From Winogradskyella tangerina (GTDB lineage Bacteria; Bacteroidota; Bacteroidia; Flavobacteriales; Flavobacteriaceae), in contig NZ_QERF01000010.1 of assembly GCF_003260205.1 (NCBI RefSeq), positions 1 through 64,000 on the forward strand: a stretch of DNA of 64,000 nt, written 5' to 3'. The number at the start of each line of letters is the position of its first letter. Position 1 is the stretch's first letter. Shown here one piece after another: positions 1 through 64,000 of the stretch. The translations under genes were made by a program, and so were the position numbers. Below the pieces are notes generated by a model. It searched no databases. It saw only the letters and a program-made list of their open reading frames with translations, and was not told the origin of the DNA.

Positions 1-1
1 A

Positions 2-124
2 TGGAACGGTACCTATAATGGCAATAGAATGCCAACGGGCGGTTACTGGTTTGTTGTAGAGTACGACGAACCTACCACAGGTCAACGTAAAGAACTAAGA
101 GCCCATTTTACCTTGAAACGATAA
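2..124 (+). CDS. C-terminal end of a type IX secretion (type B sorting domain) protein, partial
   Basis: Only the last 40 codons are present; the gene begins before the window. The readable end contains NGNRMPTGGYWFVVEY and finishes HFTLKR. This matches the CHU_C / gliding-motility-associated C-terminal sorting domain (type B), which directs large secreted or surface proteins through the type IX secretion system of Bacteroidota. It sits seven bases before a PorP/SprF gene, the usual partner of type B cargo, and the two probably share a transcript. The passenger part cannot be judged from here. Confidence 0.8.
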   Translation, partial: WNGTYNGNRMPTGGYWFVVEYDEPTTGQRKELRAHFTLKR

Positions 125-131
125 ATAAATT

Positions 132-1142
132 ATGAGATTAAAAAAGTTTTGTTTAGTAGCATTAACAGCATTATTTGCAAATATTGGACTATCACAAGAA
201 GGTGTTCCGATTTACTCAGATTATCTATTAGATAATTATTATTTAATTCACCCTTCTATGGCTGGCGTTGCGAATTGTGCTAAGGTTCGTTTAACAGCAA
301 GACAACAATGGTTTGGCGTTGATGATGCACCAAGTTTACAAACGCTTAGTATCAATGGAAGAATGGGAGAATCTCCTGTTGCCCTTGGAGGAATATTATT
401 CAATGATGCCAACGGTTTCCATTCTACCGTAGGTGCTTATGCTACTTTTGCATACCATTTGATGTTTTCGAGAAACGAGATCGATCTTAATATGTTATCG
501 TTTGGATTGAGTGCAGGAATTCTTCAATATAAATTAGATGAAACTACCTTTTTAGCGCCAGGGGAATTCGATCAGCTTATTGCAGGGATCGAGCAAAGTG
601 CAACAAACTTCAATATTGACTTTGGATTTTCATACCATTTTGTGGATTTCTATGCACATGTTACGGTTAAAAATATTTTGAAAAACGAAGGAATCAACTT
701 TAATGAGCAAGGATTTGAATTCGATAATTTGAGAACCTATTTGGTATCTGCAGGATATACCTTCAGTAAATATGGAAGTGATTGGAGCTACGAGCCTTCA
801 ATAATGTACATGTACAGAGATGCTACTGAAGAATCAACTATAGATATCAATGCTAAAGTATATCGCGAAATGGACTTTGGTAAAATTTGGGGCGGGTTAT
901 CTTATAGACGAAGCTTAGATGGTGCTGAATTCCTAGACGGTAGTGGTGTCAGCAGTCAAAAATTACAATACATCACGCCATTTATAGGTGTAGATTATAA
1001 CAACTTTGTATTTGCCTATACGTATTCTTATCAAGCAAATACCATCAATTTTAATACTGGAGGATTCCATCAGATTACGCTTGGATACAACTTCAATTGT
1101 AGACGTGAGAAGTTTGAATGTAACTGTCCGGCGGTTAACTAA
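132..1142 (+). CDS. PorP/SprF family type IX secretion outer-membrane protein
   Basis: The 336-residue product has a signal peptide ending near SQEG and the family hallmark near the N-terminus: YSDYLLDNYYLIHPSMAG, then ARQQWFG. The rest alternates hydrophobic and polar strands as in an outer-membrane beta-barrel. PorP/SprF proteins bind type B sorting domain cargo at the cell surface and assist its secretion or anchoring. The gene directly follows a type B cargo gene, the usual pairing. A strong terminator follows. Which paralogue this is cannot be decided. Confidence 0.9.
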   Translation: MRLKKFCLVALTALFANIGLSQEGVPIYSDYLLDNYYLIHPSMAGVANCAKVRLTARQQWFGVDDAPSLQTLSINGRMGESPVALGGILFNDANGFHSTVGAYATFAYHLMFSRNEIDLNMLSFGLSAGILQYKLDETTFLAPGEFDQLIAGIEQSATNFNIDFGFSYHFVDFYAHVTVKNILKNEGINFNEQGFEFDNLRTYLVSAGYTFSKYGSDWSYEPSIMYMYRDATEESTIDINAKVYREMDFGKIWGGLSYRRSLDGAEFLDGSGVSSQKLQYITPFIGVDYNNFVFAYTYSYQANTINFNTGGFHQITLGYNFNCRREKFECNCPAVN

Positions 1143-1143
1143 T

Positions 1144-1177
1144 AAAAAAAGGCTCAATTTTAATTGAGCCTTTTTTC
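1144..1177. terminator. Bidirectional intrinsic terminator
   Basis: The arms GGCTCAATT and AATTGAGCC (1151-1170) form a perfect hairpin, with an A-run before and a T-run after. It lies between two convergent genes and can serve both strands. Confidence 0.85.
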
Positions 1178-1188
1178 AATCTTAAAAA

Positions 1189-2355
1189 CTACTTTTCCCA
1201 AATATAGTTTTTCTTCTGTGCTTGTGTTTTTATTGCATTGATCATGGCATTTTCTAAGCCGTTATCATTTGTTGATTTACTTGCAACATATTGGCGACGT
1301 TTCACGTTCAAATCGGCAATTTCTTTCTGAAGCTTTTCACGCTCTTTTCTTTTTTTATTCACATAAGATTTGATCTCTTCTGTAGATTTTCCTTTTAACT
1401 CTTCAGGCAATTGACTCTTGTCAAGCTCTTCATATGAGAAATCAGATTCACTTTCAGCATCTACCAAATCCCAAGAGCTATTCTTATAAAGTCGAGAGCT
1501 TTTGCTAACCGTTCGGCTTACTGCGTTTGCTTTGTTATAGCTTCTGGCATTCGAATCTTGTTGCGCTTGCATTTCCATTTTACGTTCGCCCATTCTTCCA
1601 TAAGCCACATAGGTCTTATTGAGTTTTTCATTGAGTTGTAGAATTTTATCATCATAAGGTGAAGCAATGTGAACCGTGGCTTTATTGTGATTAATAGCCA
1701 TGTAGTCACCGTGAGTTAAGTCTGCACCATCTTTCCAATATCCTGAAATACCTTGATTGTAATCTCCACAAAAAATAGTATTAACCGTAACATCATTCTG
1801 ATGCGCCAGTTTTGATGCGTCTTTGTAACTCACATTTCCTTGTGTGTAAGGTTCATTTCCTGCAATGAAAATAAACTTTAAGTCCTTTTTATTTTCACCC
1901 CATTCTAATTGGTCAATGGCCGTTTTGATGACTTTTCCACAGTATTCGTTGCCGCCATTTGTCGTTAAAGAAAATAATGATTTTGAGATCTCATCGAGAT
2001 CATCGCTAAAGGATATCACTTGTCTTAGATAACCCTCAGCCGCATTTAAATTGTCGTTACCATATTCGTATAGTGCAATTTTGAGATTCGGACTTTCCTC
2101 ATCGCATTTTGCGTAAGACAGTTCATTTACTATTTCCCACAATTGCGCTTTGGCTTGGTCGATGAGTCCATCCATACTATTGCTCGTGTCGAGAAGCAGA
2201 GCTACTTTAATTTCAGGTTTTTCAACCCGATATTCTGGTTGAATTGGGATCGTATTCAAACTTAGATCCTCAGTATTCTTTTTTACGGATGAATGACATG
2301 CCGTGAATGACAATAAGGTAATTGCTACAGCTAAAACTTTTGAAACTGTTTTCAT
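1189..2355 (-). CDS. von Willebrand factor A (vWA) domain lipoprotein
   Basis: The 388-residue product has a lipoprotein signal (LSFTAC, Cys20). The residues after the Cys are not acidic, so export to the outer leaflet is not predicted. A vWA domain occupies about residues 50-240, with a MIDAS-like motif DTSNS (D56, S58, S60) that would bind a divalent metal. The tail (about 300-388) is charged and likely a coiled coil. vWA lipoproteins usually mediate protein-protein contacts in the envelope. No AAA ATPase partner is beside it, so its role is unknown. Confidence 0.75.
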   Translation of the reverse strand: MKTVSKVLAVAITLLSFTACHSSVKKNTEDLSLNTIPIQPEYRVEKPEIKVALLLDTSNSMDGLIDQAKAQLWEIVNELSYAKCDEESPNLKIALYEYGNDNLNAAEGYLRQVISFSDDLDEISKSLFSLTTNGGNEYCGKVIKTAIDQLEWGENKKDLKFIFIAGNEPYTQGNVSYKDASKLAHQNDVTVNTIFCGDYNQGISGYWKDGADLTHGDYMAINHNKATVHIASPYDDKILQLNEKLNKTYVAYGRMGERKMEMQAQQDSNARSYNKANAVSRTVSKSSRLYKNSSWDLVDAESESDFSYEELDKSQLPEELKGKSTEEIKSYVNKKRKEREKLQKEIADLNVKRRQYVASKSTNDNGLENAMINAIKTQAQKKNYIWEK

Positions 2356-2572
2356 TTTTGAATTGTTTTTTGATTATTAATGATTTGTAAAGCTCTGCTG
2401 AAAAAACAACAATAAAAATCTAAAATGAGTAAACTACTATTGTGAATGAGTATGTAATTTCAATATGTTAGCCAACGCGTGAATTTCTAGTAAAAATCGG
2501 CTCTGAAATGTGCTAAGTCATTTTTTGAAATGAAATAAAGTATGTAGTTTAGGACAATTAATTGAAGGCGAA

Positions 2573-4765
2573 TTGAAAGCATTTAGACTTTATATATTAT
2601 TAATTTGTGTTATTGGACTGTCAGGTTTAATAGAAGCACAGGATAAAAACACATCAGGAAGAAGCAAACTCGAGCGCAGTACAGAGGATGTGTATTTTAC
2701 AATTAGGGGTACTGTTTACGACAAGAAGACTTATGAAGCAGTACCAAAAGTTAGTATTCAGGTTAATGGAAGCAAATACACCACTTCAGATAGCAATGGT
2801 AAATTTTCAGTGCGTGCCAGAGTTGGTGATGAGCTCATCATAACGCATAGCTCCTTTGATCCTATATACCATATTGTTGAAAGTAATGACCGTATTTATA
2901 TCGAAGTTCAGCAAGAGCAGTTTAATAAATTCAAAACTTCAAGATCTTTTGAAAGTCGAAAAGTTTTCAATAGGCACATTGATTCTGCGGATTATTATTT
3001 GAAAAAGGACGCCGAAAAAAGTATAAAATTTGTAGGTGATGCACTAAACGTGAATACTTCAACCGTACAGAGTGGTGAAGCTCACGAGCTTTTAGGTGAT
3101 ATTTATATCTATTGGAAACAATATGATTTGGCCATAACGGCCTTCAAAATTAGCCTTCAGAATTACAAGACCAATTCAGCGCGACTTAAACTTGCAAACG
3201 CATACCTTAAGAATGACGACTTCGAAAAAAGTATTCAAACTTACAGCGAAATAGATGAGAAAACGCTCTCTAACTATGAAAAAACAATGCTTTATGAAGG
3301 TATGGGTGATGCCTACCTTGAAGCGAAAAATTTTGATGAGGCGGTAGCATCTTATGAAAAAGGGCTGTCGGTAGCAAAAGAACATTTAATCACGCCAAAA
3401 ATCACTGATCTCAATTCAAAAATTGCGCAGGCCTATAATTTTCAAGGAAACATTCAAAAGGCAAAAGGATTTTTTGATAGCTCGCTAGATCTGGCGACCA
3501 AAGAAAACAAAAAGCGTGCGGTAGAAGAGCAGATTAAGGTCGCGGAATTTAATAGTGCTATTGAAGATTACGACAGTGAAATAGAACTCAGAAAACAAGC
3601 ACTTGAAAGTATTGAGGACATTAAATTAGATTCGGTTATTCCTAATGAAAGTGCACTAACACCTCAGAAACAAAACTATAAATTAGGTAATGCATATCTC
3701 TTAAATAATGACCTTGAAAATGCTATTCCGTCGTTCAGAAAGAGTATAGAAGAGGCCGATAAAAATGCCGATCTCGATGTGAAAAAAGATGCTACGCGTA
3801 AACTTTCTGAGGCGCTTATTGATGCAGGAAATATTGAAGAAGGCCGAATATGGCTCGATGAATACAAGAAGACGGTCGACGAATTGTATGCTAAGAAAAT
3901 ACAAGAAATATCTCGTGCTGCTCATTTCAGTCGAAGTATTGCAGAACAGCAAAACAGGATTACATCCTTAGAGAGTGACAGACAATTATCTTTAAAAACT
4001 TATGAATTAACCGAGGAACAAAATAAGCGTCAGAAATTAATTATTTATTCACTGGTTGGTGGATTGGTGCTGTTTCTCATTACCGGATTTATGATGTTTA
4101 AGTACATCAGGCAGCAACGTTTTGCAAATAATCTTCTGGCGTTGAAATCGCTTCGAAGTCAGATGAATCCTCATTTTATTTTCAACGCATTGAATTCGGT
4201 AAATAGCTTTATAGCCACGAATGATGAGCGAACAGCCAATAAGTATTTATCTGATTTTTCACATTTGATGCGTTCTGTCTTAGAGAATAGTGAAGAAGAT
4301 TTCATTCCGTTAAAGAAGGAAATGGAGTTGCTCGAGTTGTATACAAAACTAGAACACTTTAGGTTTCAAGATAAGTTTGAATATTCTATAAATATCGATG
4401 ATAAGATCAATGTTGAAGAGTTTTTAATCCCTCCAATGTTGCTGCAACCCTATATCGAAAATGCGGTTTGGCATGGGTTGCGTTATAAAGCGGAGAAGGG
4501 TCATTTAAATATCTCGGTCAATTCAAAATCGAAGAATGAAATTGAGATCATTGTTACTGATGACGGAATTGGCAGACAGCGTTCAAAAGCCCTTAAAACC
4601 TCTAATCAGAAGAAGCAAAAATCTAAAGGAATGGACAATATAAAACAACGCGTTTCCATTCTTAATGAAATGTATAAAGATAAGGTTGATGTTAGTATTG
4701 CTGACTTCAGACCTAACGAAGAAGATACAGGAACAAAAGTAGTGGTGACATTAAAAAAAGTTTGA
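2573..4765 (+). CDS. LytS-type sensor histidine kinase with carboxypeptidase-regulatory-like and TPR domains
   Basis: The 730-residue membrane kinase has these parts in order: signal peptide (to about 23), a carboxypeptidase-regulatory-like beta-sandwich (about 44-110), TPR repeats (about 135-430), coiled coil, one membrane helix (about 489-509), a His_kinase domain with NPHFIFN (phospho-acceptor His534) and a C-terminal ATPase domain with DDGIGRQR. The sensor half would lie in the periplasm. The start is TTG: an in-frame stop lies at 2531, no ATG follows before the signal peptide, and TTG gives a good one. One base separates it from the LytTR regulator gene, which it presumably phosphorylates. 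The ligand is unknown. Confidence 0.88.
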   Translation: MKAFRLYILLICVIGLSGLIEAQDKNTSGRSKLERSTEDVYFTIRGTVYDKKTYEAVPKVSIQVNGSKYTTSDSNGKFSVRARVGDELIITHSSFDPIYHIVESNDRIYIEVQQEQFNKFKTSRSFESRKVFNRHIDSADYYLKKDAEKSIKFVGDALNVNTSTVQSGEAHELLGDIYIYWKQYDLAITAFKISLQNYKTNSARLKLANAYLKNDDFEKSIQTYSEIDEKTLSNYEKTMLYEGMGDAYLEAKNFDEAVASYEKGLSVAKEHLITPKITDLNSKIAQAYNFQGNIQKAKGFFDSSLDLATKENKKRAVEEQIKVAEFNSAIEDYDSEIELRKQALESIEDIKLDSVIPNESALTPQKQNYKLGNAYLLNNDLENAIPSFRKSIEEADKNADLDVKKDATRKLSEALIDAGNIEEGRIWLDEYKKTVDELYAKKIQEISRAAHFSRSIAEQQNRITSLESDRQLSLKTYELTEEQNKRQKLIIYSLVGGLVLFLITGFMMFKYIRQQRFANNLLALKSLRSQMNPHFIFNALNSVNSFIATNDERTANKYLSDFSHLMRSVLENSEEDFIPLKKEMELLELYTKLEHFRFQDKFEYSINIDDKINVEEFLIPPMLLQPYIENAVWHGLRYKAEKGHLNISVNSKSKNEIEIIVTDDGIGRQRSKALKTSNQKKQKSKGMDNIKQRVSILNEMYKDKVDVSIADFRPNEEDTGTKVVVTLKKV

Positions 4766-4766
4766 T

Positions 4767-5501
4767 ATGAAATTACAAGCCATTTTGGTTGAAGACGAAG
4801 AAACCAGTAGAGAGATTTTAAGAAATTATCTCACAAAGTATTGTCCAAACATCAATATTATTGGCGAAGCTGGTAACGTTGAAGATGCTTTAGTATTAAT
4901 ACGAAATAACGAATTGGATGTTGTTTTTCTAGATGTTGAAATGCCCTTCGGAAATGCTTTTGACCTTTTAGATAAGGTAGGTAACATCGACTTTGAAACC
5001 ATCTTTGTAACGGCTTATAATCACTATGCCATAGAAGCCTTAAATGCCCATGCATCCTATTATTTAATGAAGCCAATTTCTATTGATGAGCTTATTAAAG
5101 CCGTTGATTATGTTACCGAAATTAGAGCCAAGGAAGATGCACTACAAGACCAGGTTTTGGTGCCAAAAACCAACTCGGTAGCGGGTAAAATTACGATACC
5201 ACAACAAGACGGCTTTGAAATATTGAACACCTCAGACATAATGTACTGCAAGGCCGATGACAATTACACCGAGATCTATCTCAATAACAATAAGAAGAAA
5301 TTGGTGAGTAAAACACTAAAATACATTGAAGAAAGTTTGAAGGATGCTAATTTTGCTCGTGTGCATAAAAGTTATTTGGTAAACGTAAATGAAGTGGTGA
5401 AATATGTAAAAGGAAAGGGTGGAAGCGTGGTCTTAAGTAACGGTAAAGAAATTATGGTTTCGGCCTCAAAGAAAGCAGATTTGTTGTCTTATTTTAAATA
5501 G
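4767..5501 (+). CDS. LytTR-family response regulator
   Basis: The 244-residue product has an N-terminal receiver domain with acidic pocket VEDEE and phospho-acceptor Asp56 in VFLDVEMP. A LytTR DNA-binding domain follows (about 140-244), with YCKADDNYTEIYL and FARVHKSYLVN typical of the family. It starts one base after the LytS-type kinase gene, so the two form a two-component system. The target genes cannot be read from the sequence. Confidence 0.93.
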   Translation: MKLQAILVEDEETSREILRNYLTKYCPNINIIGEAGNVEDALVLIRNNELDVVFLDVEMPFGNAFDLLDKVGNIDFETIFVTAYNHYAIEALNAHASYYLMKPISIDELIKAVDYVTEIRAKEDALQDQVLVPKTNSVAGKITIPQQDGFEILNTSDIMYCKADDNYTEIYLNNNKKKLVSKTLKYIEESLKDANFARVHKSYLVNVNEVVKYVKGKGGSVVLSNGKEIMVSASKKADLLSYFK

Positions 5502-5507
5502 AATTAT

Positions 5508-6026
5508 ATGCCAATTGTAAAACCAGTTAGAGGAATTCATCCTCAAATACCCGAAGATTGTTTTGTGGCAGACAATGCCACCATTGTCGGTGAGGTTACC
5601 ATGGGTAACCATTGTAGTATTTGGTTTAACGCTGTTGTACGAGGTGATGTTCACTTTATAAAAATGGGAGATAAGGTCAATGTGCAAGACGGTGCTGTTA
5701 TTCATGCGACCTATAAAGTATCGCCAACTACAATTGGCAATAACGTTTCTATAGGTCATAATGCTATTGTACACGGTTGTACCATTCACGACGATGTTCT
5801 TATTGGAATGGGAAGTATTGTGATGGATAATTGTATAATTGAGAGCAATAGTATTATAGCAGCTGGTGCGGTTGTTACAAAAGGAACCATCGTAGAGTCT
5901 GGGAGTATTTATGCTGGCGTACCTGCAAAAAAGGTTAAGGATATTAGTGCTGAATTGATTTCAGGAGAGATCAATAGGATAGCTAATAACTATATGAAGT
6001 ATTCAAGCTGGTTTAAGGAAGAATAG
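5508..6026 (+). CDS. Gamma-carbonic-anhydrase-like hexapeptide-repeat protein
   Basis: The 172-residue left-handed beta-helix protein has the gamma carbonic anhydrase / PaaY pattern: an early strand pair ending NAVVRGDV, NVQDGAVIH, IGHNAIVHGC and a tail AGVPAKKVKDI. His residues in the second and third motifs fit the metal-binding sites of this family. Members can hydrate CO2 or have acyl-related roles; activity here is not proven. It starts six bases after the response regulator gene and may be co-transcribed. Its 3' end overlaps the converging gene by 14 bases. Confidence 0.85.
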   Translation: MPIVKPVRGIHPQIPEDCFVADNATIVGEVTMGNHCSIWFNAVVRGDVHFIKMGDKVNVQDGAVIHATYKVSPTTIGNNVSIGHNAIVHGCTIHDDVLIGMGSIVMDNCIIESNSIIAAGAVVTKGTIVESGSIYAGVPAKKVKDISAELISGEINRIANNYMKYSSWFKEE

Positions 6027-6363
6027 TCTTCAGTTTTTCGATCAATAGTTCAACGCTAGGTATTTCATTCAAGTCATCTTTATTCAGAAGTGTTGAAAGG
6101 TGAAGATCTTCAAGTTTTAATACGGAAGGATAGCTAATGTCAGCATCAGGAAATTCTGCTTCAAATTCATCTTTGTGATAAAAAATCATTTCAGCCTTAC
6201 TTTCAATTCTGAATGTTTTCCAAAGATTATTTTCAGAAAACGTGTCATAAGTAAGCGCACAAAGACTGCAAGGGTAGGTAGATGGATTCAATAATTTGTG
6301 CCCTGTATCTAACAATGCATTTAGCTTTCCAGAGTTGGCATTATAAACAAAGATGAAGGTCAT
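6013..6363 (-). CDS. Conserved small protein of unknown function with CxxC motif
   Basis: The 116-residue soluble protein has no signal peptide or membrane helix. A CSLC motif occurs in the first half (YPCSLCALTYD), followed by an acidic second half. The CxxC could bind metal or be redox active. I cannot name the family. Its 3' end overlaps the hexapeptide gene by 14 bases on the other strand, and it lies just downstream of murI on the same strand. Confidence 0.6.
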   Translation of the reverse strand: MTFIFVYNANSGKLNALLDTGHKLLNPSTYPCSLCALTYDTFSENNLWKTFRIESKAEMIFYHKDEFEAEFPDADISYPSVLKLEDLHLSTLLNKDDLNEIPSVELLIEKLKTILP

Positions 6364-6396
6364 GTCTTCTTAGTAACCTTTAATGAGAATTCCTTA

Positions 6397-7176
6397 CTAA
6401 AAATCGAGATAAGCCGTATCAAACTGATGGTCTAATAAGGTATTTAGAACTTCAAGATTTCCGTTAGTATACAACTTAATTGCTGATGTACTATTAGCTT
6501 GGTTTAAGATATGATGTTTCTCGAGAATAGCTTTGGTCTGTTTGGCCACAGCCAAGCCAGAATCTATAATCGTTACCTCCTTAGGCAGCATCGTTTTTAG
6601 CATCGGAATTAAATAAGGATAGTGCGTACAGCCAAGTACCAAATAGTCAATATTCTCTTGAATCATGGGTTCTAAATAAGAATTCAACAAATTCTTCATT
6701 TCATCAGAATTCAATTTGCCAGATTCTATTAACGGTACTATACCTTCGCCAACTTGTTCTATCACCTTAATGCCACTTGCGTATAAATCTGATGTTTTAT
6801 GAAATAAATGGCTACTAAGCGTGCCCTTGGTGGCAAGAACGCCTATCGTTTTTGTTTTGGTATTAAGAGCGGCTGGTTTAATGGCTGGTTCAATTCCAAT
6901 GAAGGGTACATCGTAATGAGACCTTAGATAAGAAATGGCATTCGTGGTCGCTGTATTACAAGCAACAACAATAAGTTTACAGCCAAGTTCGAGCAATAAC
7001 TCGGTATTTTTGATACTTAATTCTACAATTTTATCCGCAGGTTTGTTACCATAAGGCGCGTTTATACTATCGGCTAAATAAATACAATCTTCATTAGGAA
7101 GTAGGTCTACTATTTCCTTGAATATTGATGTGCCACCTACACCGGAGTCAAATATGCCAATAGGTTGTTTGCTCAT
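6397..7176 (-). CDS. murI: Glutamate racemase
   Basis: It interconverts L- and D-glutamate to supply D-Glu for peptidoglycan. The N-terminal DSGVGG motif and the two catalytic cysteines in VVACNTATT and LGCTHYP are all present. I use the ATG at 7176 (MSKQPIGIFDSG, 259 residues), not the GTG three codons upstream, because it sits at the usual distance from the conserved start. A strong hairpin separates it from the upstream ompH-like genes, so it probably has its own promoter. Confidence 0.95.
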   Translation of the reverse strand: MSKQPIGIFDSGVGGTSIFKEIVDLLPNEDCIYLADSINAPYGNKPADKIVELSIKNTELLLELGCKLIVVACNTATTNAISYLRSHYDVPFIGIEPAIKPAALNTKTKTIGVLATKGTLSSHLFHKTSDLYASGIKVIEQVGEGIVPLIESGKLNSDEMKNLLNSYLEPMIQENIDYLVLGCTHYPYLIPMLKTMLPKEVTIIDSGLAVAKQTKAILEKHHILNQANSTSAIKLYTNGNLEVLNTLLDHQFDTAYLDF

Positions 7177-7190
7177 AATTATCACAAAAA

Positions 7191-7221
7191 TAAAAAGTCG
7201 CTTGGAATAAGCGACTTTTTA
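7191..7221. terminator. Intrinsic terminator between ompH-like gene and murI
   Basis: The long stem AAAAAGTCGCTT / AAGCGACTTTTT with a short loop is flanked by A and T runs. On the minus strand it ends the bamA-ompH transcript before murI. Confidence 0.85.
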
Positions 7222-7241
7222 TCTGTTTATGTGTTGTATTC

Positions 7242-7742
7242 TTAAATTCCTAATTGTGCTTTTACGTCAGCCATTAAGTCTTTTCCTTTAGCAACAATTA
7301 AACCACCTGCCTCTAAAACATAATCAAATCCTTGATCTGCTGCTACTTTTTCAATAGCTACTTTAGCTTTCTCCGTAATCGGCTTTAAAAGGTCGAATTC
7401 TTTCTTCTGTAGATCTTGTTGTGCAGTTTGTTGAAATTGCGTTAAGCTTTGTTTCATGCCTTCCACTTCCTTCATACGCTCAATATTAGTCTCTTCAGTC
7501 TGGCTTTCAGCTTCAGCGTTATATTGCTTAAGCTTGTTGTCTAATTCTTTTAAAGAATCCTGAATCTGAGCTTCATAAGTTTTGCCTAATTTTTCAATCT
7601 CAGCTTGTGCAGCTTTATATTCTGGCATTGCCTGTATTAATTCCTGTGTATTAATATGCGCAATCTTACTCTGAGCAGACATAAGGCTTGTTGCTCCTAT
7701 AAATAGTGCCGTAGCAAGTAATAACGTTTTGAAATTTTTCAT
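7242..7742 (-). CDS. OmpH/Skp family periplasmic chaperone
   Basis: The 166-residue product has a cleavable signal peptide (ending near MSAQ) and an OmpH fold: a short N-terminal strand region (KIAHINTQELIQAMPEY), a long helical coiled coil, and a C-terminal segment DYVLEAGGLIVAKG. Skp-like trimers carry unfolded outer-membrane proteins across the periplasm. It is the last gene of a block with bamA and a second ompH-like gene, which supports that role. Confidence 0.9.
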   Translation of the reverse strand: MKNFKTLLLATALFIGATSLMSAQSKIAHINTQELIQAMPEYKAAQAEIEKLGKTYEAQIQDSLKELDNKLKQYNAEAESQTEETNIERMKEVEGMKQSLTQFQQTAQQDLQKKEFDLLKPITEKAKVAIEKVAADQGFDYVLEAGGLIVAKGKDLMADVKAQLGI

Positions 7743-7774
7743 TTTTTCTAAATTGTATTTGTGTGTTATAAGTA

Positions 7775-8911
7775 TTAATTATTTTCTCCTTCGTTTTTCT
7801 TAGCGTTCGCTATAGAATCTCTTCGTTTTAATTGTTTTTCGCGCTCTTCGCGTGCTTTTTTACGTTGTTCTTGTATTTTCTTCTTGCGTTCTTCTAAAGC
7901 TTTACGTCTTCGTTCTCTGTCCTTTGCTTTTATTTCAGCCGCTGTTAACGGTTTTTTCGCAGCGGTCGTATCTTTTTTCACTGTGTTTTTAGCCTGGGTT
8001 GAATCTGTTTTCGTTGCAGGTTTCTTTTCAGTGGTGTCTTCTGCTTTTTTAGCAGCATCTTCTTTAGGTTGTTCTCCTGTATTAGATGCTTCGGTCTTTG
8101 TTTCCTCAGTTTCAGATTTCCTTTTATTACGTTCATCTAAAACTTTCTGGCGACGTTCATCAGCTTCACGCTTTTTAGCCGCTCTAATAGAATCTTGTCG
8201 TGCTCTTCGTGCTTCTAAAGCTTTTTCACGCTCTGCTCGTTTTGCAGCCAATTCAGCTTCTCTCGATGCTTTTCTTTCATCTAAGGCTCTCTGTTTTTCA
8301 TCTTTCTCTTCGCTTACCACAGGTACAACTTCTTCGTCTTCAAGCTCTTTAATTTCCTTTTTATTTTTTGCCTGATTACGACGCGATGTTCTTGTGATTG
8401 TTCTTAATACCTGCTCACTAATATCATAGCGTTCAGCAGAATAGAGCATTACAACATCTGCCGACTTATCGAAGATGAAATCGAATTTTTTTGTTTCAGC
8501 TATTTGTTGAACCGCTGCGAAAATCTGATCTTGAATAGGCTCAATTAATTGCCTTTTCTGAATGATCATATCACCGCCTGGGCCAAATCGTTTTTGCTGA
8601 TAGTCTAAAATTTCCGCTTCTTCAAAAGAAATATCCTCCATACGCTCTTCATAGAGTTCCTTAGTTAAGAGTACACTCTCGTTTTCTAATTCCTTCTTTT
8701 TTTGTTCAATAACACCAAGTTTCTTTTCAATATCTACTTTCCATTGTTGAACTTTTTTATCTAATTGCGCTGAGGCTTCCTGATATTCAGGGACGTTTTG
8801 AAGAATATATTCGGTATCTATATAGCCAATTCTAACACCACGTTGTGCATTAACACTAAAGCTCGTCAGACCGATTACTGCCAATAAAAAAAGAACTTTA
8901 AACTTCATCAT
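7775..8911 (-). CDS. Extended OmpH/Skp family protein with a long Lys/Arg/Glu-rich tail
   Basis: After a signal peptide (ending SVNAQ) comes an OmpH core, about residues 20-170 (RIGYIDTEYILQNVPEY ... FDFIFDKSADVVMLY). A tail of some 200 residues rich in Lys, Arg, Glu and Ala follows and is predicted to be a charged helix. Ordinary Skp is about 160-170 residues, so this one is more than twice as long. I place the start at the ATG pair at 8911/8908, next to the signal peptide; an ATG at 8935 is also possible. It lies between bamA and a normal-length ompH. Confidence 0.85.
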   Translation of the reverse strand: MMKFKVLFLLAVIGLTSFSVNAQRGVRIGYIDTEYILQNVPEYQEASAQLDKKVQQWKVDIEKKLGVIEQKKKELENESVLLTKELYEERMEDISFEEAEILDYQQKRFGPGGDMIIQKRQLIEPIQDQIFAAVQQIAETKKFDFIFDKSADVVMLYSAERYDISEQVLRTITRTSRRNQAKNKKEIKELEDEEVVPVVSEEKDEKQRALDERKASREAELAAKRAEREKALEARRARQDSIRAAKKREADERRQKVLDERNKRKSETEETKTEASNTGEQPKEDAAKKAEDTTEKKPATKTDSTQAKNTVKKDTTAAKKPLTAAEIKAKDRERRRKALEERKKKIQEQRKKAREEREKQLKRRDSIANAKKNEGENN

Positions 8912-9062
8912 GATTAATTTTTTGTTTTGAGACATTTTTGGTTAACCAAACTTTTCTTTGTGATTAGTGCTATTTGGCTTCAAATGTAACGAAATAAATG
9001 ATTAAAAATTTTAACATCATGATGAAATCGTTATTTACAGATTAGAAAATATCGTGCCAAAC

Positions 9063-11633
9063 TTAAAATTGTTGTCCAATAATGAAGTGCGTTTGCCAAC
9101 CACTTTTTTGAGTATCTCCAGGAACAGGGTCAAATCCATGTCCGAAGTCTATACCTAAAAGTCCGAATGCTGGCATAAAAATTCGTATACCCAATCCTGC
9201 TGATCTCTGAAGGTCGAAAGGATTGAAATCTCTAAAGCTATTAACAGATTGACCACCTTCAATAAATGATAAACCGTATATTTTTGCTTGTTGCCCTAAG
9301 GTAATAGGGTAGCGTAATTCAAGAGAAAACTTATTGTAGATCGAGCCACCATCTTGAGTCGACAACGACTGATTAGGGTAACCTCTTAGCTGAATGATTT
9401 CTCTACCATCTAGGGCAAAGTTTCCTAAACCGTCACCACCAACAAAGAAACGTTCAAAAGGAATAACGCCTCTATCGTTATTATAGGCGCCAAGGAATCC
9501 GAATTCTACACTCGGTCGTAATACAAGTTTTTTAGTAAGCTCTGTATACCAATCTCCCTTGAATTTAATTTTATAGAATTCTAACCATTTAAATCGTTCC
9601 TGATCTATTTCACCAATACGCTCAAGATCTTCAGGGTCTGATGGGTCTAATTGATCTCTTTCTTCACGAAGTGATTTGTAATCCACACCGTTTACCAATG
9701 AATAAGGGAATGAGAATTTCGCTGAAACGGTAAAGTTAGATCCACCAGTTGGATAAATCGGGTCAGTATAAAGGTTGTTTCTACTTAAGCCAATGGTATA
9801 CGAAAGGTTATTCGCCGTACCATCACCGAAAGTAAATAAACCAGTATTGTAATTCTTTAGGTCATAATTCTGATAACTGATAGCTTGCGATAGTAAGAAG
9901 TAATCGTCTGGTTTGTTCAATCTGGTTGAAACACCAACAGTTAAACCAAGAATATTGAATCGTCTGTCTCTATCAGCTCTACGCGTCTGTGGATCGAATA
10001 AGAACTGTCTTGAATACGAGACCGACGTTGATAATTGGAATGGTTTTTTACCACCTAACCATGGCTCACTGAAGGAGAAACTATAAGTTTGAAAAAACTG
10101 ACTCGCCTGCAAACGTAATGCTAAACTTTGTCCGTCACCTCTTGGTACTGGCTTATAGGCATCTTTGTTAAAAATATCTTTGATAGCGAAGTTATTGAAG
10201 GATAACCCTAATGTACCAATGAATCCACCGCCACCGTAACCACCTTGTAATTGAATTTGGCTAGATCCTTGTTCAACAACTTCGTATTCTATATCTAAAG
10301 TTCCGTCAACTGGGTTTGGATTTTTAATATTTGGAACAAGCTGCTGTGCATCAAAAAATCCAAGTTGCCCTAATTCTCGAAGGGTTCTGATAATTTGAGA
10401 TTTACTGTAGAGCTCTCCCGGACGAGTTCTTATTTCTCTGTATATAACGTGGTCATTTGTGACGTCATTTCCTACTACGGTTACGTTATTAAAGTAGGCC
10501 GGTTTACCTTCAGAAATACGAATTTCCATATCAATAACATTGCCTTCAGCACTTACTTCAACCGGATTAATAGTTGAAAACAGATAACCTGTGTTCTGGT
10601 AGGCATTGGTTAAACTTGCAGCATCAGGATCGTTAGGATCATCGATGCGTTCTCTAAGTTCAACACCATTATATACATCACCTTCAACAATACCTAGGAA
10701 ATTGGCAAGCTGTTTATCTGTATAAACCGTGTTTCCAACAAAGTCTATTTTTCCGAAGGTGTATTTTTCGCCTTCTTCTACTCTGATATCTAAGCTTATG
10801 GTTTTGTCGTTATTATAGATGATTGAGTCTGAAATGATTCGTGCATCTCTATACCCGTTTTCTTTGTACTTATCAATAACACTAACAAGGTCTTCTCTAA
10901 AATCTTCTTCAATATATTTCGAACGTTTAAGAATGCGAATCGGATTCTTTTTCTTGGTGTTCTTCATCGCTTTGCGAAGTTTTTTCGCTTTGATTTTATC
11001 ATTACCGATGAAGTTGATCTTTCTAATTTTTACTTTCTCACCGCGATCGATTTTCACTACCATGTTCACACGTTCCTTTTCGATAGAGTCGATAACTTTT
11101 GAAGTCGTAATATTAACCTTAGTATTTAAATAGCCTTTCTTTTTATATTTATTGGTAAGGTAATTTCTGGTTGTAGCAATAAGGTTTTCAGTTACTTTTT
11201 GCCCGGCCTGAAGCTTATTTTCGCTAATAATCTCGTCTATTTTACCTTTCTTAACTCCAAGAACAGTGACATCTTTTAACTCTGGTAGATCGATGAGTTT
11301 TATTTCTAAATCGGCCGTATTTCCATCAATATTTGTGATGTAAATATCTATACTACTAAATAAATTAGATTTCCAGAGGGTTTTTACTGCGTTGGCAATT
11401 TTTTCACCTCCAACCTGAATTTCTTCATTTTTACGCAGCTTCGAATAAGCAATTATAGTTTGAGGACTAAAGTTGGTATTACCAGTTACTGTAATCTCTT
11501 TAATTAAATATGTAGCGCCACTTCCTTGACCATAACTATTAAATGAAAGACTAAATAGTATTAGGGTTATTATTAAAGTTGCAAGGGATTTTGATTGACT
11601 AATATTAAGTAAGTTGTTCGCTTGTTTTTCCAA
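9063..11633 (-). CDS. bamA: Outer membrane protein assembly factor BamA
   Basis: The 856-residue product has a signal peptide, a chain of POTRA domains (about 35-440) and a C-terminal Omp85 beta-barrel ending in aromatic-rich strands with a terminal Phe (IIGQQF). It inserts barrel proteins into the outer membrane. The barrel contains LRGYPNQSL, the conserved lid-loop type motif of Omp85 proteins. The start overlaps the 3' end of uppS by 29 bases, and two Skp-like chaperone genes follow, so one operon is likely. Confidence 0.95.
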   Translation of the reverse strand: MEKQANNLLNISQSKSLATLIITLILFSLSFNSYGQGSGATYLIKEITVTGNTNFSPQTIIAYSKLRKNEEIQVGGEKIANAVKTLWKSNLFSSIDIYITNIDGNTADLEIKLIDLPELKDVTVLGVKKGKIDEIISENKLQAGQKVTENLIATTRNYLTNKYKKKGYLNTKVNITTSKVIDSIEKERVNMVVKIDRGEKVKIRKINFIGNDKIKAKKLRKAMKNTKKKNPIRILKRSKYIEEDFREDLVSVIDKYKENGYRDARIISDSIIYNNDKTISLDIRVEEGEKYTFGKIDFVGNTVYTDKQLANFLGIVEGDVYNGVELRERIDDPNDPDAASLTNAYQNTGYLFSTINPVEVSAEGNVIDMEIRISEGKPAYFNNVTVVGNDVTNDHVIYREIRTRPGELYSKSQIIRTLRELGQLGFFDAQQLVPNIKNPNPVDGTLDIEYEVVEQGSSQIQLQGGYGGGGFIGTLGLSFNNFAIKDIFNKDAYKPVPRGDGQSLALRLQASQFFQTYSFSFSEPWLGGKKPFQLSTSVSYSRQFLFDPQTRRADRDRRFNILGLTVGVSTRLNKPDDYFLLSQAISYQNYDLKNYNTGLFTFGDGTANNLSYTIGLSRNNLYTDPIYPTGGSNFTVSAKFSFPYSLVNGVDYKSLREERDQLDPSDPEDLERIGEIDQERFKWLEFYKIKFKGDWYTELTKKLVLRPSVEFGFLGAYNNDRGVIPFERFFVGGDGLGNFALDGREIIQLRGYPNQSLSTQDGGSIYNKFSLELRYPITLGQQAKIYGLSFIEGGQSVNSFRDFNPFDLQRSAGLGIRIFMPAFGLLGIDFGHGFDPVPGDTQKSGWQTHFIIGQQF

Positions 11634-12345
11634 ATCTTCGTTCTCTATTTTGATAATTTATGAGTGCTTCATACAGATTTTCTTTCTTAAAATCTGGCCA
11701 TAAAATATCTGTAAAATACAATTCTGCATAGGCTATTTGCCATAGCAAAAAATTACTGATTCTCTGTTCACCGCTTGTGCGAATTAGCAGGTCAACATCT
11801 GGTAAATTTTGCGTGTAAAGATGCTTATTTATAATGGATTCATCAATACTTTCGGGAGAAATTATATTATTTTTAACTTTAACTGATAATTCTTTAATAA
11901 CATTAACAATTTCTTCACGAGATCCGTAGCTCAAAGCCAATGTTAATGTCATATTTGTATTATTTTTTGTCTTTTCTATAACATCTAACAGTTCGTGTTG
12001 TGCCTTTTGAGGTAAATCATGAAGCGATCCAATGGCCGAAAGTTTAATATTATTGTCTTGAAGTGTTTTAATTTCCTTTTTTAGGGACTTAACTAAAAGT
12101 TTCATTAAGGTCTGAACCTCTAGCTTTGGGCGTTTCCAGTTTTCTGTTGAAAAGGCATAAAGGGTTAAATTCTTTATGCCGATTTCGGCACTTGCCTCAA
12201 CGGCTTCTCTTACGGCTTTGGTACCATTTTCATGACCAATAACACGCATAAATCCCTTTTGTTTTGCCCAACGGCCGTTGCCATCCATGATAATGGCGAC
12301 ATGATTAGGAAGTTTTTCTTTGTGTATTTGTTCTTTCAGCTCCAT
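11605..12345 (-). CDS. uppS: Isoprenyl transferase (undecaprenyl diphosphate synthase)
   Basis: The 246-residue cis-prenyltransferase shows HVAIIMDGNGRWA (catalytic Asp), the LTLYAFSTENW stretch and the C-terminal LLIRTSGEQRISNF motif. It makes the C55 lipid carrier precursor used for peptidoglycan and surface glycans. It directly abuts the DUF6089 gene upstream and overlaps bamA downstream, giving an envelope-biogenesis operon. Confidence 0.95.
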   Translation of the reverse strand: MELKEQIHKEKLPNHVAIIMDGNGRWAKQKGFMRVIGHENGTKAVREAVEASAEIGIKNLTLYAFSTENWKRPKLEVQTLMKLLVKSLKKEIKTLQDNNIKLSAIGSLHDLPQKAQHELLDVIEKTKNNTNMTLTLALSYGSREEIVNVIKELSVKVKNNIISPESIDESIINKHLYTQNLPDVDLLIRTSGEQRISNFLLWQIAYAELYFTDILWPDFKKENLYEALINYQNRERRFGKTSEQLT

Positions 12346-13035
12346 TTAAAAATTGCAATAGCAAGGTCGTCTTCCAAAGGTGTAAGTTAAGGTAATTCCT
12401 GAAAATACATACCAATCATTACTATTTGTGTTACCAAAACTAAATTGATCTCTAAATTCTCCATCCGGAACACTACCATCTAACTCATCCGAAAAGGTGT
12501 ATCGTGCCCCTATTTCTGCGGCAAGTACAAAATGATTACTTATGTTGGTTTTATACCCTAAAACCATGGGAATACCATAAGCCCAACTATTTGTGTTTTC
12601 GGGAGTATAGACACCATTTTGATCAAAAAAATAATTGTCGTGATTAGCAACCGAAATACCCGAATACAAATATGGTGTTCCTTTCATGCCACTGGTATGC
12701 AGGTCAAATTCCCAAAAGGTGAATTCCATTCCTGCTGAGAATTCAAAAATACTAGTATTGAAAGAATAGCCACGCTGAATACGTCTTGGATCATCTGATT
12801 TACCATCTATTCCTTCAAGATCAGAAAAAATAAATGAAGCTCTAAATGAATGTCGTGGACTTCTATTCCATTTTAAAATAGCGCCAAAGGCGGCCTGATT
12901 TGGAGATATATAATCGGTGGCACCAACATCACCAATAAAATTACTTCCACCAACAAACACGCCCACTTCATAGATTTGGGCTTCAGTGCTTTGAAGGAAG
13001 CAAATACTTGTAAAAATTAGGAAAAAATACCTCAT
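12346..13035 (-). CDS. DUF6089-type outer-membrane beta-barrel protein
   Basis: The 229-residue product has a signal peptide (ending TEAQ) and regular amphipathic strands with aromatic ends. Early residues YEVGVFVGGSNFIGDVG and the tail YTFGRRPCYCNF look like the DUF6089 family of Bacteroidota, which commonly precedes uppS and bamA. A structural or accessory role in the outer membrane is likely but unproven. Confidence 0.8.
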   Translation of the reverse strand: MRYFFLIFTSICFLQSTEAQIYEVGVFVGGSNFIGDVGATDYISPNQAAFGAILKWNRSPRHSFRASFIFSDLEGIDGKSDDPRRIQRGYSFNTSIFEFSAGMEFTFWEFDLHTSGMKGTPYLYSGISVANHDNYFFDQNGVYTPENTNSWAYGIPMVLGYKTNISNHFVLAAEIGARYTFSDELDGSVPDGEFRDQFSFGNTNSNDWYVFSGITLTYTFGRRPCYCNF

Positions 13036-13147
13036 AAATTTTTCAAAGTTCGCAAATATAACAATTATGATTAGCCTATAATAATTTGACAGAAAATGTC
13101 TTACAGATTAACAGTATTTATGGGCTTTTATTGTATGAAAGCGTAGT

Positions 13148-14026
13148 TTAGTTACGTCGGTCTTCGCCCCAAAGTAACTTTTTTCTGAGGGTATCTAAAA
13201 AGGTTTCATTTAGGCGCTCTACCATTCTTATACTAAAGTCTGCTTTTTGAACCTTTACCGTTGTTGAATTTGGTAGTGTTACAATTCTCGAATCTAAAGA
13301 CATTAAGAATTGATCTTCTCTGCCATCAACATTGAAAGTCACGGTTGTGTCATCAGGGATGATCAATGGACGTGCGCTGAGGTTATGTGGCGCTATGGGC
13401 GTAAGAGCGAAATTTTTAGCATCTGGCGCAATTACTGGTCCGCCGCAACTTAGAGAATATCCTGTTGAACCTGTTGGCGTAGACAGAATAAGACCATCAG
13501 CCCAATATGAGGTAAGGTATTCATCATTAAGATGTGTTTTAACCGTAATCATGGAGGTGGTATTCTTTCGGCTTAACGCGATCTCATTAAGTGCAAAATT
13601 TGTGTTTTCGATGGCGCCATTCGAAGGCTCTGTTGTGACGCTCAATAGGGAACGTTCAGAAATTTTATAGTTGTTTTTGAATATTTCAGAAAGAGCCTCT
13701 TCGATTTCTTCAGTTTGAATAGTGGCCAAAAACCCTAAGCGCCCTGTATTGATACCTACTATCGGAATGCCAGAATCTCTTACATAGGTTATTGCTCGAA
13801 GTATTGTACCATCACCACCTATACTTATAAGTAGATCATAACTATTGTCTAATTCTGAAAACGTCCTTACGGCCGAACTGTTTTGAATAGCTTCATTTTG
13901 CTGACTCAGAAAATCTTGCTCTACAAAAATTCCAACTTTATGATCTAGTAAAACTTCTAGAAGGATCTCGAATGCTTTTTGAGTAGAATCTTTCGCGTAA
14001 TTCTGACCGTAAACTGCAACTTTCAT
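13148..14026 (-). CDS. nadK: NAD kinase
   Basis: It phosphorylates NAD to NADP. The 292-residue product has the GGDGT motif (ISIGGDGTILRA), the NTGRLGFLA stretch and the nucleotide-binding STPTGSTGYSLSCGGP segment. Length and motif order are normal. It lies two bases after the CBS-domain gene on the same strand, so translation may be coupled. Confidence 0.95.
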   Translation of the reverse strand: MKVAVYGQNYAKDSTQKAFEILLEVLLDHKVGIFVEQDFLSQQNEAIQNSSAVRTFSELDNSYDLLISIGGDGTILRAITYVRDSGIPIVGINTGRLGFLATIQTEEIEEALSEIFKNNYKISERSLLSVTTEPSNGAIENTNFALNEIALSRKNTTSMITVKTHLNDEYLTSYWADGLILSTPTGSTGYSLSCGGPVIAPDAKNFALTPIAPHNLSARPLIIPDDTTVTFNVDGREDQFLMSLDSRIVTLPNSTTVKVQKADFSIRMVERLNETFLDTLRKKLLWGEDRRN

Positions 14027-14028
14027 AA

Positions 14029-14685
14029 TTACATATTTAGGTATTTGTCTAAATATTGTGAGCGTTCCTTAAGACTTTCGATATAAGAATCTTCCTCATG
14101 GCCAGATACAATATTGTAACTATAGCGTCTAAAGGTTTGAATGACATCGTTAAGGCTAGTATTACTTATTTTCAGTGTAATCTGAAGTAGATCTGTGCTC
14201 ATCTTTGAAATAAATGCACCTAATAACTTCGCATCATTCGATTCTACAATTTGACTAATTTCACTAAACGAATAATCGTTAATACCCTTTTCAATTACAA
14301 TAATGCCACCTGGTTCAGAAAAAAACGGAGTTTCGTTGAACAAATGAATAATATCATTGAGTTCGTAATACCCTAAGTAGGTGTTATTATCATCCAGAAC
14401 AGGCATAATATTACAGTCGTGCTCAGCATAAGCCTCGAGTACGTCTAACCAATTTGTGGTTGGCCTAACGTAAAACCCTTCAATAGTGTATTTACAATCA
14501 TTGATAGATTTAGCACCATCAAAACAATGGGCGTCGGTTTCAGAAATACAACCCAAATATACACCATCATTCTGAATAGGAATATGCGAGTAGGTCAACT
14601 GATTGAACAGCATTTGTAGATCGCTAATTTTATCAGTGATACTCAATGGTTTTATATCATTTATTATAAATTCCTGTAAGTGCAT
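14029..14685 (-). CDS. CBS-domain protein
   Basis: The 218-residue soluble protein has two CBS repeats (about 10-60 and 75-125), seen in YSHIPIQNDGVYLGCISETD and NIMPVLDDNNTYLGYYEL. The C-terminal region of about 80 residues resembles a small ACT-like regulatory fold. CBS pairs usually sense adenine nucleotides. It is paired with nadK downstream and divergent from pdxJ. No enzyme domain is attached, and the partner is unknown. Confidence 0.8.
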   Translation of the reverse strand: MHLQEFIINDIKPLSITDKISDLQMLFNQLTYSHIPIQNDGVYLGCISETDAHCFDGAKSINDCKYTIEGFYVRPTTNWLDVLEAYAEHDCNIMPVLDDNNTYLGYYELNDIIHLFNETPFFSEPGGIIVIEKGINDYSFSEISQIVESNDAKLLGAFISKMSTDLLQITLKISNTSLNDVIQTFRRYSYNIVSGHEEDSYIESLKERSQYLDKYLNM

Positions 14686-14748
14686 AACGTGGGTTCAATA
14701 TCTTGCAAATTAATCAAAAATAACCATAAAAACCCAAGATGAGTTCTG

Positions 14749-14756
14749 TATTTTTG
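14749..14756 (+). promoter_or_regulatory. Candidate -7 promoter box for pdxJ
   Basis: TATTTTTG matches the Bacteroidota -7 consensus TAnnTTTG and lies 19 bases before the pdxJ start. No good -33 TTG is visible at the standard distance, so confidence is moderate. Confidence 0.45.
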
Positions 14757-14775
14757 TGTTTCAAAATTTAATGGA

Positions 14776-15489
14776 ATGACAAAGTTAAGCGTTAATATTA
14801 ATAAGATCGCAACACTTAGAAATAGCAGAGGAGGCGACGTACCTAATGTGGTTCAATTTGCAAAAGATGTTCAGCGTTTTGGGGCTGAGGGAGTTACCAT
14901 TCATCCTCGACCAGATGAACGTCATATTCGTTACAAGGATGCTTATGATTTAAAACCAGAAGTCTATACTGAATATAACATTGAGGGCAACCCTATTCCA
15001 AAATTTATAGAAATGGTTTTAGAGATCAAGCCAACCCAAGTCACTTTGGTTCCGGATGCTGTAGATGCTATTACCTCTAATGCCGGTTGGGATACTATTA
15101 AGCACAAAGATTTCTTGGTTGATGTTATTCAGACGTTTAAAGAAAGTGGTATTAGAACATCCATTTTTGTTGATCCAGATCTGCATCAAATTGAAGGCGC
15201 CAAGGAAACAGGAACCGATCGTATTGAATTATATACCGAAGCCTATGCTCATCAATACGGCTTAGGCAATAAAGCGGCTATTCAACCTTATATGGAATGC
15301 GCCGGTTTAGCAAATGCGCTTGGGCTTGGAGTTAACGCTGGGCACGATCTTTCCTTAGATAATATTGCTTATTTCAAAGAAAACATCACTGGACTTTTAG
15401 AAGTTTCTATCGGGCATGCTTTAATTTCTGAAAGCTTATATATGGGTGTTGAAAATGTGATTAAAATGTATCTCGAAAAGCTCAAATGA
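14776..15489 (+). CDS. pdxJ: Pyridoxine 5'-phosphate synthase
   Basis: It condenses 3-amino-2-oxopropyl phosphate and 1-deoxyxylulose 5-phosphate to pyridoxine phosphate. The 237-residue TIM barrel has LSVNINKIATLRNSRGG near the start, HPRPDERHI, LVPD, the catalytic-type Glu in IELYTEAYAHQ, and NAGHDLSLDN. Length and motifs are typical. It overlaps the following hydrolase gene by four bases. Confidence 0.96.
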   Translation: MTKLSVNINKIATLRNSRGGDVPNVVQFAKDVQRFGAEGVTIHPRPDERHIRYKDAYDLKPEVYTEYNIEGNPIPKFIEMVLEIKPTQVTLVPDAVDAITSNAGWDTIKHKDFLVDVIQTFKESGIRTSIFVDPDLHQIEGAKETGTDRIELYTEAYAHQYGLGNKAAIQPYMECAGLANALGLGVNAGHDLSLDNIAYFKENITGLLEVSIGHALISESLYMGVENVIKMYLEKLK

Positions 15490-16250
15490 TATTACATTCA
15501 AACATTATAGGTGAAGGAAAACCATTTCTTATTCTGCACGGATTTCTAGGAATGGGAGATAACTGGAAAACCTTAGCGCGGCAATTTTCTCAGTCTAATT
15601 TTGAAGTGCACCTGGTAGATCAACGCAATCACGGTCGTAGTTTTCATGATGAGAATTTTGATTATGAACTGATGGCTGAAGACCTATTGCAGTATTGCAA
15701 TACCCATAATTTAGCTGATATCACATTACTAGGGCATTCAATGGGTGGTAAAACGGCCATGCTATTCGCCACAACCTATCCGGATTTGGTAAGTAAACTA
15801 TTGGTAGCTGATATTTCACCACGGTACTATCCGGTGCATCACGATGCTATTTTGAATGGATTAAGTCAATTAGATTTTTCGAAGATCAAAACCCGAGGAG
15901 AAGCAGATCAAGTACTTAGTGATTTTGTGCCAGAAATAGGAACGCGAATGTTCTTACTAAAAAATTTGTATTGGGTTGAAAAAGGCCAGCTAGGCTTAAG
16001 AATAAATCTCCCTGTACTAAAAGAAAATGTATCTGAAGTAGGTGAGGCGTTGCCAATGCATGCTACCTTTAACAAGGACACTCTATTTTTGAGAGGTGAC
16101 CGTTCAGAATATATAGGACCACAAGACGAGGCTATAATTCGTCGTCATTTTCCACAGTCTGAAATTGTTACCATAAATGATGCGGGTCATTGGCTACATG
16201 CTGAAAATCCAAAGGATTTTTATGAAGAAGTGATCAACTTTATCCAGTAA
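15486..16250 (+). CDS. Alpha/beta hydrolase (YbfF-like esterase)
   Basis: The 254-residue cytoplasmic hydrolase has the oxyanion-region motif LHGFLGMGDNW, the nucleophile elbow GHSMGG and a C-terminal DAGHWLHAENP with the catalytic His. The VDQRNHGRS stretch fits the YbfF-type subgroup. The natural ester substrate is not known. It overlaps pdxJ by four bases and is probably translated with it. Confidence 0.88.
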   Translation: MILHSNIIGEGKPFLILHGFLGMGDNWKTLARQFSQSNFEVHLVDQRNHGRSFHDENFDYELMAEDLLQYCNTHNLADITLLGHSMGGKTAMLFATTYPDLVSKLLVADISPRYYPVHHDAILNGLSQLDFSKIKTRGEADQVLSDFVPEIGTRMFLLKNLYWVEKGQLGLRINLPVLKENVSEVGEALPMHATFNKDTLFLRGDRSEYIGPQDEAIIRRHFPQSEIVTINDAGHWLHAENPKDFYEEVINFIQ

Positions 16251-16263
16251 TTAAAAATTTAAA

Positions 16264-17343
16264 ATGAAGTATTTCTTAATCTTAATCGCGACCTTTTTTA
16301 GTCAACATGTTTTGTTTGCTCAAGATCAACCTGATGGACCTTATAAAGATTATTACGATTCAGGAGAGTTATATATAGAAGGACAATACAAGGATAATAA
16401 GCGTGTAGGAGAATGGAAAAAATTCCATAAAAATGGCCAATTATCAAAAATTTACAGCTATACGGATGGTAAATTAAACAAAGAGGAGATTTCTTATACC
16501 GAAGACGGTAAGGTTAGTACTAAGGTGATAAAGCAAGGTGAAGGTTTTCTTAGAATTGGTTATTACGAAAATGGTAATTTAATGTATGAACGACAACTAG
16601 ATTCTGGCTATTATAAGAGCTTTTATGAAAATGGCGTAAAGGAAATTGAAGCCCATTACATTGACAATGAACTCTCAGGAAAATGGAAGAAATTCAATGA
16701 GGATGGGAATTTAGAATGGGTAGTGACTTATCAAGATGGTTACAGGCATGGGATTTATCAAAAATACTACCCTAGCGGAAAACTTAAAGTTGAAGGTCTT
16801 ATGCTAAAGGAAAAGAAGCAAAGCACACAATGGCGCTATAGAGAAGATGAAACCTTAGAGTGGAAAGGATTTTATGAAGCCGATAAAGCCGCTAAAACAT
16901 GGATTAGATATGACAGAAATGGAAAAAAGATCGAAAAAATTAGAGTTAAAGATGATCCTTCTGTATTAAATTTAGAAATGACCGAAGTACCTGATGGTGT
17001 TTTAGAAAAAGTTCCTGTTTACCCGGGATGTGAAGAAGTATACGGTAACAAAGCCCGTTTAAATTGCATGAATAGAGCTGTTTCAGTTTTTGTAAGCGAA
17101 AATTTTGATTCAGATTTGGCTAATAAGTTGGGTCTTTACGGGAAGTATAGAATTTTAGTTCAATTTAGAGTAGATAAATCGGGTGCTGTTACTCATGCCA
17201 AAGCAAAGGCGCGCGATTCAAAGTTAGCAGAAGAAGCGGTTAGGGTGATTAATTTATTACCTAGTATGAAACCAGGAGAGCAAAAAGGAAAACCAGTGAT
17301 AATTCCTTTTTCATTACCTTTATTATATTCAGTACAAGACTAA
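16264..17343 (+). CDS. Secreted YwqK/MORN-repeat protein with a TonB C-terminal domain
   Basis: The 359-residue product has a signal peptide ending near FAQD. Residues 25-225 hold repeats of the type YYDSGELYIEGQYKDNKRVGEW (listed in part), the YwqK/MORN-like pattern. From about 255 to the end is a TonB C-terminal-like domain (GKYRILVQFRVDKSGAVTHA, LPSMKPGEQKGKPV). No membrane anchor beyond the signal peptide is seen, so this is not a canonical TonB energy transducer. It probably acts in the periplasm. The YwqK 'antitoxin' label of such proteins is not supported here by any toxin gene. Confidence 0.75.
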   Translation: MKYFLILIATFFSQHVLFAQDQPDGPYKDYYDSGELYIEGQYKDNKRVGEWKKFHKNGQLSKIYSYTDGKLNKEEISYTEDGKVSTKVIKQGEGFLRIGYYENGNLMYERQLDSGYYKSFYENGVKEIEAHYIDNELSGKWKKFNEDGNLEWVVTYQDGYRHGIYQKYYPSGKLKVEGLMLKEKKQSTQWRYREDETLEWKGFYEADKAAKTWIRYDRNGKKIEKIRVKDDPSVLNLEMTEVPDGVLEKVPVYPGCEEVYGNKARLNCMNRAVSVFVSENFDSDLANKLGLYGKYRILVQFRVDKSGAVTHAKAKARDSKLAEEAVRVINLLPSMKPGEQKGKPVIIPFSLPLLYSVQD

Positions 17344-17348
17344 AAATT

Positions 17349-17696
17349 ATGAATTTCATCCTTAAACTCTTACTCAATGCAGTTGCCGTTTTTGCTCTAG
17401 CCGAAATATTAAGTGGTGTTTACGTAGACGACTACCTCACATCACTTTTGGTCGCCGTTGTTTTATCAATTCTAAATGTTTTGGTAAAACCACTTCTCAT
17501 CATTTTAACATTGCCTGTAACCATCATATCTCTTGGATTATTTTTATTTGTTATTAATGCGCTAATCATTCTTCTGGCAGATAGACTCATTGATGGCTTT
17601 AGCGTAGATGGTATTTGGACTGCCATACTTTTTAGTATTCTTCTATGTATCCTTCAATCGCTTTTACATTCCTTTTTAAAAACTGAGAAAAAGTAG
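17349..17696 (+). CDS. Phage holin family (PF04020-type) membrane protein
   Basis: The 115-residue product has four hydrophobic helices. The LNVLVKPLLIILTLPVTIISLGLF region is typical of the widespread 'four-TMS holin' family (shown in positions about 40-63). Chromosomal members are not linked to phage lysis and their function is unknown. No phage genes are nearby. It starts five bases after the MORN/TonB-C gene. Confidence 0.8.
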   Translation: MNFILKLLLNAVAVFALAEILSGVYVDDYLTSLLVAVVLSILNVLVKPLLIILTLPVTIISLGLFLFVINALIILLADRLIDGFSVDGIWTAILFSILLCILQSLLHSFLKTEKK

Positions 17697-17720
17697 CTCT
17701 AAACCAAAGCATTAAAACTG

Positions 17721-17751
17721 TTGTTGGGTTGTAAAAATTGTTGTATTTTTG
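17721..17751 (+). promoter_or_regulatory. Promoter of tig
   Basis: The -7 box TATTTTTG (17744-17751) fits TAnnTTTG. TTGTTG at 17721-17726 supplies a -33 TTG at the usual distance. The predicted transcript start lies just before the ATG at 17777. Confidence 0.7.
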
Positions 17752-17776
17752 CAGCCCAATTTTAGTATCAAGAATA

Positions 17777-19099
17777 ATGAATATTACAAGAGAAGACATC
17801 GATGCATTAAATGCAGTTGTAAAAGTTGATATCGTAAAGGAAGACTACAGCGACAAGGTTGAAAAAATCTTATCAGATTACCGTAAGTCGGCTAATATAC
17901 CAGGTTTCAGAAAAGGGCACGTACCTATGGGAATGGTAAAGAAGCAATATGGTAAGGCTGTTTTAGTTGATGAAGTCAATAAACTATTGCAAGATGCTTT
18001 AGGTAAATATCTGGTTGAAGAAAAGTTAGACGTTTTAGGTAATCCATTACCAAAGCCTCAAGATGATTTAGATTGGGATGCTGATGCGTTTTCTTTTGAA
18101 TTTGAATTAGGCCTAGCTCCAGAATTCGATGTTAAGCTAAAAGGCAAAAAAGCCATTACACATTACAATATTATTGCTGATGATAAAATGATCAATAATC
18201 AGGTTGAGCACATCCAAAAGCAATATGGAAAATTAGTTTCTCAAACTGAGGTTACAGAAAATTCAGAGATTACTGGGAAATTTTCTAACGAAGAGCAAGG
18301 TATCGAGAATGTGGCCACAATTACCTTAGACAAGATCAAAGGTAAAACCAATACTAAGAAATTTATTGGTGCTAAAGTAGGTGATGTTATTACACTAAAA
18401 ACAAAAGGATTGTTTAATGACGATCACGATTTAATGACCTACTTAAAAGTTTCTCACGACGATGCTCATGGTTTAGCTATCGATGTAACTTTTGAAATTT
18501 CTGAAATCAACGAGCGTGAGCTGGCTGACTTAGATCAGGAGTTATTCGATAAATTATTTGGGCCAAAAGTTGTCACTACAGTTACTGAATTAAAAGACAA
18601 GATTAAAACTGATTCTGAAAAGCAATTTGCGCAGCAAGGTGATCAGAAGCTGTTGAATGATGTTACTGAATATTTAGTGGAGAGCACTAAGTTTGATCTT
18701 CCGGCAGAATTCCTTCAAAAATGGATGCAAACAGCGGGCGAAGAGCCAATGACCGAAGAGCAAGCCAAAGAAGAATACGAAAAGTCTGAAAAGAGCATGC
18801 GCTATCAGTTAATAGAGGGTAAATTAATTGCTGAGCATAACCTTCAGGTGCAGTTTGAAGAATTAAAGGCTTTCGCTATGGAAATGATCAAAGGGCAGAT
18901 GGCACAGTTCGGTCAGATGAACCCTTCAGAAGAAGAATTAGAAAATATTGCAGCACGCATTATGTCTAATCAAGATGAAGTTAAGCGTATGTCAGAACAG
19001 CTTATGAGTCAGAAATTATTAAACCTATATAAAACCGAAGCAAATCTTAAAACAAAAGACATCACTTACGATGATTTTGTAAAAGAGTTCTACAGTTAA
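17777..19099 (+). CDS. tig: Trigger factor (ribosome-associated chaperone)
   Basis: The 440-residue product has an N-terminal ribosome-binding domain with the signature GFRKGHVPM (FRxGxxP), a short middle domain and a helical C-terminal domain. It meets nascent chains at the ribosome exit tunnel. I use the ATG at 17777 (MNITREDID), because the TTG at 17738 lies inside the promoter. The middle PPIase domain is much altered, as in other Bacteroidota trigger factors. clpP and clpX follow, the same order as in many bacteria. Confidence 0.93.
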   Translation: MNITREDIDALNAVVKVDIVKEDYSDKVEKILSDYRKSANIPGFRKGHVPMGMVKKQYGKAVLVDEVNKLLQDALGKYLVEEKLDVLGNPLPKPQDDLDWDADAFSFEFELGLAPEFDVKLKGKKAITHYNIIADDKMINNQVEHIQKQYGKLVSQTEVTENSEITGKFSNEEQGIENVATITLDKIKGKTNTKKFIGAKVGDVITLKTKGLFNDDHDLMTYLKVSHDDAHGLAIDVTFEISEINERELADLDQELFDKLFGPKVVTTVTELKDKIKTDSEKQFAQQGDQKLLNDVTEYLVESTKFDLPAEFLQKWMQTAGEEPMTEEQAKEEYEKSEKSMRYQLIEGKLIAEHNLQVQFEELKAFAMEMIKGQMAQFGQMNPSEEELENIAARIMSNQDEVKRMSEQLMSQKLLNLYKTEANLKTKDITYDDFVKEFYS

Positions 19100-19128
19100 T
19101 GGGTATAGAATAAATTAGTATCTTTAAG

Positions 19129-19162
19129 GCGTAGAACCAGAACGGTTTTACGCTTTTTTTTT
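19129..19162 (+). terminator. Intrinsic terminator after tig
   Basis: The arms GCGTAGAACC and GGTTTTACGC (one G-T pair) with a short loop are followed by a long T-run. Confidence 0.8.
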
Positions 19163-19186
19163 AATCAAAAAACAAATTGAAATTAA

Positions 19187-19861
19187 ATGAATTACGGAAA
19201 AGAATTTGAAAAGTTCGCTATAAAAGATCAAGGAATCAATAGTAATTATTACCAAAAGATAATTACTAGCATGTACCCAACAAACCTAACTCCAAATATT
19301 ATTGAAGAACGCCAACTTAACGCAATTGCGATGGACGTGTTTTCACGTTTAATGATGGACCGTATTATATTTTTAGGAACAGGTGTAAACGATCAGGTAG
19401 CGAATATCATTCAGGCGCAGCTACTATTTTTACAAAGTACTGACGCGTCTAAAGACATTCAGATTTATATTAACTCACCAGGTGGTTCGGTATATGCCGG
19501 ATTAGGTATTTACGACACTATGCAGTTTGTAAAACCGGATGTAGCTACAATTTGTACAGGTATTGCTGCGTCGATGGCTGCAGTGTTATTATGCGCTGGT
19601 GAAAAAGGAAAACGTTCTGCATTAAAGCACTCACGTGTAATGATCCACCAACCAATGAGTGGTACACAAGGGCAAGTGTCTGATATGGAAATTGCAGTGC
19701 GTGAAACGATAAAAGTCAAGGAAGAACTATATAACATCATTTCAAGCCATTCAGGTAAGTCTTATGAGCAGGTGGAAAAAGATTCAGACAGAGATTACTG
19801 GATGAAATCTGACGAAGCGTTGGCTTACGGAATGATAGATGAAGTTTTAGAACGCAAGTAA
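19187..19861 (+). CDS. clpP: ATP-dependent Clp protease proteolytic subunit
   Basis: The 224-residue serine protease subunit shows the nucleophile motif GIAASMAAVLL, the catalytic His in SRVMIHQPMSG and the downstream Asp in EKDSDRDYW. It forms the barrel that degrades substrates unfolded by ClpX, whose gene follows 44 bases later. Length and motifs are normal. Confidence 0.97.
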   Translation: MNYGKEFEKFAIKDQGINSNYYQKIITSMYPTNLTPNIIEERQLNAIAMDVFSRLMMDRIIFLGTGVNDQVANIIQAQLLFLQSTDASKDIQIYINSPGGSVYAGLGIYDTMQFVKPDVATICTGIAASMAAVLLCAGEKGKRSALKHSRVMIHQPMSGTQGQVSDMEIAVRETIKVKEELYNIISSHSGKSYEQVEKDSDRDYWMKSDEALAYGMIDEVLERK

Positions 19862-19905
19862 ATCGCTGTTCTTTCGACTAAAAAATCCTAACTAGAATTA
19901 TAATT

Positions 19906-21138
19906 ATGGCAAAAGAAGAATTAGAATGCTCATTTTGCGGAAGGAAAAAGCCTGAGACCAATTTATTGATCGCAGGGCTTGATGCGCATATTTGCGATCG
20001 TTGTATTGAGCAAGCACATGGTATTGTCATTGAAGAATCTAAGCAATTAGGGAATTCAGAACTTAGTGCAGAATTAATGTTGAGAAAGCCGAAAGAAATT
20101 AAGGCTTTTCTAGACGAATATATTATCGGTCAGGAATACACCAAACGCGTAATGTCGGTGGCGGTTTACAATCACTATAAGCGATTACTTCAACCACCAT
20201 CAGATGACGATATTGAGATTCAGAAGAGTAACATCGTTATGGTAGGTCAAACCGGAACTGGAAAGACCTTAATGGCCAAAACTGTAGCGCGTATGCTTAA
20301 TGTGCCACTAGCCATCGTTGATGCTACTGTTTTAACTGAAGCTGGTTATGTTGGTGAAGATGTTGAAAGCATTTTAACTCGATTATTGCAGGCCGCGGAT
20401 TACAATCTTGAAAAAGCTCAGCGTGGTATTGTATTCATAGACGAAATTGATAAGATCGCACGTAAAAGTGATAATCCTTCAATTACTAGAGATGTATCTG
20501 GTGAAGGTGTTCAACAAGCCTTACTGAAATTACTTGAAGGCACCGTTGTTAACGTACCACCAAAAGGAGGTCGTAAACACCCCGATCAGAAATTTATCGA
20601 AGTTAATACTGAGCATATCTTGTTTATTGCCGGTGGTGCTTTTGATGGTATAGAGCGCATCATTACCAAGCGACTAAACATGCAAGCCATTGGCTACAGC
20701 TCAATTAACACCGATGATAATGTTGATAATGATAATATTTTACAATATATCATTCCGAAGGATTTAAAAGACTTTGGGCTCATCCCAGAAATCATTGGTC
20801 GTTTACCAGTGTTAACGCACATGGATCCTTTGGATGCCAATACCTTGAGAGCCATTTTAACCGAACCTAAGAATGCCATCATTAAGCAGTATAAAAAGCT
20901 GTTTGCAATGGATGAGGTTGAATTTACAATTACCGAAGGGGCACTTAATTATATTGTTGAAAAAGCCATAGAATACAAACTCGGAGCTCGTGGCTTACGT
21001 TCCTTATGTGAAGAAATACTTACGGAAGCTATGTTTGATCTTCCAGGATCTGGTGAAACTAAGCTAAACGTTACTAAATCTTATGCCGAGGATCGCTTAT
21101 CTAAATCCACTTTGAAGAAGTTAAAAGCTGTGTCTTAA
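19906..21138 (+). CDS. clpX: ATP-dependent Clp protease ATP-binding subunit ClpX
   Basis: The 410-residue unfoldase has a zinc finger (CSFCGRK ... ICDRC), Walker A GQTGTGKT, Walker B VFIDEIDK and the pore-loop region. It recognises, unfolds and feeds proteins to ClpP. It probably shares a transcript with clpP. A terminator follows closely. Confidence 0.97.
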
Positions 21139-21160
21139 CACTTCAAATTTGAATAAAAAA

Positions 21161-21199
21161 ATAAACCACATTTTCTAAATAGAACTTGTGGTTTTTTTA
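21161..21199 (+). terminator. Intrinsic terminator after clpX
   Basis: AAACCACA (21163-21170) pairs with TGTGGTTT (21187-21194), followed by a T-run. Confidence 0.75.
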
Positions 21200-21400
21200 T
21201 AGTTTGGGATTAAATAAATTAATATTGCTGGCTATAAATTATGTTAGTTAGAGTGATATGAATAGCACATTTATTTACAGCTAATATAGGCTCAACATTT
21301 ATAACAAAAGTGATTTGTATTTAGTTTTTGGATAAAGACAAATTAAAACTCGTTGTATGAAATTTCAATGCGTTTTTTTCCGTTAAAAAACCACTGCTAT

Positions 21401-22588
21401 TTATTTGGCCAAAAGTTTAAGGATAGCATTTAGTTCTCGCTCGTCAGATTGAAAAGCAAGTGCATAATCTTCAAACCCTTCGCGTAAAACCTTTAATTCA
21501 TAGTTTTGATACGCTTGAATTTTAAAACTATACGTCGCGTCCTTATTCGTAGTTTGTCTTGCAATCTCATTGCCTTCACTATCTAAAAGAATAACCGTAG
21601 AGTTAGGTAATATTTTATTGTCATCAGAGATCACAATTCCTTTCAACAGGTTGTAAATGGTTCTCGATTGAAATCGGTACATATTAAAGGCGTTGTTCTT
21701 ATTGTCTTTGTTTGAAGAGAATACACCTTTTTTATTGTCTATAAAGATGAAACCAATTTCATCTTTTTCAGAATTAACAGAATAACCTAAGCTTCTTGGT
21801 GTCTTATAGTTTGAATTGCTTACCGTCGACACAAAGATGTCATAACCACCAATACTATTATGTCCTTTTGAAGAAAAGAAAAGTTCTTTCCCATTTTTAG
21901 CAGTGTGTGGATATTTTTCATCTTCAGAGGTATTGATCACACCACCTAAATTTTCAGGCTTACCGAGCGTACCATCTTCTAGTATTTCAGCTTTGAAAAT
22001 ATCGAAACCACCGTAAGTACCTTTCATGTTAGACGAAAAATAGAGATACTTTCCATCTTGGGTAACATGTGGGTTTTCTATTGAATAATTATCGCTACTT
22101 ATTTCTAATTCTTGCTCATTGATCCAATTTCCGTAAGAATCTTTCTCAAGTTCAGCTTTGTAAAGTTTGTAATTCAAAGAATTTTTACGCTCACTTCTTG
22201 TGAAATAAATGGTATGCTCGTCGGGAGTAAAGGTCGCCTGACCTTCATTAGCCTTAGTATTTAAAATTCTACTGAACAATAATGGCTGAGACAATTCACC
22301 ATAGGCTTTAATATCTGTGCAGAAAAGGTCAGTGTAAGGTTCATTTGTAAGTGGGTCAACTCCATTACCTAAACCACCGATCTTTTTAGAAGACACAATA
22401 ACCAACTTCTTTCTGAATGTTGTGCATGCAATCTCGGAATACTTAGAATTTACTTTTGAAATATCCACGGTATAGGCATATCCGCTTTTATTGGTGTCGT
22501 CGATCTTATCTTTTTCGGGATCTGTTTTGTCGAATGTGTAGGTACAAAACATCAGTGCTACAAACAGCACGTTGAATGTAGTTTTCAT
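21401..22588 (-). CDS. PD40 beta-propeller protein with carboxypeptidase-regulatory-like end
   Basis: The 395-residue exported protein has PD40/WD40-like propeller repeats at about 110-300, seen in TFTPDEHTIYFTRSER, HVTQDGKYLYFSSNMKG and ELFFSSKGHNSIGGYDIFVS. A carboxypeptidase-regulatory-like beta domain occupies about 310-395. It resembles the N-terminal part of the PorE-type OmpA proteins found near PorP/SprF genes but lacks the C-terminal peptidoglycan-binding OmpA domain. No PorP gene is adjacent. The signal peptide is short. Its function is not established. Confidence 0.7.
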   Translation of the reverse strand: MKTTFNVLFVALMFCTYTFDKTDPEKDKIDDTNKSGYAYTVDISKVNSKYSEIACTTFRKKLVIVSSKKIGGLGNGVDPLTNEPYTDLFCTDIKAYGELSQPLLFSRILNTKANEGQATFTPDEHTIYFTRSERKNSLNYKLYKAELEKDSYGNWINEQELEISSDNYSIENPHVTQDGKYLYFSSNMKGTYGGFDIFKAEILEDGTLGKPENLGGVINTSEDEKYPHTAKNGKELFFSSKGHNSIGGYDIFVSTVSNSNYKTPRSLGYSVNSEKDEIGFIFIDNKKGVFSSNKDNKNNAFNMYRFQSRTIYNLLKGIVISDDNKILPNSTVILLDSEGNEIARQTTNKDATYSFKIQAYQNYELKVLREGFEDYALAFQSDERELNAILKLLAK

Positions 22589-22734
22589 AACGTAGGGATT
22601 ATGGATTAATTACAAAACGAAGTTACTAACCAGACTTCAAGGCGTAAATAATATTCGTATTTTTTAGATTAACGTCACTTTTTTCCGACAATTATAAAAT
22701 AAATACGATTTTTCAGGATGAAATCTGAACTGAA

Positions 22735-24252
22735 TTAGGATTGATTCAAAATTAAAAGTTCGTCGATATAGTCTCTAGAATTCGATAAACGCGGCACTTT
22801 ATGCTGTCCGCCAAGCTTGTTATTTTCCTTTAGCCAATCGTAAAAAAGATTGGTGCGAGCACAATGAATTTTAGGCTTATTTAGTGTCATATTATTATAA
22901 CGCTTGGCTTCATAATCTGAGTTTAAGGACTTTAGGGCATTATCAAAAAGTTCCTCAAAATAAGACATGTCTTTCGGAGGTGTTTTAAACTCAATAATCC
23001 ACTCGTGGGCACCTTTTTCTTTGCCTTTCATAAAGATTGGTGCAGCCGTATAATCTACAATTTCAGCGGCAGTTCTTTTGCAAACTTTTTTAAGTGCATC
23101 TTCGGCATTTTCAATAATGAGTTCTTCACCAAAGACGTTAATATGATGCTTCGTTCTACCTGAAACCTTAATGCGGTGCGGGTTTAAACTCACAAAGCGA
23201 ATGGTGTCGCCAATTTTATAACGCCATAATCCAGCATTTGTAGTAATAACCAAGGCATAGTTGGTGTTGAGTTTTACATCGCTCAGCGGAATTACTTTTT
23301 GATCTTTGGTGCCGTAGGTGTCCATAGGAATGAATTCGTAGAAGATCCCATAATCGAGCATTAGCAAAAGATCACCAGAATAATTCTGATCTTGGATAGC
23401 GAAGAATCCTTCTGAAGCATTATAGATCTCATAATACTTGAATTCTTTTTTAGGTAAAATGGCTCTGTATTGCTCAATATAAGGGTTGAAACTTACACCG
23501 CCATGAAAATAAACTTCGAGGTTTGGCCAAATATCGAAGAGGTTGTTCGTGCCCTTTTGATCAAGAACTTTGTTCAGTAACACTAGCATCCACGACGGAA
23601 CACCAGCAAGGCTAGTTACATTTTCTTGAATCGTTTCATCAACAATGGCTTGCATCTTAGTTTCCCACTCGCTCATTAAAGAAACCTTACTACTTGGCGT
23701 ACTACTGAATTCTGCCCAAAAAGGCATATTATCAATGAGTATTGCACTGAGATCGCCAAACACAGTTCCGTTTTCCTTGTAGAGTTCCTTACTTCCTCCC
23801 AAGCGTAAACTTTTACCAGTGAATAATTGTGCGTCTTCATTATTGTTGAGGTACATGCATAAGAGATCTTTGCTGGCAGCATAATGACAGTCTTCTAATG
23901 AATCAGAACTTACCGGAATAAACTTGCTTTTAGAATCCGTTGTTCCACTAGATTTTGCAAACCATTTTATGGGTCTAGGCCAGTAAATGTTCTGTTCTCC
24001 TTTACGAGATCGTTCAATAATAGGTTGAATATCTTCATAATTTACAATTGGAATTCTTTGATTGAACTCTTCGTAATTTTTTATGGATGCAAAATCATAT
24101 TTTTTACCAATTTCAGTATCCTTTGCAAATTTTAAAAGACTGAAGAGCAATTCGTTTTGTACTTCATTAGGGTATTTTAAAAACAATTCAATTTGATGAA
24201 ATCGCTTTTTTAAAAACCATGAAGCTATAGAATTTACAATAGGAATTGGCAT
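22735..24252 (-). CDS. GH3 auxin-responsive promoter family protein (acyl-adenylating fold)
   Basis: The 505-residue protein belongs to the GH3 family of the ANL adenylate-forming superfamily. Visible signatures are the ATP-binding-type loop AKSSGTTDSKSKFIP, the YNASEGFFAIQD segment and WRYKIGDTIRF. Plant relatives join amino acids to hormone acids; the bacterial substrate is unknown. It is divergent from the DUF2797 gene with a short gap. Confidence 0.85.
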   Translation of the reverse strand: MPIPIVNSIASWFLKKRFHQIELFLKYPNEVQNELLFSLLKFAKDTEIGKKYDFASIKNYEEFNQRIPIVNYEDIQPIIERSRKGEQNIYWPRPIKWFAKSSGTTDSKSKFIPVSSDSLEDCHYAASKDLLCMYLNNNEDAQLFTGKSLRLGGSKELYKENGTVFGDLSAILIDNMPFWAEFSSTPSSKVSLMSEWETKMQAIVDETIQENVTSLAGVPSWMLVLLNKVLDQKGTNNLFDIWPNLEVYFHGGVSFNPYIEQYRAILPKKEFKYYEIYNASEGFFAIQDQNYSGDLLLMLDYGIFYEFIPMDTYGTKDQKVIPLSDVKLNTNYALVITTNAGLWRYKIGDTIRFVSLNPHRIKVSGRTKHHINVFGEELIIENAEDALKKVCKRTAAEIVDYTAAPIFMKGKEKGAHEWIIEFKTPPKDMSYFEELFDNALKSLNSDYEAKRYNNMTLNKPKIHCARTNLFYDWLKENNKLGGQHKVPRLSNSRDYIDELLILNQS

Positions 24253-24306
24253 GGATTGGCTATATTTACACTAAATAATTAACGCTAAAAATACTAAAAT
24301 TCTTTT

Positions 24307-25098
24307 ATGCTTTATAACGGTGTTTTAACGAAAATGCAGACTGAGTTTTTAGAACCTATTCAGTATTATTTGATCTTTGAAAATGACTTCATTCATGTGA
24401 ATCAATTGATCAATAAATCTATAACCATAAAGCTAGTTGGGCATCAATGTTTAAGCTGCGGATTAGACAGACCTATTTTCAGACAAGGATTTTGTAGAAC
24501 TTGTTTTTTTGAAAAACCGATTGCTGGCGATTGGGTAATGCGACCAGAATTAAGTACTGCTCATTTAGACCAAGAAGACAGAGATTTGGAGTACGAAAAG
24601 AAAGTGCAGTTACAACCGCATATTGTGTATTTGGCGAATTCGAGTAATGTGAAGGTTGGTGTCACCAGAAAGAGTCAAGTGCCAACACGATGGATAGACC
24701 AAGGTGCACATGAGGCTATTGAAATTGTTGAAGTGCCAAACCGATACCTCGCAGGAATTACTGAAGTAGCACTAAAGGAACATGTATCAGATAAAACGAA
24801 TTGGCGAAAGATGCTCAAAAACGATATTGAAGATGAAGATCTTTTAGAATGGCGCAATACTTTGAAAACGTATATTCCAGATGAGGTACAAGACTATTTC
24901 ATAGAAAATAATTCTGAAACTCATCTAAGTTTTCCGGTTGAGCAGTATCCTATTAAACCCAATAGCTTGAATCTTCAAAAGCAAAATCAATACTCAGGAA
25001 AGCTTGTTGGTATCAAAGGACAGTATCTCATTTTTGAAGACAATACCGTTTTCAATATTAGATCTAACGAAGGATTGGTTGTTGAAATTAGCGTTTAA
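24307..25098 (+). CDS. DUF2797 zinc-finger protein
   Basis: The 263-residue soluble protein has a four-cysteine cluster (CLSCGLDRPIFRQGFCRTC) that should bind zinc. The following region contains VYLANSSNVKVGVTRKSQVPTRW, recalling the GIY-YIG pattern (quoted across positions about 98-121). This family is DUF2797. An ATG at 24334 (MQTEFLEP) is an alternative start. It is divergent from the GH3-family gene. Function unknown. Confidence 0.75.
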   Translation: MLYNGVLTKMQTEFLEPIQYYLIFENDFIHVNQLINKSITIKLVGHQCLSCGLDRPIFRQGFCRTCFFEKPIAGDWVMRPELSTAHLDQEDRDLEYEKKVQLQPHIVYLANSSNVKVGVTRKSQVPTRWIDQGAHEAIEIVEVPNRYLAGITEVALKEHVSDKTNWRKMLKNDIEDEDLLEWRNTLKTYIPDEVQDYFIENNSETHLSFPVEQYPIKPNSLNLQKQNQYSGKLVGIKGQYLIFEDNTVFNIRSNEGLVVEISV

Positions 25099-25715
25099 AC
25101 AAAGTAAAGTTTAAAGACGTTCACCAAACCTATAAAGAAAAGAAGACTTCCAGTTACTTTATTAATCACTGTATTAATATTCTCAAATTTTTGTTTGATC
25201 ACTAAACTGAATTTGCTGTAGAGGTAAAGTGTAAGTAGTTTACCGATATATACGCCTAAGAAAAATAAAAACAATACCAGAAGTGATGAGTCAATACTCA
25301 GACTTAAGGCGTAGCTATTTATTACACCATAGATCACCAACCAATATACTAGGACTGGTGGATTAAGTAAGCCCAGTAAAAAGCCAGTGAGGTACTTTGA
25401 GGCCTTCGGTTTTTTGTTTTTAGTAGCTCCTTTATTCGATTTAAAAAATAGTATCCCGCCAATGGCCAGTAACAAAAAGGCAATTAATATTTGTAACCAT
25501 TGATTAGTGTCGAAAAAATTCCGGACAGTCATGTTGCAATGCAATGCATAGTAAGACAGCAAAACTTCAGCAAAGCCTGCGGCCAAGGTTATTTTAAAAG
25601 CTTGTTGTGCATTTTGCTTTAGTGTGGTGTTTATTACCGCAATATTAGTCGCACCCAAGGGTAATGCTCCGATGATTGCTGTTAGTATTCCTATGATCAA
25701 GTAAAGAAGAATCAT
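25095..25715 (-). CDS. LysE family transporter
   Basis: The 206-residue inner-membrane protein has about six helices and the LysE/RhtB start GALPLGATNIAVINTTL. Members export amino acids or related metabolites; the substrate is not predictable here. Its 3' end overlaps the stop of the DUF2797 gene by four bases in convergent orientation. Confidence 0.8.
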   Translation of the reverse strand: MILLYLIIGILTAIIGALPLGATNIAVINTTLKQNAQQAFKITLAAGFAEVLLSYYALHCNMTVRNFFDTNQWLQILIAFLLLAIGGILFFKSNKGATKNKKPKASKYLTGFLLGLLNPPVLVYWLVIYGVINSYALSLSIDSSLLVLFLFFLGVYIGKLLTLYLYSKFSLVIKQKFENINTVINKVTGSLLFFIGLVNVFKLYFV

Positions 25716-25821
25716 GCATGCTTAGTAGTAGCCCAAAAAAATTCCTTACAGGTGGTGTTAGATTTCCGTTAAAATTTATTTTGTTTAATCTTATTTGCTT
25801 AACTTTAAACAAAATTAAAAT

Positions 25822-26073
25822 ATGAAGTTATCACCATTTTTTTATATCGCCTTAACCACCATATTATTAATAACTATAACAATTATGTCTGCTATGGATT
25901 TTCCATTTAACTGGGTATTTTATCTCACAGTAATTGGGCAAATTTTGGTGGTAGTTATGGTGTATAAGGTGTTGACGGATAATTATACTACAGATAAGAC
26001 TTTTGAGCACTTTTACGAAGATCGCCCAATAGAACCATTAGATATTAAAGCTGAAAACGAAAAATTTAGGTAG
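25822..26073 (+). CDS. Small two-helix membrane protein
   Basis: The 83-residue product has two hydrophobic helices (about 7-24 and 32-50) and a charged, probably cytoplasmic tail. I recognise no family. The A-rich leader before the ATG and the terminator right after support it as a real gene. Confidence 0.6.
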   Translation: MKLSPFFYIALTTILLITITIMSAMDFPFNWVFYLTVIGQILVVVMVYKVLTDNYTTDKTFEHFYEDRPIEPLDIKAENEKFR

Positions 26074-26093
26074 CAGAGTAAATTTGTGGAAGC

Positions 26094-26124
26094 AAAAAAA
26101 GAGCAACTATTAGTTGCTCTTTTC
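26094..26124. terminator. Bidirectional terminator before rpsU 3' end
   Basis: AGAGCAACTA and TAGTTGCTCT form a near-perfect hairpin with flanking A- and T-runs between convergent genes. Confidence 0.85.
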
Positions 26125-26151
26125 TGTATATTGAAAACAAAGAACTAGAGA

Positions 26152-26346
26152 TTAGATGTTCTCTTGATCTCTTAGTGTCTGAATGTATTGCGCCTTTTGG
26201 ATTTCTCTTCTTCTCTTAACAGAAGGCTTAGTGAAATAACGAGACTCTCTTAAGTTTTGCATAATCTGTACATTTCTGTGCTTACGCTTATAACGCTTAA
26301 GAGCTCTTTCAATGTTTTCTCCTTCTTTAATTTCGATTTTAATCAT
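26152..26346 (-). CDS. rpsU: 30S ribosomal protein S21
   Basis: The 64-residue basic protein has the S21 pattern: IKIEIKEGENIERALKRYKRK at the start, then LRESRYFTKPSVKRR. It binds the small subunit near the mRNA exit. Size is as expected. A monocistronic unit is likely given the terminator at its 3' side. Confidence 0.95.
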   Translation of the reverse strand: MIKIEIKEGENIERALKRYKRKHRNVQIMQNLRESRYFTKPSVKRRREIQKAQYIQTLRDQENI

Positions 26347-26454
26347 CTATCGCTAGTTTTTATTATCTAATTCTTGCAAATGGTCGGCAAATATACTTCA
26401 ACTATTTGAAAATAAAAAATAAATTCACCCGATTATCTCTAATAAACCTAATAT

Positions 26455-27318
26455 TTAACCTAAATAGGTTTTTAATATTTTGCTTTTGCTCGCATGACGT
26501 AGTCTTCTAATTCCTTTTTCGCGAATTTGACGCACGCGTTCTCGGGTAAGATCGTACATGCTTCCGATTTCCTCTAAAGTCATTGGAGGTTGATTTCCAA
26601 TTCCAAAATTTAAACGAATAACATCACTTTCCTTCTGTGTTAATGTATCTAAAGCACGTTCAATTTCTGTATTTAAAGATGCCTTCATCAGATTCTTATC
26701 TGGTCTTGGTGATTCACTCTCACTCACCACATCGTATAAGCTGAAAGATTCTCCTTCTTTAAGTGGTGCATCCATAGATAAATGACGCCCCGAATTTTTT
26801 AGCGACTGCTTCACTTCGTGGGTGCTAATATCTAATTCTCTAGCAATCTCCTCAGCATTTGGAGGTCTCTGATGAATCTGCTCAAGATGCGAGTACGTTT
26901 TATTGATCTTGTTAATGGTTCCAATTTTATTAAGTGGCAACCTCACAATACGAGATTGCTCTGCCAATGCCTGTAAGATGGCCTGTCTGATCCACCAAAC
27001 CGCATAGGAGATAAACTTAAAACCTCTGGTTTCATCAAATCGCTTAGCTGCTTTTACTAAACCAGCATTGCCTTCATTGATAAGATCTGGCAATTTTAAA
27101 CCTTGGTTTTGATATTGTTTAGCAACCGAAACAACAAATCTCAAGTTCGCTGTGGTTAATTTGTCTAAAGCTTCTTGATCACCTTGTTTTATTCGTTGCG
27201 CTAATTCCACTTCTTCATCGGCCGTTATTAAGGGAATTTTGCTTATGTCTTGTAGGTATTTGTCTAGGGATTTGTCTTCTCTGTTAGTTACCTGTTTGGT
27301 AATCTTAAGTTGCCTCAT
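26455..27318 (-). CDS. rpoD: Primary sigma factor of RNA polymerase (RpoD/SigA type)
   Basis: The 287-residue product has region 1.2 ([18 protein letters not shown]), region 2 ([19 protein letters not shown]), region 3 and a region 4 helix-turn-helix ([19 protein letters not shown]). The long N-terminal region 1.1 of proteobacterial RpoD is absent, as is normal in Bacteroidota, where this short protein is the housekeeping sigma that reads TAnnTTTG promoters. Confidence 0.95.
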
Positions 27319-27429
27319 TTAGAATTTTTGAAATAGTGAACCCACATTATAACTTTATTATTTAGAAAAACAAGTAAAATGCATAATTATTACAAAAAAT
27401 TAAGAAAAATGACTGTTTTTGGGCTAAAA

Positions 27430-30072
27430 TCACTCATTTTTGGTCGAATCCTGTGCTTTTTTATCCTTTTTCTTTTTTTTGCCTCCGAGGATACCACCTA
27501 AAACTGAATTCACACCTTCTTTAATACTGTCTTTAGGATCTTTATTTCCTATTGAATCCTTCTCAGTACTTTTGGGATCACCGCTTAATGCACCTCCTAA
27601 TAGGTCTTTAATTTTATCCTTTCCTTTACCTAATAACTGTTGTTTCTTAATTTCAATCAGTTGCTTTGTTAAGTTTGAAATACCACTGGTAAGGTCTGTG
27701 GATATTTTTGGTTTAGAGAAACTGCCCTCAATATTCGCTGTAACAGGAATTGTGATTTTATTTACTTCCGAGTCGTTTATTTGTCCGATCAATTGATTGA
27801 CCTCACCGCCTAAATATTTAGCCGGCACATCAAATCCGACATTATAACCGAGTTCATTGGTAAAGGTATGCTGGCCAGAAACCGTAACAGGAATATCTTT
27901 ATAATTAACAGTGAAAGGTTTCACAGTGACCCGTCCATTTTCAAAACTAAGTTTCGTTTTTATATTTTTTTGTAATTCTTTAAAGTCAATAAAATTGAGT
28001 TGATTTCCTAATCCAGAAAGCAAAGGACTCTTACTCACATCAATATTTGAGGTCAAAATTTCGGCTAAGGCATTACCAGAAATGGTTGAAAGATCTGGTG
28101 AAAACGACTCGTCTAACAAACCATTGACGTCTATCGTAGAATTTAATTTGCCTTGTACAACTTTTGCTATTGGTGCCAAAGCCTTCAGCATTTCAAGATC
28201 TTTAAAAGATTGAGAAATATCAAAATCTTTCATGGCTAGCTGCATATCAAATTTCGGTTTTGATTCTATGGTATTCACATTTCCAGAAATACCAAGTTGT
28301 CCATTAAATATATCCGTAGTCATATTTACCAAATTGGCATTTTGGTCTTTAATACGCAGTTGACCCTTTACATTCTTCAGATTGAGATTATCATAGATCA
28401 CAGTTTTGGCATTCGCAGTGATCGAACAATCTAGGAAATCAGGGATTTTTAATGACTCATTTTCAGAAGTGGTTTTATTCGAAGTTTCGGTGGCGGATTC
28501 GTCTTCAACCATAAAGTCTGAAATGGCAAATCTGTTAGAATTCACATTGAAATTCCCTTGTAATTTTTTATCACTTAACAAAAACCCTAGCAGATTGTTG
28601 ATGGTCCCCGTGGCCGTGAAATCGCTCTCACCAGTTTGAGCATCGAAACTATTTAAATTCACAACACCAGGCTTAAAGTCGAGGTTGGCCTTATTAATTT
28701 GAATAGGATTAACGATATCTTCAGATGAAAAAATAAAGTCTGAAATCGAAACTTTACCATTGTTTTTGATTCGCTGATAGGCGTTGGTTTCGATGGCATT
28801 CATATCGAAATGAGTATTGAGTTGACCTTTTAAAATTCCACTCAATTGATTTTCAAGTTCAATAGGATATGCCTTTGTGATATTTGCTAAATTTAAAACA
28901 CCGTCTAGATCGGCATCGACAATTATATTACCTGTTAGGTCTTTAATGTGAGCCTCAGATTTAAAGACATCTTCATCAATTTTAAAATCAAGCTGATTCA
29001 AATCAACAAAGGTGTCATCAGCACGCCCCGTAGTATTTTTAATTGATGCATTGATCATAATATTTTCCACACGTTTCGGTAGATCAGTATACTTAAATGA
29101 AGCATTATCCGATTTCATATTTATATCTAGTGTCGGAATGGTTTCTTCAGAAATTAATCCTTTAATTAGACCGTTAACAGTGAAGTTTCCGGAGGTATTT
29201 ACATTTTCAATATTCTTGGCATAAGCCTCAGGAATTACAGCTAGAAAATCCTTAAATGAAGATTCAGGATTTTTGAAACTGATATCTATTTGCTGGCCTT
29301 CTTCAACCATTTGAATAAATCCATCAAACTCTAACGGTAATGCGTTTATAAAACCTTTATTTTCTTTGAAGGTGTACTTGTTCTGTTCTAAGTCCATCCC
29401 GAGTAGGGCATCTAGCTTAATTAGATTGTTATTCAGATAATCGGTACTATCGATCGACATGCTTATTTTGGCTTCGGTTTTGGTATCCAATTCTGATTGC
29501 TCTCCTGAAAAAATGCCTTTACCGTTGTGGTTTATTTCGGTGGCATAAATTTTAGTGTCAGACCCTTCATCAATGTAAGTTAGGGCACTATTATTGAGCT
29601 CGTAATTTTTTATATCGAAGCTAAATCCGGCTGATGATTCTGTGTTTGACTGTTCTCCTTCAGATTCTGAAGATTTTACAATGTCGTAATTGGTAGTACC
29701 ATTTTTGTTAGTGATTAAAGTAAGAAGTAATTCGTCTGCAATAATCTCATTAACTACTAAAGGTTCTTCAGTGCCTTTAAATAATTCGCGAATTGGCATC
29801 TCGAAAGATAATGATCTGGCAGTAGCTAAAGTTTCGTCCTTAAAAGGAGCCCTATTAGTAATTTTAAGGTTTTCGATATTGACTTCGGCACTTGGGAAAC
29901 TGCTAATTAGACTCAGACTAATGTCGTTAAAACTTAGATCAGCATCTAGGTTTTCATCAGCGTAATTCTGAACGATGGTGTCGATTTTCGACTCTAAAAT
30001 AAAAGGGATAGTTATAAGAATGGCTAAAAAAAGTAGGAGTAGGATTCCGATAATTTTGAAAATTTTCTTCAT
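27430..30072 (-). CDS. AsmA-like envelope protein
   Basis: The 880-residue protein has one N-terminal membrane helix (IIGILLLLFLAILITIPF) and a long beta-rich periplasmic body with AsmA-type start and end regions. Its tail is very rich in Lys, Gly and Asp. AsmA-family proteins are thought to form bridges for lipid movement between membranes; this member is not tested. I use the ATG at 30072 (MKKIFKII), beside the membrane helix, instead of one ten codons upstream. Confidence 0.85.
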   Translation of the reverse strand: MKKIFKIIGILLLLFLAILITIPFILESKIDTIVQNYADENLDADLSFNDISLSLISSFPSAEVNIENLKITNRAPFKDETLATARSLSFEMPIRELFKGTEEPLVVNEIIADELLLTLITNKNGTTNYDIVKSSESEGEQSNTESSAGFSFDIKNYELNNSALTYIDEGSDTKIYATEINHNGKGIFSGEQSELDTKTEAKISMSIDSTDYLNNNLIKLDALLGMDLEQNKYTFKENKGFINALPLEFDGFIQMVEEGQQIDISFKNPESSFKDFLAVIPEAYAKNIENVNTSGNFTVNGLIKGLISEETIPTLDINMKSDNASFKYTDLPKRVENIMINASIKNTTGRADDTFVDLNQLDFKIDEDVFKSEAHIKDLTGNIIVDADLDGVLNLANITKAYPIELENQLSGILKGQLNTHFDMNAIETNAYQRIKNNGKVSISDFIFSSEDIVNPIQINKANLDFKPGVVNLNSFDAQTGESDFTATGTINNLLGFLLSDKKLQGNFNVNSNRFAISDFMVEDESATETSNKTTSENESLKIPDFLDCSITANAKTVIYDNLNLKNVKGQLRIKDQNANLVNMTTDIFNGQLGISGNVNTIESKPKFDMQLAMKDFDISQSFKDLEMLKALAPIAKVVQGKLNSTIDVNGLLDESFSPDLSTISGNALAEILTSNIDVSKSPLLSGLGNQLNFIDFKELQKNIKTKLSFENGRVTVKPFTVNYKDIPVTVSGQHTFTNELGYNVGFDVPAKYLGGEVNQLIGQINDSEVNKITIPVTANIEGSFSKPKISTDLTSGISNLTKQLIEIKKQQLLGKGKDKIKDLLGGALSGDPKSTEKDSIGNKDPKDSIKEGVNSVLGGILGGKKKKKDKKAQDSTKNE

Positions 30073-30162
30073 AACTGGTAAATTTGGTATATATACGTTC
30101 AAGTTATAAGAAAAGTTCGACAGTCCTTAAACTTTTGAAAGATTTTAATAATTAAATAACAA

Positions 30163-30867
30163 TTAGAGCAGGTCGATCTCTTCGTTCACCTTAAGCTTGA
30201 AACGTTTTCTAAAAGCATATACACCGAGGTACAAGAATGGTGTGTCTAATGCGGCCACCAAAACTTTGAATAAAAATCCACTAACGAGTAGTCCTAAAAA
30301 TTTATCCCATTCAATTTTCCCGAAACTGCAAAGCAATAGTAGTACTGTGGCCGTATCTACCAATTGCGATAAAAAGGTAGAGAAGTTATTTCGCAACCAG
30401 AGGTGTTTTCCTTTGGTTAAATTTTTCCAGAAGTGATAAATCTGAATATCCACTAATTGGGCTAATAGATAAGCCATCATACTTGCAAATACAGCAATGG
30501 CGGTACTTCCAAACACGGTAGTAAATACTTCATTTTGAACTGGCGACCAAGGTGTTGCGGGCACGGCATTAGAGGTGTAAATGATCAGCATGGAGAAAAA
30601 CGAAGCAAAAATACCAGCTACAACGACATCGTTTGCTCTTTTCTTTCCGTAGATCTCACTGATCAAATCTGTAATTAAAAAAGTAATAGGATAAGGCAGA
30701 ATACCTACTGAAATTTCAAAAAGTTTGCTGCCAAAAATTTCAACATCAACAGGATACCAGTAAAAAAACTTTTGAAAAATTAAGTTTGAAACCACTAAGG
30801 ACGTAATAAAAAGTGCTCCCAATAATAAATAGATGCGTTGTGCTAAGAGCTTATCCTTTAATTGCAT
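30163..30867 (-). CDS. Queuosine precursor transporter (YhhQ/VUT family)
   Basis: The 234-residue inner-membrane protein has about six helices and family motifs PYPITFLITDLISEIYGKK and the later NNFSTFLSQLVDTATV. YhhQ-type proteins import preQ0/preQ1 bases for tRNA queuosine synthesis. No queuosine enzymes are adjacent in this window. Confidence 0.88.
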   Translation of the reverse strand: MQLKDKLLAQRIYLLLGALFITSLVVSNLIFQKFFYWYPVDVEIFGSKLFEISVGILPYPITFLITDLISEIYGKKRANDVVVAGIFASFFSMLIIYTSNAVPATPWSPVQNEVFTTVFGSTAIAVFASMMAYLLAQLVDIQIYHFWKNLTKGKHLWLRNNFSTFLSQLVDTATVLLLLCSFGKIEWDKFLGLLVSGFLFKVLVAALDTPFLYLGVYAFRKRFKLKVNEEIDLL

Positions 30868-31040
30868 TTTAGTCGGTTGATAAATTATAGCCGCAAAGAT
30901 AATCTATTAATATTTCATGTGCTGATAGTTGTTATTTCGGGATGAAATAAAGATTCTTCTCGATGAAAAATTTTCAATTCAATAAGTGTTAATAATTATT
31001 TTTAATTAGGTCGCTTACTTTTAGTTATTTTGCTAGCTCG

Positions 31041-32168
31041 ATGGTATCAGCTAAAACCGCATATATCGCATTAGGAAGTAATAAGGGCAATAAGTTGCAG
31101 TATTTGCAGCAGGCCGTTGATGCTATATTTGAAAAGGCTGGGCTTATTATTAAGATTTCAAAAGTCTATCAAACTCCGGCCTGGGGTTTTGAAAGCGATG
31201 ACTTTTTTAACGCTTGTATTCAGATAAAAACGGAACTAAAACCAAAGGCCTTACTTCGTGTTTTAAAGTCGATTGAATCTGACTTAGGCAGAGTTCCAAA
31301 ACAATCCGACACCTATGAAGCACGTAAAATCGATCTCGATATCTTGTTTTATGATGAAGAGGTAATTAGCGAAAAGAAATTAGTTATTCCACATCCAGAA
31401 ATACAAAAACGACGGTTTGTGCTACAACCACTTCACGATATTAATAAGGATTTGAAGCATCCTAAATTAGATAAGTCTGTTGCGGATTTACTCGAAATCT
31501 GTGATGATAAATCTGAAATTGAACCTGTAAAGATCTGGTTAAAAAATCCAAAGAAAAATTACAATTTCAACAGATTTAATTTTATTGCTATTGAGGGAAA
31601 TATTGGTGCCGGCAAAACGAGCTTGGCGACTAAGATCTCACAAGATTTTAATGCTAAACTCATCCTTGAACGCTTTGCGGATAATCCTTTTTTACCTAAG
31701 TTTTATAAAGAACCCGAACGCTATGCCTTCACATTAGAGATGTCCTTTTTAGCAGATCGCTATCAGCAAATCAGCGATGATTTGTCGCAATTAGATCTTT
31801 TTAAGGACTTTATGGTTAGCGATTACGACGTGCATAAATCTCTTATATTTTCGAAGGTAACTTTGGCAGAGGATGAATTTAGATTGTACCGTAAGTTGTT
31901 TTATCAGGTCTATAAGGATATTGCACGACCAGATCTCTATGTTTACCTTTATCAGAACACACAACGACTTCAGGAGAACATAAAAAAGCGTGGTCGAAAA
32001 TACGAGAAGGAAATTCAGGATGAATACCTCGATAAGATCAACACGGGTTATTTAGAATTTCTAAAATCTCAAACCGACCTTATTGTTAAGATCATAGATA
32101 TTTCTGATCGTGATTTTGTAAAAAAGCGCGAAGATTATTTATGGTTGTTGGGGGAGATTATTGGGTGA
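31041..32168 (+). CDS. folK: Bifunctional HPPK (FolK) - deoxynucleoside kinase
   Basis: The 375-residue product has two domains. Residues 1-145 are 6-hydroxymethyl-7,8-dihydropterin pyrophosphokinase (ALGSNKGNK; PHPEIQKRRFVLQPL), a folate pathway step. Residues about 178-375 are a deoxynucleoside kinase with P-loop GNIGAGKTS, the ERFADNPFL segment and an Arg-rich lid (NIKKRGRKYE). The join is continuous, with no stop or frameshift. Such fusions occur in Bacteroidota; the two activities supply folate-dependent and salvage nucleotide routes. The nucleoside preferred is not readable. Confidence 0.92.
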   Translation: MVSAKTAYIALGSNKGNKLQYLQQAVDAIFEKAGLIIKISKVYQTPAWGFESDDFFNACIQIKTELKPKALLRVLKSIESDLGRVPKQSDTYEARKIDLDILFYDEEVISEKKLVIPHPEIQKRRFVLQPLHDINKDLKHPKLDKSVADLLEICDDKSEIEPVKIWLKNPKKNYNFNRFNFIAIEGNIGAGKTSLATKISQDFNAKLILERFADNPFLPKFYKEPERYAFTLEMSFLADRYQQISDDLSQLDLFKDFMVSDYDVHKSLIFSKVTLAEDEFRLYRKLFYQVYKDIARPDLYVYLYQNTQRLQENIKKRGRKYEKEIQDEYLDKINTGYLEFLKSQTDLIVKIIDISDRDFVKKREDYLWLLGEIIG

Positions 32169-32177
32169 GCAGCCTTG

Positions 32178-32843
32178 TTAAAGTTCAATTAAATAGCTCG
32201 CGATTTTACCCTTTTTTCCACCTAATAATACTTCGGTAAGAAGCTTTGATGATTTCACCTTAAAATTGAAGGGAGCTCCTAAAATATCAACGCCACTCCG
32301 ATGTTTCAAGCGAATACCTTGTCCTGATATGATATCGATATTCGGAATAAAATCACCTATCGGAATATGCTCCGTAAGAATAACATACTTATAGTTTGAA
32401 AGCTTTTTAGTAATGGCCTTGATTTCAGTATTAGATAAATGTTGCAGTACCTGCCGAATGATAGCGCAATCGGCCTTTGGTAATTCATCTTTTGCAATAT
32501 CCAAGCAATGAAATTCTACATCATCATTTTTGAATTTGATTTTATTTCTACTAATAAGATCCTTAACAATATCAATAGCTATATAGCTTGACGTGTAAGG
32601 AAGCAGCTGTTGGCCGATATTGAAGTCCCCACAACCCAGATCACAAACAGACAATTTGTTTTGGTGAGATTTTAAAAATGACGTCACTTCCTTTAGATAG
32701 GGTTCAATAATTTCAGGGCGATGAGAGCCTTCACCCGAATAGAAATCATGTTCATCTCCACCCCAAAGATGCTGCTCGTAAACCTGCTCCATAGCAGCTT
32801 TAGTAGGCCAAGGAGATGTGTTCTTTTTTTTGAATTTAGACAT
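32178..32843 (-). CDS. Class I SAM-dependent methyltransferase
   Basis: The 221-residue protein has motif I SVCDLGCGDFNIG and a later acidic motif YIAIDIVKDLI, as in Rossmann methyltransferases. DCAIIRQVLQHLSN matches the post-II region. The substrate is unknown. The start overlaps the stop of the upstream membrane protein by one base, indicating co-translation. Confidence 0.82.
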   Translation of the reverse strand: MSKFKKKNTSPWPTKAAMEQVYEQHLWGGDEHDFYSGEGSHRPEIIEPYLKEVTSFLKSHQNKLSVCDLGCGDFNIGQQLLPYTSSYIAIDIVKDLISRNKIKFKNDDVEFHCLDIAKDELPKADCAIIRQVLQHLSNTEIKAITKKLSNYKYVILTEHIPIGDFIPNIDIISGQGIRLKHRSGVDILGAPFNFKVKSSKLLTEVLLGGKKGKIASYLIEL

Positions 32844-33289
32844 TAATTACCCAATTTCCGATTCTCGATAAAACGTAAAATAACATACACCAAAGAAAGA
32901 GCAATGGGCGCAACGACTAGGACATAAATGATATTCCAGTACAGAATAGAAGCTTCTGGACTGCCAAAAAATGAAACTGCACTCGAAGAAAAATTAAAGC
33001 CCGTATTTCCAGAAAGTACATAAGAAATTCCAAACCATAATATTGAAATTACAATTAAGGCGATCATTAACCATCGTATTAGTTTTCCTAAACGAGACGG
33101 ACTTTTTTTGAATCCGCCATTTGAGATATAGGTGGCAACTTGCAAGGCAATGAAACCAAGCCATAGCAAAATATTTCCGGCAGGGACACCTAAAAGTTCA
33201 TAAGTTAAAATTGAAGACCCCATTGAAAATAATATGATCACTATTCCAAGGATAAGAAATGAAAGGGCAAGTATAGTTCGTTTACTCAT
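32843..33289 (-). CDS. Four-helix membrane protein of unknown function
   Basis: The 148-residue product has about four membrane helices (around 7-25, 35-52, 68-90, 112-138). No catalytic or family motif is recognised. It sits between a TrmH-like methyltransferase gene (three-base gap) and a SAM methyltransferase gene (one-base overlap), so it is part of a three-gene operon. Confidence 0.65.
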   Translation of the reverse strand: MSKRTILALSFLILGIVIILFSMGSSILTYELLGVPAGNILLWLGFIALQVATYISNGGFKKSPSRLGKLIRWLMIALIVISILWFGISYVLSGNTGFNFSSSAVSFFGSPEASILYWNIIYVLVVAPIALSLVYVILRFIENRKLGN

Positions 33290-33292
33290 TTT

Positions 33293-33826
33293 TTAATTTT
33301 TAAGTTTAGAAAACACATCCCAGATTACAACACCAGCACTTACCGAAATATTAAGCGAATGCTTGGTACCATATTGTGGAATTTCAATAACCAGATCACT
33401 TGCATTCACCACATCTTGAGAAACACCTTTAACTTCGTTGCCAAAAATTAGCGCATAAGTGGTATTAGGTTGAGGTTTAAAATCGTTAAGCATTGTAGCG
33501 TTTTCGGCCTGCTCAATAGAGCAGATCTTTACATTTTGCGATTTTAGTTTTTGGATAACCTCCAAGGTGTTATCATGGTATTCCCAATCTACAGTTTCCG
33601 TACTTCCTAATGCTGTTTTTCTGATATCGTTATGTGGTGGCTGTGCCGTTATTCCGCAGAGGTAGATTTTTTCAACAAGAAAAGCATCACTACTTCTGAA
33701 AACAGATCCGATATTATTCAAACTTCGGATATTATCGAGGACAATGATAATCGGAGATTTATCTGCAGTCTTGAATTCGTTCACATCAAGACGATCTAGT
33801 TCACTATTTTTTAGTTTTCTGTTCAT
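33293..33826 (-). CDS. TrmH/SpoU family RNA 2'-O-methyltransferase
   Basis: The 177-residue SPOUT enzyme has all three motifs: NIRSLNNIGSVFRSSDAF, ALIFGNEVKGVS and IPQYGTKHSLNISVSAGV. It methylates ribose in tRNA or rRNA; the exact site is not known. The ATG at 33826 (MNRKL) is preferred to the TTG at 33841. Confidence 0.88.
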   Translation of the reverse strand: MNRKLKNSELDRLDVNEFKTADKSPIIIVLDNIRSLNNIGSVFRSSDAFLVEKIYLCGITAQPPHNDIRKTALGSTETVDWEYHDNTLEVIQKLKSQNVKICSIEQAENATMLNDFKPQPNTTYALIFGNEVKGVSQDVVNASDLVIEIPQYGTKHSLNISVSAGVVIWDVFSKLKN

Positions 33827-34047
33827 TTGGTTACTCCGCAAAAGAAGGGAACTTATTCTATTAAAAGGTCATACTTAGCACAGTCGAAGTATCAGTTCTC
33901 GTCATGCTTTAATTCATTCTAAATGACCACAAAGATTGTTAAAATCTCCTTGTAATTGTAAATAACTTCTGGTCCTTTCGCTTTAAAAAACAAGGCTATT
34001 GAGCTATATTAGCAACCTTACAATTACCGCAAAAATAAACAAAACTC

Positions 34048-36660
34048 TTGGCTAAATCAGCAAAAAAAGAAACCCCATTAATGAAGCAATACAATGCGAT
34101 CAAAGCAAAGTATCCAGATGCGTTATTGTTGTTTAGAGTAGGGGATTTTTATGAAACCTTTGGTAGTGATGCCGTTAAAGCCTCAAAAATATTAGACATC
34201 ATTTTAACCAAACGTGGCGCTGGTAGTGAGAGTGAAACTGAATTAGCTGGGTTTCCGCACCATTCATTAAATACCTATTTGCCAAAGCTTGTTAGAGCAG
34301 GTGAGCGCGTGGCCATTTGTGATCAGTTGGAAGATCCGAAGCAGACTAAAAAAATTGTAAAACGAGGGGTAACTGAGTTGGTGACGCCTGGCGTAGCACT
34401 TAACGATGATATTCTAAATTCGAAATCGAATAATTTCCTCGCAGCCGTTCATTTTGATAAAAAATATATTGGTGTTTCCTTTTTAGATATCTCTACGGGT
34501 GAATTTTTAACCTCTCAGGGTGATGAGGAATACATCGACAAATTACTTCAGAATTTTAATCCAAGTGAGGTCCTCATTTCTAAAGCATGTCGTAAAGATT
34601 TTTCTGAAACCTTCGGAAATGATTTTCATACGTTTTATCTAGAGGATTGGGTTTTTCAGGCAGACTACGCCAATGAATCTCTAACTAAACATTTCAAAAC
34701 AAAAACACTGAAAGGCTTCGGAATTGAGGATTTGTATGAAGGAATTATCGCCTCTGGTGTGGTTTTACATTATCTAAATGAAACGCGCCATAACCGTCTT
34801 GAACATATAACCAATATTTCGCGCATTGCTACTGACGATTATGTGTGGATGGATAAATTCACTATCAGAAATCTCGAATTATACCATTCTACAAATGCCA
34901 ATGCTGTAACGCTGATTAATGTAATTGACAAGACCATTTCCGCAATGGGAGGTCGTACCTTAAAACGCTGGTTGGCCTTACCTCTGAAGCATATCGATAA
35001 GATCAGGCAGCGACATGAGGTTGTTCAATTTTTGTTAGATCATGAAGAAGTCCTTCAAAAGATACAAGGACAAATCAAACATATAGGTGATATTGAACGC
35101 TTAATTTCAAAGATAGCAACCACCAAGGTGAACCCTCGCGAGGTAGTTCAGCTTAAAAACTCTTTGGAAGCCATTGTGCCTATTAAATCCATGGCTGAAA
35201 GTTGTGACAATGAGGCCTTGAAAATTATAGGTGAAAATCTTCACAGTTGTGATCTGCTTAGAGATAAAATTAAACAAACTTTAAATGAAGAAGCACCTGT
35301 TAATGTCTTGAAAGGACAAACAATTGCCGAAGGATTTTCATCAGAGTTAGATGAGCTTCGTGGGTTGTCGAAATCAGGAAAGGATTATTTAGATGCTATG
35401 TTAGCTCGAGAGAGTGAGCGTACAGGAATTCCATCCTTGAAGATTGCTTCTAATAATGTCTTCGGGTATTACATCGAAGTTCGGAATACGCATAAAGACA
35501 AGGTTCCGGAAGAATGGATCCGTAAGCAAACATTGGTTAATGCGGAGCGTTATATCACGGAAGAACTCAAGGAATATGAGGCCAAGATATTAGGTGCTGA
35601 GGAGCGTATATTAGCCATTGAGCAACAGCTATTTTCGGAATTAGTACATTGGATGCACCAGTATATTTTGCAAGTACAACAGAATGCACAATTAATTGGG
35701 CAGCTCGATTGCCTATGTGGATTTGCTAGTTTAGCAAAATCAAACTCATATAACTTACCACAAATGGATGATAGTTTCGATTTAGAGATCAAAGACGGGC
35801 GTCATCCGGTTATCGAAAAACAGTTACCACTTGGTGAATCTTATATAGCCAATGATGTGTTTTTAGATAGGGAATCGCAGCAGATCATTATGATCACTGG
35901 CCCGAATATGTCTGGTAAATCTGCTATATTAAGACAGACAGCTTTGATTGTTTTATTAGCTCAGATTGGAAGTTTTGTTCCTGCCGAATCTGCGCGTATT
36001 GGTGTAGTTGATAAGATTTTTACAAGAGTTGGAGCAAGCGATAATATCTCTATGGGCGAATCGACCTTTATGGTAGAAATGAATGAAACGGCTTCTATTC
36101 TAAATAATATTTCCGATAGAAGTTTGGTGCTTTTAGACGAGATCGGTCGTGGAACAAGTACTTATGATGGTATTTCTATTGCTTGGGCGATCAGTGAGTA
36201 TTTACACGAGCATCCGGCGAGACCAAAAACGCTTTTTGCAACGCATTACCACGAGCTGAACGAAATGACAGAGACGTTCTCGCGCATTAAAAACTTCAAT
36301 GTTGCGGTAAAAGAATTAAAGGATAATGTATTATTTGTTCGGAAATTGGTTGAAGGTGGTAGTGAGCACAGTTTTGGAATTCATGTTGCAAAGATGGCAG
36401 GCATGCCACAGCAAGTAATAAGGCGTGCCAATAAAATACTTGCAAAACTAGAGAAATCACATTCGAGTGAAGAATTAACCGATAAGGTGAAGTCCTTAAA
36501 AGATGATATGCAGTTGAGTTTCTTTAATCTCGATGACCCATTATTGGAAGAGATCAAGGAAGAAATTCTACATACCGATATAGATACATTGACCCCTGTC
36601 GAAGCCCTTATGAAGCTCAATGAAATAAAGCGCATGTTGATTAAGAAAAAACAAGCTTAG
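34048..36660 (+). CDS. mutS: DNA mismatch repair protein MutS
   Basis: The 870-residue mismatch sensor has the mismatch-binding motif [10 protein letters not shown] near the start, Walker [21 protein letters not shown] and the ATHYHEL helix. The start is TTG: the segment before the first ATG (codon 12, MKQYN) aligns with the usual MutS N-terminus, so TTG is favoured. No mutL lies nearby. Confidence 0.96.
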
Positions 36661-36687
36661 TTAGCTTTAATTTATTTTAAAAAAGTC

Positions 36688-36717
36688 TTTGCAATTCTAA
36701 GAAATAGTTTAAATTTG
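36688..36717 (+). promoter_or_regulatory. Promoter of the tRNA-Gly gene
   Basis: TTTG (36688-36691), an 18-base spacer and TAAATTTG (36710-36717) fit the Bacteroidota -33/-7 consensus and sit 40 bases before tRNA-Gly. It may also serve tRNA-Leu. Confidence 0.75.
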
Positions 36718-36756
36718 CATCCGCTTTTACAGCGAAAAGTTCTTTAATAAGACTAC

Positions 36757-36828
36757 GCGAAAGTAGCTCAGGGGTAGAGCATCACCTTGCCAAGGTGAGG
36801 GTCGCGGGTTCAAATCCCGTCTTTCGCT
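36757..36828 (+). tRNA. tRNA-Gly (GCC)
   Basis: The acceptor stem GCGAAAG/CTTTCGC is perfect. The anticodon arm TCACC-TTGCCAA-GGTGA gives GCC, and the T-arm is GCGGG-TTCAAAT-CCCGT type. CCA is not encoded. Its last 20 bases plus one recur 133 bases downstream. Confidence 0.97.
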
Positions 36829-36941
36829 CATGTTTCAGACCTCCATTAATATTAAGAGGTTTGCTTGAAAAAGTGAAAATTGTGGTGCTGACGATTTCAA
36901 AATGAAATGTCAGAATGCTGATAAGCGAAGCTTCGTCAGTA

Positions 36942-36962
36942 TTCAAATCCCGTCTTTCGCTC
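36942..36962 (+). repeat. Duplicate of the tRNA-Gly 3' end
   Basis: These 21 bases are identical to 36809-36829, the T-loop to 3' end of tRNA-Gly. The copy has no upstream tRNA body. The 133-base offset encloses self-complementary sequence (CTGACGA 36888-36894 pairs with TCGTCAG 36933-36939). It looks like an attachment-site scar or partial duplication. Confidence 0.85.
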
Positions 36963-37003
36963 TATAAGATATATACCAATTAAGTTGCAGCCGCAACTTG
37001 GAT

Positions 37004-37088
37004 GCTGAAGTGGTGGAATTGGTAGACACGTTGGACTTAAAATCCAATGGCCATTATGGCCGTGCGGGTTCAAGTCCCGCCTTCAGTA
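37004..37088 (+). tRNA. tRNA-Leu (TAA), integration target
   Basis: The acceptor stem GCTGAAG/CTTCAGT has a G-T first pair. The anticodon arm TTGGA-CTTAAAA-TCCAA gives TAA, a long variable arm (TGGCCATTATGGCCG) marks a class II tRNA, and the T-arm is intact. Its 3' end recurs at 46296-46317, so the element inserted here and left the tRNA whole. Confidence 0.96.
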
Positions 37089-37089
37089 C
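37068..37089 (+). repeat. Left attachment repeat (attL)
   Basis: This is the T-loop and acceptor 3' part of tRNA-Leu. It aligns to 46296-46317 with only G37074/T46302 different. Confidence 0.85.
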
Positions 37090-37094
37090 TGTGT

Positions 37095-37137
37095 AAAACC
37101 GTAATTCATTGATTATTCAATGGTTACGGTTTTTTTT
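37095..37137 (+). terminator. Terminator after tRNA-Leu, supplied by the element
   Basis: AAAACCGTAA pairs with TTACGGTTTT around an inner stem CATTGA/TCAATG, followed by a T-run. It lies inside the element, six bases after attL. Confidence 0.85.
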
Positions 37138-37154
37138 GTGCTCAAAAAGCCAGT

Positions 37155-37163
37155 ATTTAGTCA
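37155..37163 (+). other. ATTTAGTCA site near attL (putative arm-type site)
   Basis: This nonamer, followed by AAAAA, also occurs in the integrase promoter near attR (46167-46175, with a variant CTAGTCA-AAAAA after it). Shared sites at both ends suggest integrase or excisionase binding. Confidence 0.4.
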
Positions 37164-37184
37164 AAAATATAATATAAATCAATT

Positions 37185-37433
37185 ATGAGTGAAATGTTTA
37201 AGTATAATAACTGCGGTAATAAGCAAGAAGAGTCGAAACCTGGTAAACAATTAATTAAAGGAATTGATGAAAAAACGCGTAAACTTGTTGAAGCAAAAAT
37301 GAGAAAACAAATAGAAGACAAAAAACAAGAAGCAAAAATAGCAAAGGACGAGGCCAGAATATTCATTGAAGAAACTGATTGGTCTAAAGTAGATGTTAAA
37401 AAATACCTATTGAGTTTGTTGGATATTATTTAG
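37185..37433 (+). CDS. Small charged helical protein of unknown function
   Basis: The 82-residue product is rich in Lys and Glu from about 20 to 65, predicted to be a long helix, and has a Leu/Ile-rich C-terminus (YLLSLLDII). Two Asn-Cys-Gly-type residues occur early (NNCGN). I recognise no family. It is the first gene inside attL and may belong with the two small open frames that follow. Confidence 0.55.
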   Translation: MSEMFKYNNCGNKQEESKPGKQLIKGIDEKTRKLVEAKMRKQIEDKKQEAKIAKDEARIFIEETDWSKVDVKKYLLSLLDII

Positions 37434-37475
37434 AATTAAATACAATAATTATCATTAATCATAAACTATTTCAAT

Positions 37476-37571
37476 ATGAACAAGGAAGAATACATAAAAA
37501 AAATGAGCCCGATATTAGAAAGACGTGAGCAGCTCCTCAGTGAAATCAAGAAAAATAACATGGTGATATAA
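37476..37571 (+). CDS. Tiny helical protein, paralogue of the next one
   Basis: This 31-residue frame starts MNKEEYIKK. Its core ILERREQLLSEIKKNN resembles ILIRRKALLKEIKDKG of the frame at 37660. The shared pattern ILxRRxxLLxEIK, the A-rich leader and the tandem arrangement support coding, but the size makes this tentative. Confidence 0.4.
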   Translation: MNKEEYIKKMSPILERREQLLSEIKKNNMVI

Positions 37572-37659
37572 CTTGGCGAAATAGAAAAACCATATCCTTG
37601 CAATATAAATTATTTGAAATGAGATAGAATTTCAGGTAAATCAATAAGTAATTAATACT

Positions 37660-37809
37660 ATGGAATTTAAAATTAGTTCAACAGATTTTCTTAAAGAGAA
37701 AAATGAGATATTAATTAGGCGAAAAGCTTTATTAAAAGAAATTAAGGATAAAGGGATACAAGTTCGTTTAAATCTTGTAGCTCCGGAACATAGGCAAGTA
37801 AAAGACTAA
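37660..37809 (+). CDS. Tiny helical protein, paralogue of the previous one
   Basis: This 49-residue frame begins MEFKISSTDF, carries the ILIRRKALLKEIKDKG core shared with the preceding frame, and ends with a basic tail. It may be a short helical dimeriser. No family is recognised. Confidence 0.42.
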   Translation: MEFKISSTDFLKEKNEILIRRKALLKEIKDKGIQVRLNLVAPEHRQVKD

Positions 37810-38098
37810 CTTGGATTTTTGAGATCCTGAAGTCTACTATTTAAATGAAGTACTTCAAGATTCAGGTTGATTTCAGATCCTTGCAAATCATATATCTCAT
37901 TTCACTCAAATAAAATTGACTCAATCAAATTAATGCGCTAATAATTTTCACTTTGGAACCAAAAGATATCCTTTTACAATCCACTAAATGTGTCAAAGAT
38001 ACGTTTTGAAAGCTGTACAATTATAACTATACTATTATTAAATTCATAGACTAGTAATTATTGTTAAAATCCATGATTAACTACTAGTATATAATACT

Positions 38099-38132
38099 AA
38101 AAGCGCCTCAATTGTGACGTGCTTTTATTTTT
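38099..38132 (+). terminator. Intrinsic terminator
   Basis: AAAAGCGC pairs with GTGCTTTT (one G-T pair), followed by a T-rich run. It may end the small-gene transcript that starts near attL. Confidence 0.6.
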
Positions 38133-38254
38133 AGTAATATAAGTTAAATAGATTAATATTCACCAACCACTTTTTAGGATACTGAATTTCTTAGGTGTTG
38201 GATATAAGATTCTTGAGTAGATCATTTAGAATATATGTTAAAAATGTATAATTT

Positions 38255-38302
38255 TGTAATACAAATTGCAAAATAATTAAATAATAAATAATATGTATTA
38301 CA
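38255..38302. promoter_or_regulatory. Twin TGTAWTACA palindromes upstream of the RHH gene
   Basis: TGTAATACA (38255-38263) and TGTATTACA (38294-38302) are both perfect palindromes around a central base, 39 bases centre to centre. They precede the ribbon-helix-helix gene by 50-97 bases, where an autoregulator would bind. Confidence 0.45.
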
Positions 38303-38351
38303 TTTTTTTGTAAATTGCGTAAGACTAATTTATTAAAAGTAACCAATTACT

Positions 38352-38540
38352 ATGAATCAAGATTCTAAGGTCACCAAAAAAAAATTGAAGACTGAGTCAA
38401 AAACATTAAGATTAGAAGCTGAATTTGTCAGTGAAATCGAAACGCTAGCTGAAAGAAATTATCGAAATTTCAACAACATGGCAGAAACGTTGATGCGTAT
38501 TGGGATGCAACATTATCCTGGATTGGAATTAAGAACTTAA
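38352..38540 (+). CDS. Ribbon-helix-helix DNA-binding regulator
   Basis: The 62-residue basic protein has a predicted strand (SKTLRLEA) followed by two helices (EFVSEIETLAERNY and NFNNMAETLMRIGMQHY), the layout of Arc/CopG-type regulators. Such proteins bind DNA as dimers through the strand. Paired palindromes upstream suggest it controls itself. No toxin gene is adjacent, so an antitoxin role is not supported. Confidence 0.65.
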   Translation: MNQDSKVTKKKLKTESKTLRLEAEFVSEIETLAERNYRNFNNMAETLMRIGMQHYPGLELRT

Positions 38541-38652
38541 GAAAATAGGGTGCTAGGAATAGTGCCCTTTATTATGAAATGAAAACAAAATTAAGAAAGA
38601 TATTACATAAAAAAAGCCCTCATTTAAGAAGGCTTTATTTTAACAATATGTT

Positions 38653-38723
38653 GGGTACGTGTCCGAGTGGTTAGGTGGGTTCCTGCTAAGTTCCTTACGC
38701 CAGTTCGAATCTGGTCGTACCCT
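38653..38723 (+). tRNA. tRNA-Ser(GCT)-like gene without long variable arm
   Basis: A perfect 7-bp acceptor stem (GGGTACG/CGTACCC), a serine-type D region (GTCCGAGTGGTTAGG), anticodon loop CTGCTAA (GCT) and an intact T-arm (GCCAG-TTCGAAT-CTGGT) are present. The anticodon stem GGTTC/GTTCC has two T-T mismatches, and the class II variable arm is missing; the total is about 71 bases against nearly 90 for a normal tRNA-Ser. It is either a tRNA pseudogene or a deliberate tRNA mimic. Confidence 0.6.
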
Positions 38724-38729
38724 CAATCG

Positions 38730-38767
38730 AAAGGAATGGAATAAAATTTCATTCCTTTTGTTTTTTT
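38730..38767 (+). terminator. Intrinsic terminator after the tRNA-like gene
   Basis: AAAGGAATG (38730-38738) pairs with CATTCCTTT (38750-38758), followed by TTTTGTTTTTTT. Confidence 0.8.
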
Positions 38768-39587
38768 ATCCACTTCAAATTAACCAATTTTTTTTGGTTT
38801 TATTATCAATACAGTGTTAAATTTTACATTATTATGGTATTTTAACATTAAAATACGCTTATTATCGATTATTTAGAATGATTCTTATGTATTTGATATC
38901 ATTTAACACTTATTTCTCCTGATAGAATACAAAAATGATATCTATTTTGTTATGATTTACATTTAGTGTGAACTTATATTTTCTTACTCATAAAAGCATA
39001 TTGTTTAAACGTCACGATTAACGTAGGTTATGCGTTTAAAAAACATCTGTTGCGCTCAAAATAAATGCTGAAACCAATCAAAATGGGATCCTTATTAAGG
39101 TTTTGTACATGACATGGTACTAATTAAACGTAACACTAGCGTTTTGAATAAGTCCGTAAAGAGTCAATTATCCCCAATATGATTGTTTAGTGCATGTTTA
39201 ATGAATGATGTATGTATTTATTATGTTTATTGTGTGTAAAATAGATGTTGTCGAAGCAAATGAATCAAGATTAGAATTACGTTGTTTTAACGTTAAGATC
39301 AACCTAGAGCCAAAGACTGACAGATAAATTCCTATTGCTACAATGGGTGTTATCAGAAATTATTAAATACGTTATTCTTCGTTAGCTAATAGACATTTGC
39401 CAAAATTATTTTAACATTCGAACAACGTTAAGATTCGTGATAGTCTTGTGTTTGTAAATATTCAGGTCTATAATTTGATTTAATCTTAATTTCTTTTTAG
39501 TAATATTCTTAAATAATTATCAGGAAAAGAAAGAAGATAAATAAATCCATTAGCTCTTGAGAATATGTAAAATCGCAGGATAATAGT
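38768..39587. other. Gene-free stretch of about 820 bases
   Basis: It is AT-rich with no convincing frame on either strand. There are many short TTAACG/CGTTAA words; AACGTTAAGAT occurs near 39290 and again near 39425. A small AACCAA/TTGGTT hairpin lies at 38782-38799. It could hold an origin or binding sites, but nothing specific is shown. Confidence 0.5.
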
Positions 39588-40511
39588 TTATCCCTCTTCA
39601 AATTCTTTTATTGTTTTTCCTAAATTTGATTCTAAATAATCTTCACCGTTGGGGTAATATAATCTAACTTCCAATTTTAAATTATCAAAAACTTGAGGTA
39701 AGTCCATTGGATGAACGGTAAAGTCAATTCTCACAACGTTCAATAATTCATTAGGATAAATTGGAGAAAACCCATTAACACTTGCCTTAAATTTGTTATT
39801 ATCTATTCTAGTGAAATTGATCAAGCTGTTTGACTTATTTTTATGTTGTAAAACTCGCATACTTTTAGGAGAATTAATAAAATAAACATTTACTTTATAG
39901 TTTTCCTCCATTTTTTCTCCCTCATTATAAATGTCCACTTCAATTCCATATTGAATTTCTTCCTCATTTGCATTTTCTTTTGTTTTAGTAAGCGTCGTTT
40001 TATCTAAGACTAGCTTGGACCGAACTCTTCTTCCGTAAAGCTCACGTATTTCATACTCCTCCATCGCCACAGACTCAAAATTATATCTTTTATAGTACCT
40101 TTTATCTTTGCAAATGTGAGGAGCTTCAATACTTGAAGGAATTTGGACGACGTATATTGTTTTTTTTATTTCGTTTTGTTTTCGAATAGGAAATATTTTT
40201 AATCCAGGTATATTTCTATTAATGGTAGAACTTATGATTTGTTCTAACCATTCTTTTGTGAATTCATTCCCGTCTATAAAGGAAAATTTATGTGCTTTAT
40301 GATTCTTTTCCTCGATGCCATAAATAATTATACCACCATCAGAATTTGCAAATGCAGAAACATCTTTTGAAACTTCCTTTTTAATCGAATCTGTCTTAGA
40401 GAGTGCTCCAGCAGCTTTAAACTCAATATGTATGGATTCTTCAATTTCGTTAAATATAAAAGATTCAACGGTATTTATATCATATGTTTTTAATTTATGA
40501 AGCTCTGTCAT
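39588..40511 (-). CDS. AlbA_2 (Schlafen-core) domain protein
   Basis: The 307-residue soluble protein has an AlbA_2/Schlafen-type domain (about 18-160): ESIHIEFKAAG with Glu25 and Glu30 spaced as in the family, KDVSAFANSDGGIIIYGIEE and a late KRYNFESVAMEEYEIREL segment. The C-terminal half is a beta-rich domain I do not recognise. AlbA_2 proteins occur as regulators and in defence loci; Schlafen relatives in animals cut tRNA using an acidic triad. Nuclease activity here is speculation. It is the only evident cargo enzyme of the element and stands alone between long non-coding stretches. Confidence 0.75.
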   Translation of the reverse strand: MTELHKLKTYDINTVESFIFNEIEESIHIEFKAAGALSKTDSIKKEVSKDVSAFANSDGGIIIYGIEEKNHKAHKFSFIDGNEFTKEWLEQIISSTINRNIPGLKIFPIRKQNEIKKTIYVVQIPSSIEAPHICKDKRYYKRYNFESVAMEEYEIRELYGRRVRSKLVLDKTTLTKTKENANEEEIQYGIEVDIYNEGEKMEENYKVNVYFINSPKSMRVLQHKNKSNSLINFTRIDNNKFKASVNGFSPIYPNELLNVVRIDFTVHPMDLPQVFDNLKLEVRLYYPNGEDYLESNLGKTIKEFEEG

Positions 40512-40698
40512 TACAACAAAATTTTAAATTTCGTGAGCATAATACTTGTGATACTATTAGTCATGAATTATATCTAAATTACTCTCGAAATACGCATTAA
40601 AGATGTTCTTTTTACCCTTAAGAGCGTTTTTCAGGTTTGTTTTCGGCCTAACTTTTTGTATTTAAAAAAGTGAACATCATAAAAAGAGATTAAGAGTA

Positions 40699-40726
40699 GA
40701 AAGCACCTCTTAAGGGAAGTGCTTTC
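40699..40726. repeat. Hairpin GAAAGCAC / GTGCTTTC
   Basis: Perfect 8-bp arms enclose CTCTTAAGGGAA, which itself can partly pair. The word AGTGCTTTCG also occurs in the RNA candidate at 40940-40949. No T-run follows, so this is not a typical terminator. Confidence 0.6.
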
Positions 40727-40832
40727 GTTATCAAAAAGGGGTGCTATTAATTTTTATAAATTATCCAGCCTTAATCGAAGCTCTAAAGTTAAGAAATATT
40801 TGTTGTTTTTAATCAAATGTAAAGGAAGATAA

Positions 40833-40858
40833 TTGACGAATAAAATTCGGTATATTTG
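40833..40858 (+). promoter_or_regulatory. Promoter of the structured RNA candidate
   Basis: TATATTTG (40851-40858) fits the -7 consensus TAnnTTTG. TTG at 40833-40835 is 15 bases upstream, slightly short for a -33. Confidence 0.5.
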
Positions 40859-40863
40859 TAAAA

Positions 40864-40997
40864 TAGCAAGCGAGCTGACAATTTTATTAGCGGATGACTA
40901 ATGGTCTTTATAGAGAAAGTTTTAGTCGGTGTAAAAAGCAGTGCTTTCGCACTCTTGATGAACCTAATAACGTTTGAAGCCCACTTGCTTGTTTTTT
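40864..40997 (+). ncRNA. Candidate structured small RNA, about 134 nt
   Basis: It begins just after a -7 box and ends in a T-run (40992-40997). The ends pair: AGCAAG (40865-40870) with CTTGCT (40984-40989). Inside are a stem GACTAA / TTTAGTC (about 40896-40927) with an inner CTTT/AAAG helix, and a perfect tetraloop hairpin AGTGC-TTTC-GCACT (40940-40953). No frame crosses it convincingly. I cannot match it to a named RNA family. Confidence 0.45.
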
Positions 40998-41035
40998 GCA
41001 ACTATATAAGTTTGTGGTAAATTGTATATAGTTGC
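40998..41035. repeat. Perfect 11-bp inverted repeat
   Basis: GCAACTATATA (40998-41008) and TATATAGTTGC (41025-41035) flank a 16-base loop, directly after the RNA candidate's T-run. Confidence 0.7.
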
Positions 41036-41159
41036 CTTTAAATGCGTTAATGAGGTAAGTTTTGAAGTGCATTTAGTTAATCCTTGGTTTTCAACCTTCA
41101 ATGGTGGTATTAAATTGCTCGACCATTTTATGAAATGAAAAAAAACTGGTCAGATTTAT

Positions 41160-42116
41160 TTAAAAATTAGGCAAATCTCGAAAAAAGTCTTCGATATCCT
41201 TACCATAAAGACCTTCCTTTTTTAATTCCTCGTTCGATCGACCGGCAGTCATATCCCATAGGTGGGCATTTATGCGTATTTTATGCATTTCATTTATTTT
41301 GTTTTTCATAATGTCAACGGCCTCATTTTCAAGGTCCGGAATAATTAAAACGGTATGACCGGCTAAGCATTTTAGCTTTACTGAGTTAAGTCCGTTCTTG
41401 CCGCCGTATGCCAACCAGGTATATCTAGGCAATAAAATGGACCCAACAATAGCGGTTTTTTCACTTTCAACTAAAACAATTAATTGTTTGCCCTTCAGAC
41501 TATCAACTATTAAGTGTTCACCGAAAAGACAAGAATAATAACCGTTTTTATTCGTGTAAATATGATTGAATTTTTCTGTTCTTCTTCCATTCTTTTGGTA
41601 GTAAGAAAGTTTACACTTTTGAACCTTTAAATTTTTGTTTATTTCCCAGAACATTGTAGCACCATCGTTGTACGTTCCTATCAGGTATTCTTCTTTAACA
41701 TTGTTCGTTTTGTGGTCACCGTATGTTTTACGAAGGTAGAGTAGTAAATTATTCTCTGGCTTTATGATGGTTGAATCTATAACTGTCTGTTCTTTGATGA
41801 ATCTTTGAGACGGTTCTGCTGCATCTTGTGTTTTACGGTTTTTAAGATATGTTAGAGGTGTAAAGTCAGTAAGTTTTTCATACCTTCTTAATGCCTCGTT
41901 ATAGCTGAAACGATTTCCGTTTTCATCCTCGTAAATGGCAGGAGGTAAGGTCGCTTTGCCACAACTATGGCAATACCCAAATTGTTCAGGTAGACCAACA
42001 TAATTGACAAATTTTAGGCTCCCACTTGATCCGCGGTTTCTTTTACCGCAACATGGTGTTATCAAATTTGGATTTCTCTTGCTTGAAAAATTTAGATCAA
42101 TAATAATTCTTTTCAT
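41160..42116 (-). CDS. Primase-like protein with zinc finger and Toprim-like domain
   Basis: The 318-residue product has an N-terminal zinc-finger-like region (TPCCGKRNRG ... YCHSCGK) of the type found at the head of bacterial primases. A Toprim-like domain follows (about 210-290) with VLVESEKTAIVGS and VLIIPDLENEA. This layout matches DUF6371-type proteins of Bacteroidota mobile elements. It likely primes or initiates element replication. It lies downstream of iteron-like repeats and the DUF3987 gene, with which it probably works. Confidence 0.75.
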   Translation of the reverse strand: MKRIIIDLNFSSKRNPNLITPCCGKRNRGSSGSLKFVNYVGLPEQFGYCHSCGKATLPPAIYEDENGNRFSYNEALRRYEKLTDFTPLTYLKNRKTQDAAEPSQRFIKEQTVIDSTIIKPENNLLLYLRKTYGDHKTNNVKEEYLIGTYNDGATMFWEINKNLKVQKCKLSYYQKNGRRTEKFNHIYTNKNGYYSCLFGEHLIVDSLKGKQLIVLVESEKTAIVGSILLPRYTWLAYGGKNGLNSVKLKCLAGHTVLIIPDLENEAVDIMKNKINEMHKIRINAHLWDMTAGRSNEELKKEGLYGKDIEDFFRDLPNF

Positions 42117-42139
42117 TTCTAATTAGACTTAGGACCCCT

Positions 42140-42285
42140 GGAAACTGGAAACTGGAAACTTTTCAATAAGATGCCCTTATTTACAGTGGTTAGCAACCTC
42201 TAATCAAAAACTCTATGTTTCCTTTAAAAGTTCAATCGTACACTTTTTTAAATGTTTTGGAAACTTTTTGATTAGATAGGAAACT
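42140..42285. repeat. Five GGAAACT repeats (iteron-like)
   Basis: Three exact tandem copies occur at 42140-42160, then copies at 42259-42265 and 42279-42285 (20 bases apart). An inverted copy, AGTTTCC, lies at 42332-42338. They fall between two replication-type genes, a usual place for an origin or operator. Confidence 0.6.
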
Positions 42286-42329
42286 CTTTCTTTTCGATAA
42301 ATAGTAAGGGTTTTGAGCGTTTTTATAAG

Positions 42330-43715
42330 TTAGTTTCCTGTTTCGTCAGGGGATAAATACTTTTTAAAGAGTTTAGAAACTTGTCCCTTGCTTATTTTTA
42401 GAATCGATGTTATTACGGTTTGAGCGTTATTTACATTATTTTTTGATGCCCTGGTAATTAATTCTTTCCTGAATTCGTTTTCATTAATCTTATCTGGTTT
42501 TTGCTCTAGAGTTAATTTGAAATTGGTGTAATAAAACTCAATTATTAAGATTGATAGTTTTACTGTTTGTTTATTTATGGGGTTGTTGAAAGTTGAAGTT
42601 TTGGCGTTTTTTATTAAATGGATCAATAAAATCATTTTGTGAATATTGATTTCCATTTTTGAAGTATAGGCCTTTAGAATTTTTGGTAGCTTTTCTTTTC
42701 TCAAAATTAAATCTTGGGCATAAATCATAAGCTCTTTTTCTGCCTCATTCGAATAGACTATTCTTTCCTTTTCACTTGCCCTCTCAAGTCGAAACCTCTG
42801 ATCTAGAAGGTTTATTAATCCCAACTTATAATTTTCGTATACTATTGGATTGAGGTTTTCTCCAGATAATAGAGTGTTTTTTGTTAATTTATTAGTGAAG
42901 AGTATACGGTCAATAAAACCACTTTCTAAGTTGCCGTTTGAGAATAGTTTAGGTATAAACTCAGTTTGTATTGCTCCTAGTAATGTTGGGTATGATTGTT
43001 CGATTCTAAAGCTATCTGTAGTTTTTCTTGAAATGTCTATGTGAGAATTGGTATTTCCCTGTAAAAAAAATACCCGCCATTCCGCACCTTGATTACTGTT
43101 ATTATCAGCCATTTTTGCAATTAATCCCATCAATTCATCTATATAAATACCGATTGAATATGGGTTGTTGTAATGACTATATATCGCTGATTCTATAGTA
43201 GCGTTTTGAAGAAGCAGTTGTTTTCTTTTAACCTCTAAATTTGAGTCGTTGTTAACACTTTCTCTTAGTTTTTGTGTATCTGATCTAAAATCGTAATAAG
43301 ATCTGTCGTCATACTTTTTTAACGGCAATGTAGCAATATTCATCGGCTCAGATTTAGTGTCACCCCTATCTGAAATTATTGCGAAATATAGATTTGCATA
43401 ATTTGTATAGTTGAGCACATGCGTATAGAATGCAAGCCCAGACGCATTACTATACGCAAACAAAATTGAGCTAAACATAAAACCTTTCGGTATTCTTTTA
43501 TGCTTAAAATTTTCGTTTATAAATTCCTGCAGTTCTGAAGGGAGAGACAGAAGGATCGATTCTAACTGGTTCAAGGCTTTTTGACTATCTTCGATTATTA
43601 TTTCATCAATATTTTGTTCAATCTCGGTTAATGTTGAAAATTCTTTCTTATCTTCAGTTTGATTTGTGGCTAAATCATTGGTGCTGTTTTCAGCACCTTT
43701 TTTCTTTTCTGACAT
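42330..43715 (-). CDS. DUF3987 protein (ATPase-like, replication module)
   Basis: The 461-residue product matches the DUF3987 family: after a low-complexity N-terminus come NLYFAIISDRGDTKSEP (P-loop position, Lys121, Ser122) and a Walker B-like IGIYIDELMG (Asp193, Glu194). The P-loop lacks the usual Gly before Lys (GDTKS), so ATP binding may be altered. The last 60 residues look like a helix-turn-helix. The family is typical of Bacteroidota plasmids and islands and is thought to help replication. It sits three bases after the excisionase-like gene. Confidence 0.75.
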   Translation of the reverse strand: MSEKKKGAENSTNDLATNQTEDKKEFSTLTEIEQNIDEIIIEDSQKALNQLESILLSLPSELQEFINENFKHKRIPKGFMFSSILFAYSNASGLAFYTHVLNYTNYANLYFAIISDRGDTKSEPMNIATLPLKKYDDRSYYDFRSDTQKLRESVNNDSNLEVKRKQLLLQNATIESAIYSHYNNPYSIGIYIDELMGLIAKMADNNSNQGAEWRVFFLQGNTNSHIDISRKTTDSFRIEQSYPTLLGAIQTEFIPKLFSNGNLESGFIDRILFTNKLTKNTLLSGENLNPIVYENYKLGLINLLDQRFRLERASEKERIVYSNEAEKELMIYAQDLILRKEKLPKILKAYTSKMEINIHKMILLIHLIKNAKTSTFNNPINKQTVKLSILIIEFYYTNFKLTLEQKPDKINENEFRKELITRASKNNVNNAQTVITSILKISKGQVSKLFKKYLSPDETGN

Positions 43716-43718
43716 ACA

Positions 43719-43991
43719 CTAAGTGTTTAAGGCCTTTAATATTTCAGATTTAAGGTAATAGACTCGATTTCCTATTTTTTTTGAAGGCAACTTTCCTTTT
43801 TTAGTGTAATTCCATAGTGTGGACGTATTAATACTAAGAAATTCGCAGGTTTCTTCACGAGTGAAAAGCTGATCTTTAGTATCAGTATTATCAAGTTCTT
43901 TTTTAAAGTCCTCCAGCGCCTTTTTAACACTTTCAGATACAATAGAAGAGATTTCTGAAGGTGTGGTGTGGATAATTTTTATTTGGCTCAT
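43719..43991 (-). CDS. Excisionase-like helix-turn-helix protein
   Basis: The 90-residue product has a winged HTH_17/MerR-like domain at about 42-88: LFTREETCEFLSINTSTLWN then KGKLPSKKIGNRVYYLKSEI. Such small proteins often act as recombination directionality factors and regulators of integrative elements. Its start codon lies inside an inverted repeat (43987-44016). The DUF3987 gene follows immediately. Confidence 0.8.
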   Translation of the reverse strand: MSQIKIIHTTPSEISSIVSESVKKALEDFKKELDNTDTKDQLFTREETCEFLSINTSTLWNYTKKGKLPSKKIGNRVYYLKSEILKALNT

Positions 43992-44016
43992 AACTATTGT
44001 TTTTTATTGTTATGAG
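43987..44016. promoter_or_regulatory. Inverted repeat over the excisionase start
   Basis: CTCATAAC and GTTATGAG are perfect 8-base arms with a 14-base A/T-rich spacer. On the minus strand the start ATG is within one arm. It could be an operator or an mRNA hairpin limiting translation. Tandem AGGGATAAA (44029-44037 and 44040-44048) lies just upstream. Confidence 0.5.
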
Positions 44017-44074
44017 TACAAAAATTTCAGGGATAAATGAGGGATAAAATCCTTAAGCTAAAATTTGAATTGAT

Positions 44075-44893
44075 TTACTCCTTTTTAAATTTGACTTTTT
44101 GAAAATATTGATTTATTTGATCAATATTTTTTGGGTACTGCTGATGGTCAGGTTCATTTAAGCATATCTTGATATATCTTTCAATGGTACCTACATTATC
44201 TGTGTCAAAATCGATTAACTTCATTAACAATTTTGCAACAGTATTTGGGCTATTATTTTTTGTCAAATAAGATAATACTCCACTTTCTTTTAAATACCCC
44301 AATTTTTCTATCTTACTTAAGCTGTAATCAAGCGTAACAATTTCTTTGAAATTTCCCTTTTTATTGATTTCAATATTCAAAAGTTCTTGTTTAAGAATCT
44401 TGATTGCTTTTTTTATGTTTCTTTTAGCATCTATATGTGGGATTAATTGCAAAAACAGGAAATAATCGCAGCCCCAACCAAATTCATAGTCTGGAGTTAA
44501 ATCACGTATGTGTACAATCTCATTTTTGATACTATGTTTCAGCTTTCCGATGATTACTTTTAGATAATCCTCGTCTTCATATCCAGTCAATGGGTCGTTA
44601 TATTTAGACATATCTCTTAAAACGCATTTTACCAAGGTTTTGTAGTTGGCGCCGATAAAGAAATAATCTTCTTCTACCGAAAGAACTTGCAGTTTTCTAT
44701 ATGTCTGCCTTATTTCATCTACAATGGTTTTATCCATTTGGTCATAAAGTTTTATCGGATTTTTGTATAATAATTCAAATTTCTCGGGGTCATCCTTCAT
44801 ATTACCATATTCGTCCAGTTCAACACCAACTAGTTTAGACACGGCTGCGTATCCTAAGTTATCTAACTTTTGGTCCAATTCTTTAGCTGTCAT
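44075..44893 (-). CDS. Integrase-linked protein of unknown function
   Basis: The 272-residue soluble, mostly helical protein has no recognised motif. It starts two bases after the integrase stop, so the two are co-transcribed. Genes in this position in Bacteroidota islands are common but undefined. Its middle (GCDYFLFLQLIPHIDAKRNI) is hydrophobic enough for a folded core. I give no function. Confidence 0.65.
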   Translation of the reverse strand: MTAKELDQKLDNLGYAAVSKLVGVELDEYGNMKDDPEKFELLYKNPIKLYDQMDKTIVDEIRQTYRKLQVLSVEEDYFFIGANYKTLVKCVLRDMSKYNDPLTGYEDEDYLKVIIGKLKHSIKNEIVHIRDLTPDYEFGWGCDYFLFLQLIPHIDAKRNIKKAIKILKQELLNIEINKKGNFKEIVTLDYSLSKIEKLGYLKESGVLSYLTKNNSPNTVAKLLMKLIDFDTDNVGTIERYIKICLNEPDHQQYPKNIDQINQYFQKVKFKKE

Positions 44894-44895
44894 AG

Positions 44896-46152
44896 TTAAT
44901 GTTTAAGAGATTTAAGCATTTCGCTGTATATAAGATTAGTGAAGTCTTCATCTGATTTTCCGATATATTTTAGAAATGTCCTTTCTTGGACATGGCCTGT
45001 AACCTTCATTATTAATGAGTTAGGCATTTCCCCATAGTAATTCGAAGCGAATGAACGACGACATACATGTCCAGATATCAGTTCATATTTTTTATAACTT
45101 CCCCCAATGTTTCTCTTGGTTGTCGCGTCGCGTTTATAATGTTTCAATTCTTCATCAATTCCACATAATTGGCAAAGGATTTTAACCTGTCGATTAAAAA
45201 CTTGTTTGGAAATTTTATATGGTAATCCATCTTTAATTAACTCTTCAGCTTTGGGGTTGAGTGGAATGTGTACGGTTTTATTAACCTTACGCTGCGTTAT
45301 TGTTAAAATTCTAAATTCTTGGTTATTTGATGTTTTAATGTCTTTTTCACTGATGCTAAGGAGATCATCCAATCTTTGACCCACTTCACATCCAAACAAT
45401 AACCATTTTCTAACATTGATTAAGCTCTTGTTATTAATGCTTTGGGTCTCTATTTGTTCAAGCTCCCTTCTGTTCAAAATGATTATTAGTTTAGGCCGGG
45501 GATCATTTAATCGTCTAAAATGTCTAACTTGTTGGTTAATGGTAACACCATGGCGTTCCGCTTCAAAGCATAAACTTTTAATATCACTGATTTTTTTGTT
45601 TGCGGTACTAACACTGTATTTCTGATCTTGAATTAACCAATCGACAAGTTGATTTAAATAATTACGGTCAATTGATTTTATAGAAATGTTTTTATTTCGA
45701 CTAAATTTTGATAGTACGACTTTTAGATTCTTATATGCTTTAATTCTATTCTTTGATAATCCTACAGATCCTTTTCCATTTTTCCTTGTATGAGCTGTTA
45801 GAATTATGTAGTCAATTATTCCAAATATAGTTTCGAATGGATTGTCATAGTTGGTTCGTTTAAAAAACAAGTTGATTTTAGATTCTAGCCAGTGTCCATC
45901 AATAATTTTACCAACTGTATTATCATTGTTGTACTCGTCTAGTACAAAACCCTCTAGCTTGAATAATTTAGACTTAAGCTCCTTAGTGGATTTGTCTTTG
46001 GTAATAGGGTAATTTGTTTTTTTACTCCAATTACGTGGATTGATGACTAATCCAGTTTTTCTTTTTATATTGAATTTTGATCCGTCGGAAAAACGGAGGT
46101 AAATTGGCGCTGAGTTATTTTTGCTTTGTAAATAATATTTTGTAGATGCCAT
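44896..46152 (-). CDS. Tyrosine recombinase / integrase
   Basis: The 418-residue product has an arm-binding N-terminal region, a SAM-like core-binding domain (about 105-210) and a catalytic domain. The active-site residues are visible: Arg260 (GCEVGQRLDD), Lys289, His362 and Arg365 (GHVCRRSF), His387 and the nucleophile Tyr396 (FLKYIG). It should integrate and excise the element at the tRNA-Leu site. It reads leftward from attR. Its promoter leaves only four bases before the ATG. Confidence 0.93.
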   Translation of the reverse strand: MASTKYYLQSKNNSAPIYLRFSDGSKFNIKRKTGLVINPRNWSKKTNYPITKDKSTKELKSKLFKLEGFVLDEYNNDNTVGKIIDGHWLESKINLFFKRTNYDNPFETIFGIIDYIILTAHTRKNGKGSVGLSKNRIKAYKNLKVVLSKFSRNKNISIKSIDRNYLNQLVDWLIQDQKYSVSTANKKISDIKSLCFEAERHGVTINQQVRHFRRLNDPRPKLIIILNRRELEQIETQSINNKSLINVRKWLLFGCEVGQRLDDLLSISEKDIKTSNNQEFRILTITQRKVNKTVHIPLNPKAEELIKDGLPYKISKQVFNRQVKILCQLCGIDEELKHYKRDATTKRNIGGSYKKYELISGHVCRRSFASNYYGEMPNSLIMKVTGHVQERTFLKYIGKSDEDFTNLIYSEMLKSLKH

Positions 46153-46156
46153 TACA

Positions 46157-46187
46157 CAAATATATTATTTAGTCATTATCTAGTCAA
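46157..46187 (-). promoter_or_regulatory. Integrase promoter with tandem 11-base repeats in the spacer
   Basis: On the minus strand TTG (46187-46185), a 20-base spacer and TATATTTG (46164-46157) match the consensus. The spacer is mostly two copies of TGACTARATAA (46186-46176 and 46175-46165). The -7 box ends four bases before the ATG, implying a leaderless mRNA. Confidence 0.6.
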
Positions 46188-46295
46188 AAAATTTGAAATT
46201 TAATACGATTTAATTAAATTTGTTGAAATCAATGATAGCATAAAAAGTTTATATATAGGTGTATAGGGTATTATTGGATTTATTCTAATCGTAAA

Positions 46296-46317
46296 GTTCA
46301 ATTCCCGCCTTCAGTAC
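46296..46317 (+). repeat. Right attachment repeat (attR)
   Basis: This 22-base copy of the tRNA-Leu 3' end has one mismatch, with no tRNA body upstream. Confidence 0.85.
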
Positions 46318-46322
46318 AGATG

Positions 46323-46353
46323 AAAAGCCAAAACGAAAGTTTTGGCTTTTTTT
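46323..46353 (+). terminator. Terminator beyond attR (original tRNA-Leu terminator)
   Basis: AAAAGCCAAAAC pairs with GTTTTGGCTTTT around a GAAA loop, followed by T's. It stands where the tRNA-Leu terminator would have been before insertion. Confidence 0.8.
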
Positions 46354-46567
46354 ATGCGCTAATCAGAATAAGTTCATTATCAGAAATTAATCGGTAATTA
46401 GTTTTTTTCTTGTGTCGATATTCTAACTCTCAATTTGTTTATTTAGCAATTTTATGTTTACAATAACACTACAAGACTTCTCAAAGTGCTTATATTTACT
46501 TACCTTAGTCACTTAACATGAATGTTGTGGTACTTTTTTTACAGCAACAGACATCAATTTGTGGTTA

Positions 46568-49369
46568 ATGGTTAGGTTAAAAAACGTATTCATAGTTTTT
46601 ACTTTGATTATTGGTTTTTCTGTACAAGCTCAGGAAATTCCACCAATACAAATATTTACCCAGCAAGATTATCAGGCCGAAGACCAAAACTGGGATATAT
46701 CTCAAGATGAAAATGGTCTTATTTATTTTGCCAACAATAAAGGATTACTGCGTTATAATAGCGCTCGTTGGGAATTATTCCCCTCACCAAATCAATCTAT
46801 TTTAAGATCAGTCAGCGTAATAGATGATAAGATCTATACGGGTTGTTATATGGATTTTGGTTATTGGGAAACCGATGATTTTGGAGGCTTGGTTTATACG
46901 TCTTTATTAGCAGGAAGAGATATTGAAGTTAAAGAAGACGAACAATTTTGGGATATAATTGAGATTGAAGATTATATTTTGTTTCAGTCTTTAGATCGTA
47001 TATACATATATAGTATAGAAAACGATAGTTTCAAGATTATCGATTCCGACAGCAGAATTAATAAAATATTTAAAGTCGGACAAAAAATTTACTTCCATAA
47101 ATATGGCCGTGGTATTTGTGAAATAAAGAATGGTGTAGAGCAACTAACCATTCCGGCAGAGGTTTTTGATGATAACGAAATCATTAATATCTATGAAGAT
47201 AATGAGAGTTTATTATTGGTAACAAAAGAGAATGGAATTCTTAAATACGCCGATGATGTGATATCCATTTGGAATGATGAGGCAAATGCAGAATTAAATG
47301 GATTGAGTATTTATAGCAGTATTAGATTGAAGGATCAAAGCTTTCTTTTCGGAACTATTTCTGAAGGTGTTATTCAAATGTCTTCTGATGGAAAAAGGAT
47401 TCTCAAGATAAATCAAGCAGGAGGCCTTAGTAATAACACAGTCTTGTCTTTATTTGAAGGCAACCAAGGCAATATTTGGCTTGGATTAGATAATGGAATT
47501 AATTGTGTGAATATTGATTCGCCGTATCGCGTTTATAAAGATAAACAGGGCGTATTAGGAACCATTTATAGTTCTATCAAGGTCGGTGATTTTCTGTATT
47601 TAGGTAGCAATCAAGGTTTGTTTTATAAAAATGAAACAACTGACAAGAGTTTCAGATTAGTTGAAGGTACCAAGGGTCAGGTTTGGTGTTTAAATCTGAT
47701 AAATAACAATTTGTTCTGCGGACACGACAAAGGAACTTTTCAAATTAATGAAGGAATAGCAACCTATATAAACGGTGAGATAGGAACATGGTTAATTAAA
47801 GAAACTAAAGATCCAAATCTTTTAATTCAAGGGAATTATGAAGGATTAAGTGTTTTAGAATTTAAAAATGGCACATGGTCATATCGAAATAAAATAAAAG
47901 GTTTTGATATTTCTTCAAGATATTTCGATTTTGTAAATCCGAATGAGATATTGATAAGCCATGAATACAAAGGCGTATATAAAATTACGGTCGACTCTGA
48001 TTATTTTCAGATTAAAGAATCAAAAAAGCTTGATATTGAAGAAGGACCAAAATCAAGCATTATTAAATACAACGGGCAACTTTTGTATAGTAATAAGTAT
48101 GGTGTTTATGTTTACGATGAATCGAAATCAAATTTTATAAGAGACAATGCTTTAAGTGAACTGATTAAAGGATTTAATTATTTGTCGGGTAAATTGGTTT
48201 TAGATTCTTACAATAACCGTTTATGGCTTTTTTCAAAAAATGATATCGCTTATGTGGAGCCAGGAACACTATCGGACGAGCCAAAGATTAATAAAATTGC
48301 TATCCCGTACGAGCTGAGAAATAGTAAGGTAGGTTATGAAAATATTCTATGCCTGAATGACAATGAATATTTAATTGGTACTACAGATGGATATCTCATT
48401 GTAGATCTAGATAAGCTCAAGCAGAATTCGAACGAAATTAAGATAGACCATATTGCTTATAATTCATTACATAATGAATCTTCAAGGTTAGGTCTTGCCG
48501 ATGAAGCCCAATTAGACAATAAATCTAATAGTATTCTTTTTAAGTATAGTGTTACCGATTACAACAAGTTTTCGGCCACAAAATATAAGTACCGTTTAGT
48601 CGGGCTTTATGATAACTGGAGTGATTGGAGTACTGATTCTGAAGTTTATTTCGAAAACCTTCCGTATGGCGATTACACCTTTGAAGTGAAGGCACAATCA
48701 GGAGGAATAGAGTCGAGTAATCTGGCGGCATTCAATTTTAATATCGATAAACCTTGGCTATTGAAACCCGTAGCAATAGCTGCTTATGTGTTATTTGGAT
48801 TGCTATTACTTTTCTTGATACAGTACTTCAATAATCGTTACTATAGAATTCAAAAGGAAAAATTGATTGAAAAGAAACAAAGAGAATTAGACCTTGAACA
48901 ACTAGAGAACCAAAGACAGTTAATACAGTTTAAAAATCAAAACCTTCAGTTAGATATAGAAAATAAGAATCGTGAACTTGGCACGGCAACCATGAATTTG
49001 GTTAAACGGAACGAATTATTAAATAATATTAAGGAAGAACTTTCTAGAAGTAAATCATTAGACGATGTAAAAGGTGTGATAAGAATGATCAATACCAACT
49101 TAAATAATACCAGTGATTGGAAATTGTTTGAAGAGGCATTTAATAACGTCGATAAAAACTTTATGAAGCGCATTAAAAACTTACATCCTTCTATTACTCC
49201 AAACGATCTCAGACTATGTGCTTACTTACGTTTGAATCTGTCTTCGAAGGAGATTGCTCCGTTATTGAATATTTCTCATAAAAGTGTTGAAGTAAAGCGA
49301 TATCGATTGCGTAAAAAAATGGGATTAGACCACGAGCAGAGTCTTACAGACTATATTCTTGAGCTATAA
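46568..49369 (+). CDS. Membrane-bound propeller/Y_Y_Y regulator with LuxR-type HTH
   Basis: The 933-residue product starts with a signal peptide (ending VQAQ). A sensor of two-component-regulator propeller repeats fills about 30-640 (LSLFEGNQGNIWLGLDNGI). A Y_Y_Y-like beta domain (about 665-730; KYKYRLVGLYDNWSDWS), one membrane helix (about 730-752), a coiled coil and a LuxR-type helix-turn-helix (about 874-930; SSKEIAPLLNISHKSVEVKRYRL) follow. No kinase or receiver domain is present, so it may act directly on DNA from the membrane. It precedes the SusCD genes and should control this locus. ATG 46568 is preferred to TTG 46559. Confidence 0.88.
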   Translation: MVRLKNVFIVFTLIIGFSVQAQEIPPIQIFTQQDYQAEDQNWDISQDENGLIYFANNKGLLRYNSARWELFPSPNQSILRSVSVIDDKIYTGCYMDFGYWETDDFGGLVYTSLLAGRDIEVKEDEQFWDIIEIEDYILFQSLDRIYIYSIENDSFKIIDSDSRINKIFKVGQKIYFHKYGRGICEIKNGVEQLTIPAEVFDDNEIINIYEDNESLLLVTKENGILKYADDVISIWNDEANAELNGLSIYSSIRLKDQSFLFGTISEGVIQMSSDGKRILKINQAGGLSNNTVLSLFEGNQGNIWLGLDNGINCVNIDSPYRVYKDKQGVLGTIYSSIKVGDFLYLGSNQGLFYKNETTDKSFRLVEGTKGQVWCLNLINNNLFCGHDKGTFQINEGIATYINGEIGTWLIKETKDPNLLIQGNYEGLSVLEFKNGTWSYRNKIKGFDISSRYFDFVNPNEILISHEYKGVYKITVDSDYFQIKESKKLDIEEGPKSSIIKYNGQLLYSNKYGVYVYDESKSNFIRDNALSELIKGFNYLSGKLVLDSYNNRLWLFSKNDIAYVEPGTLSDEPKINKIAIPYELRNSKVGYENILCLNDNEYLIGTTDGYLIVDLDKLKQNSNEIKIDHIAYNSLHNESSRLGLADEAQLDNKSNSILFKYSVTDYNKFSATKYKYRLVGLYDNWSDWSTDSEVYFENLPYGDYTFEVKAQSGGIESSNLAAFNFNIDKPWLLKPVAIAAYVLFGLLLLFLIQYFNNRYYRIQKEKLIEKKQRELDLEQLENQRQLIQFKNQNLQLDIENKNRELGTATMNLVKRNELLNNIKEELSRSKSLDDVKGVIRMINTNLNNTSDWKLFEEAFNNVDKNFMKRIKNLHPSITPNDLRLCAYLRLNLSSKEIAPLLNISHKSVEVKRYRLRKKMGLDHEQSLTDYILEL

Positions 49370-49371
49370 CT

Positions 49372-49411
49372 CCTATACAACACAAAAAATAACCTATACA
49401 ATACCTATACA
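49372..49411. promoter_or_regulatory. Three phased CCTATACA repeats upstream of susC-like gene
   Basis: Copies at 49372-49379, 49393-49400 and 49404-49411 are 21 and 11 bases apart, close to whole helical turns. They lie between the regulator gene and the SusC gene, where its binding sites would be expected. Confidence 0.5.
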
Positions 49412-49605
49412 TTTAGCGGATTTTGATGTTTAGGCAAGTTTTGATCAACACACTGAAAATCGCTACAATCCTCAATTTAACAGGGTTTTAACACTAAATT
49501 CATAAAAAAACCTCAGATTTTTTGCGATGTATGTTTTTTGTATAGTCAATTATTGCGAATTCGACAAAATTTTGTGCTAAGTTGCTTGTTCTAACGCAAC
49601 TAACT

Positions 49606-52600
49606 ATGAAAATCAAATTTTGTACACTTTTTGCCATTCTTGTATCTATAACAATGTTTGGGCAAAATGTAGATGTAACAGGTACAGTTACAGAAGCCTC
49701 TTCCGGTCAACCACTTCCGGGCGTTAATTTGGTAATTAAAAATACCTCTAAAGGAGCTTCAACCGATTTCGATGGAAACTTTACGATTCTCGATGTACCA
49801 CTAAATTCAGTTTTAGTAGTTTCCTATTTGGGTTTTATTACTCAAGAAGTCACTATAACAAGTGGTAATCCAATTCAAATTGCGCTTGTAGAAGATGCGC
49901 AATCATTGAGTGAAGTCGTAGTTGTTGGATACGGTACTCAGAAGAAAAAAGAAACAACAGGTGCTGTTTCCGTTCTCGATACTGAAGCGATCGAAAAGCT
50001 TAATCCACAACGTGTAGAACAAGCATTACAAGGGCAAATTGCCGGTGTAAATGTGACCTCGACTTCTGGTTCTCCAGGGGCAGGTGCAAACATTAGAATT
50101 AGAGGTATTTCCACCAACGGAGATAACCGACCTTTAATTTTAGTAGACGGTAACGTTATTGAAGACTTGTCTGTATTAAACCCAAACGACATTAAAAGTA
50201 TCAACGTACTTAAAGATGCAACAGCTGGTATTTATGGAGTAAGGGGTGCAAATGGTGTAATTTTAATTACCACCAAGACTGGTCGAAAAGCATCGGAGCT
50301 TAAATTTACATTTGATGCCTTTACAGGGTTCCAAAGAACAGCTCAGAAAATCGACGTTCTAAATCCTAGAGAGTATGCCATTTATGTAAACGATGCATTA
50401 AATAGCACACAGTTTTTTGTCTTTCCTAATTCAGGGACTGATTGGCAAGATGAGGTTTTTGAAACCGCTGGTATTACCGATGTCAACTTCAGTGCGAGTG
50501 GTGGTGGAGAAAAATCGGCTTACAGTTTTGGTATAGCAAATCTAGATCAAGATGGTATTGTTGGTGGTGATAAGTCTAACTATAGACGTACAACAGCTAG
50601 ACTTTCTTATCAATATGATATTCTAGATAATTTAAAACTTACAACTACCGCGCTTATAACAAATTCAAAGAAAAATAATTTACCAGAAAATGGTATTGGT
50701 ACACCTTTATATAATGCAGTGAATGTTAATCCTGATTTGCCAGTATTTGATGAAGACGGTGCACTATCTGTGCCAACGGCTGTGGCGGCAATTGAGGTTG
50801 TGAATCCGATCACTCAGATAAGAAATAGTCATAATACGACAAGAGTAGATAGATATAGTGGTACTATTGGTTTAGACTACAGCTTCTTCGATAAATTTAC
50901 CGCTAGTGCAAAACTTCAAATCAATTACGCAAATGTATTAGACGATGTATTTAGACCTGTAATTGATTACGGAAATAACTTTAGTAAATCTGGAAGTGTA
51001 AGACCTTTCAATCCAGATAATAATAGTGGTGGTAACGAAATTGTTGATCATAGTGCTCTGTTCACAGATTATACATTTGATGCCTATTTAACATATACCG
51101 ATACCTTTAACGATGATCATAATCTAACGGTTTTACTTGGTGGATCAGCCTTTAGAACACGTGGACATTTTTATGGTCAAACAGGATTTGTATTAGCTGG
51201 CGGTAGTAACAGTGTAGATGATGCATTTCAAGATGGTTGGATTGGTGATAGATTAGACCCAGTTAATGGTAGAATTGTTCAGCGTTTCCAGCCAAACCAA
51301 CTAGAAAATGGCGATGAGCAATTCGATGTGCGTCTACAGTCATTCTTCACTAGAGTACAATATAACTATAAAGGAAAGTATTTATTTTCGGCGGTATTAC
51401 GTCGTGATGGATCTTCAAAATTTGGTCCTAACAACCGATTCGGATATTTCCCTTCAATGTCAGCTGGTTGGAATATTTCAGATGAAAACTTCATGGAAAA
51501 CGTTGGTTGGGTAAGTTCTTTAAAACTACGTGGTAGTTGGGGTATCATCGGTAATGATAGAATTCCAGACTTCCGTTATATCACGCTTTTAAATGGCGAA
51601 GGTGCCGTAGCGCCTGGTAATGCTATGAACCAAACAGATATTATTCTTGGAGTTGCTCCTGGTGTACCAGGAAATCCAAACCTGAAATGGGAGGAACAGC
51701 AATCACTTAATGTTGGTTTTGATGCAAGATTATTCGATTATAAATTGAGCCTTACGTTCGATGCATTCAAGAAAAGAACAGAAGACCTGTTATTCGATCC
51801 ACAAGCATCAGCCTTAATTAATACAAGTTTGAATCCTTCAATCTTCCCAACAATTAATGCTGGTACAGTTGAAAATAGAGGTTTCGAATTTAGTATTGGT
51901 TATAATGACAATCTCACAGAAGATTTTGAATTTAATGTGAATTTCAATATGACTACCTTAGATAATGAGGTGATATCTGTAAATGGTGAAATTCCACCAG
52001 TTGCAGGTGAATTTGGTGTTGGTATTAATCAGATTGGTATTTCTAGAATGGTACCAGGACTTCCATTAGGACACTACTTCGGATATAGAACTGAAGGTGT
52101 TTTCCAAACACAAGCAGAAATCGATGCCTTAGATGCTGCCTCTCCAAACGGCACTTATGTGTCTAGTGAAATAGGTGAAGTTGCCCCAGGTGATCTTAGA
52201 TTTGCTGATGTGAATGGTGATGGTCAAATCGATACAAACGACAGAACGGTAATAGGTAATCCAATTCCAGATGTAACTATGGGTCTGAATATTGGTTTCA
52301 AATATAAAAATATCGACTTTAGTGCAAATGCATTTGCATCTATAGGTAATGATATGGTAAGAGATTATGAGCGTAAGGTGCCAACTGCAAATATTGGTAC
52401 TTATGCATTAGCAAGATGGCAAGGTGCAGGCACGAGCAATTCAGTGCCAAGGTTTGATAATGGTTCGATTAATGCGAATATCTTTTCAGACTTCTTCGTG
52501 GAGGATGCGTCATTCTTGCGTCTGCAAAATGTTCAGGTTGGTTATACCTTCGGAGAGAGCGTAAATTCTTCGTTAGGAATAGATAAACTTAGAGTGTATC

Positions 52601-52746
52601 TTGCAGGTAACAACTTATTTACAATAACCGATTATTCTGGTTACGATCCAAGTGCCAATTCAGGAGCTCCTCTTGGAGGTACAATAGACAAAGGATTCTA
52701 TCCTGTTGCTAGTTCTTATTTATTAGGTGTTAACTTAAACTTTTAA
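49606..52746 (+). CDS. SusC/RagA family TonB-linked outer-membrane transporter
   Basis: The 1046-residue product has a signal peptide (ending MFGQ), a carboxypeptidase-regulatory-like domain (about 20-100: VTGTVTEASSGQPLPGVNL), a plug starting with the SusC motif EVVVVGYGTQKKKE, and a beta-barrel. It imports oligosaccharides using TonB energy, with SusD as lid. The ATG at 49606 gives the signal peptide; the TTG at 49582 does not add one. Its SusD partner follows six bases later. Confidence 0.95.
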   Translation: MKIKFCTLFAILVSITMFGQNVDVTGTVTEASSGQPLPGVNLVIKNTSKGASTDFDGNFTILDVPLNSVLVVSYLGFITQEVTITSGNPIQIALVEDAQSLSEVVVVGYGTQKKKETTGAVSVLDTEAIEKLNPQRVEQALQGQIAGVNVTSTSGSPGAGANIRIRGISTNGDNRPLILVDGNVIEDLSVLNPNDIKSINVLKDATAGIYGVRGANGVILITTKTGRKASELKFTFDAFTGFQRTAQKIDVLNPREYAIYVNDALNSTQFFVFPNSGTDWQDEVFETAGITDVNFSASGGGEKSAYSFGIANLDQDGIVGGDKSNYRRTTARLSYQYDILDNLKLTTTALITNSKKNNLPENGIGTPLYNAVNVNPDLPVFDEDGALSVPTAVAAIEVVNPITQIRNSHNTTRVDRYSGTIGLDYSFFDKFTASAKLQINYANVLDDVFRPVIDYGNNFSKSGSVRPFNPDNNSGGNEIVDHSALFTDYTFDAYLTYTDTFNDDHNLTVLLGGSAFRTRGHFYGQTGFVLAGGSNSVDDAFQDGWIGDRLDPVNGRIVQRFQPNQLENGDEQFDVRLQSFFTRVQYNYKGKYLFSAVLRRDGSSKFGPNNRFGYFPSMSAGWNISDENFMENVGWVSSLKLRGSWGIIGNDRIPDFRYITLLNGEGAVAPGNAMNQTDIILGVAPGVPGNPNLKWEEQQSLNVGFDARLFDYKLSLTFDAFKKRTEDLLFDPQASALINTSLNPSIFPTINAGTVENRGFEFSIGYNDNLTEDFEFNVNFNMTTLDNEVISVNGEIPPVAGEFGVGINQIGISRMVPGLPLGHYFGYRTEGVFQTQAEIDALDAASPNGTYVSSEIGEVAPGDLRFADVNGDGQIDTNDRTVIGNPIPDVTMGLNIGFKYKNIDFSANAFASIGNDMVRDYERKVPTANIGTYALARWQGAGTSNSVPRFDNGSINANIFSDFFVEDASFLRLQNVQVGYTFGESVNSSLGIDKLRVYLAGNNLFTITDYSGYDPSANSGAPLGGTIDKGFYPVASSYLLGVNLNF

Positions 52747-52752
52747 AAAATT

Positions 52753-54324
52753 ATGAAAAAGATTTTTAAATTAAAATACGTTTGGGTTCTATTTCTTTTT
52801 GCAACTTCTTCTTGTGATGATTTTGTAGAAGTAGATCCTATACCGGTAACCTCAGATGATTTCTTTAACACACCTGAGGAGTATGAAGATGCCTTAGTAG
52901 GCGCTTATGATTTATTACAAGCTACATTCTGGAATGTACTAACAAGTGTTGTTGCTTCCGACGATATTATTGCTGGTGGAGATGCCGCTTCAATCGATCA
53001 GCCAACACTTCAAAATGTAAATTCAATGAACCATTCTCCAGCCGATAACAATCAGTTGAGAGATATTTGGACATTAATGTATGCTGGTTTAAATAGAACA
53101 AACTTCTTATTAGAAAATGAGAATAAAATTGATTTTTCTGGTAAGGAAGAAATTATAGCTCAAGCATACTTCTTGCGTGCATACTACACATTTGAATTAA
53201 CTAAATTCTACGGTAATATTCCATTAAAGGTCGAAAACCGAGATGGTGTAGACAGAATTGTAAACCAACCTGTTATTCCAGGAGATCAATTCTCAATGCA
53301 AAGAGTTGAAAGTATTGCTGCAACGTATGCATTAATTGAACAAGACCTTTTAGAAGCAATTCCTAATTTGCCAACGTCTCAGGATTTTGCATATAAAGCA
53401 ACCCGAGGTGCTGCTCAGGCATTGTTAGGTAAGGTATACCTATATCACGGAACTTTTGACTCATCAAAATATTCTCAGGCGGCTCAGGTTTTAAATGAGG
53501 TTATTAATAGTGGTCAATATGGTTTAGTGACTGGTGAAGACTTCATGAATCTGTTTACAGTTGGTGGTGAAAATGGACCAGAATCTGTATTCGAAATTCA
53601 ATATACTAATGTTGAAGGTGCAGGATGGGGATGCATAGCATGTAGCGAAGGATCATACTTTGTTCAGTTTAATGGACCGAGATCACCATATAACGATCCT
53701 ATTTATGCTTCAGGTTGGGGCTTCAATTTACCAACACAACAATACTATGACATCTTTGATGATGGCGACATGAGAAGACAAACAACGTTCTTAGATTTAC
53801 GTGAATTACAAGCTCAAGAAGATAATTCAGTTTATACGCCACCAAGAGAAGATACTGGTTTTTATAATCACAAATATGCACCGCGTAGAGCAGACTTAGG
53901 AGAAAGCGTTGCACAGTTGACACATCCACAAAACTATCGTTCAATTCGCTATGCGGATGTCTTACTAATGGCAGCTGAGGCGGAAGCACAATCAGGTGGA
54001 ACCAATGCAGAAAACTATTTGAATCAGGTTCGTGCAAGAGCCTATGGAAATAATGACAATAATTACACTGCAGCCGAGGGCAATCTTTTAGATGCTATTT
54101 ATGAAGAGCGCCGAAAAGAATTAGGAGGTGAAGGACACCGATTCTTCGATTTAGTAAGAACAGGTAAAGCTCAAGAAGCATTCAGTGCGTATAACGCTTC
54201 AATAGGTGAAGGCTTCACTCCAGTGAATTTCCAAGTAAATAAAAATGAAATATTCCCAATTCCTCTAATAGAATTAGAATTAGCGCAAGCCGTTGATCGA
54301 TGGGGACAAAATCCAGGATATTAA
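52753..54324 (+). CDS. SusD/RagB family surface glycan-binding lipoprotein
   Basis: The 523-residue product has a lipobox with Cys21 followed by Asp-Asp, a surface-export type signal, and SusD features: DFFNTPEEYEDALVGAYD, the TPR-containing YFLRAYYTFELTKFYG and the tail NEIFPIPLIELELA. It covers the SusC channel and captures glycan. It immediately follows the SusC gene. Confidence 0.95.
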   Translation: MKKIFKLKYVWVLFLFATSSCDDFVEVDPIPVTSDDFFNTPEEYEDALVGAYDLLQATFWNVLTSVVASDDIIAGGDAASIDQPTLQNVNSMNHSPADNNQLRDIWTLMYAGLNRTNFLLENENKIDFSGKEEIIAQAYFLRAYYTFELTKFYGNIPLKVENRDGVDRIVNQPVIPGDQFSMQRVESIAATYALIEQDLLEAIPNLPTSQDFAYKATRGAAQALLGKVYLYHGTFDSSKYSQAAQVLNEVINSGQYGLVTGEDFMNLFTVGGENGPESVFEIQYTNVEGAGWGCIACSEGSYFVQFNGPRSPYNDPIYASGWGFNLPTQQYYDIFDDGDMRRQTTFLDLRELQAQEDNSVYTPPREDTGFYNHKYAPRRADLGESVAQLTHPQNYRSIRYADVLLMAAEAEAQSGGTNAENYLNQVRARAYGNNDNNYTAAEGNLLDAIYEERRKELGGEGHRFFDLVRTGKAQEAFSAYNASIGEGFTPVNFQVNKNEIFPIPLIELELAQAVDRWGQNPGY

Positions 54325-54350
54325 AAATACAGTTGAACAAAAATTAGAAA

Positions 54351-56207
54351 ATGATGAAAATATTAAAAAAAGGCGTTTATTATGTACTAGCATTATTAAT
54401 GTTCAGTGCTACTTTTTCTTGTGAGGAAGATGATGAATTAAATATAATACGCGGACTAGATTTTAACATTGCCGAGCTAAATGCAGAAGGTAATGAGATA
54501 GGTGTTATTGCAACTACAATTCCACCAGATGGACGAATAGTTTATACTGTAGACTTCGGTGATCCAAATTCTGAGGAGGATGTATTTGAAACTAGTGGGC
54601 CAATGGTAGTTTATGAATACCCTGAGGTTACTGAAACATACAGAATTAGAGTAATCGCTTCTTTACCTGGTAGAGATGATGTATCTATCACTAAAGATTA
54701 CACAGTAATATTTGTTGTTGAAGAAGATCCTGTTGATGCACCACCAATTGTTGGTACATGGCGTTTAGCTCCAGCAGCAGGTGCTTTTGGTGTAGGTCCG
54801 GGTCAAGGTAATGTATCTTGGTTCTCTAGTTCTGAAGATGATGTTGCAACAAGAGATTGTTTATTCGATGATGAGTATGTATTCCTTGCAGACGGAACAT
54901 TCCAAAATATTTTAGGAGACGAAACGTGGCTAGAGCCTTGGCAAGGTACAGATCCAGAAGCTTGTGGTACACCAGTATTCCCACACGATGGAACTGCAAA
55001 CGCAACATGGGACTTCAGTGGAGGCGAGCTTACACTTAACGGAACAGGTGCTTTTATGGGACTTGCTAAAGTTGTAAATGGTGCTGAGCTAGCATCACCA
55101 GGTGATGCTCCAGAGTCAGTAACTTATTTAGCTACAATTTCTGAAGATGGTCTTTCAATGACCTTAGATATCGCAATTGCTGGCGAAGGTTGGTGGCAAT
55201 TCAACTTTGTAAAGGATGCACCTCCAGCACCATCAGGTATAGAAGGAACTTGGAGATTTGCTCCTGAGGCAGGCGCCTTTGGTGTAGGTCCAGGTCAAGG
55301 TAACGTATCTTGGTTCTCAAGTTCTGCTGATGACGTTGCAACAAGAGATTGTTTATTTGACGATGAATATGTATTCCTAGCAGATGGAACTTTCGAAAAT
55401 AGATTAGGTACTGAAACATGGTTAGAAGGATGGCAAGGTCAAGATCCAGAAGGTTGTGGTGCTCCAGTATTCCCGCATGACGGAACAGCTTCAGCAACTT
55501 ACGACTACGATGCTGGCGCAGGTACACTTACCATTGATGGAACAGGTGCTTTCTTAGGTCTGGCAAAAGTATTTAATGGTGGTGAATTAGCGAGTCCTAA
55601 TGACGCTGTAGATTCTATTGAGTATATCGTCGAATTAGAAGACGAGAATACTATGATCCTAGATATTGCTGTTGCAGGTGAAGGCTGGTGGAGATTTAAA
55701 TTAGTTAAAGATGCAGCACCTTCAAATCCATTAGTAGGTTCATGGGCATTAGCTCCAGAAGCAGGTGCTTTTGGTGTAGGTCCAGGTCAAGGTAACGTAT
55801 CTTGGTTCTCAAGTTCTGCCGACGATGTAACTACAAGAGACTGTTTATTTGATGACTTATATGTATTTAATAATGACGGTACATTCGAAAATATTTTAGG
55901 TGACGAAACATGGGTAGAAGCTTGGCAAGGAAATGATCCTGAAAGTTGTGCTACGCCAGTGTTCCCACATGACGGTTCTGCGTCTGCAACATACGATTAT
56001 GATGCTGGTGCCGGAACAGTTACTCTAGATGGTACTGGAGCATTCTTAGGATTAGCAAAAGCCGTAAATGGTGCTGAGTTAGGTAGCCCAGGAGAAGCGC
56101 CAGATTCAGTTGAATATATTATAGAATTCGAAGACGATAATACGATTATCGTAGATATAGCTATTGCTGGCGAAGGCTGGTGGAGATTTAAACTAGTAAG
56201 ACAATAA
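54351..56207 (+). CDS. Surface lipoprotein with three tandem repeats (SusE/F position)
   Basis: The 618-residue product has Cys24 followed by EEDDE, a strong surface-export signal. A PKD-like beta domain occupies about 35-125. Three repeats of roughly 160 residues follow, starting near 133, 295 and 458, each with GTWRxAPxAGAFGVGPGQG, a DCLFDD Cys, a second Cys before PVFPHDG and the ending AGEGWW. The two Cys per repeat probably form a disulfide. DNA identity between repeats is high, pointing to recent duplication. Its place after SusCD suggests glycan binding. I do not recognise the repeat family with certainty. Confidence 0.75.
   Translation: MMKILKKGVYYVLALLMFSATFSCEEDDELNIIRGLDFNIAELNAEGNEIGVIATTIPPDGRIVYTVDFGDPNSEEDVFETSGPMVVYEYPEVTETYRIRVIASLPGRDDVSITKDYTVIFVVEEDPVDAPPIVGTWRLAPAAGAFGVGPGQGNVSWFSSSEDDVATRDCLFDDEYVFLADGTFQNILGDETWLEPWQGTDPEACGTPVFPHDGTANATWDFSGGELTLNGTGAFMGLAKVVNGAELASPGDAPESVTYLATISEDGLSMTLDIAIAGEGWWQFNFVKDAPPAPSGIEGTWRFAPEAGAFGVGPGQGNVSWFSSSADDVATRDCLFDDEYVFLADGTFENRLGTETWLEGWQGQDPEGCGAPVFPHDGTASATYDYDAGAGTLTIDGTGAFLGLAKVFNGGELASPNDAVDSIEYIVELEDENTMILDIAVAGEGWWRFKLVKDAAPSNPLVGSWALAPEAGAFGVGPGQGNVSWFSSSADDVTTRDCLFDDLYVFNNDGTFENILGDETWVEAWQGNDPESCATPVFPHDGSASATYDYDAGAGTVTLDGTGAFLGLAKAVNGAELGSPGEAPDSVEYIIEFEDDNTIIVDIAIAGEGWWRFKLVRQ
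54747..56207 (+). repeat. Three near-identical DNA repeats of about 490 bases
   Basis: Units begin near 54747, 55237 and 55729 inside the lipoprotein gene. For example GGTGTAGGTCCxGGTCAAGG occurs in all three at matching positions. Confidence 0.75.
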
Positions 56208-56232
56208 TTATTTAGTCTATTAGTCTGTGCTG

Positions 56233-56266
56233 AAAGGTCAATATTTACCATGTATTGACCTTTTTT
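56233..56266 (+). terminator. Internal terminator in the utilisation locus
   Basis: AAGGTCAATA pairs with TATTGACCTT, followed by T's. It may reduce read-through into the glycosidase-barrel gene. The same AAGGTCAA/TTGACCTT stem recurs after the GH16 gene. Confidence 0.7.
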
Positions 56267-56363
56267 AACCCTTTTTGAAGGTTGGTATAAGCGTCTGACA
56301 AATAAGAAGGATAAGGCTGATTCCCTTAAAGAAATCATTCAAGAATAATATAAAACTAACTCT

Positions 56364-59300
56364 ATGAAAAATAATCTAATCGTACTATTCTTTATGTTTA
56401 GTGTGTCTTTTGCACTAGCACAATCCAATAAAGTATCAGTCGAAAAAAGTGACGATGGATTTAGACTCGTTGCCAATGGCCAAACCATGATTGTAAATGG
56501 AATCAACTGGGATTACGTTCCTATTGGTAACGGCATTCTCGATAAAGGTATTTGGGCAGAATCAGATGATGTGATCAGAGCAGCCTTAGACGCTGAAATG
56601 GCACTATTCAAAAATATGGGTGTTAATGCAATCCGTACGTATGGCTTAGAACCAAAATGGATTACATATATCTACGAAAATTATGGTATCTATACCATGC
56701 TGAATACCCAATTTGGAGCTTATGGTCTTACCATAAACGGGGCTTGGGTACCACAAACAGATTATACAGATGAAGCTACTCGTGAAGTCTTAATGAAAGA
56801 AGTCACTGATATGGCTAATAAGTATAAAGACACGCCAGGGCTTCTACTATATATGGTGGGTAATGAGAACAACTATCACTTATCATGGACTGGTGCAGAA
56901 ACTGAAGCAATTCCAATCGATGGCGTAGATCCAGGGATCCGTTTAGCAGCTGAAGGATTATATAAAGCCTTTAATGATGCAGCACTTGCCATTAAGGACA
57001 TTGACAAGTCAGTACCTGTAGCTATTTGTAACGGTGATTTATTATATCTTGATATTGTAAAAGAGTATTGTCCAGATATTGATATCTATGGTACGAATAT
57101 GTATCGTGGTATTTCTTTCGGTGATGCCTTTCAACGTGTTAATGACGAACTCAACAAGCCAATATTATTTGCAGAGTTTGGTGCCGATGCATTCAATGCT
57201 ATCGAAAATAAAGAAGACCAATATTCTCAAGCATACTATAATGTTGGAAATTGGAAAGACATTTATCAAAATGCAGCTGGTTTAGGTAAAACAGGAAACT
57301 CCTTAGGTGGTTTTACCTTCCAATCTAGTGATGGTTGGTGGAAATGGAACCAGACAAAAGATTTTGATGTTCACAATACTATTGCAACCTGGCCAAATGG
57401 AGGATACTCTCGAGATTTAGCTCCAGGTGGTAATAATATGAACGAAGAGTGGTTTGGTATTTGTGCCAAAGGACCAACTAATGAAAGAGGATTATACGAA
57501 CTATACCCAAGAGCTGCTTATTATGCGCTTAAGGAAGTTCACCAATTGAATCCTTATGACGAAGGAATGAGCATGGAATTCATGGAGAACTACTTCTCTA
57601 ATATTAATCTTATGGATGCTGTCTTAAAGGCAAGAGGAGATAAAGCCGCGCTTGAAGGTGGGTCTACAGGAAAATTAGGAATTAGTAGACTTAGAGCAGA
57701 ATTCACAACCTTTAATACTGGCGGAAGTCTAATTACAACACCAGAAACAGAAGATCCTAATGCGAACGTATTTCCTAATCAATTAGGGTTTGACCACATG
57801 CAGTCTTATTACGTAGGAATTGAAGGGAAACCTTCATCAAATATGCGTGCAAACGTAGATTTCAATATTCTTGGTAATGTAGCAGAGAACCCGATCAATG
57901 AAATTTTCTATGAAAATGTTGGTCGACCAGTAACTATCGTTGGTGTTGATGGTGGAAATGATATCGATGTTGAAATTGCCGATTTTAACAGATTAAGAGT
58001 TTATCAGGCAGAGTTTGAATGGAACGCCAAAGATTTCGATCTAAGAGGTTTCTACAGAACCGGACATTATCACTGGGCATATGAAGGTGATTTCTTCAAC
58101 CTATATCCAGAAGCAAACTATGGTCCTAACTTAGATATTTATAATGGTGAGATTCTCGGTATTGAAGTAGATGCTAAAGGAGAATTGGAAGGTTTAAAAG
58201 CTGCATTCGGACCACAACTTTGGTGGGGAGCGAATCCAACAATGTTATTTAAATATTCACGTAGAATTTTGAATTGGGATGTAACTGGTATCTATCACAG
58301 AGATGTGAATACAGATCTAGAATTCGATGAAACAGGTCGACGTGTATTAGATGCAAACCAAGTACGTTCAGGTATTATTCCTGCTTGGCCACAAGAAAGA
58401 GCAACAATTGCTGTTGAAAGAGATTTCGGAAGTTTCGGAATTACCCTTGGTGGTATTTGGGGTGGTAGCCCACTTAACGGAAGTTCTTTCCAAATGTATG
58501 AAGAAGACAACGACGTTGTCGTAGTAGATAAAGTACAAGGAAAAGACAACTGGGGAGCAAAAGCTAAGGTTACCTTCCAAAAAGGACCATTTAACTGGTA
58601 CGCTCAAGGTTCTTACATGGGCTTGGTGGCCAATGGTGGTTTTGATCAAACAAGAACATTTACAGGTTGGAGACTTAAAGATTCTGGTAGTGGAAACATG
58701 ACGAATTTCTTAACAGGGTTCACATATGCCGTAGGCGATTTACAAATTGCTCCTAACTTTATGTGGCAAAAGCCATTAGTAGATCCAATGCCAAATGGTG
58801 TTCCTGGCCCTGGACGTTTAAGAAATGTTATCGATGATCCGTTTGCTGTAAGAGGTGGTAACCGAGAGGCTACTGCAGGAGAGATCTTATTAACCTTCGA
58901 CCCTACACCAGGAACTTGGATGTACGAGTGGAATAACGATAGAGCTGAAGATGCTAAATTTGCCATGAGTGCTGGATTTGTTTACAGACATCTACCAACG
59001 ACTCAAGATGCGCATATCGGTTTCTTAGCAGATCGTACCTTCTTCGCCTTTGGTGAATCAGCACCAGCAGAAGATTTATGGGAAGCACATACGAGAATCG
59101 TTTCAAAATTAAGTCCAGATCTAGGAATTATTGGTAATTTCTACTACGGAAACGGACAGGGTAATGGTGATTCAGACAGAACGATTACACGTTTTGGTGG
59201 TGATGTGAGAATGATTTACAAAAAAATCAAAGTTCAATCGCATATTAAAGTTAATGATTGGGGACCATTCGATTACCACAGAGATTTCAACTTAACTTTC

Positions 59301-59549
59301 CCGTTACAATTAATGTTGGATGTTTCTACAACTATCGGAAAACCTGATTGGTTTATTTTACCAAGTACACAAATTGGTATCAGAGGAATGTGGCGTTCTC
59401 TAGACGAGTTCTCGCCTAGATTTGGTCCGCTTGCTACCGATCCGAACTCAACTAACCCTAACTCACCTCCAATTTTGAGTCCTGTTGGATTCCCAAATGG
59501 TTCAGAGTGGGAAATCAGAACGTATATACATATTAACATTGGCAAATAA
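56364..59549 (+). CDS. Glycosidase (clan GH-A-like) fused to an outer-membrane beta-barrel-like domain
   Basis: The 1061-residue product has a signal peptide (ending ALAQ). A TIM-barrel glycosidase domain covers about 40-420: GINWDYVP, NAIRTYGLEP, acid/base-type Glu168 in MVGNENNYH and nucleophile-type Glu271 in ILFAEFGADA. From about 480 to the end it alternates aromatic and polar residues over some 580 residues and finishes WEIRTYIHINIGK, as outer-membrane barrels do. If folded so, the enzyme is tethered to a porin-like barrel. I cannot assign a glycosidase family; the locus suggests a beta-1,3-glucan substrate. Confidence 0.7.
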   Translation: MKNNLIVLFFMFSVSFALAQSNKVSVEKSDDGFRLVANGQTMIVNGINWDYVPIGNGILDKGIWAESDDVIRAALDAEMALFKNMGVNAIRTYGLEPKWITYIYENYGIYTMLNTQFGAYGLTINGAWVPQTDYTDEATREVLMKEVTDMANKYKDTPGLLLYMVGNENNYHLSWTGAETEAIPIDGVDPGIRLAAEGLYKAFNDAALAIKDIDKSVPVAICNGDLLYLDIVKEYCPDIDIYGTNMYRGISFGDAFQRVNDELNKPILFAEFGADAFNAIENKEDQYSQAYYNVGNWKDIYQNAAGLGKTGNSLGGFTFQSSDGWWKWNQTKDFDVHNTIATWPNGGYSRDLAPGGNNMNEEWFGICAKGPTNERGLYELYPRAAYYALKEVHQLNPYDEGMSMEFMENYFSNINLMDAVLKARGDKAALEGGSTGKLGISRLRAEFTTFNTGGSLITTPETEDPNANVFPNQLGFDHMQSYYVGIEGKPSSNMRANVDFNILGNVAENPINEIFYENVGRPVTIVGVDGGNDIDVEIADFNRLRVYQAEFEWNAKDFDLRGFYRTGHYHWAYEGDFFNLYPEANYGPNLDIYNGEILGIEVDAKGELEGLKAAFGPQLWWGANPTMLFKYSRRILNWDVTGIYHRDVNTDLEFDETGRRVLDANQVRSGIIPAWPQERATIAVERDFGSFGITLGGIWGGSPLNGSSFQMYEEDNDVVVVDKVQGKDNWGAKAKVTFQKGPFNWYAQGSYMGLVANGGFDQTRTFTGWRLKDSGSGNMTNFLTGFTYAVGDLQIAPNFMWQKPLVDPMPNGVPGPGRLRNVIDDPFAVRGGNREATAGEILLTFDPTPGTWMYEWNNDRAEDAKFAMSAGFVYRHLPTTQDAHIGFLADRTFFAFGESAPAEDLWEAHTRIVSKLSPDLGIIGNFYYGNGQGNGDSDRTITRFGGDVRMIYKKIKVQSHIKVNDWGPFDYHRDFNLTFPLQLMLDVSTTIGKPDWFILPSTQIGIRGMWRSLDEFSPRFGPLATDPNSTNPNSPPILSPVGFPNGSEWEIRTYIHINIGK

Positions 59550-59557
59550 AAAATTCT

Positions 59558-60979
59558 ATGATTATGAAAAAATTTAATTTAAAATATCACATAGTTTTCC
59601 CTTTATTGGGAGCGATATGTATAGTGATGGTTGGTTGTGAACGCGGCTTTTCAGACGATGTAGATTTAGCAACGTTTCCTAATACACCAGATATTTTTAC
59701 AGATGCACCTGTTGGTCTTACAGATGAATTTTTTGAATCTTTTGACCCAGCAGTAGGCGCCAATCCAAACGGATTTGGAACTGACGATAATGAAGCTTTT
59801 GAAGGAACCACTTCCATTAGAATTGATGTTCCGACACCAACTGACCCAGATGGTGGTTTCATAGGTGGAATTTTCAGAGACCGAGGAGAAGGTAGAGATC
59901 TAACTGGCTATGATGCTTTAACATTTTATGCAAAAGGATCCACCACAGCAACTATTGGTACAATAGGTTTTGGGTCAGATTTCGAACGAGATAGATATGC
60001 AGTAAGCGTAAATGATATTGAACTTTCTACCGATTGGAGAAAATATATTATTCCAATTCCTGATCCTTCTAAGTTAGTGCAAGAAAAAGGTATGTTCTTG
60101 TTTTCTGCAGGTACAGAAAGTACAAACGGAGCAGGCTATACATTTTGGATAGATGAAATTCGTTTTGAAAATCTAGGAACGCTAGGTCAGCCTAGACCAA
60201 AGATCATGGGTGGTCAAGACCAAATGGGACAAGCCAATGTAGATACATCCGTTCCAATTATTGGTTTAACGTATACGGCCAATGGTCCTAACGGATCAGA
60301 TATTACTGTGAATGCAACACCTTCATATTACGATTTTGAAACTTCAAATCCTTTTGTAGCATCAGTTGATGAATTCGGTTTGGTGACCGTTGATGGTCCA
60401 GGTGAAGGAGGAAATAATACCGCTACAATTACTGCAACCCTTGGTGGAGTGCCAGCTGAAGGATCTTTAACGATTGAAGCTGTTAATATTGAGGTGATTT
60501 CAATCTTTAGTGATGTTTTCGCAAATGTGCCGGTTGATAACTATAATGGATTCTATGAACCATTTCAAACTACCCTTGGAGGAGCAGTTAATGAAAATGG
60601 AAATAATATTATCGACTATACAATGCTCAATTTTGTTGCGATAGAATATTATGGTAGAGATAATAGTGGTGTTCAACCAGTAGATATTACAGATTTAACA
60701 CATCTACACATTGAGTTTAGAGTAAACGAAACTGTAGATGCTTCAGATTTTATTAATATATCACTGCACAATAACTTCACACAACCGAGTGAAGTTTCAG
60801 GAGTTTTCTCAATATCAGGTGCAGAATTATTAAGTAATGAATGGGTTGAATTTGATATTCCATTATCAAGTTTTGCCGGTTTAACAGCGAGAGATGCCGT
60901 TGGAATGATGCTATTCGTAACTGACGGAACTATTGCTAACCTATCTATTGACAACATATACTATTATGCTGAAAATTAA
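59558..60979 (+). CDS. Surface lipoprotein with carbohydrate-binding-like modules
   Basis: The 473-residue product has Cys27 in a lipobox (VMVGC) followed by ERGFSDD. The first beta-sandwich (about 60-210) contains LTGYDALTFYAKGS and YTFWIDEIRFENLG, as in family-11-like carbohydrate-binding modules. A Big_2-like Ig domain (about 225-310) follows, then a second module ending LSIDNIYYYAEN. It should bind glycan at the surface beside GH16. No catalytic residues are seen. The gene starts nine bases after the glycosidase-barrel gene. Confidence 0.75.
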   Translation: MIMKKFNLKYHIVFPLLGAICIVMVGCERGFSDDVDLATFPNTPDIFTDAPVGLTDEFFESFDPAVGANPNGFGTDDNEAFEGTTSIRIDVPTPTDPDGGFIGGIFRDRGEGRDLTGYDALTFYAKGSTTATIGTIGFGSDFERDRYAVSVNDIELSTDWRKYIIPIPDPSKLVQEKGMFLFSAGTESTNGAGYTFWIDEIRFENLGTLGQPRPKIMGGQDQMGQANVDTSVPIIGLTYTANGPNGSDITVNATPSYYDFETSNPFVASVDEFGLVTVDGPGEGGNNTATITATLGGVPAEGSLTIEAVNIEVISIFSDVFANVPVDNYNGFYEPFQTTLGGAVNENGNNIIDYTMLNFVAIEYYGRDNSGVQPVDITDLTHLHIEFRVNETVDASDFINISLHNNFTQPSEVSGVFSISGAELLSNEWVEFDIPLSSFAGLTARDAVGMMLFVTDGTIANLSIDNIYYYAEN

Positions 60980-60992
60980 AAAACGAAAAACT

Positions 60993-61892
60993 ATGAATTT
61001 AAAGAATAAAATCAAATCGAACGCCATTCAATTATGTGCAACCTTGGTTGCAATGATCACTGTTGGCGTAGTAGTGATTAGCTGTAATCCTGATGATACT
61101 CAGATCGTGGCAAATTTCAATACCATTACGATGCAAGACGAATTTGATATCGATGGTGCACCAAACTCGTCACTTTGGACATTTGAGATTGGTGATGGTA
61201 CTGCCCAAGGCATCCCAGGTTGGGGTAATAACGAATTACAGTATTATACTGACAGACCAGAAAACGCAGTCGTGGAAGATGGTATGCTTAAAATTGTAGC
61301 ACGTCAGGAAGCTTTTGAAGGTTCAGGATATACCTCTGCTAGAATAATTTCACAGAATTTATTCGAACAGCAATACGGACGTTTCGAAGCTCGTATAAAA
61401 CTACCATGGGGACAAGGACTTTGGCCAGCATTCTGGTTATTAGGAAATGACTGTGCAGAAAACCCTTGGCCAAATTGTGGCGAGATCGATGTTATGGAGT
61501 ACCTAGGTGATGAGCCAACTGTAATTTTTGGTAGTGTTCATGGACCAGGCTATAACGCTGGTGATTCTGTATCAAAAAAGTATGAACTTCAAAACGCACG
61601 TTTCGATGACGAATTCCACATTTTTGGTGTAGAATGGAGTCCAAACCGCATTAATTTTTATGTTGATGATGAATTATACCAGTCTATTACACCAGAAACT
61701 ATAGCTGACGAAGCTGCTGAATCTATTGATAATAGTTTGCTTGATAACGCTGGAGATTGGGTTTTTAATCGTCCATTTTTCATAATCATGAATGTTGCTG
61801 TTGGAGGTAATTTACCAGGCCCACCTAATGCAGATACTGTATTTCCACAGACCATGTATGTTGATTACGTAAGAGTTTACTCAGCGGATTAA
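60993..61892 (+). CDS. GH16 family beta-glucanase (laminarinase type) lipoprotein
   Basis: The 299-residue product has a lipobox with Cys31 (VVVISCNPDD) and a GH16 jelly-roll. The catalytic motif GEIDVMEYLG gives nucleophile Glu164, Asp166 and acid/base Glu169; the M between D and E is the form seen in laminarinases. GQGLWPAFWLLG and the later VDYVRVY are also typical. It cuts beta-1,3- or mixed-linked glucan at the surface. ATG 60993 is used; upstream starts overlap the previous gene. Confidence 0.92.
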   Translation: MNLKNKIKSNAIQLCATLVAMITVGVVVISCNPDDTQIVANFNTITMQDEFDIDGAPNSSLWTFEIGDGTAQGIPGWGNNELQYYTDRPENAVVEDGMLKIVARQEAFEGSGYTSARIISQNLFEQQYGRFEARIKLPWGQGLWPAFWLLGNDCAENPWPNCGEIDVMEYLGDEPTVIFGSVHGPGYNAGDSVSKKYELQNARFDDEFHIFGVEWSPNRINFYVDDELYQSITPETIADEAAESIDNSLLDNAGDWVFNRPFFIIMNVAVGGNLPGPPNADTVFPQTMYVDYVRVYSAD

Positions 61893-61914
61893 AATCAAAC
61901 AAATCACATAATAT

Positions 61915-61946
61915 AAAGGTCAAGAGACGTAATTCTTGACCTTTTT
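61915..61946 (+). terminator. Intrinsic terminator after GH16
   Basis: AAGGTCAAGA pairs with TCTTGACCTT, followed by TTT. It separates GH16 from the phosphorylase-like gene. Confidence 0.7.
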
Positions 61947-61964
61947 GACCCTTGTCCTCAAAAA

Positions 61965-64000
61965 TTGCTAACCGTATTACCTAAGACATTGAAAGATACA
62001 ATTGAACAAGACAAAACTGTGAATCTAGAGCCTGTAACTATAGATAATAAGGCTTACTTTAAGATTTCCAATAACGACCAAATGCGCCCATTCTTTATGA
62101 GCATTGTGAGTGATTCTAATCACTGGATGTTTATTTCAAGTAATGGAGGTTTAACTGCTGGTCGAAAAAATTCTGAATATGCATTGTTTCCATACTATTC
62201 TGATGATAAGATTACCGAATCTTCAGAACTAACCGGAGCAAAATCTATTTTTCAAATTAGTAAGAATGGAGAAAAATATATCTGGGAACCTTTTTCTATC
62301 AGATTTCAAGATGACTATAACATAAGACGTAACCTTTACAAAAGTGTCTACGGAAATGCTGTGATTTTTGAAGAAGAAAATCTAGATCTTGATTTGGTAT
62401 TCCGATATGAATGGTGTTCGAGTAATAAATTTGGTTTTGTTAAAAAATCAAAACTTATTAATAACTCAGCCCTACCCATTACGGTGAATATTTTAGATGG
62501 AATTCAGAATGTTTTACCGTATGGTGTAAGTAGTGCATTGCAGAACGCCAGTAGTAATCTTGTGGATGCCTACAAGCGCACAGAATTGGTTGAAAAGACA
62601 GGGATTGGGATTTTTGCTTTAAGCGCAATTATTGTAGATAAGGCAGAACCAAGTGAAGCTTTAAAAGCTAATATAGCATGGTCTTTAGGCCTTGAAGACT
62701 CGCGTTACTTATTGTCATCACTTCAATTAGACAACTTCAGGAATTTTAATAGCGTTCAGCAAGAAACTGATGTGAAGGCTGAAAAAGGTGCTTATTTCAT
62801 AAATGCTCAAATTCAACTCGATCCAGAAAAAACCAAAGCTTGGGTAATCGTTGCAAACGTGAATCAGGATCATTCGGCAATCGTAGAAATATCGAAACAA
62901 ATAAGCGAAAACAATCAACTTCTTAAGGAACTAGAGGATAATATTGATCTAGGTACTAAAAAGCTGATTAAATTGAATGCCTCCTCAGACGGATTGCAAT
63001 TAACTTCAGACAATTTTAGAGATACAAGGCATTTTTCGAATACACTTTTTAATATAATGAGAGGTGGAATCTTTGATGATGGGTACACCATTGAAAAATG
63101 GGATTTCGAAAAATATATCGCAAAGGCGAATAAGAAAGTTTCGAGAAAGCTTGAGGATGTTATCAACGCCATGCCTGAGACATTTTCAGTGACTTATCTT
63201 AAAGACGTTGCATACAGTACAGAGGATAAAAATTTCAGACGCCTCTGCCTAGAGTATATGCCACTGAAGTTTAGTCGCCGTCATGGTGACCCAAGTAGAC
63301 CTTGGAATAAATTCTCTATCAATACACGAAGCGAAGTAGATGGATCTAAGATTTTAGACTATGAAGGAAATTGGCGAGATATCTTTCAGAATTGGGAAGC
63401 CTTAGCGCACTCCTATCCAGAATTTGTGGAAAGTATGATTCATAAGTTCTTAAATGCTACAACTTTTGATGGTTACAATCCATACCGAATTACAAAAGAT
63501 GGTTTTGATTGGGAAATAATTGAGCCAGACGATCCATGGTCTTACATCGGTTACTGGGGAGATCATCAGATCATATACTTACTTAAGTTTTTAGAATTTA
63601 TTGAAGGTCATAACCCAGGGCAATTAGAAAGCTTTTTCGACAAAGATCTATTTGTTTATGCCAATGTACCTTACAAAATAAAGCAGTATTCGGATTTACT
63701 AAAAAATCCAAAAGACACGATTGAGTTTGATGAAGATCTAGATCATAGAATTCGTCAAGATCGTCTCGAAATTGGTGCAGACGGCGCCTTATTAAGAGAT
63801 GAAAATAGGCTCATCGTTAAGGTGAACTTTGTAGAAAAAATTCTTGCAACCACCTTAGCCAAATTATCAAATTTTATTCCTGAAGGCGGTATATGGATGA
63901 ACACGCAACGCCCCGAATGGAATGATGCGAACAACGCATTGGTTGGTAATGGCGTGTCTATGGTGACTTTGTATTATTTAAGACGATTCTTAAAATTCTT
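61965..64000 (+). CDS. Large glycoside phosphorylase-like protein (GH94/149/161-type), partial
   Basis: An uninterrupted frame runs from the stop near 61914 to the window end, so over 670 residues are present and the gene continues outside. No signal peptide is seen, so it is cytoplasmic. GLTAGRKNSEYALFPYY at the N-terminus, YEGNWRDIFQNWEAL, DPWSYIGYWGDHQ and RPEWNDANNALVGNGVS near the window edge resemble the alpha/alpha-barrel phosphorylases; the Asp in WND is the likely catalytic acid. In this locus a beta-1,3-oligoglucan phosphorylase is the best guess. The start is uncertain: TTG 61965, TTG 61989, GTG 62019 and ATG 62082 are all in frame. Confidence 0.65.
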   Translation, partial: MLTVLPKTLKDTIEQDKTVNLEPVTIDNKAYFKISNNDQMRPFFMSIVSDSNHWMFISSNGGLTAGRKNSEYALFPYYSDDKITESSELTGAKSIFQISKNGEKYIWEPFSIRFQDDYNIRRNLYKSVYGNAVIFEEENLDLDLVFRYEWCSSNKFGFVKKSKLINNSALPITVNILDGIQNVLPYGVSSALQNASSNLVDAYKRTELVEKTGIGIFALSAIIVDKAEPSEALKANIAWSLGLEDSRYLLSSLQLDNFRNFNSVQQETDVKAEKGAYFINAQIQLDPEKTKAWVIVANVNQDHSAIVEISKQISENNQLLKELEDNIDLGTKKLIKLNASSDGLQLTSDNFRDTRHFSNTLFNIMRGGIFDDGYTIEKWDFEKYIAKANKKVSRKLEDVINAMPETFSVTYLKDVAYSTEDKNFRRLCLEYMPLKFSRRHGDPSRPWNKFSINTRSEVDGSKILDYEGNWRDIFQNWEALAHSYPEFVESMIHKFLNATTFDGYNPYRITKDGFDWEIIEPDDPWSYIGYWGDHQIIYLLKFLEFIEGHNPGQLESFFDKDLFVYANVPYKIKQYSDLLKNPKDTIEFDEDLDHRIRQDRLEIGADGALLRDENRLIVKVNFVEKILATTLAKLSNFIPEGGIWMNTQRPEWNDANNALVGNGVSMVTLYYLRRFLKF

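Follow-up and report, generated by a model that had tools for sequence, protein, structure and literature searches.

Capsid-carrying satellites of the cf-PICI type encode their own capsid and packaging genes. The phage-inducible chromosomal minimalist islands (PICMIs) of Vibrionaceae have a mean size of 6.7 kb, are packaged as headful concatemers and depend on a (virulent) helper phage (PMC10803314). The search model of that study combines co-located genes for an integrase (PF00589), an AlpA protein (PF05930 or PF12728) and a primase (PF13148 or PF19263), and it returned 135 matches in complete genomes, 67 of them in Vibrionaceae; 25 of 35 subfamilies have an orphan gene that overlaps int or directly adjoins it. 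The authors place incomplete variants in other species and complete PICMIs only in Vibrio, call integration at fis a hallmark, and state that PICMIs were never found twice per genome (PMC10803314). A second comparable arrangement appears in a table of PMC10434189, where HTH, integrase, VirE and DUF3987 genes of Bacteroides thetaiotaomicron adjoin MobC and relaxase genes. Our literature search (satellites or PICIs in Flavobacteria or Bacteroidota, DUF6371, DUF3987 with integrase, and PICMI) returned no title or abstract describing the flavobacterial family treated here, some members of which may be among the 135 PICMI matches; PMC12324425 was rejected as an account of it, as it concerns a different marine element.

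The window analysed here, a 64,000-nt stretch of the Winogradskyella tangerina genome, contains an insert of about 9.25 kb within a tRNA-Leu(taa) gene (37004..37089, + strand; ARAGORN, Rfam and empty-site alignment). An earlier note on this DNA had described duplicated tRNA 3′ ends at both borders, and a direct repeat search bore this out: the last 22 nt of the tRNA gene (attL, 37068..37089, +) recur at the far end (attR, 46296..46317, +) with 21 of 22 positions identical (one mismatch), so that the element gives the tRNA gene back its 3′ end. A terminator-like hairpin read from the sequence just 3′ of the tRNA (37095..37137, +) is supplied by the element, being unlike the sequence that follows tRNA-Leu in nine aligned relatives, while the native terminator, recognised by alignment with nine empty sites, now lies at 46318..46357 (+). 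The comparison with related genomes that the earlier note had proposed did reveal empty sites: in 10 of 20 same-genus loci, the gene that here lies past the right repeat comes less than 600 bp after the mutS, tRNA-Gly and tRNA-Leu run. These uninterrupted loci, together with the displacement of the native terminator beyond 46317, indicate insertion into a once empty site. With a tyrosine integrase, tRNA 3′ repeats at both ends and empty sites in relatives, the insert is a tRNA-targeted integrative element. The same tRNA-Leu of the closest same-genus relative is occupied by a 16.5-kb element of similar plan, which carries int, a 161-aa orphan and an HTH gene, and then ABC-3C, patatin and Mrr-NACHT genes.

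The genes of the insert run in the order integrase, 272-aa orphan, HTH_17, DUF3987 helicase, iterons, primase-like DUF6371 and AlbA_2, all six genes on the − strand. The tyrosine integrase (44896..46152; PF00589, E = 4.2e-10; PF13102) adjoins attR, at the element end away from tRNA-Leu. The 272-aa orphan (44075..44893) starts 2 bp after int; an RteC-like identity was rejected for it, with no Pfam support in the window protein or in 10 relatives. Its AlphaFold model was poor (pLDDT 58.8); for a better orphan model from a 14-sequence cluster (pLDDT 76.9), none of the 44 PDB matches listed reached E ≤ 0.001. It is followed by the HTH_17 gene for an AlpA/excisionase-type regulator (43719..43991; PF12728, E = 1.5e-10; PHROG excisionase families) and by the gene for a replication helicase-type DUF3987 protein (42330..43715; PF13148, E = 1.9e-27; phrog_2373), in which an RGDxKS P-loop-like motif has R116, G117 and K120 invariant in an alignment of 11 sequences. 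The DUF6371 protein (41160..42116; PF19898, E = 8.3e-38) bears a zinc-finger-like CC..C..C motif at its N-terminus and, in the alignment, a conserved VESEKTA...PD motif, which suggests a Toprim-like, primase-like function. Searched against PDB chains, the DUF3987 and DUF6371 profiles gave one weak match each (E 0.02 and 0.4, respectively). The earlier note's integrase at one border and excisionase-like gene are thus both present; of its two replication genes, DUF3987 stood, while Pfam assigns DUF6371 to the gene labelled "Toprim".

Cargo and non-coding sequence occupy the tRNA-Leu side. The AlbA_2 Schlafen protein (39588..40511, −; PF04326, E = 6.7e-16), correctly named as cargo in the earlier note, had no PADLOC match. 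The remaining ORFs are small: one of 82 aa with no family in Pfam or PHROGs (37185..37433, +), two of 31 aa (37476–37571) and 49 aa (37660..37809, +) read by eye, and a 62-aa candidate Arc-like (ribbon-helix-helix) repressor (38352..38540, +; PHROG 3431, E = 5.8e-6). A supernumerary 72-nt tRNA-Ser(gct) (38653..38724, +; ARAGORN, Rfam) is probably defective: it lacks a variable arm, and its anticodon stem contains two T.T mismatches. The genome also has a normal tRNA-Ser(gct) of 86 nt (G000:C9). A viral origin of the extra tRNA was not retained, its exact 26-nt pattern having no match in IMG/VR. This tRNA apart, about 1.8 kb (37434–38351 and 38725–39587) is without sizeable ORFs. Five copies of AGTTTCC/GGAAACT form an iteron cluster (42117..42329) located after the DUF3987 gene, which is a candidate replication origin common to a minority of relatives and missing from 28 of the 36 named loci described below. 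Use of the triple AGTTTCC heptad to mark phages was rejected: it matches 12 stretches in IMG/VR (G+C 49–66%), and since none of them has int, HTH, DUF3987 or DUF6371 by our own profiles, the motif alone is not diagnostic. The 272-aa gene, the 72-nt tRNA-Ser(gct), the iteron cluster and the position of the integrase at the border opposite the tRNA go beyond what the earlier note had recorded.

Flavobacteriaceae include abundant marine polymer degraders, and relatives of the DUF3987 protein were found at 36 named flavobacterial loci, with hosts in this family (two of the 36 are titled only "Flavobacteria" or "Flavobacteriales" bacterium). At 29 of these loci an int gene precedes DUF3987 and is read in the same direction, and 26 of the 29 show the order int, orphan, HTH, zero to two genes, DUF3987; the orphan starts at most 25 bp from the int stop in 22 of 27 cases, and 28 orphans, the window's included, fall into three clusters and five singletons. 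Pairwise identities among relatives are 37–65% for DUF3987 and 42–63% for DUF6371. Sites are tRNA-Leu, tRNA-Asp or adjoining mnmE, one relative measures about 7.5 kb, and at many loci the cargo abounds in genes for restriction and other defence. Three genomes each hold a pair of DUF3987 loci (L108/L142, L113/L127 and L128/L131). In a phylum sample, two of 395 genomes had the family, namely the host itself and one other of its taxonomic family, and PLSDB gave two distant DUF3987 matches. A core common to relatives across many genera thus recurs at several sites with changing cargo, iterons being shared in part only; empty sites and this large family uphold the earlier note's view of an integrative element with replication genes and without transfer genes.

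Set beside PICMIs, the element contains all three families on which their search model is built (PF00589, PF12728 and PF13148), adjacent, in the same order and within 3.9 kb. The succession of int, a fast-evolving int-abutting gene, an AlpA-type HTH and a DUF3987-type prim is shared, with the 272-aa gene in the position of PICMI iolg/icg and the optional gene between HTH and prim paralleled by the zero to two genes of the relatives; small size (9.25 kb here), extensive non-coding sequence interspersed with tiny ORFs, the lack of genes for capsid, packaging or remodelling (eight ORFs scanned here) and host protection are further features in common (PMC10803314). Unlike PICMIs as portrayed there, the family resides in Flavobacteriaceae rather than Vibrionaceae, uses sites other than fis, has DUF6371 as an extra gene after DUF3987, and reaches two DUF3987 loci in one genome. 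The Bacteroides-type region of PMC10434189 likewise lines up HTH genes, a tyrosine-type integrase and DUF3987, but our element has no MobC or relaxase, and DUF6371 follows DUF3987.

Consistent with the earlier note, capsid, terminase and portal had no PHROGs or Pfam match among the eight ORFs scanned (≥62 aa), unlike the cf-PICI type, and the sole structural label was a weak minor-tail PHROGs match (E = 0.0047) on the 62-aa Arc-like ORF; nor did these ORFs include a relaxase. PF03432 was not found in 28 of 32 host genomes (representing 33 of the 36 named loci), the window's own included; the remaining four genomes have six matches, all at coordinates outside the element loci. PF01076 gave no match in the 32, its control being silent everywhere too. 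Neither the whole element nor, in sensitive mode, 37434–39587 had a near match in 50,697 phage records, and in two scans of IMG/VR no contig carried a close relative of DUF3987. Among 67 IMG/VR contigs with DUF6371, only L154 has a DUF3987-like ORF by our own profile, with no int-like ORF in the stretch examined. Behind int and HTH, IMG/VR contigs instead pair DUF6371 with an AAA_25 helicase: L144, L150 and L186 share the order int, HTH, helicase, DUF6371 and a homologous DUF6371 (33%, 28% and 25% identity, respectively), and in L150 and L186 int is separated from HTH by an orphan as well, but AAA_25 (DnaB/RepA-like) replaces DUF3987. MT836828.1, an unverified faecal "Bacteriophage sp." with distant DUF3987 and DUF6371 and int-like ORFs, was set aside for want of a clear boundary.

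As one IMG/VR module of this kind adjoins a tape measure gene, a degraded prophage stripped of structural genes was considered; it is highly improbable, as 26 named loci repeat the compact plan around differing cargo and four further elements bounded by tRNA repeats share the core (L121 without DUF6371). That the element might instead be a relaxase-less hitcher with an oriT, relying on another element for relaxase and mating pore, draws on the MobC/relaxase neighbours of DUF3987 in B. thetaiotaomicron (PMC10434189) and on the 1.8 kb without sizeable ORFs, which could hold an oriT; we regard it as unlikely, because 28 of 32 host genomes without PF03432 make it doubtful that those cells house a conjugative helper, and no mobilisation family appears among the 25 Pfam families listed per cargo set (of 97 and 70). 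A passive defence-island platform that lacks a dedicated helper, moves only rarely and spreads through generalised transduction, gene transfer agents or natural transformation would suit a same-genus survey in which only one of 67 other genomes (G005) has a DUF3987 relative, split in two pieces, and the large share of cargo in the bigger bounded elements. Yet integrase, excisionase-type, helicase and primase frames stay open across genera (DUF3987 and DUF6371 at the identities given above); this points to selection for excision and replication and leaves the account rather improbable.

What was observed is a once empty tRNA-Leu(taa) with its 3′ end restored and an ordered core common to relatives; neither a helper phage nor a circular form nor packaged DNA was observed. 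The match of the gene plan to PICMIs supports a satellite as the best reading, with a helper phage that we infer, and it sharpens, together with the 28 genomes without PF03432, the earlier note's suggestion of a satellite or hitch-hiking replicon. The defence-rich cargo of the relatives, the 16.5-kb element in the closest same-genus relative and the IMG/VR modules with AAA_25 and DUF6371 also count in its favour, whereas the paucity of matches in phage collections, the paired DUF3987 loci, the patchy iterons and the AlbA_2 protein without a PADLOC match count against it. We consider it reasonably probable that the element is a PICMI-like, phage-mobilised integrative satellite of Flavobacteriaceae. 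When a helper phage infects the cell or is induced, the HTH_17 protein and the orphan would turn the integrase to excision, and the excised circle would replicate from the iteron region via the DUF3987 helicase and DUF6371 primase. Making no capsid or relaxase, the element would leave inside particles of the helper, perhaps packaged in headfuls of a concatemer like PICMIs, and integrate into a tRNA gene in the new cell, where its cargo may guard the host (AlbA_2 here, restriction or other defence systems elsewhere). For the family at large, our judgement is evenly balanced on whether these are minimal phage satellites, combining the PICMI plan with DUF6371, several att sites and an iteron origin shared by part of the family, that serve as a main vehicle for restriction and defence systems and are carried by phages unrecognised as helpers. 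If the family is phage-mobilised, the minimal satellite plan, reported as complete only from Vibrio (PMC10803314), would be present in a second phylum. The signature of int, orphan, HTH_17, DUF3987 and DUF6371 would then explain the movement of many Flavobacteriaceae restriction and defence islands, and it allows a test of how islands with neither relaxase nor capsid genes are carried where the genome has no PF03432 relaxase.

The insert lies in tRNA-Leu(taa) (37004-37089; ARAGORN and Rfam in agreement), whose last 22 bases recur with one mismatch at 46296-46317, and the integrase sits at the tRNA-distal end, bearing out the earlier note's account of a tRNA 3' end doubled at the borders with an integrase at one of them. 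That note had also called for relatives lacking the insert, and such relatives exist: we searched 24 other genomes of the genus and fetched the locus from 20, excluding three with a match at a contig end (G009, G014, G023) and one with weak matches only (G015), and in 10 of the 20 loci (L026, L029-L034, L036-L038) mutS, tRNA-Gly and tRNA-Leu are followed at most 600 bp on by a propeller gene, the one that in the window sits past the right-hand repeat. The other 10 loci showed no such order over that distance. In an alignment of nine of the empty loci (all but L033), the stretch downstream of tRNA-Leu scored 36.5-59 with the window's right flank and 14-23.5 with DNA immediately within the insert; in the window the native terminator of tRNA-Leu was found past 46317. 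The nearest relative, G017, which was the best match in this search, carries in the same tRNA-Leu a 16.5-kb element (L024, 714-17281) bounded by the same tRNA end, with int, orphan and HTH genes followed by ABC-3C, patatin and Mrr-NACHT genes, and in G016 a second tRNA-Leu 3' copy of about 57 bp (L042, 18804-18860), 18 kb from the tRNA, is another, larger insertion at this site; because of these two cases, the tRNA-Leu looks like a busy integration site. An exact 21-nt copy of the 3' end of the neighboring tRNA-Gly (36757-36829) was also observed at 36942-36962, 133 bp downstream of the original and shared with G017, and is probably the scar of a former element integrated in tRNA-Gly.

On its minus strand the insert encodes the integrase, a 272-aa orphan, an HTH_17 protein, DUF3987, DUF6371 and an AlbA_2 protein; its plus strand carries ORFs of 82 aa and 62 aa, the latter Arc-like, together with a tRNA-Ser(gct). 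Sequence inspection upstream of the HTH_17 gene (43989-44047) revealed an inverted repeat (CATAAC...GTTATG) and a doubled GGGATAAA, a possible operator. At 72 nt, the tRNA-Ser(gct) (38653-38724) is missing the tRNA-Ser variable arm, and its anticodon stem contains two T.T mismatches; it is supernumerary to a normal 86-nt tRNA-Ser(gct) in the same genome. No second copy of its DNA was found in the genome (matches of 18 nt at most), nor an exact match to a 26-nt stretch of it in IMG/VR, and it is most likely a decayed passenger.

The same gene plan recurs in a family of related loci. A pattern-based scan of named genomes yielded 36 DUF3987 loci, 34 labeled Flavobacteriaceae and two only as 'Flavobacteria' or 'Flavobacteriales' bacterium; several of these records reappear as loci L063-L072, which means that the two sets cannot be summed. 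In 29 of the 36, DUF3987 has a co-oriented int gene upstream (split into two ORFs in L132); for the other seven, none was seen in the stretch examined. Immediately behind int, 27 of the 29 have a gene of 287-690 aa, and in 26 the int-adjacent gene is followed by HTH and DUF3987 genes (exceptions: L116, L141, L142). A DUF6371 gene comes after DUF3987 in 32 of the 36; it is fragmented in L142 and truncated where the contig ends in L125. Divergence is quickest among the orphans: with the window's counted, BLASTP sorts 28 of them into clusters of 16, 4 and 3 plus five singletons. Where the gap from int to the orphan is negative, the choice of start codon may be part of the cause. DUF3987 relatives occur in 19 of 299 family genomes (E<=1e-10), 11 of them, this genome included, at >=42% identity; within the genus one of 67 other genomes has one, split into two pieces, and in the phylum sample (E<=1e-40) two of 395 do, this genome and one of its family. 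Their scarcity in the genus fits recent arrival or slow turnover.

Ten loci with a tRNA or tmRNA, two being one record, were tested for a far-side repeat. In four, 13-17 nt from the 3' half of the tRNA recurred exactly, bounding elements of about 7.5 kb (G293, a compared genome), 14.5 kb (L121, Maribacter zhoushanensis) and 14.1 kb (L138, Aestuariibaculum suncheonense) at tRNA-Leu(caa) and about 12 kb at tRNA-Asp (L131, Polaribacter glomeratus); six had no such repeat. The gene mnmE lies upstream in 11 of the 36 named loci, and the DNA examined around them showed no persuasive repeat of its end. Scans of the large cargo genes in three bounded elements identified type I restriction-modification genes in both L131 and L138; those of L121 encode a pair of D12 methylases, an AAA_5 protein and a protein with no family assignment. 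PADLOC and Pfam tallies covering 146 (67 + 79) of 197 downstream ORFs from 34 loci, the near-copies L115 and L140 (of L114 and L110) omitted, ranked type I and IIG restriction families first, ahead of the mutually overlapping Gabija, Septu, MADS and AriAB models; some of these ORFs are plainly chromosomal or non-defence (efflux, dehydrogenases) because element ends are unmapped in most loci. Ten single cargo proteins gave five strong PADLOC matches, one weak and four none, the window's AlbA_2 protein being one of these four. Near another family member, a 547-aa ORF, AlbA_2-like as judged by eye, lies among restriction-type genes (L117, 2385-4028).

The 213 bp between DUF3987 and DUF6371 hold five of the element's six AGTTTCC copies (14 in the whole window), and no heptamer was repeated as often in 1000 mononucleotide shuffles. 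The motif by itself is not specific. Clusters at the DUF3987 end were also observed in G293 (AGTTTCC) and, at >=3 GTTTCC per 220 bp, in eight of the 36 named loci (L109, L113, L116, L117, L119-L121, L131), and were not present in the other 28. On the DUF3987 tree, which is weak at its root and at several forks and gives no support for the window's own place, the 10 iteron rows require 2 changes versus a shuffled mean of 9.0. From its sequence, this region is a candidate replication origin.

As to movement, the nearest alternative to a phage satellite is a relaxase-less element that hitch-hikes on conjugation. The earlier note saw no relaxase in the insert, and the whole genome likewise lacks a PF03432 match, as do 28 of the 32 whole genomes searched, this one included (besides this genome, the set comprised G293 and those in which 33 named loci out of 36 lie); none of the six matches, spread over four genomes, falls within an element locus, judging by coordinates and, in the case of L117, also by its ORFs. 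A PF01076 search of the 32 genomes gave zero matches, but its control was equally silent, and the result is therefore no evidence. Conjugative hitch-hiking is the less likely reading because most searched hosts lack PF03432. On the viral side, no helper, circular form or virion was seen in this sequence analysis, and two scans of IMG/VR returned no close DUF3987 relative. A DUF6371 scan returned 67 contigs at <=36% identity over >=100 residues (42% over a 67-residue piece), with, as judged by our profiles, an int-like ORF in 27 and a DUF3987-like ORF in one, the 39-kb L154, where it adjoins the DUF6371-like ORF; L154 is the sole viral contig seen with both. Two other IMG/VR contigs were observed with int, HTH, AAA_25 helicase and DUF6371 genes in order: L144 (1-9826), which continues into a 1446-aa tail tape measure gene, and the 6.6-kb L186 (289-5378), with a 266-aa orphan behind int and thus the same plan as the window element but a different helicase.

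The closest described counterpart of the satellite reading is the PICMIs of Vibrionaceae. According to PMC10803314, PICMIs consist of int, in most cases an orphan that overlaps or abuts it, alpA, commonly an extra gene, and prim; the orphans fall into 13 families, the prototype's being needed for excision, and the model families are PF00589 and other recombinases, PF05930/PF12728 and PF13148/PF19263. The window element shares this gene order and three of these families, which favors the satellite with a helper that the earlier note had raised; it does not lie at fis and its host is outside the Vibrionaceae, and as that source calls the fis site and the host family characteristic of PICMIs, it is not filed as one. 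PICMIs are described there as lacking packaging genes, protecting their hosts and being carried by virulent phages as concatemers (PMC10803314), and, by analogy with that description, the window element, which has the PICMI plan, most likely works alike.
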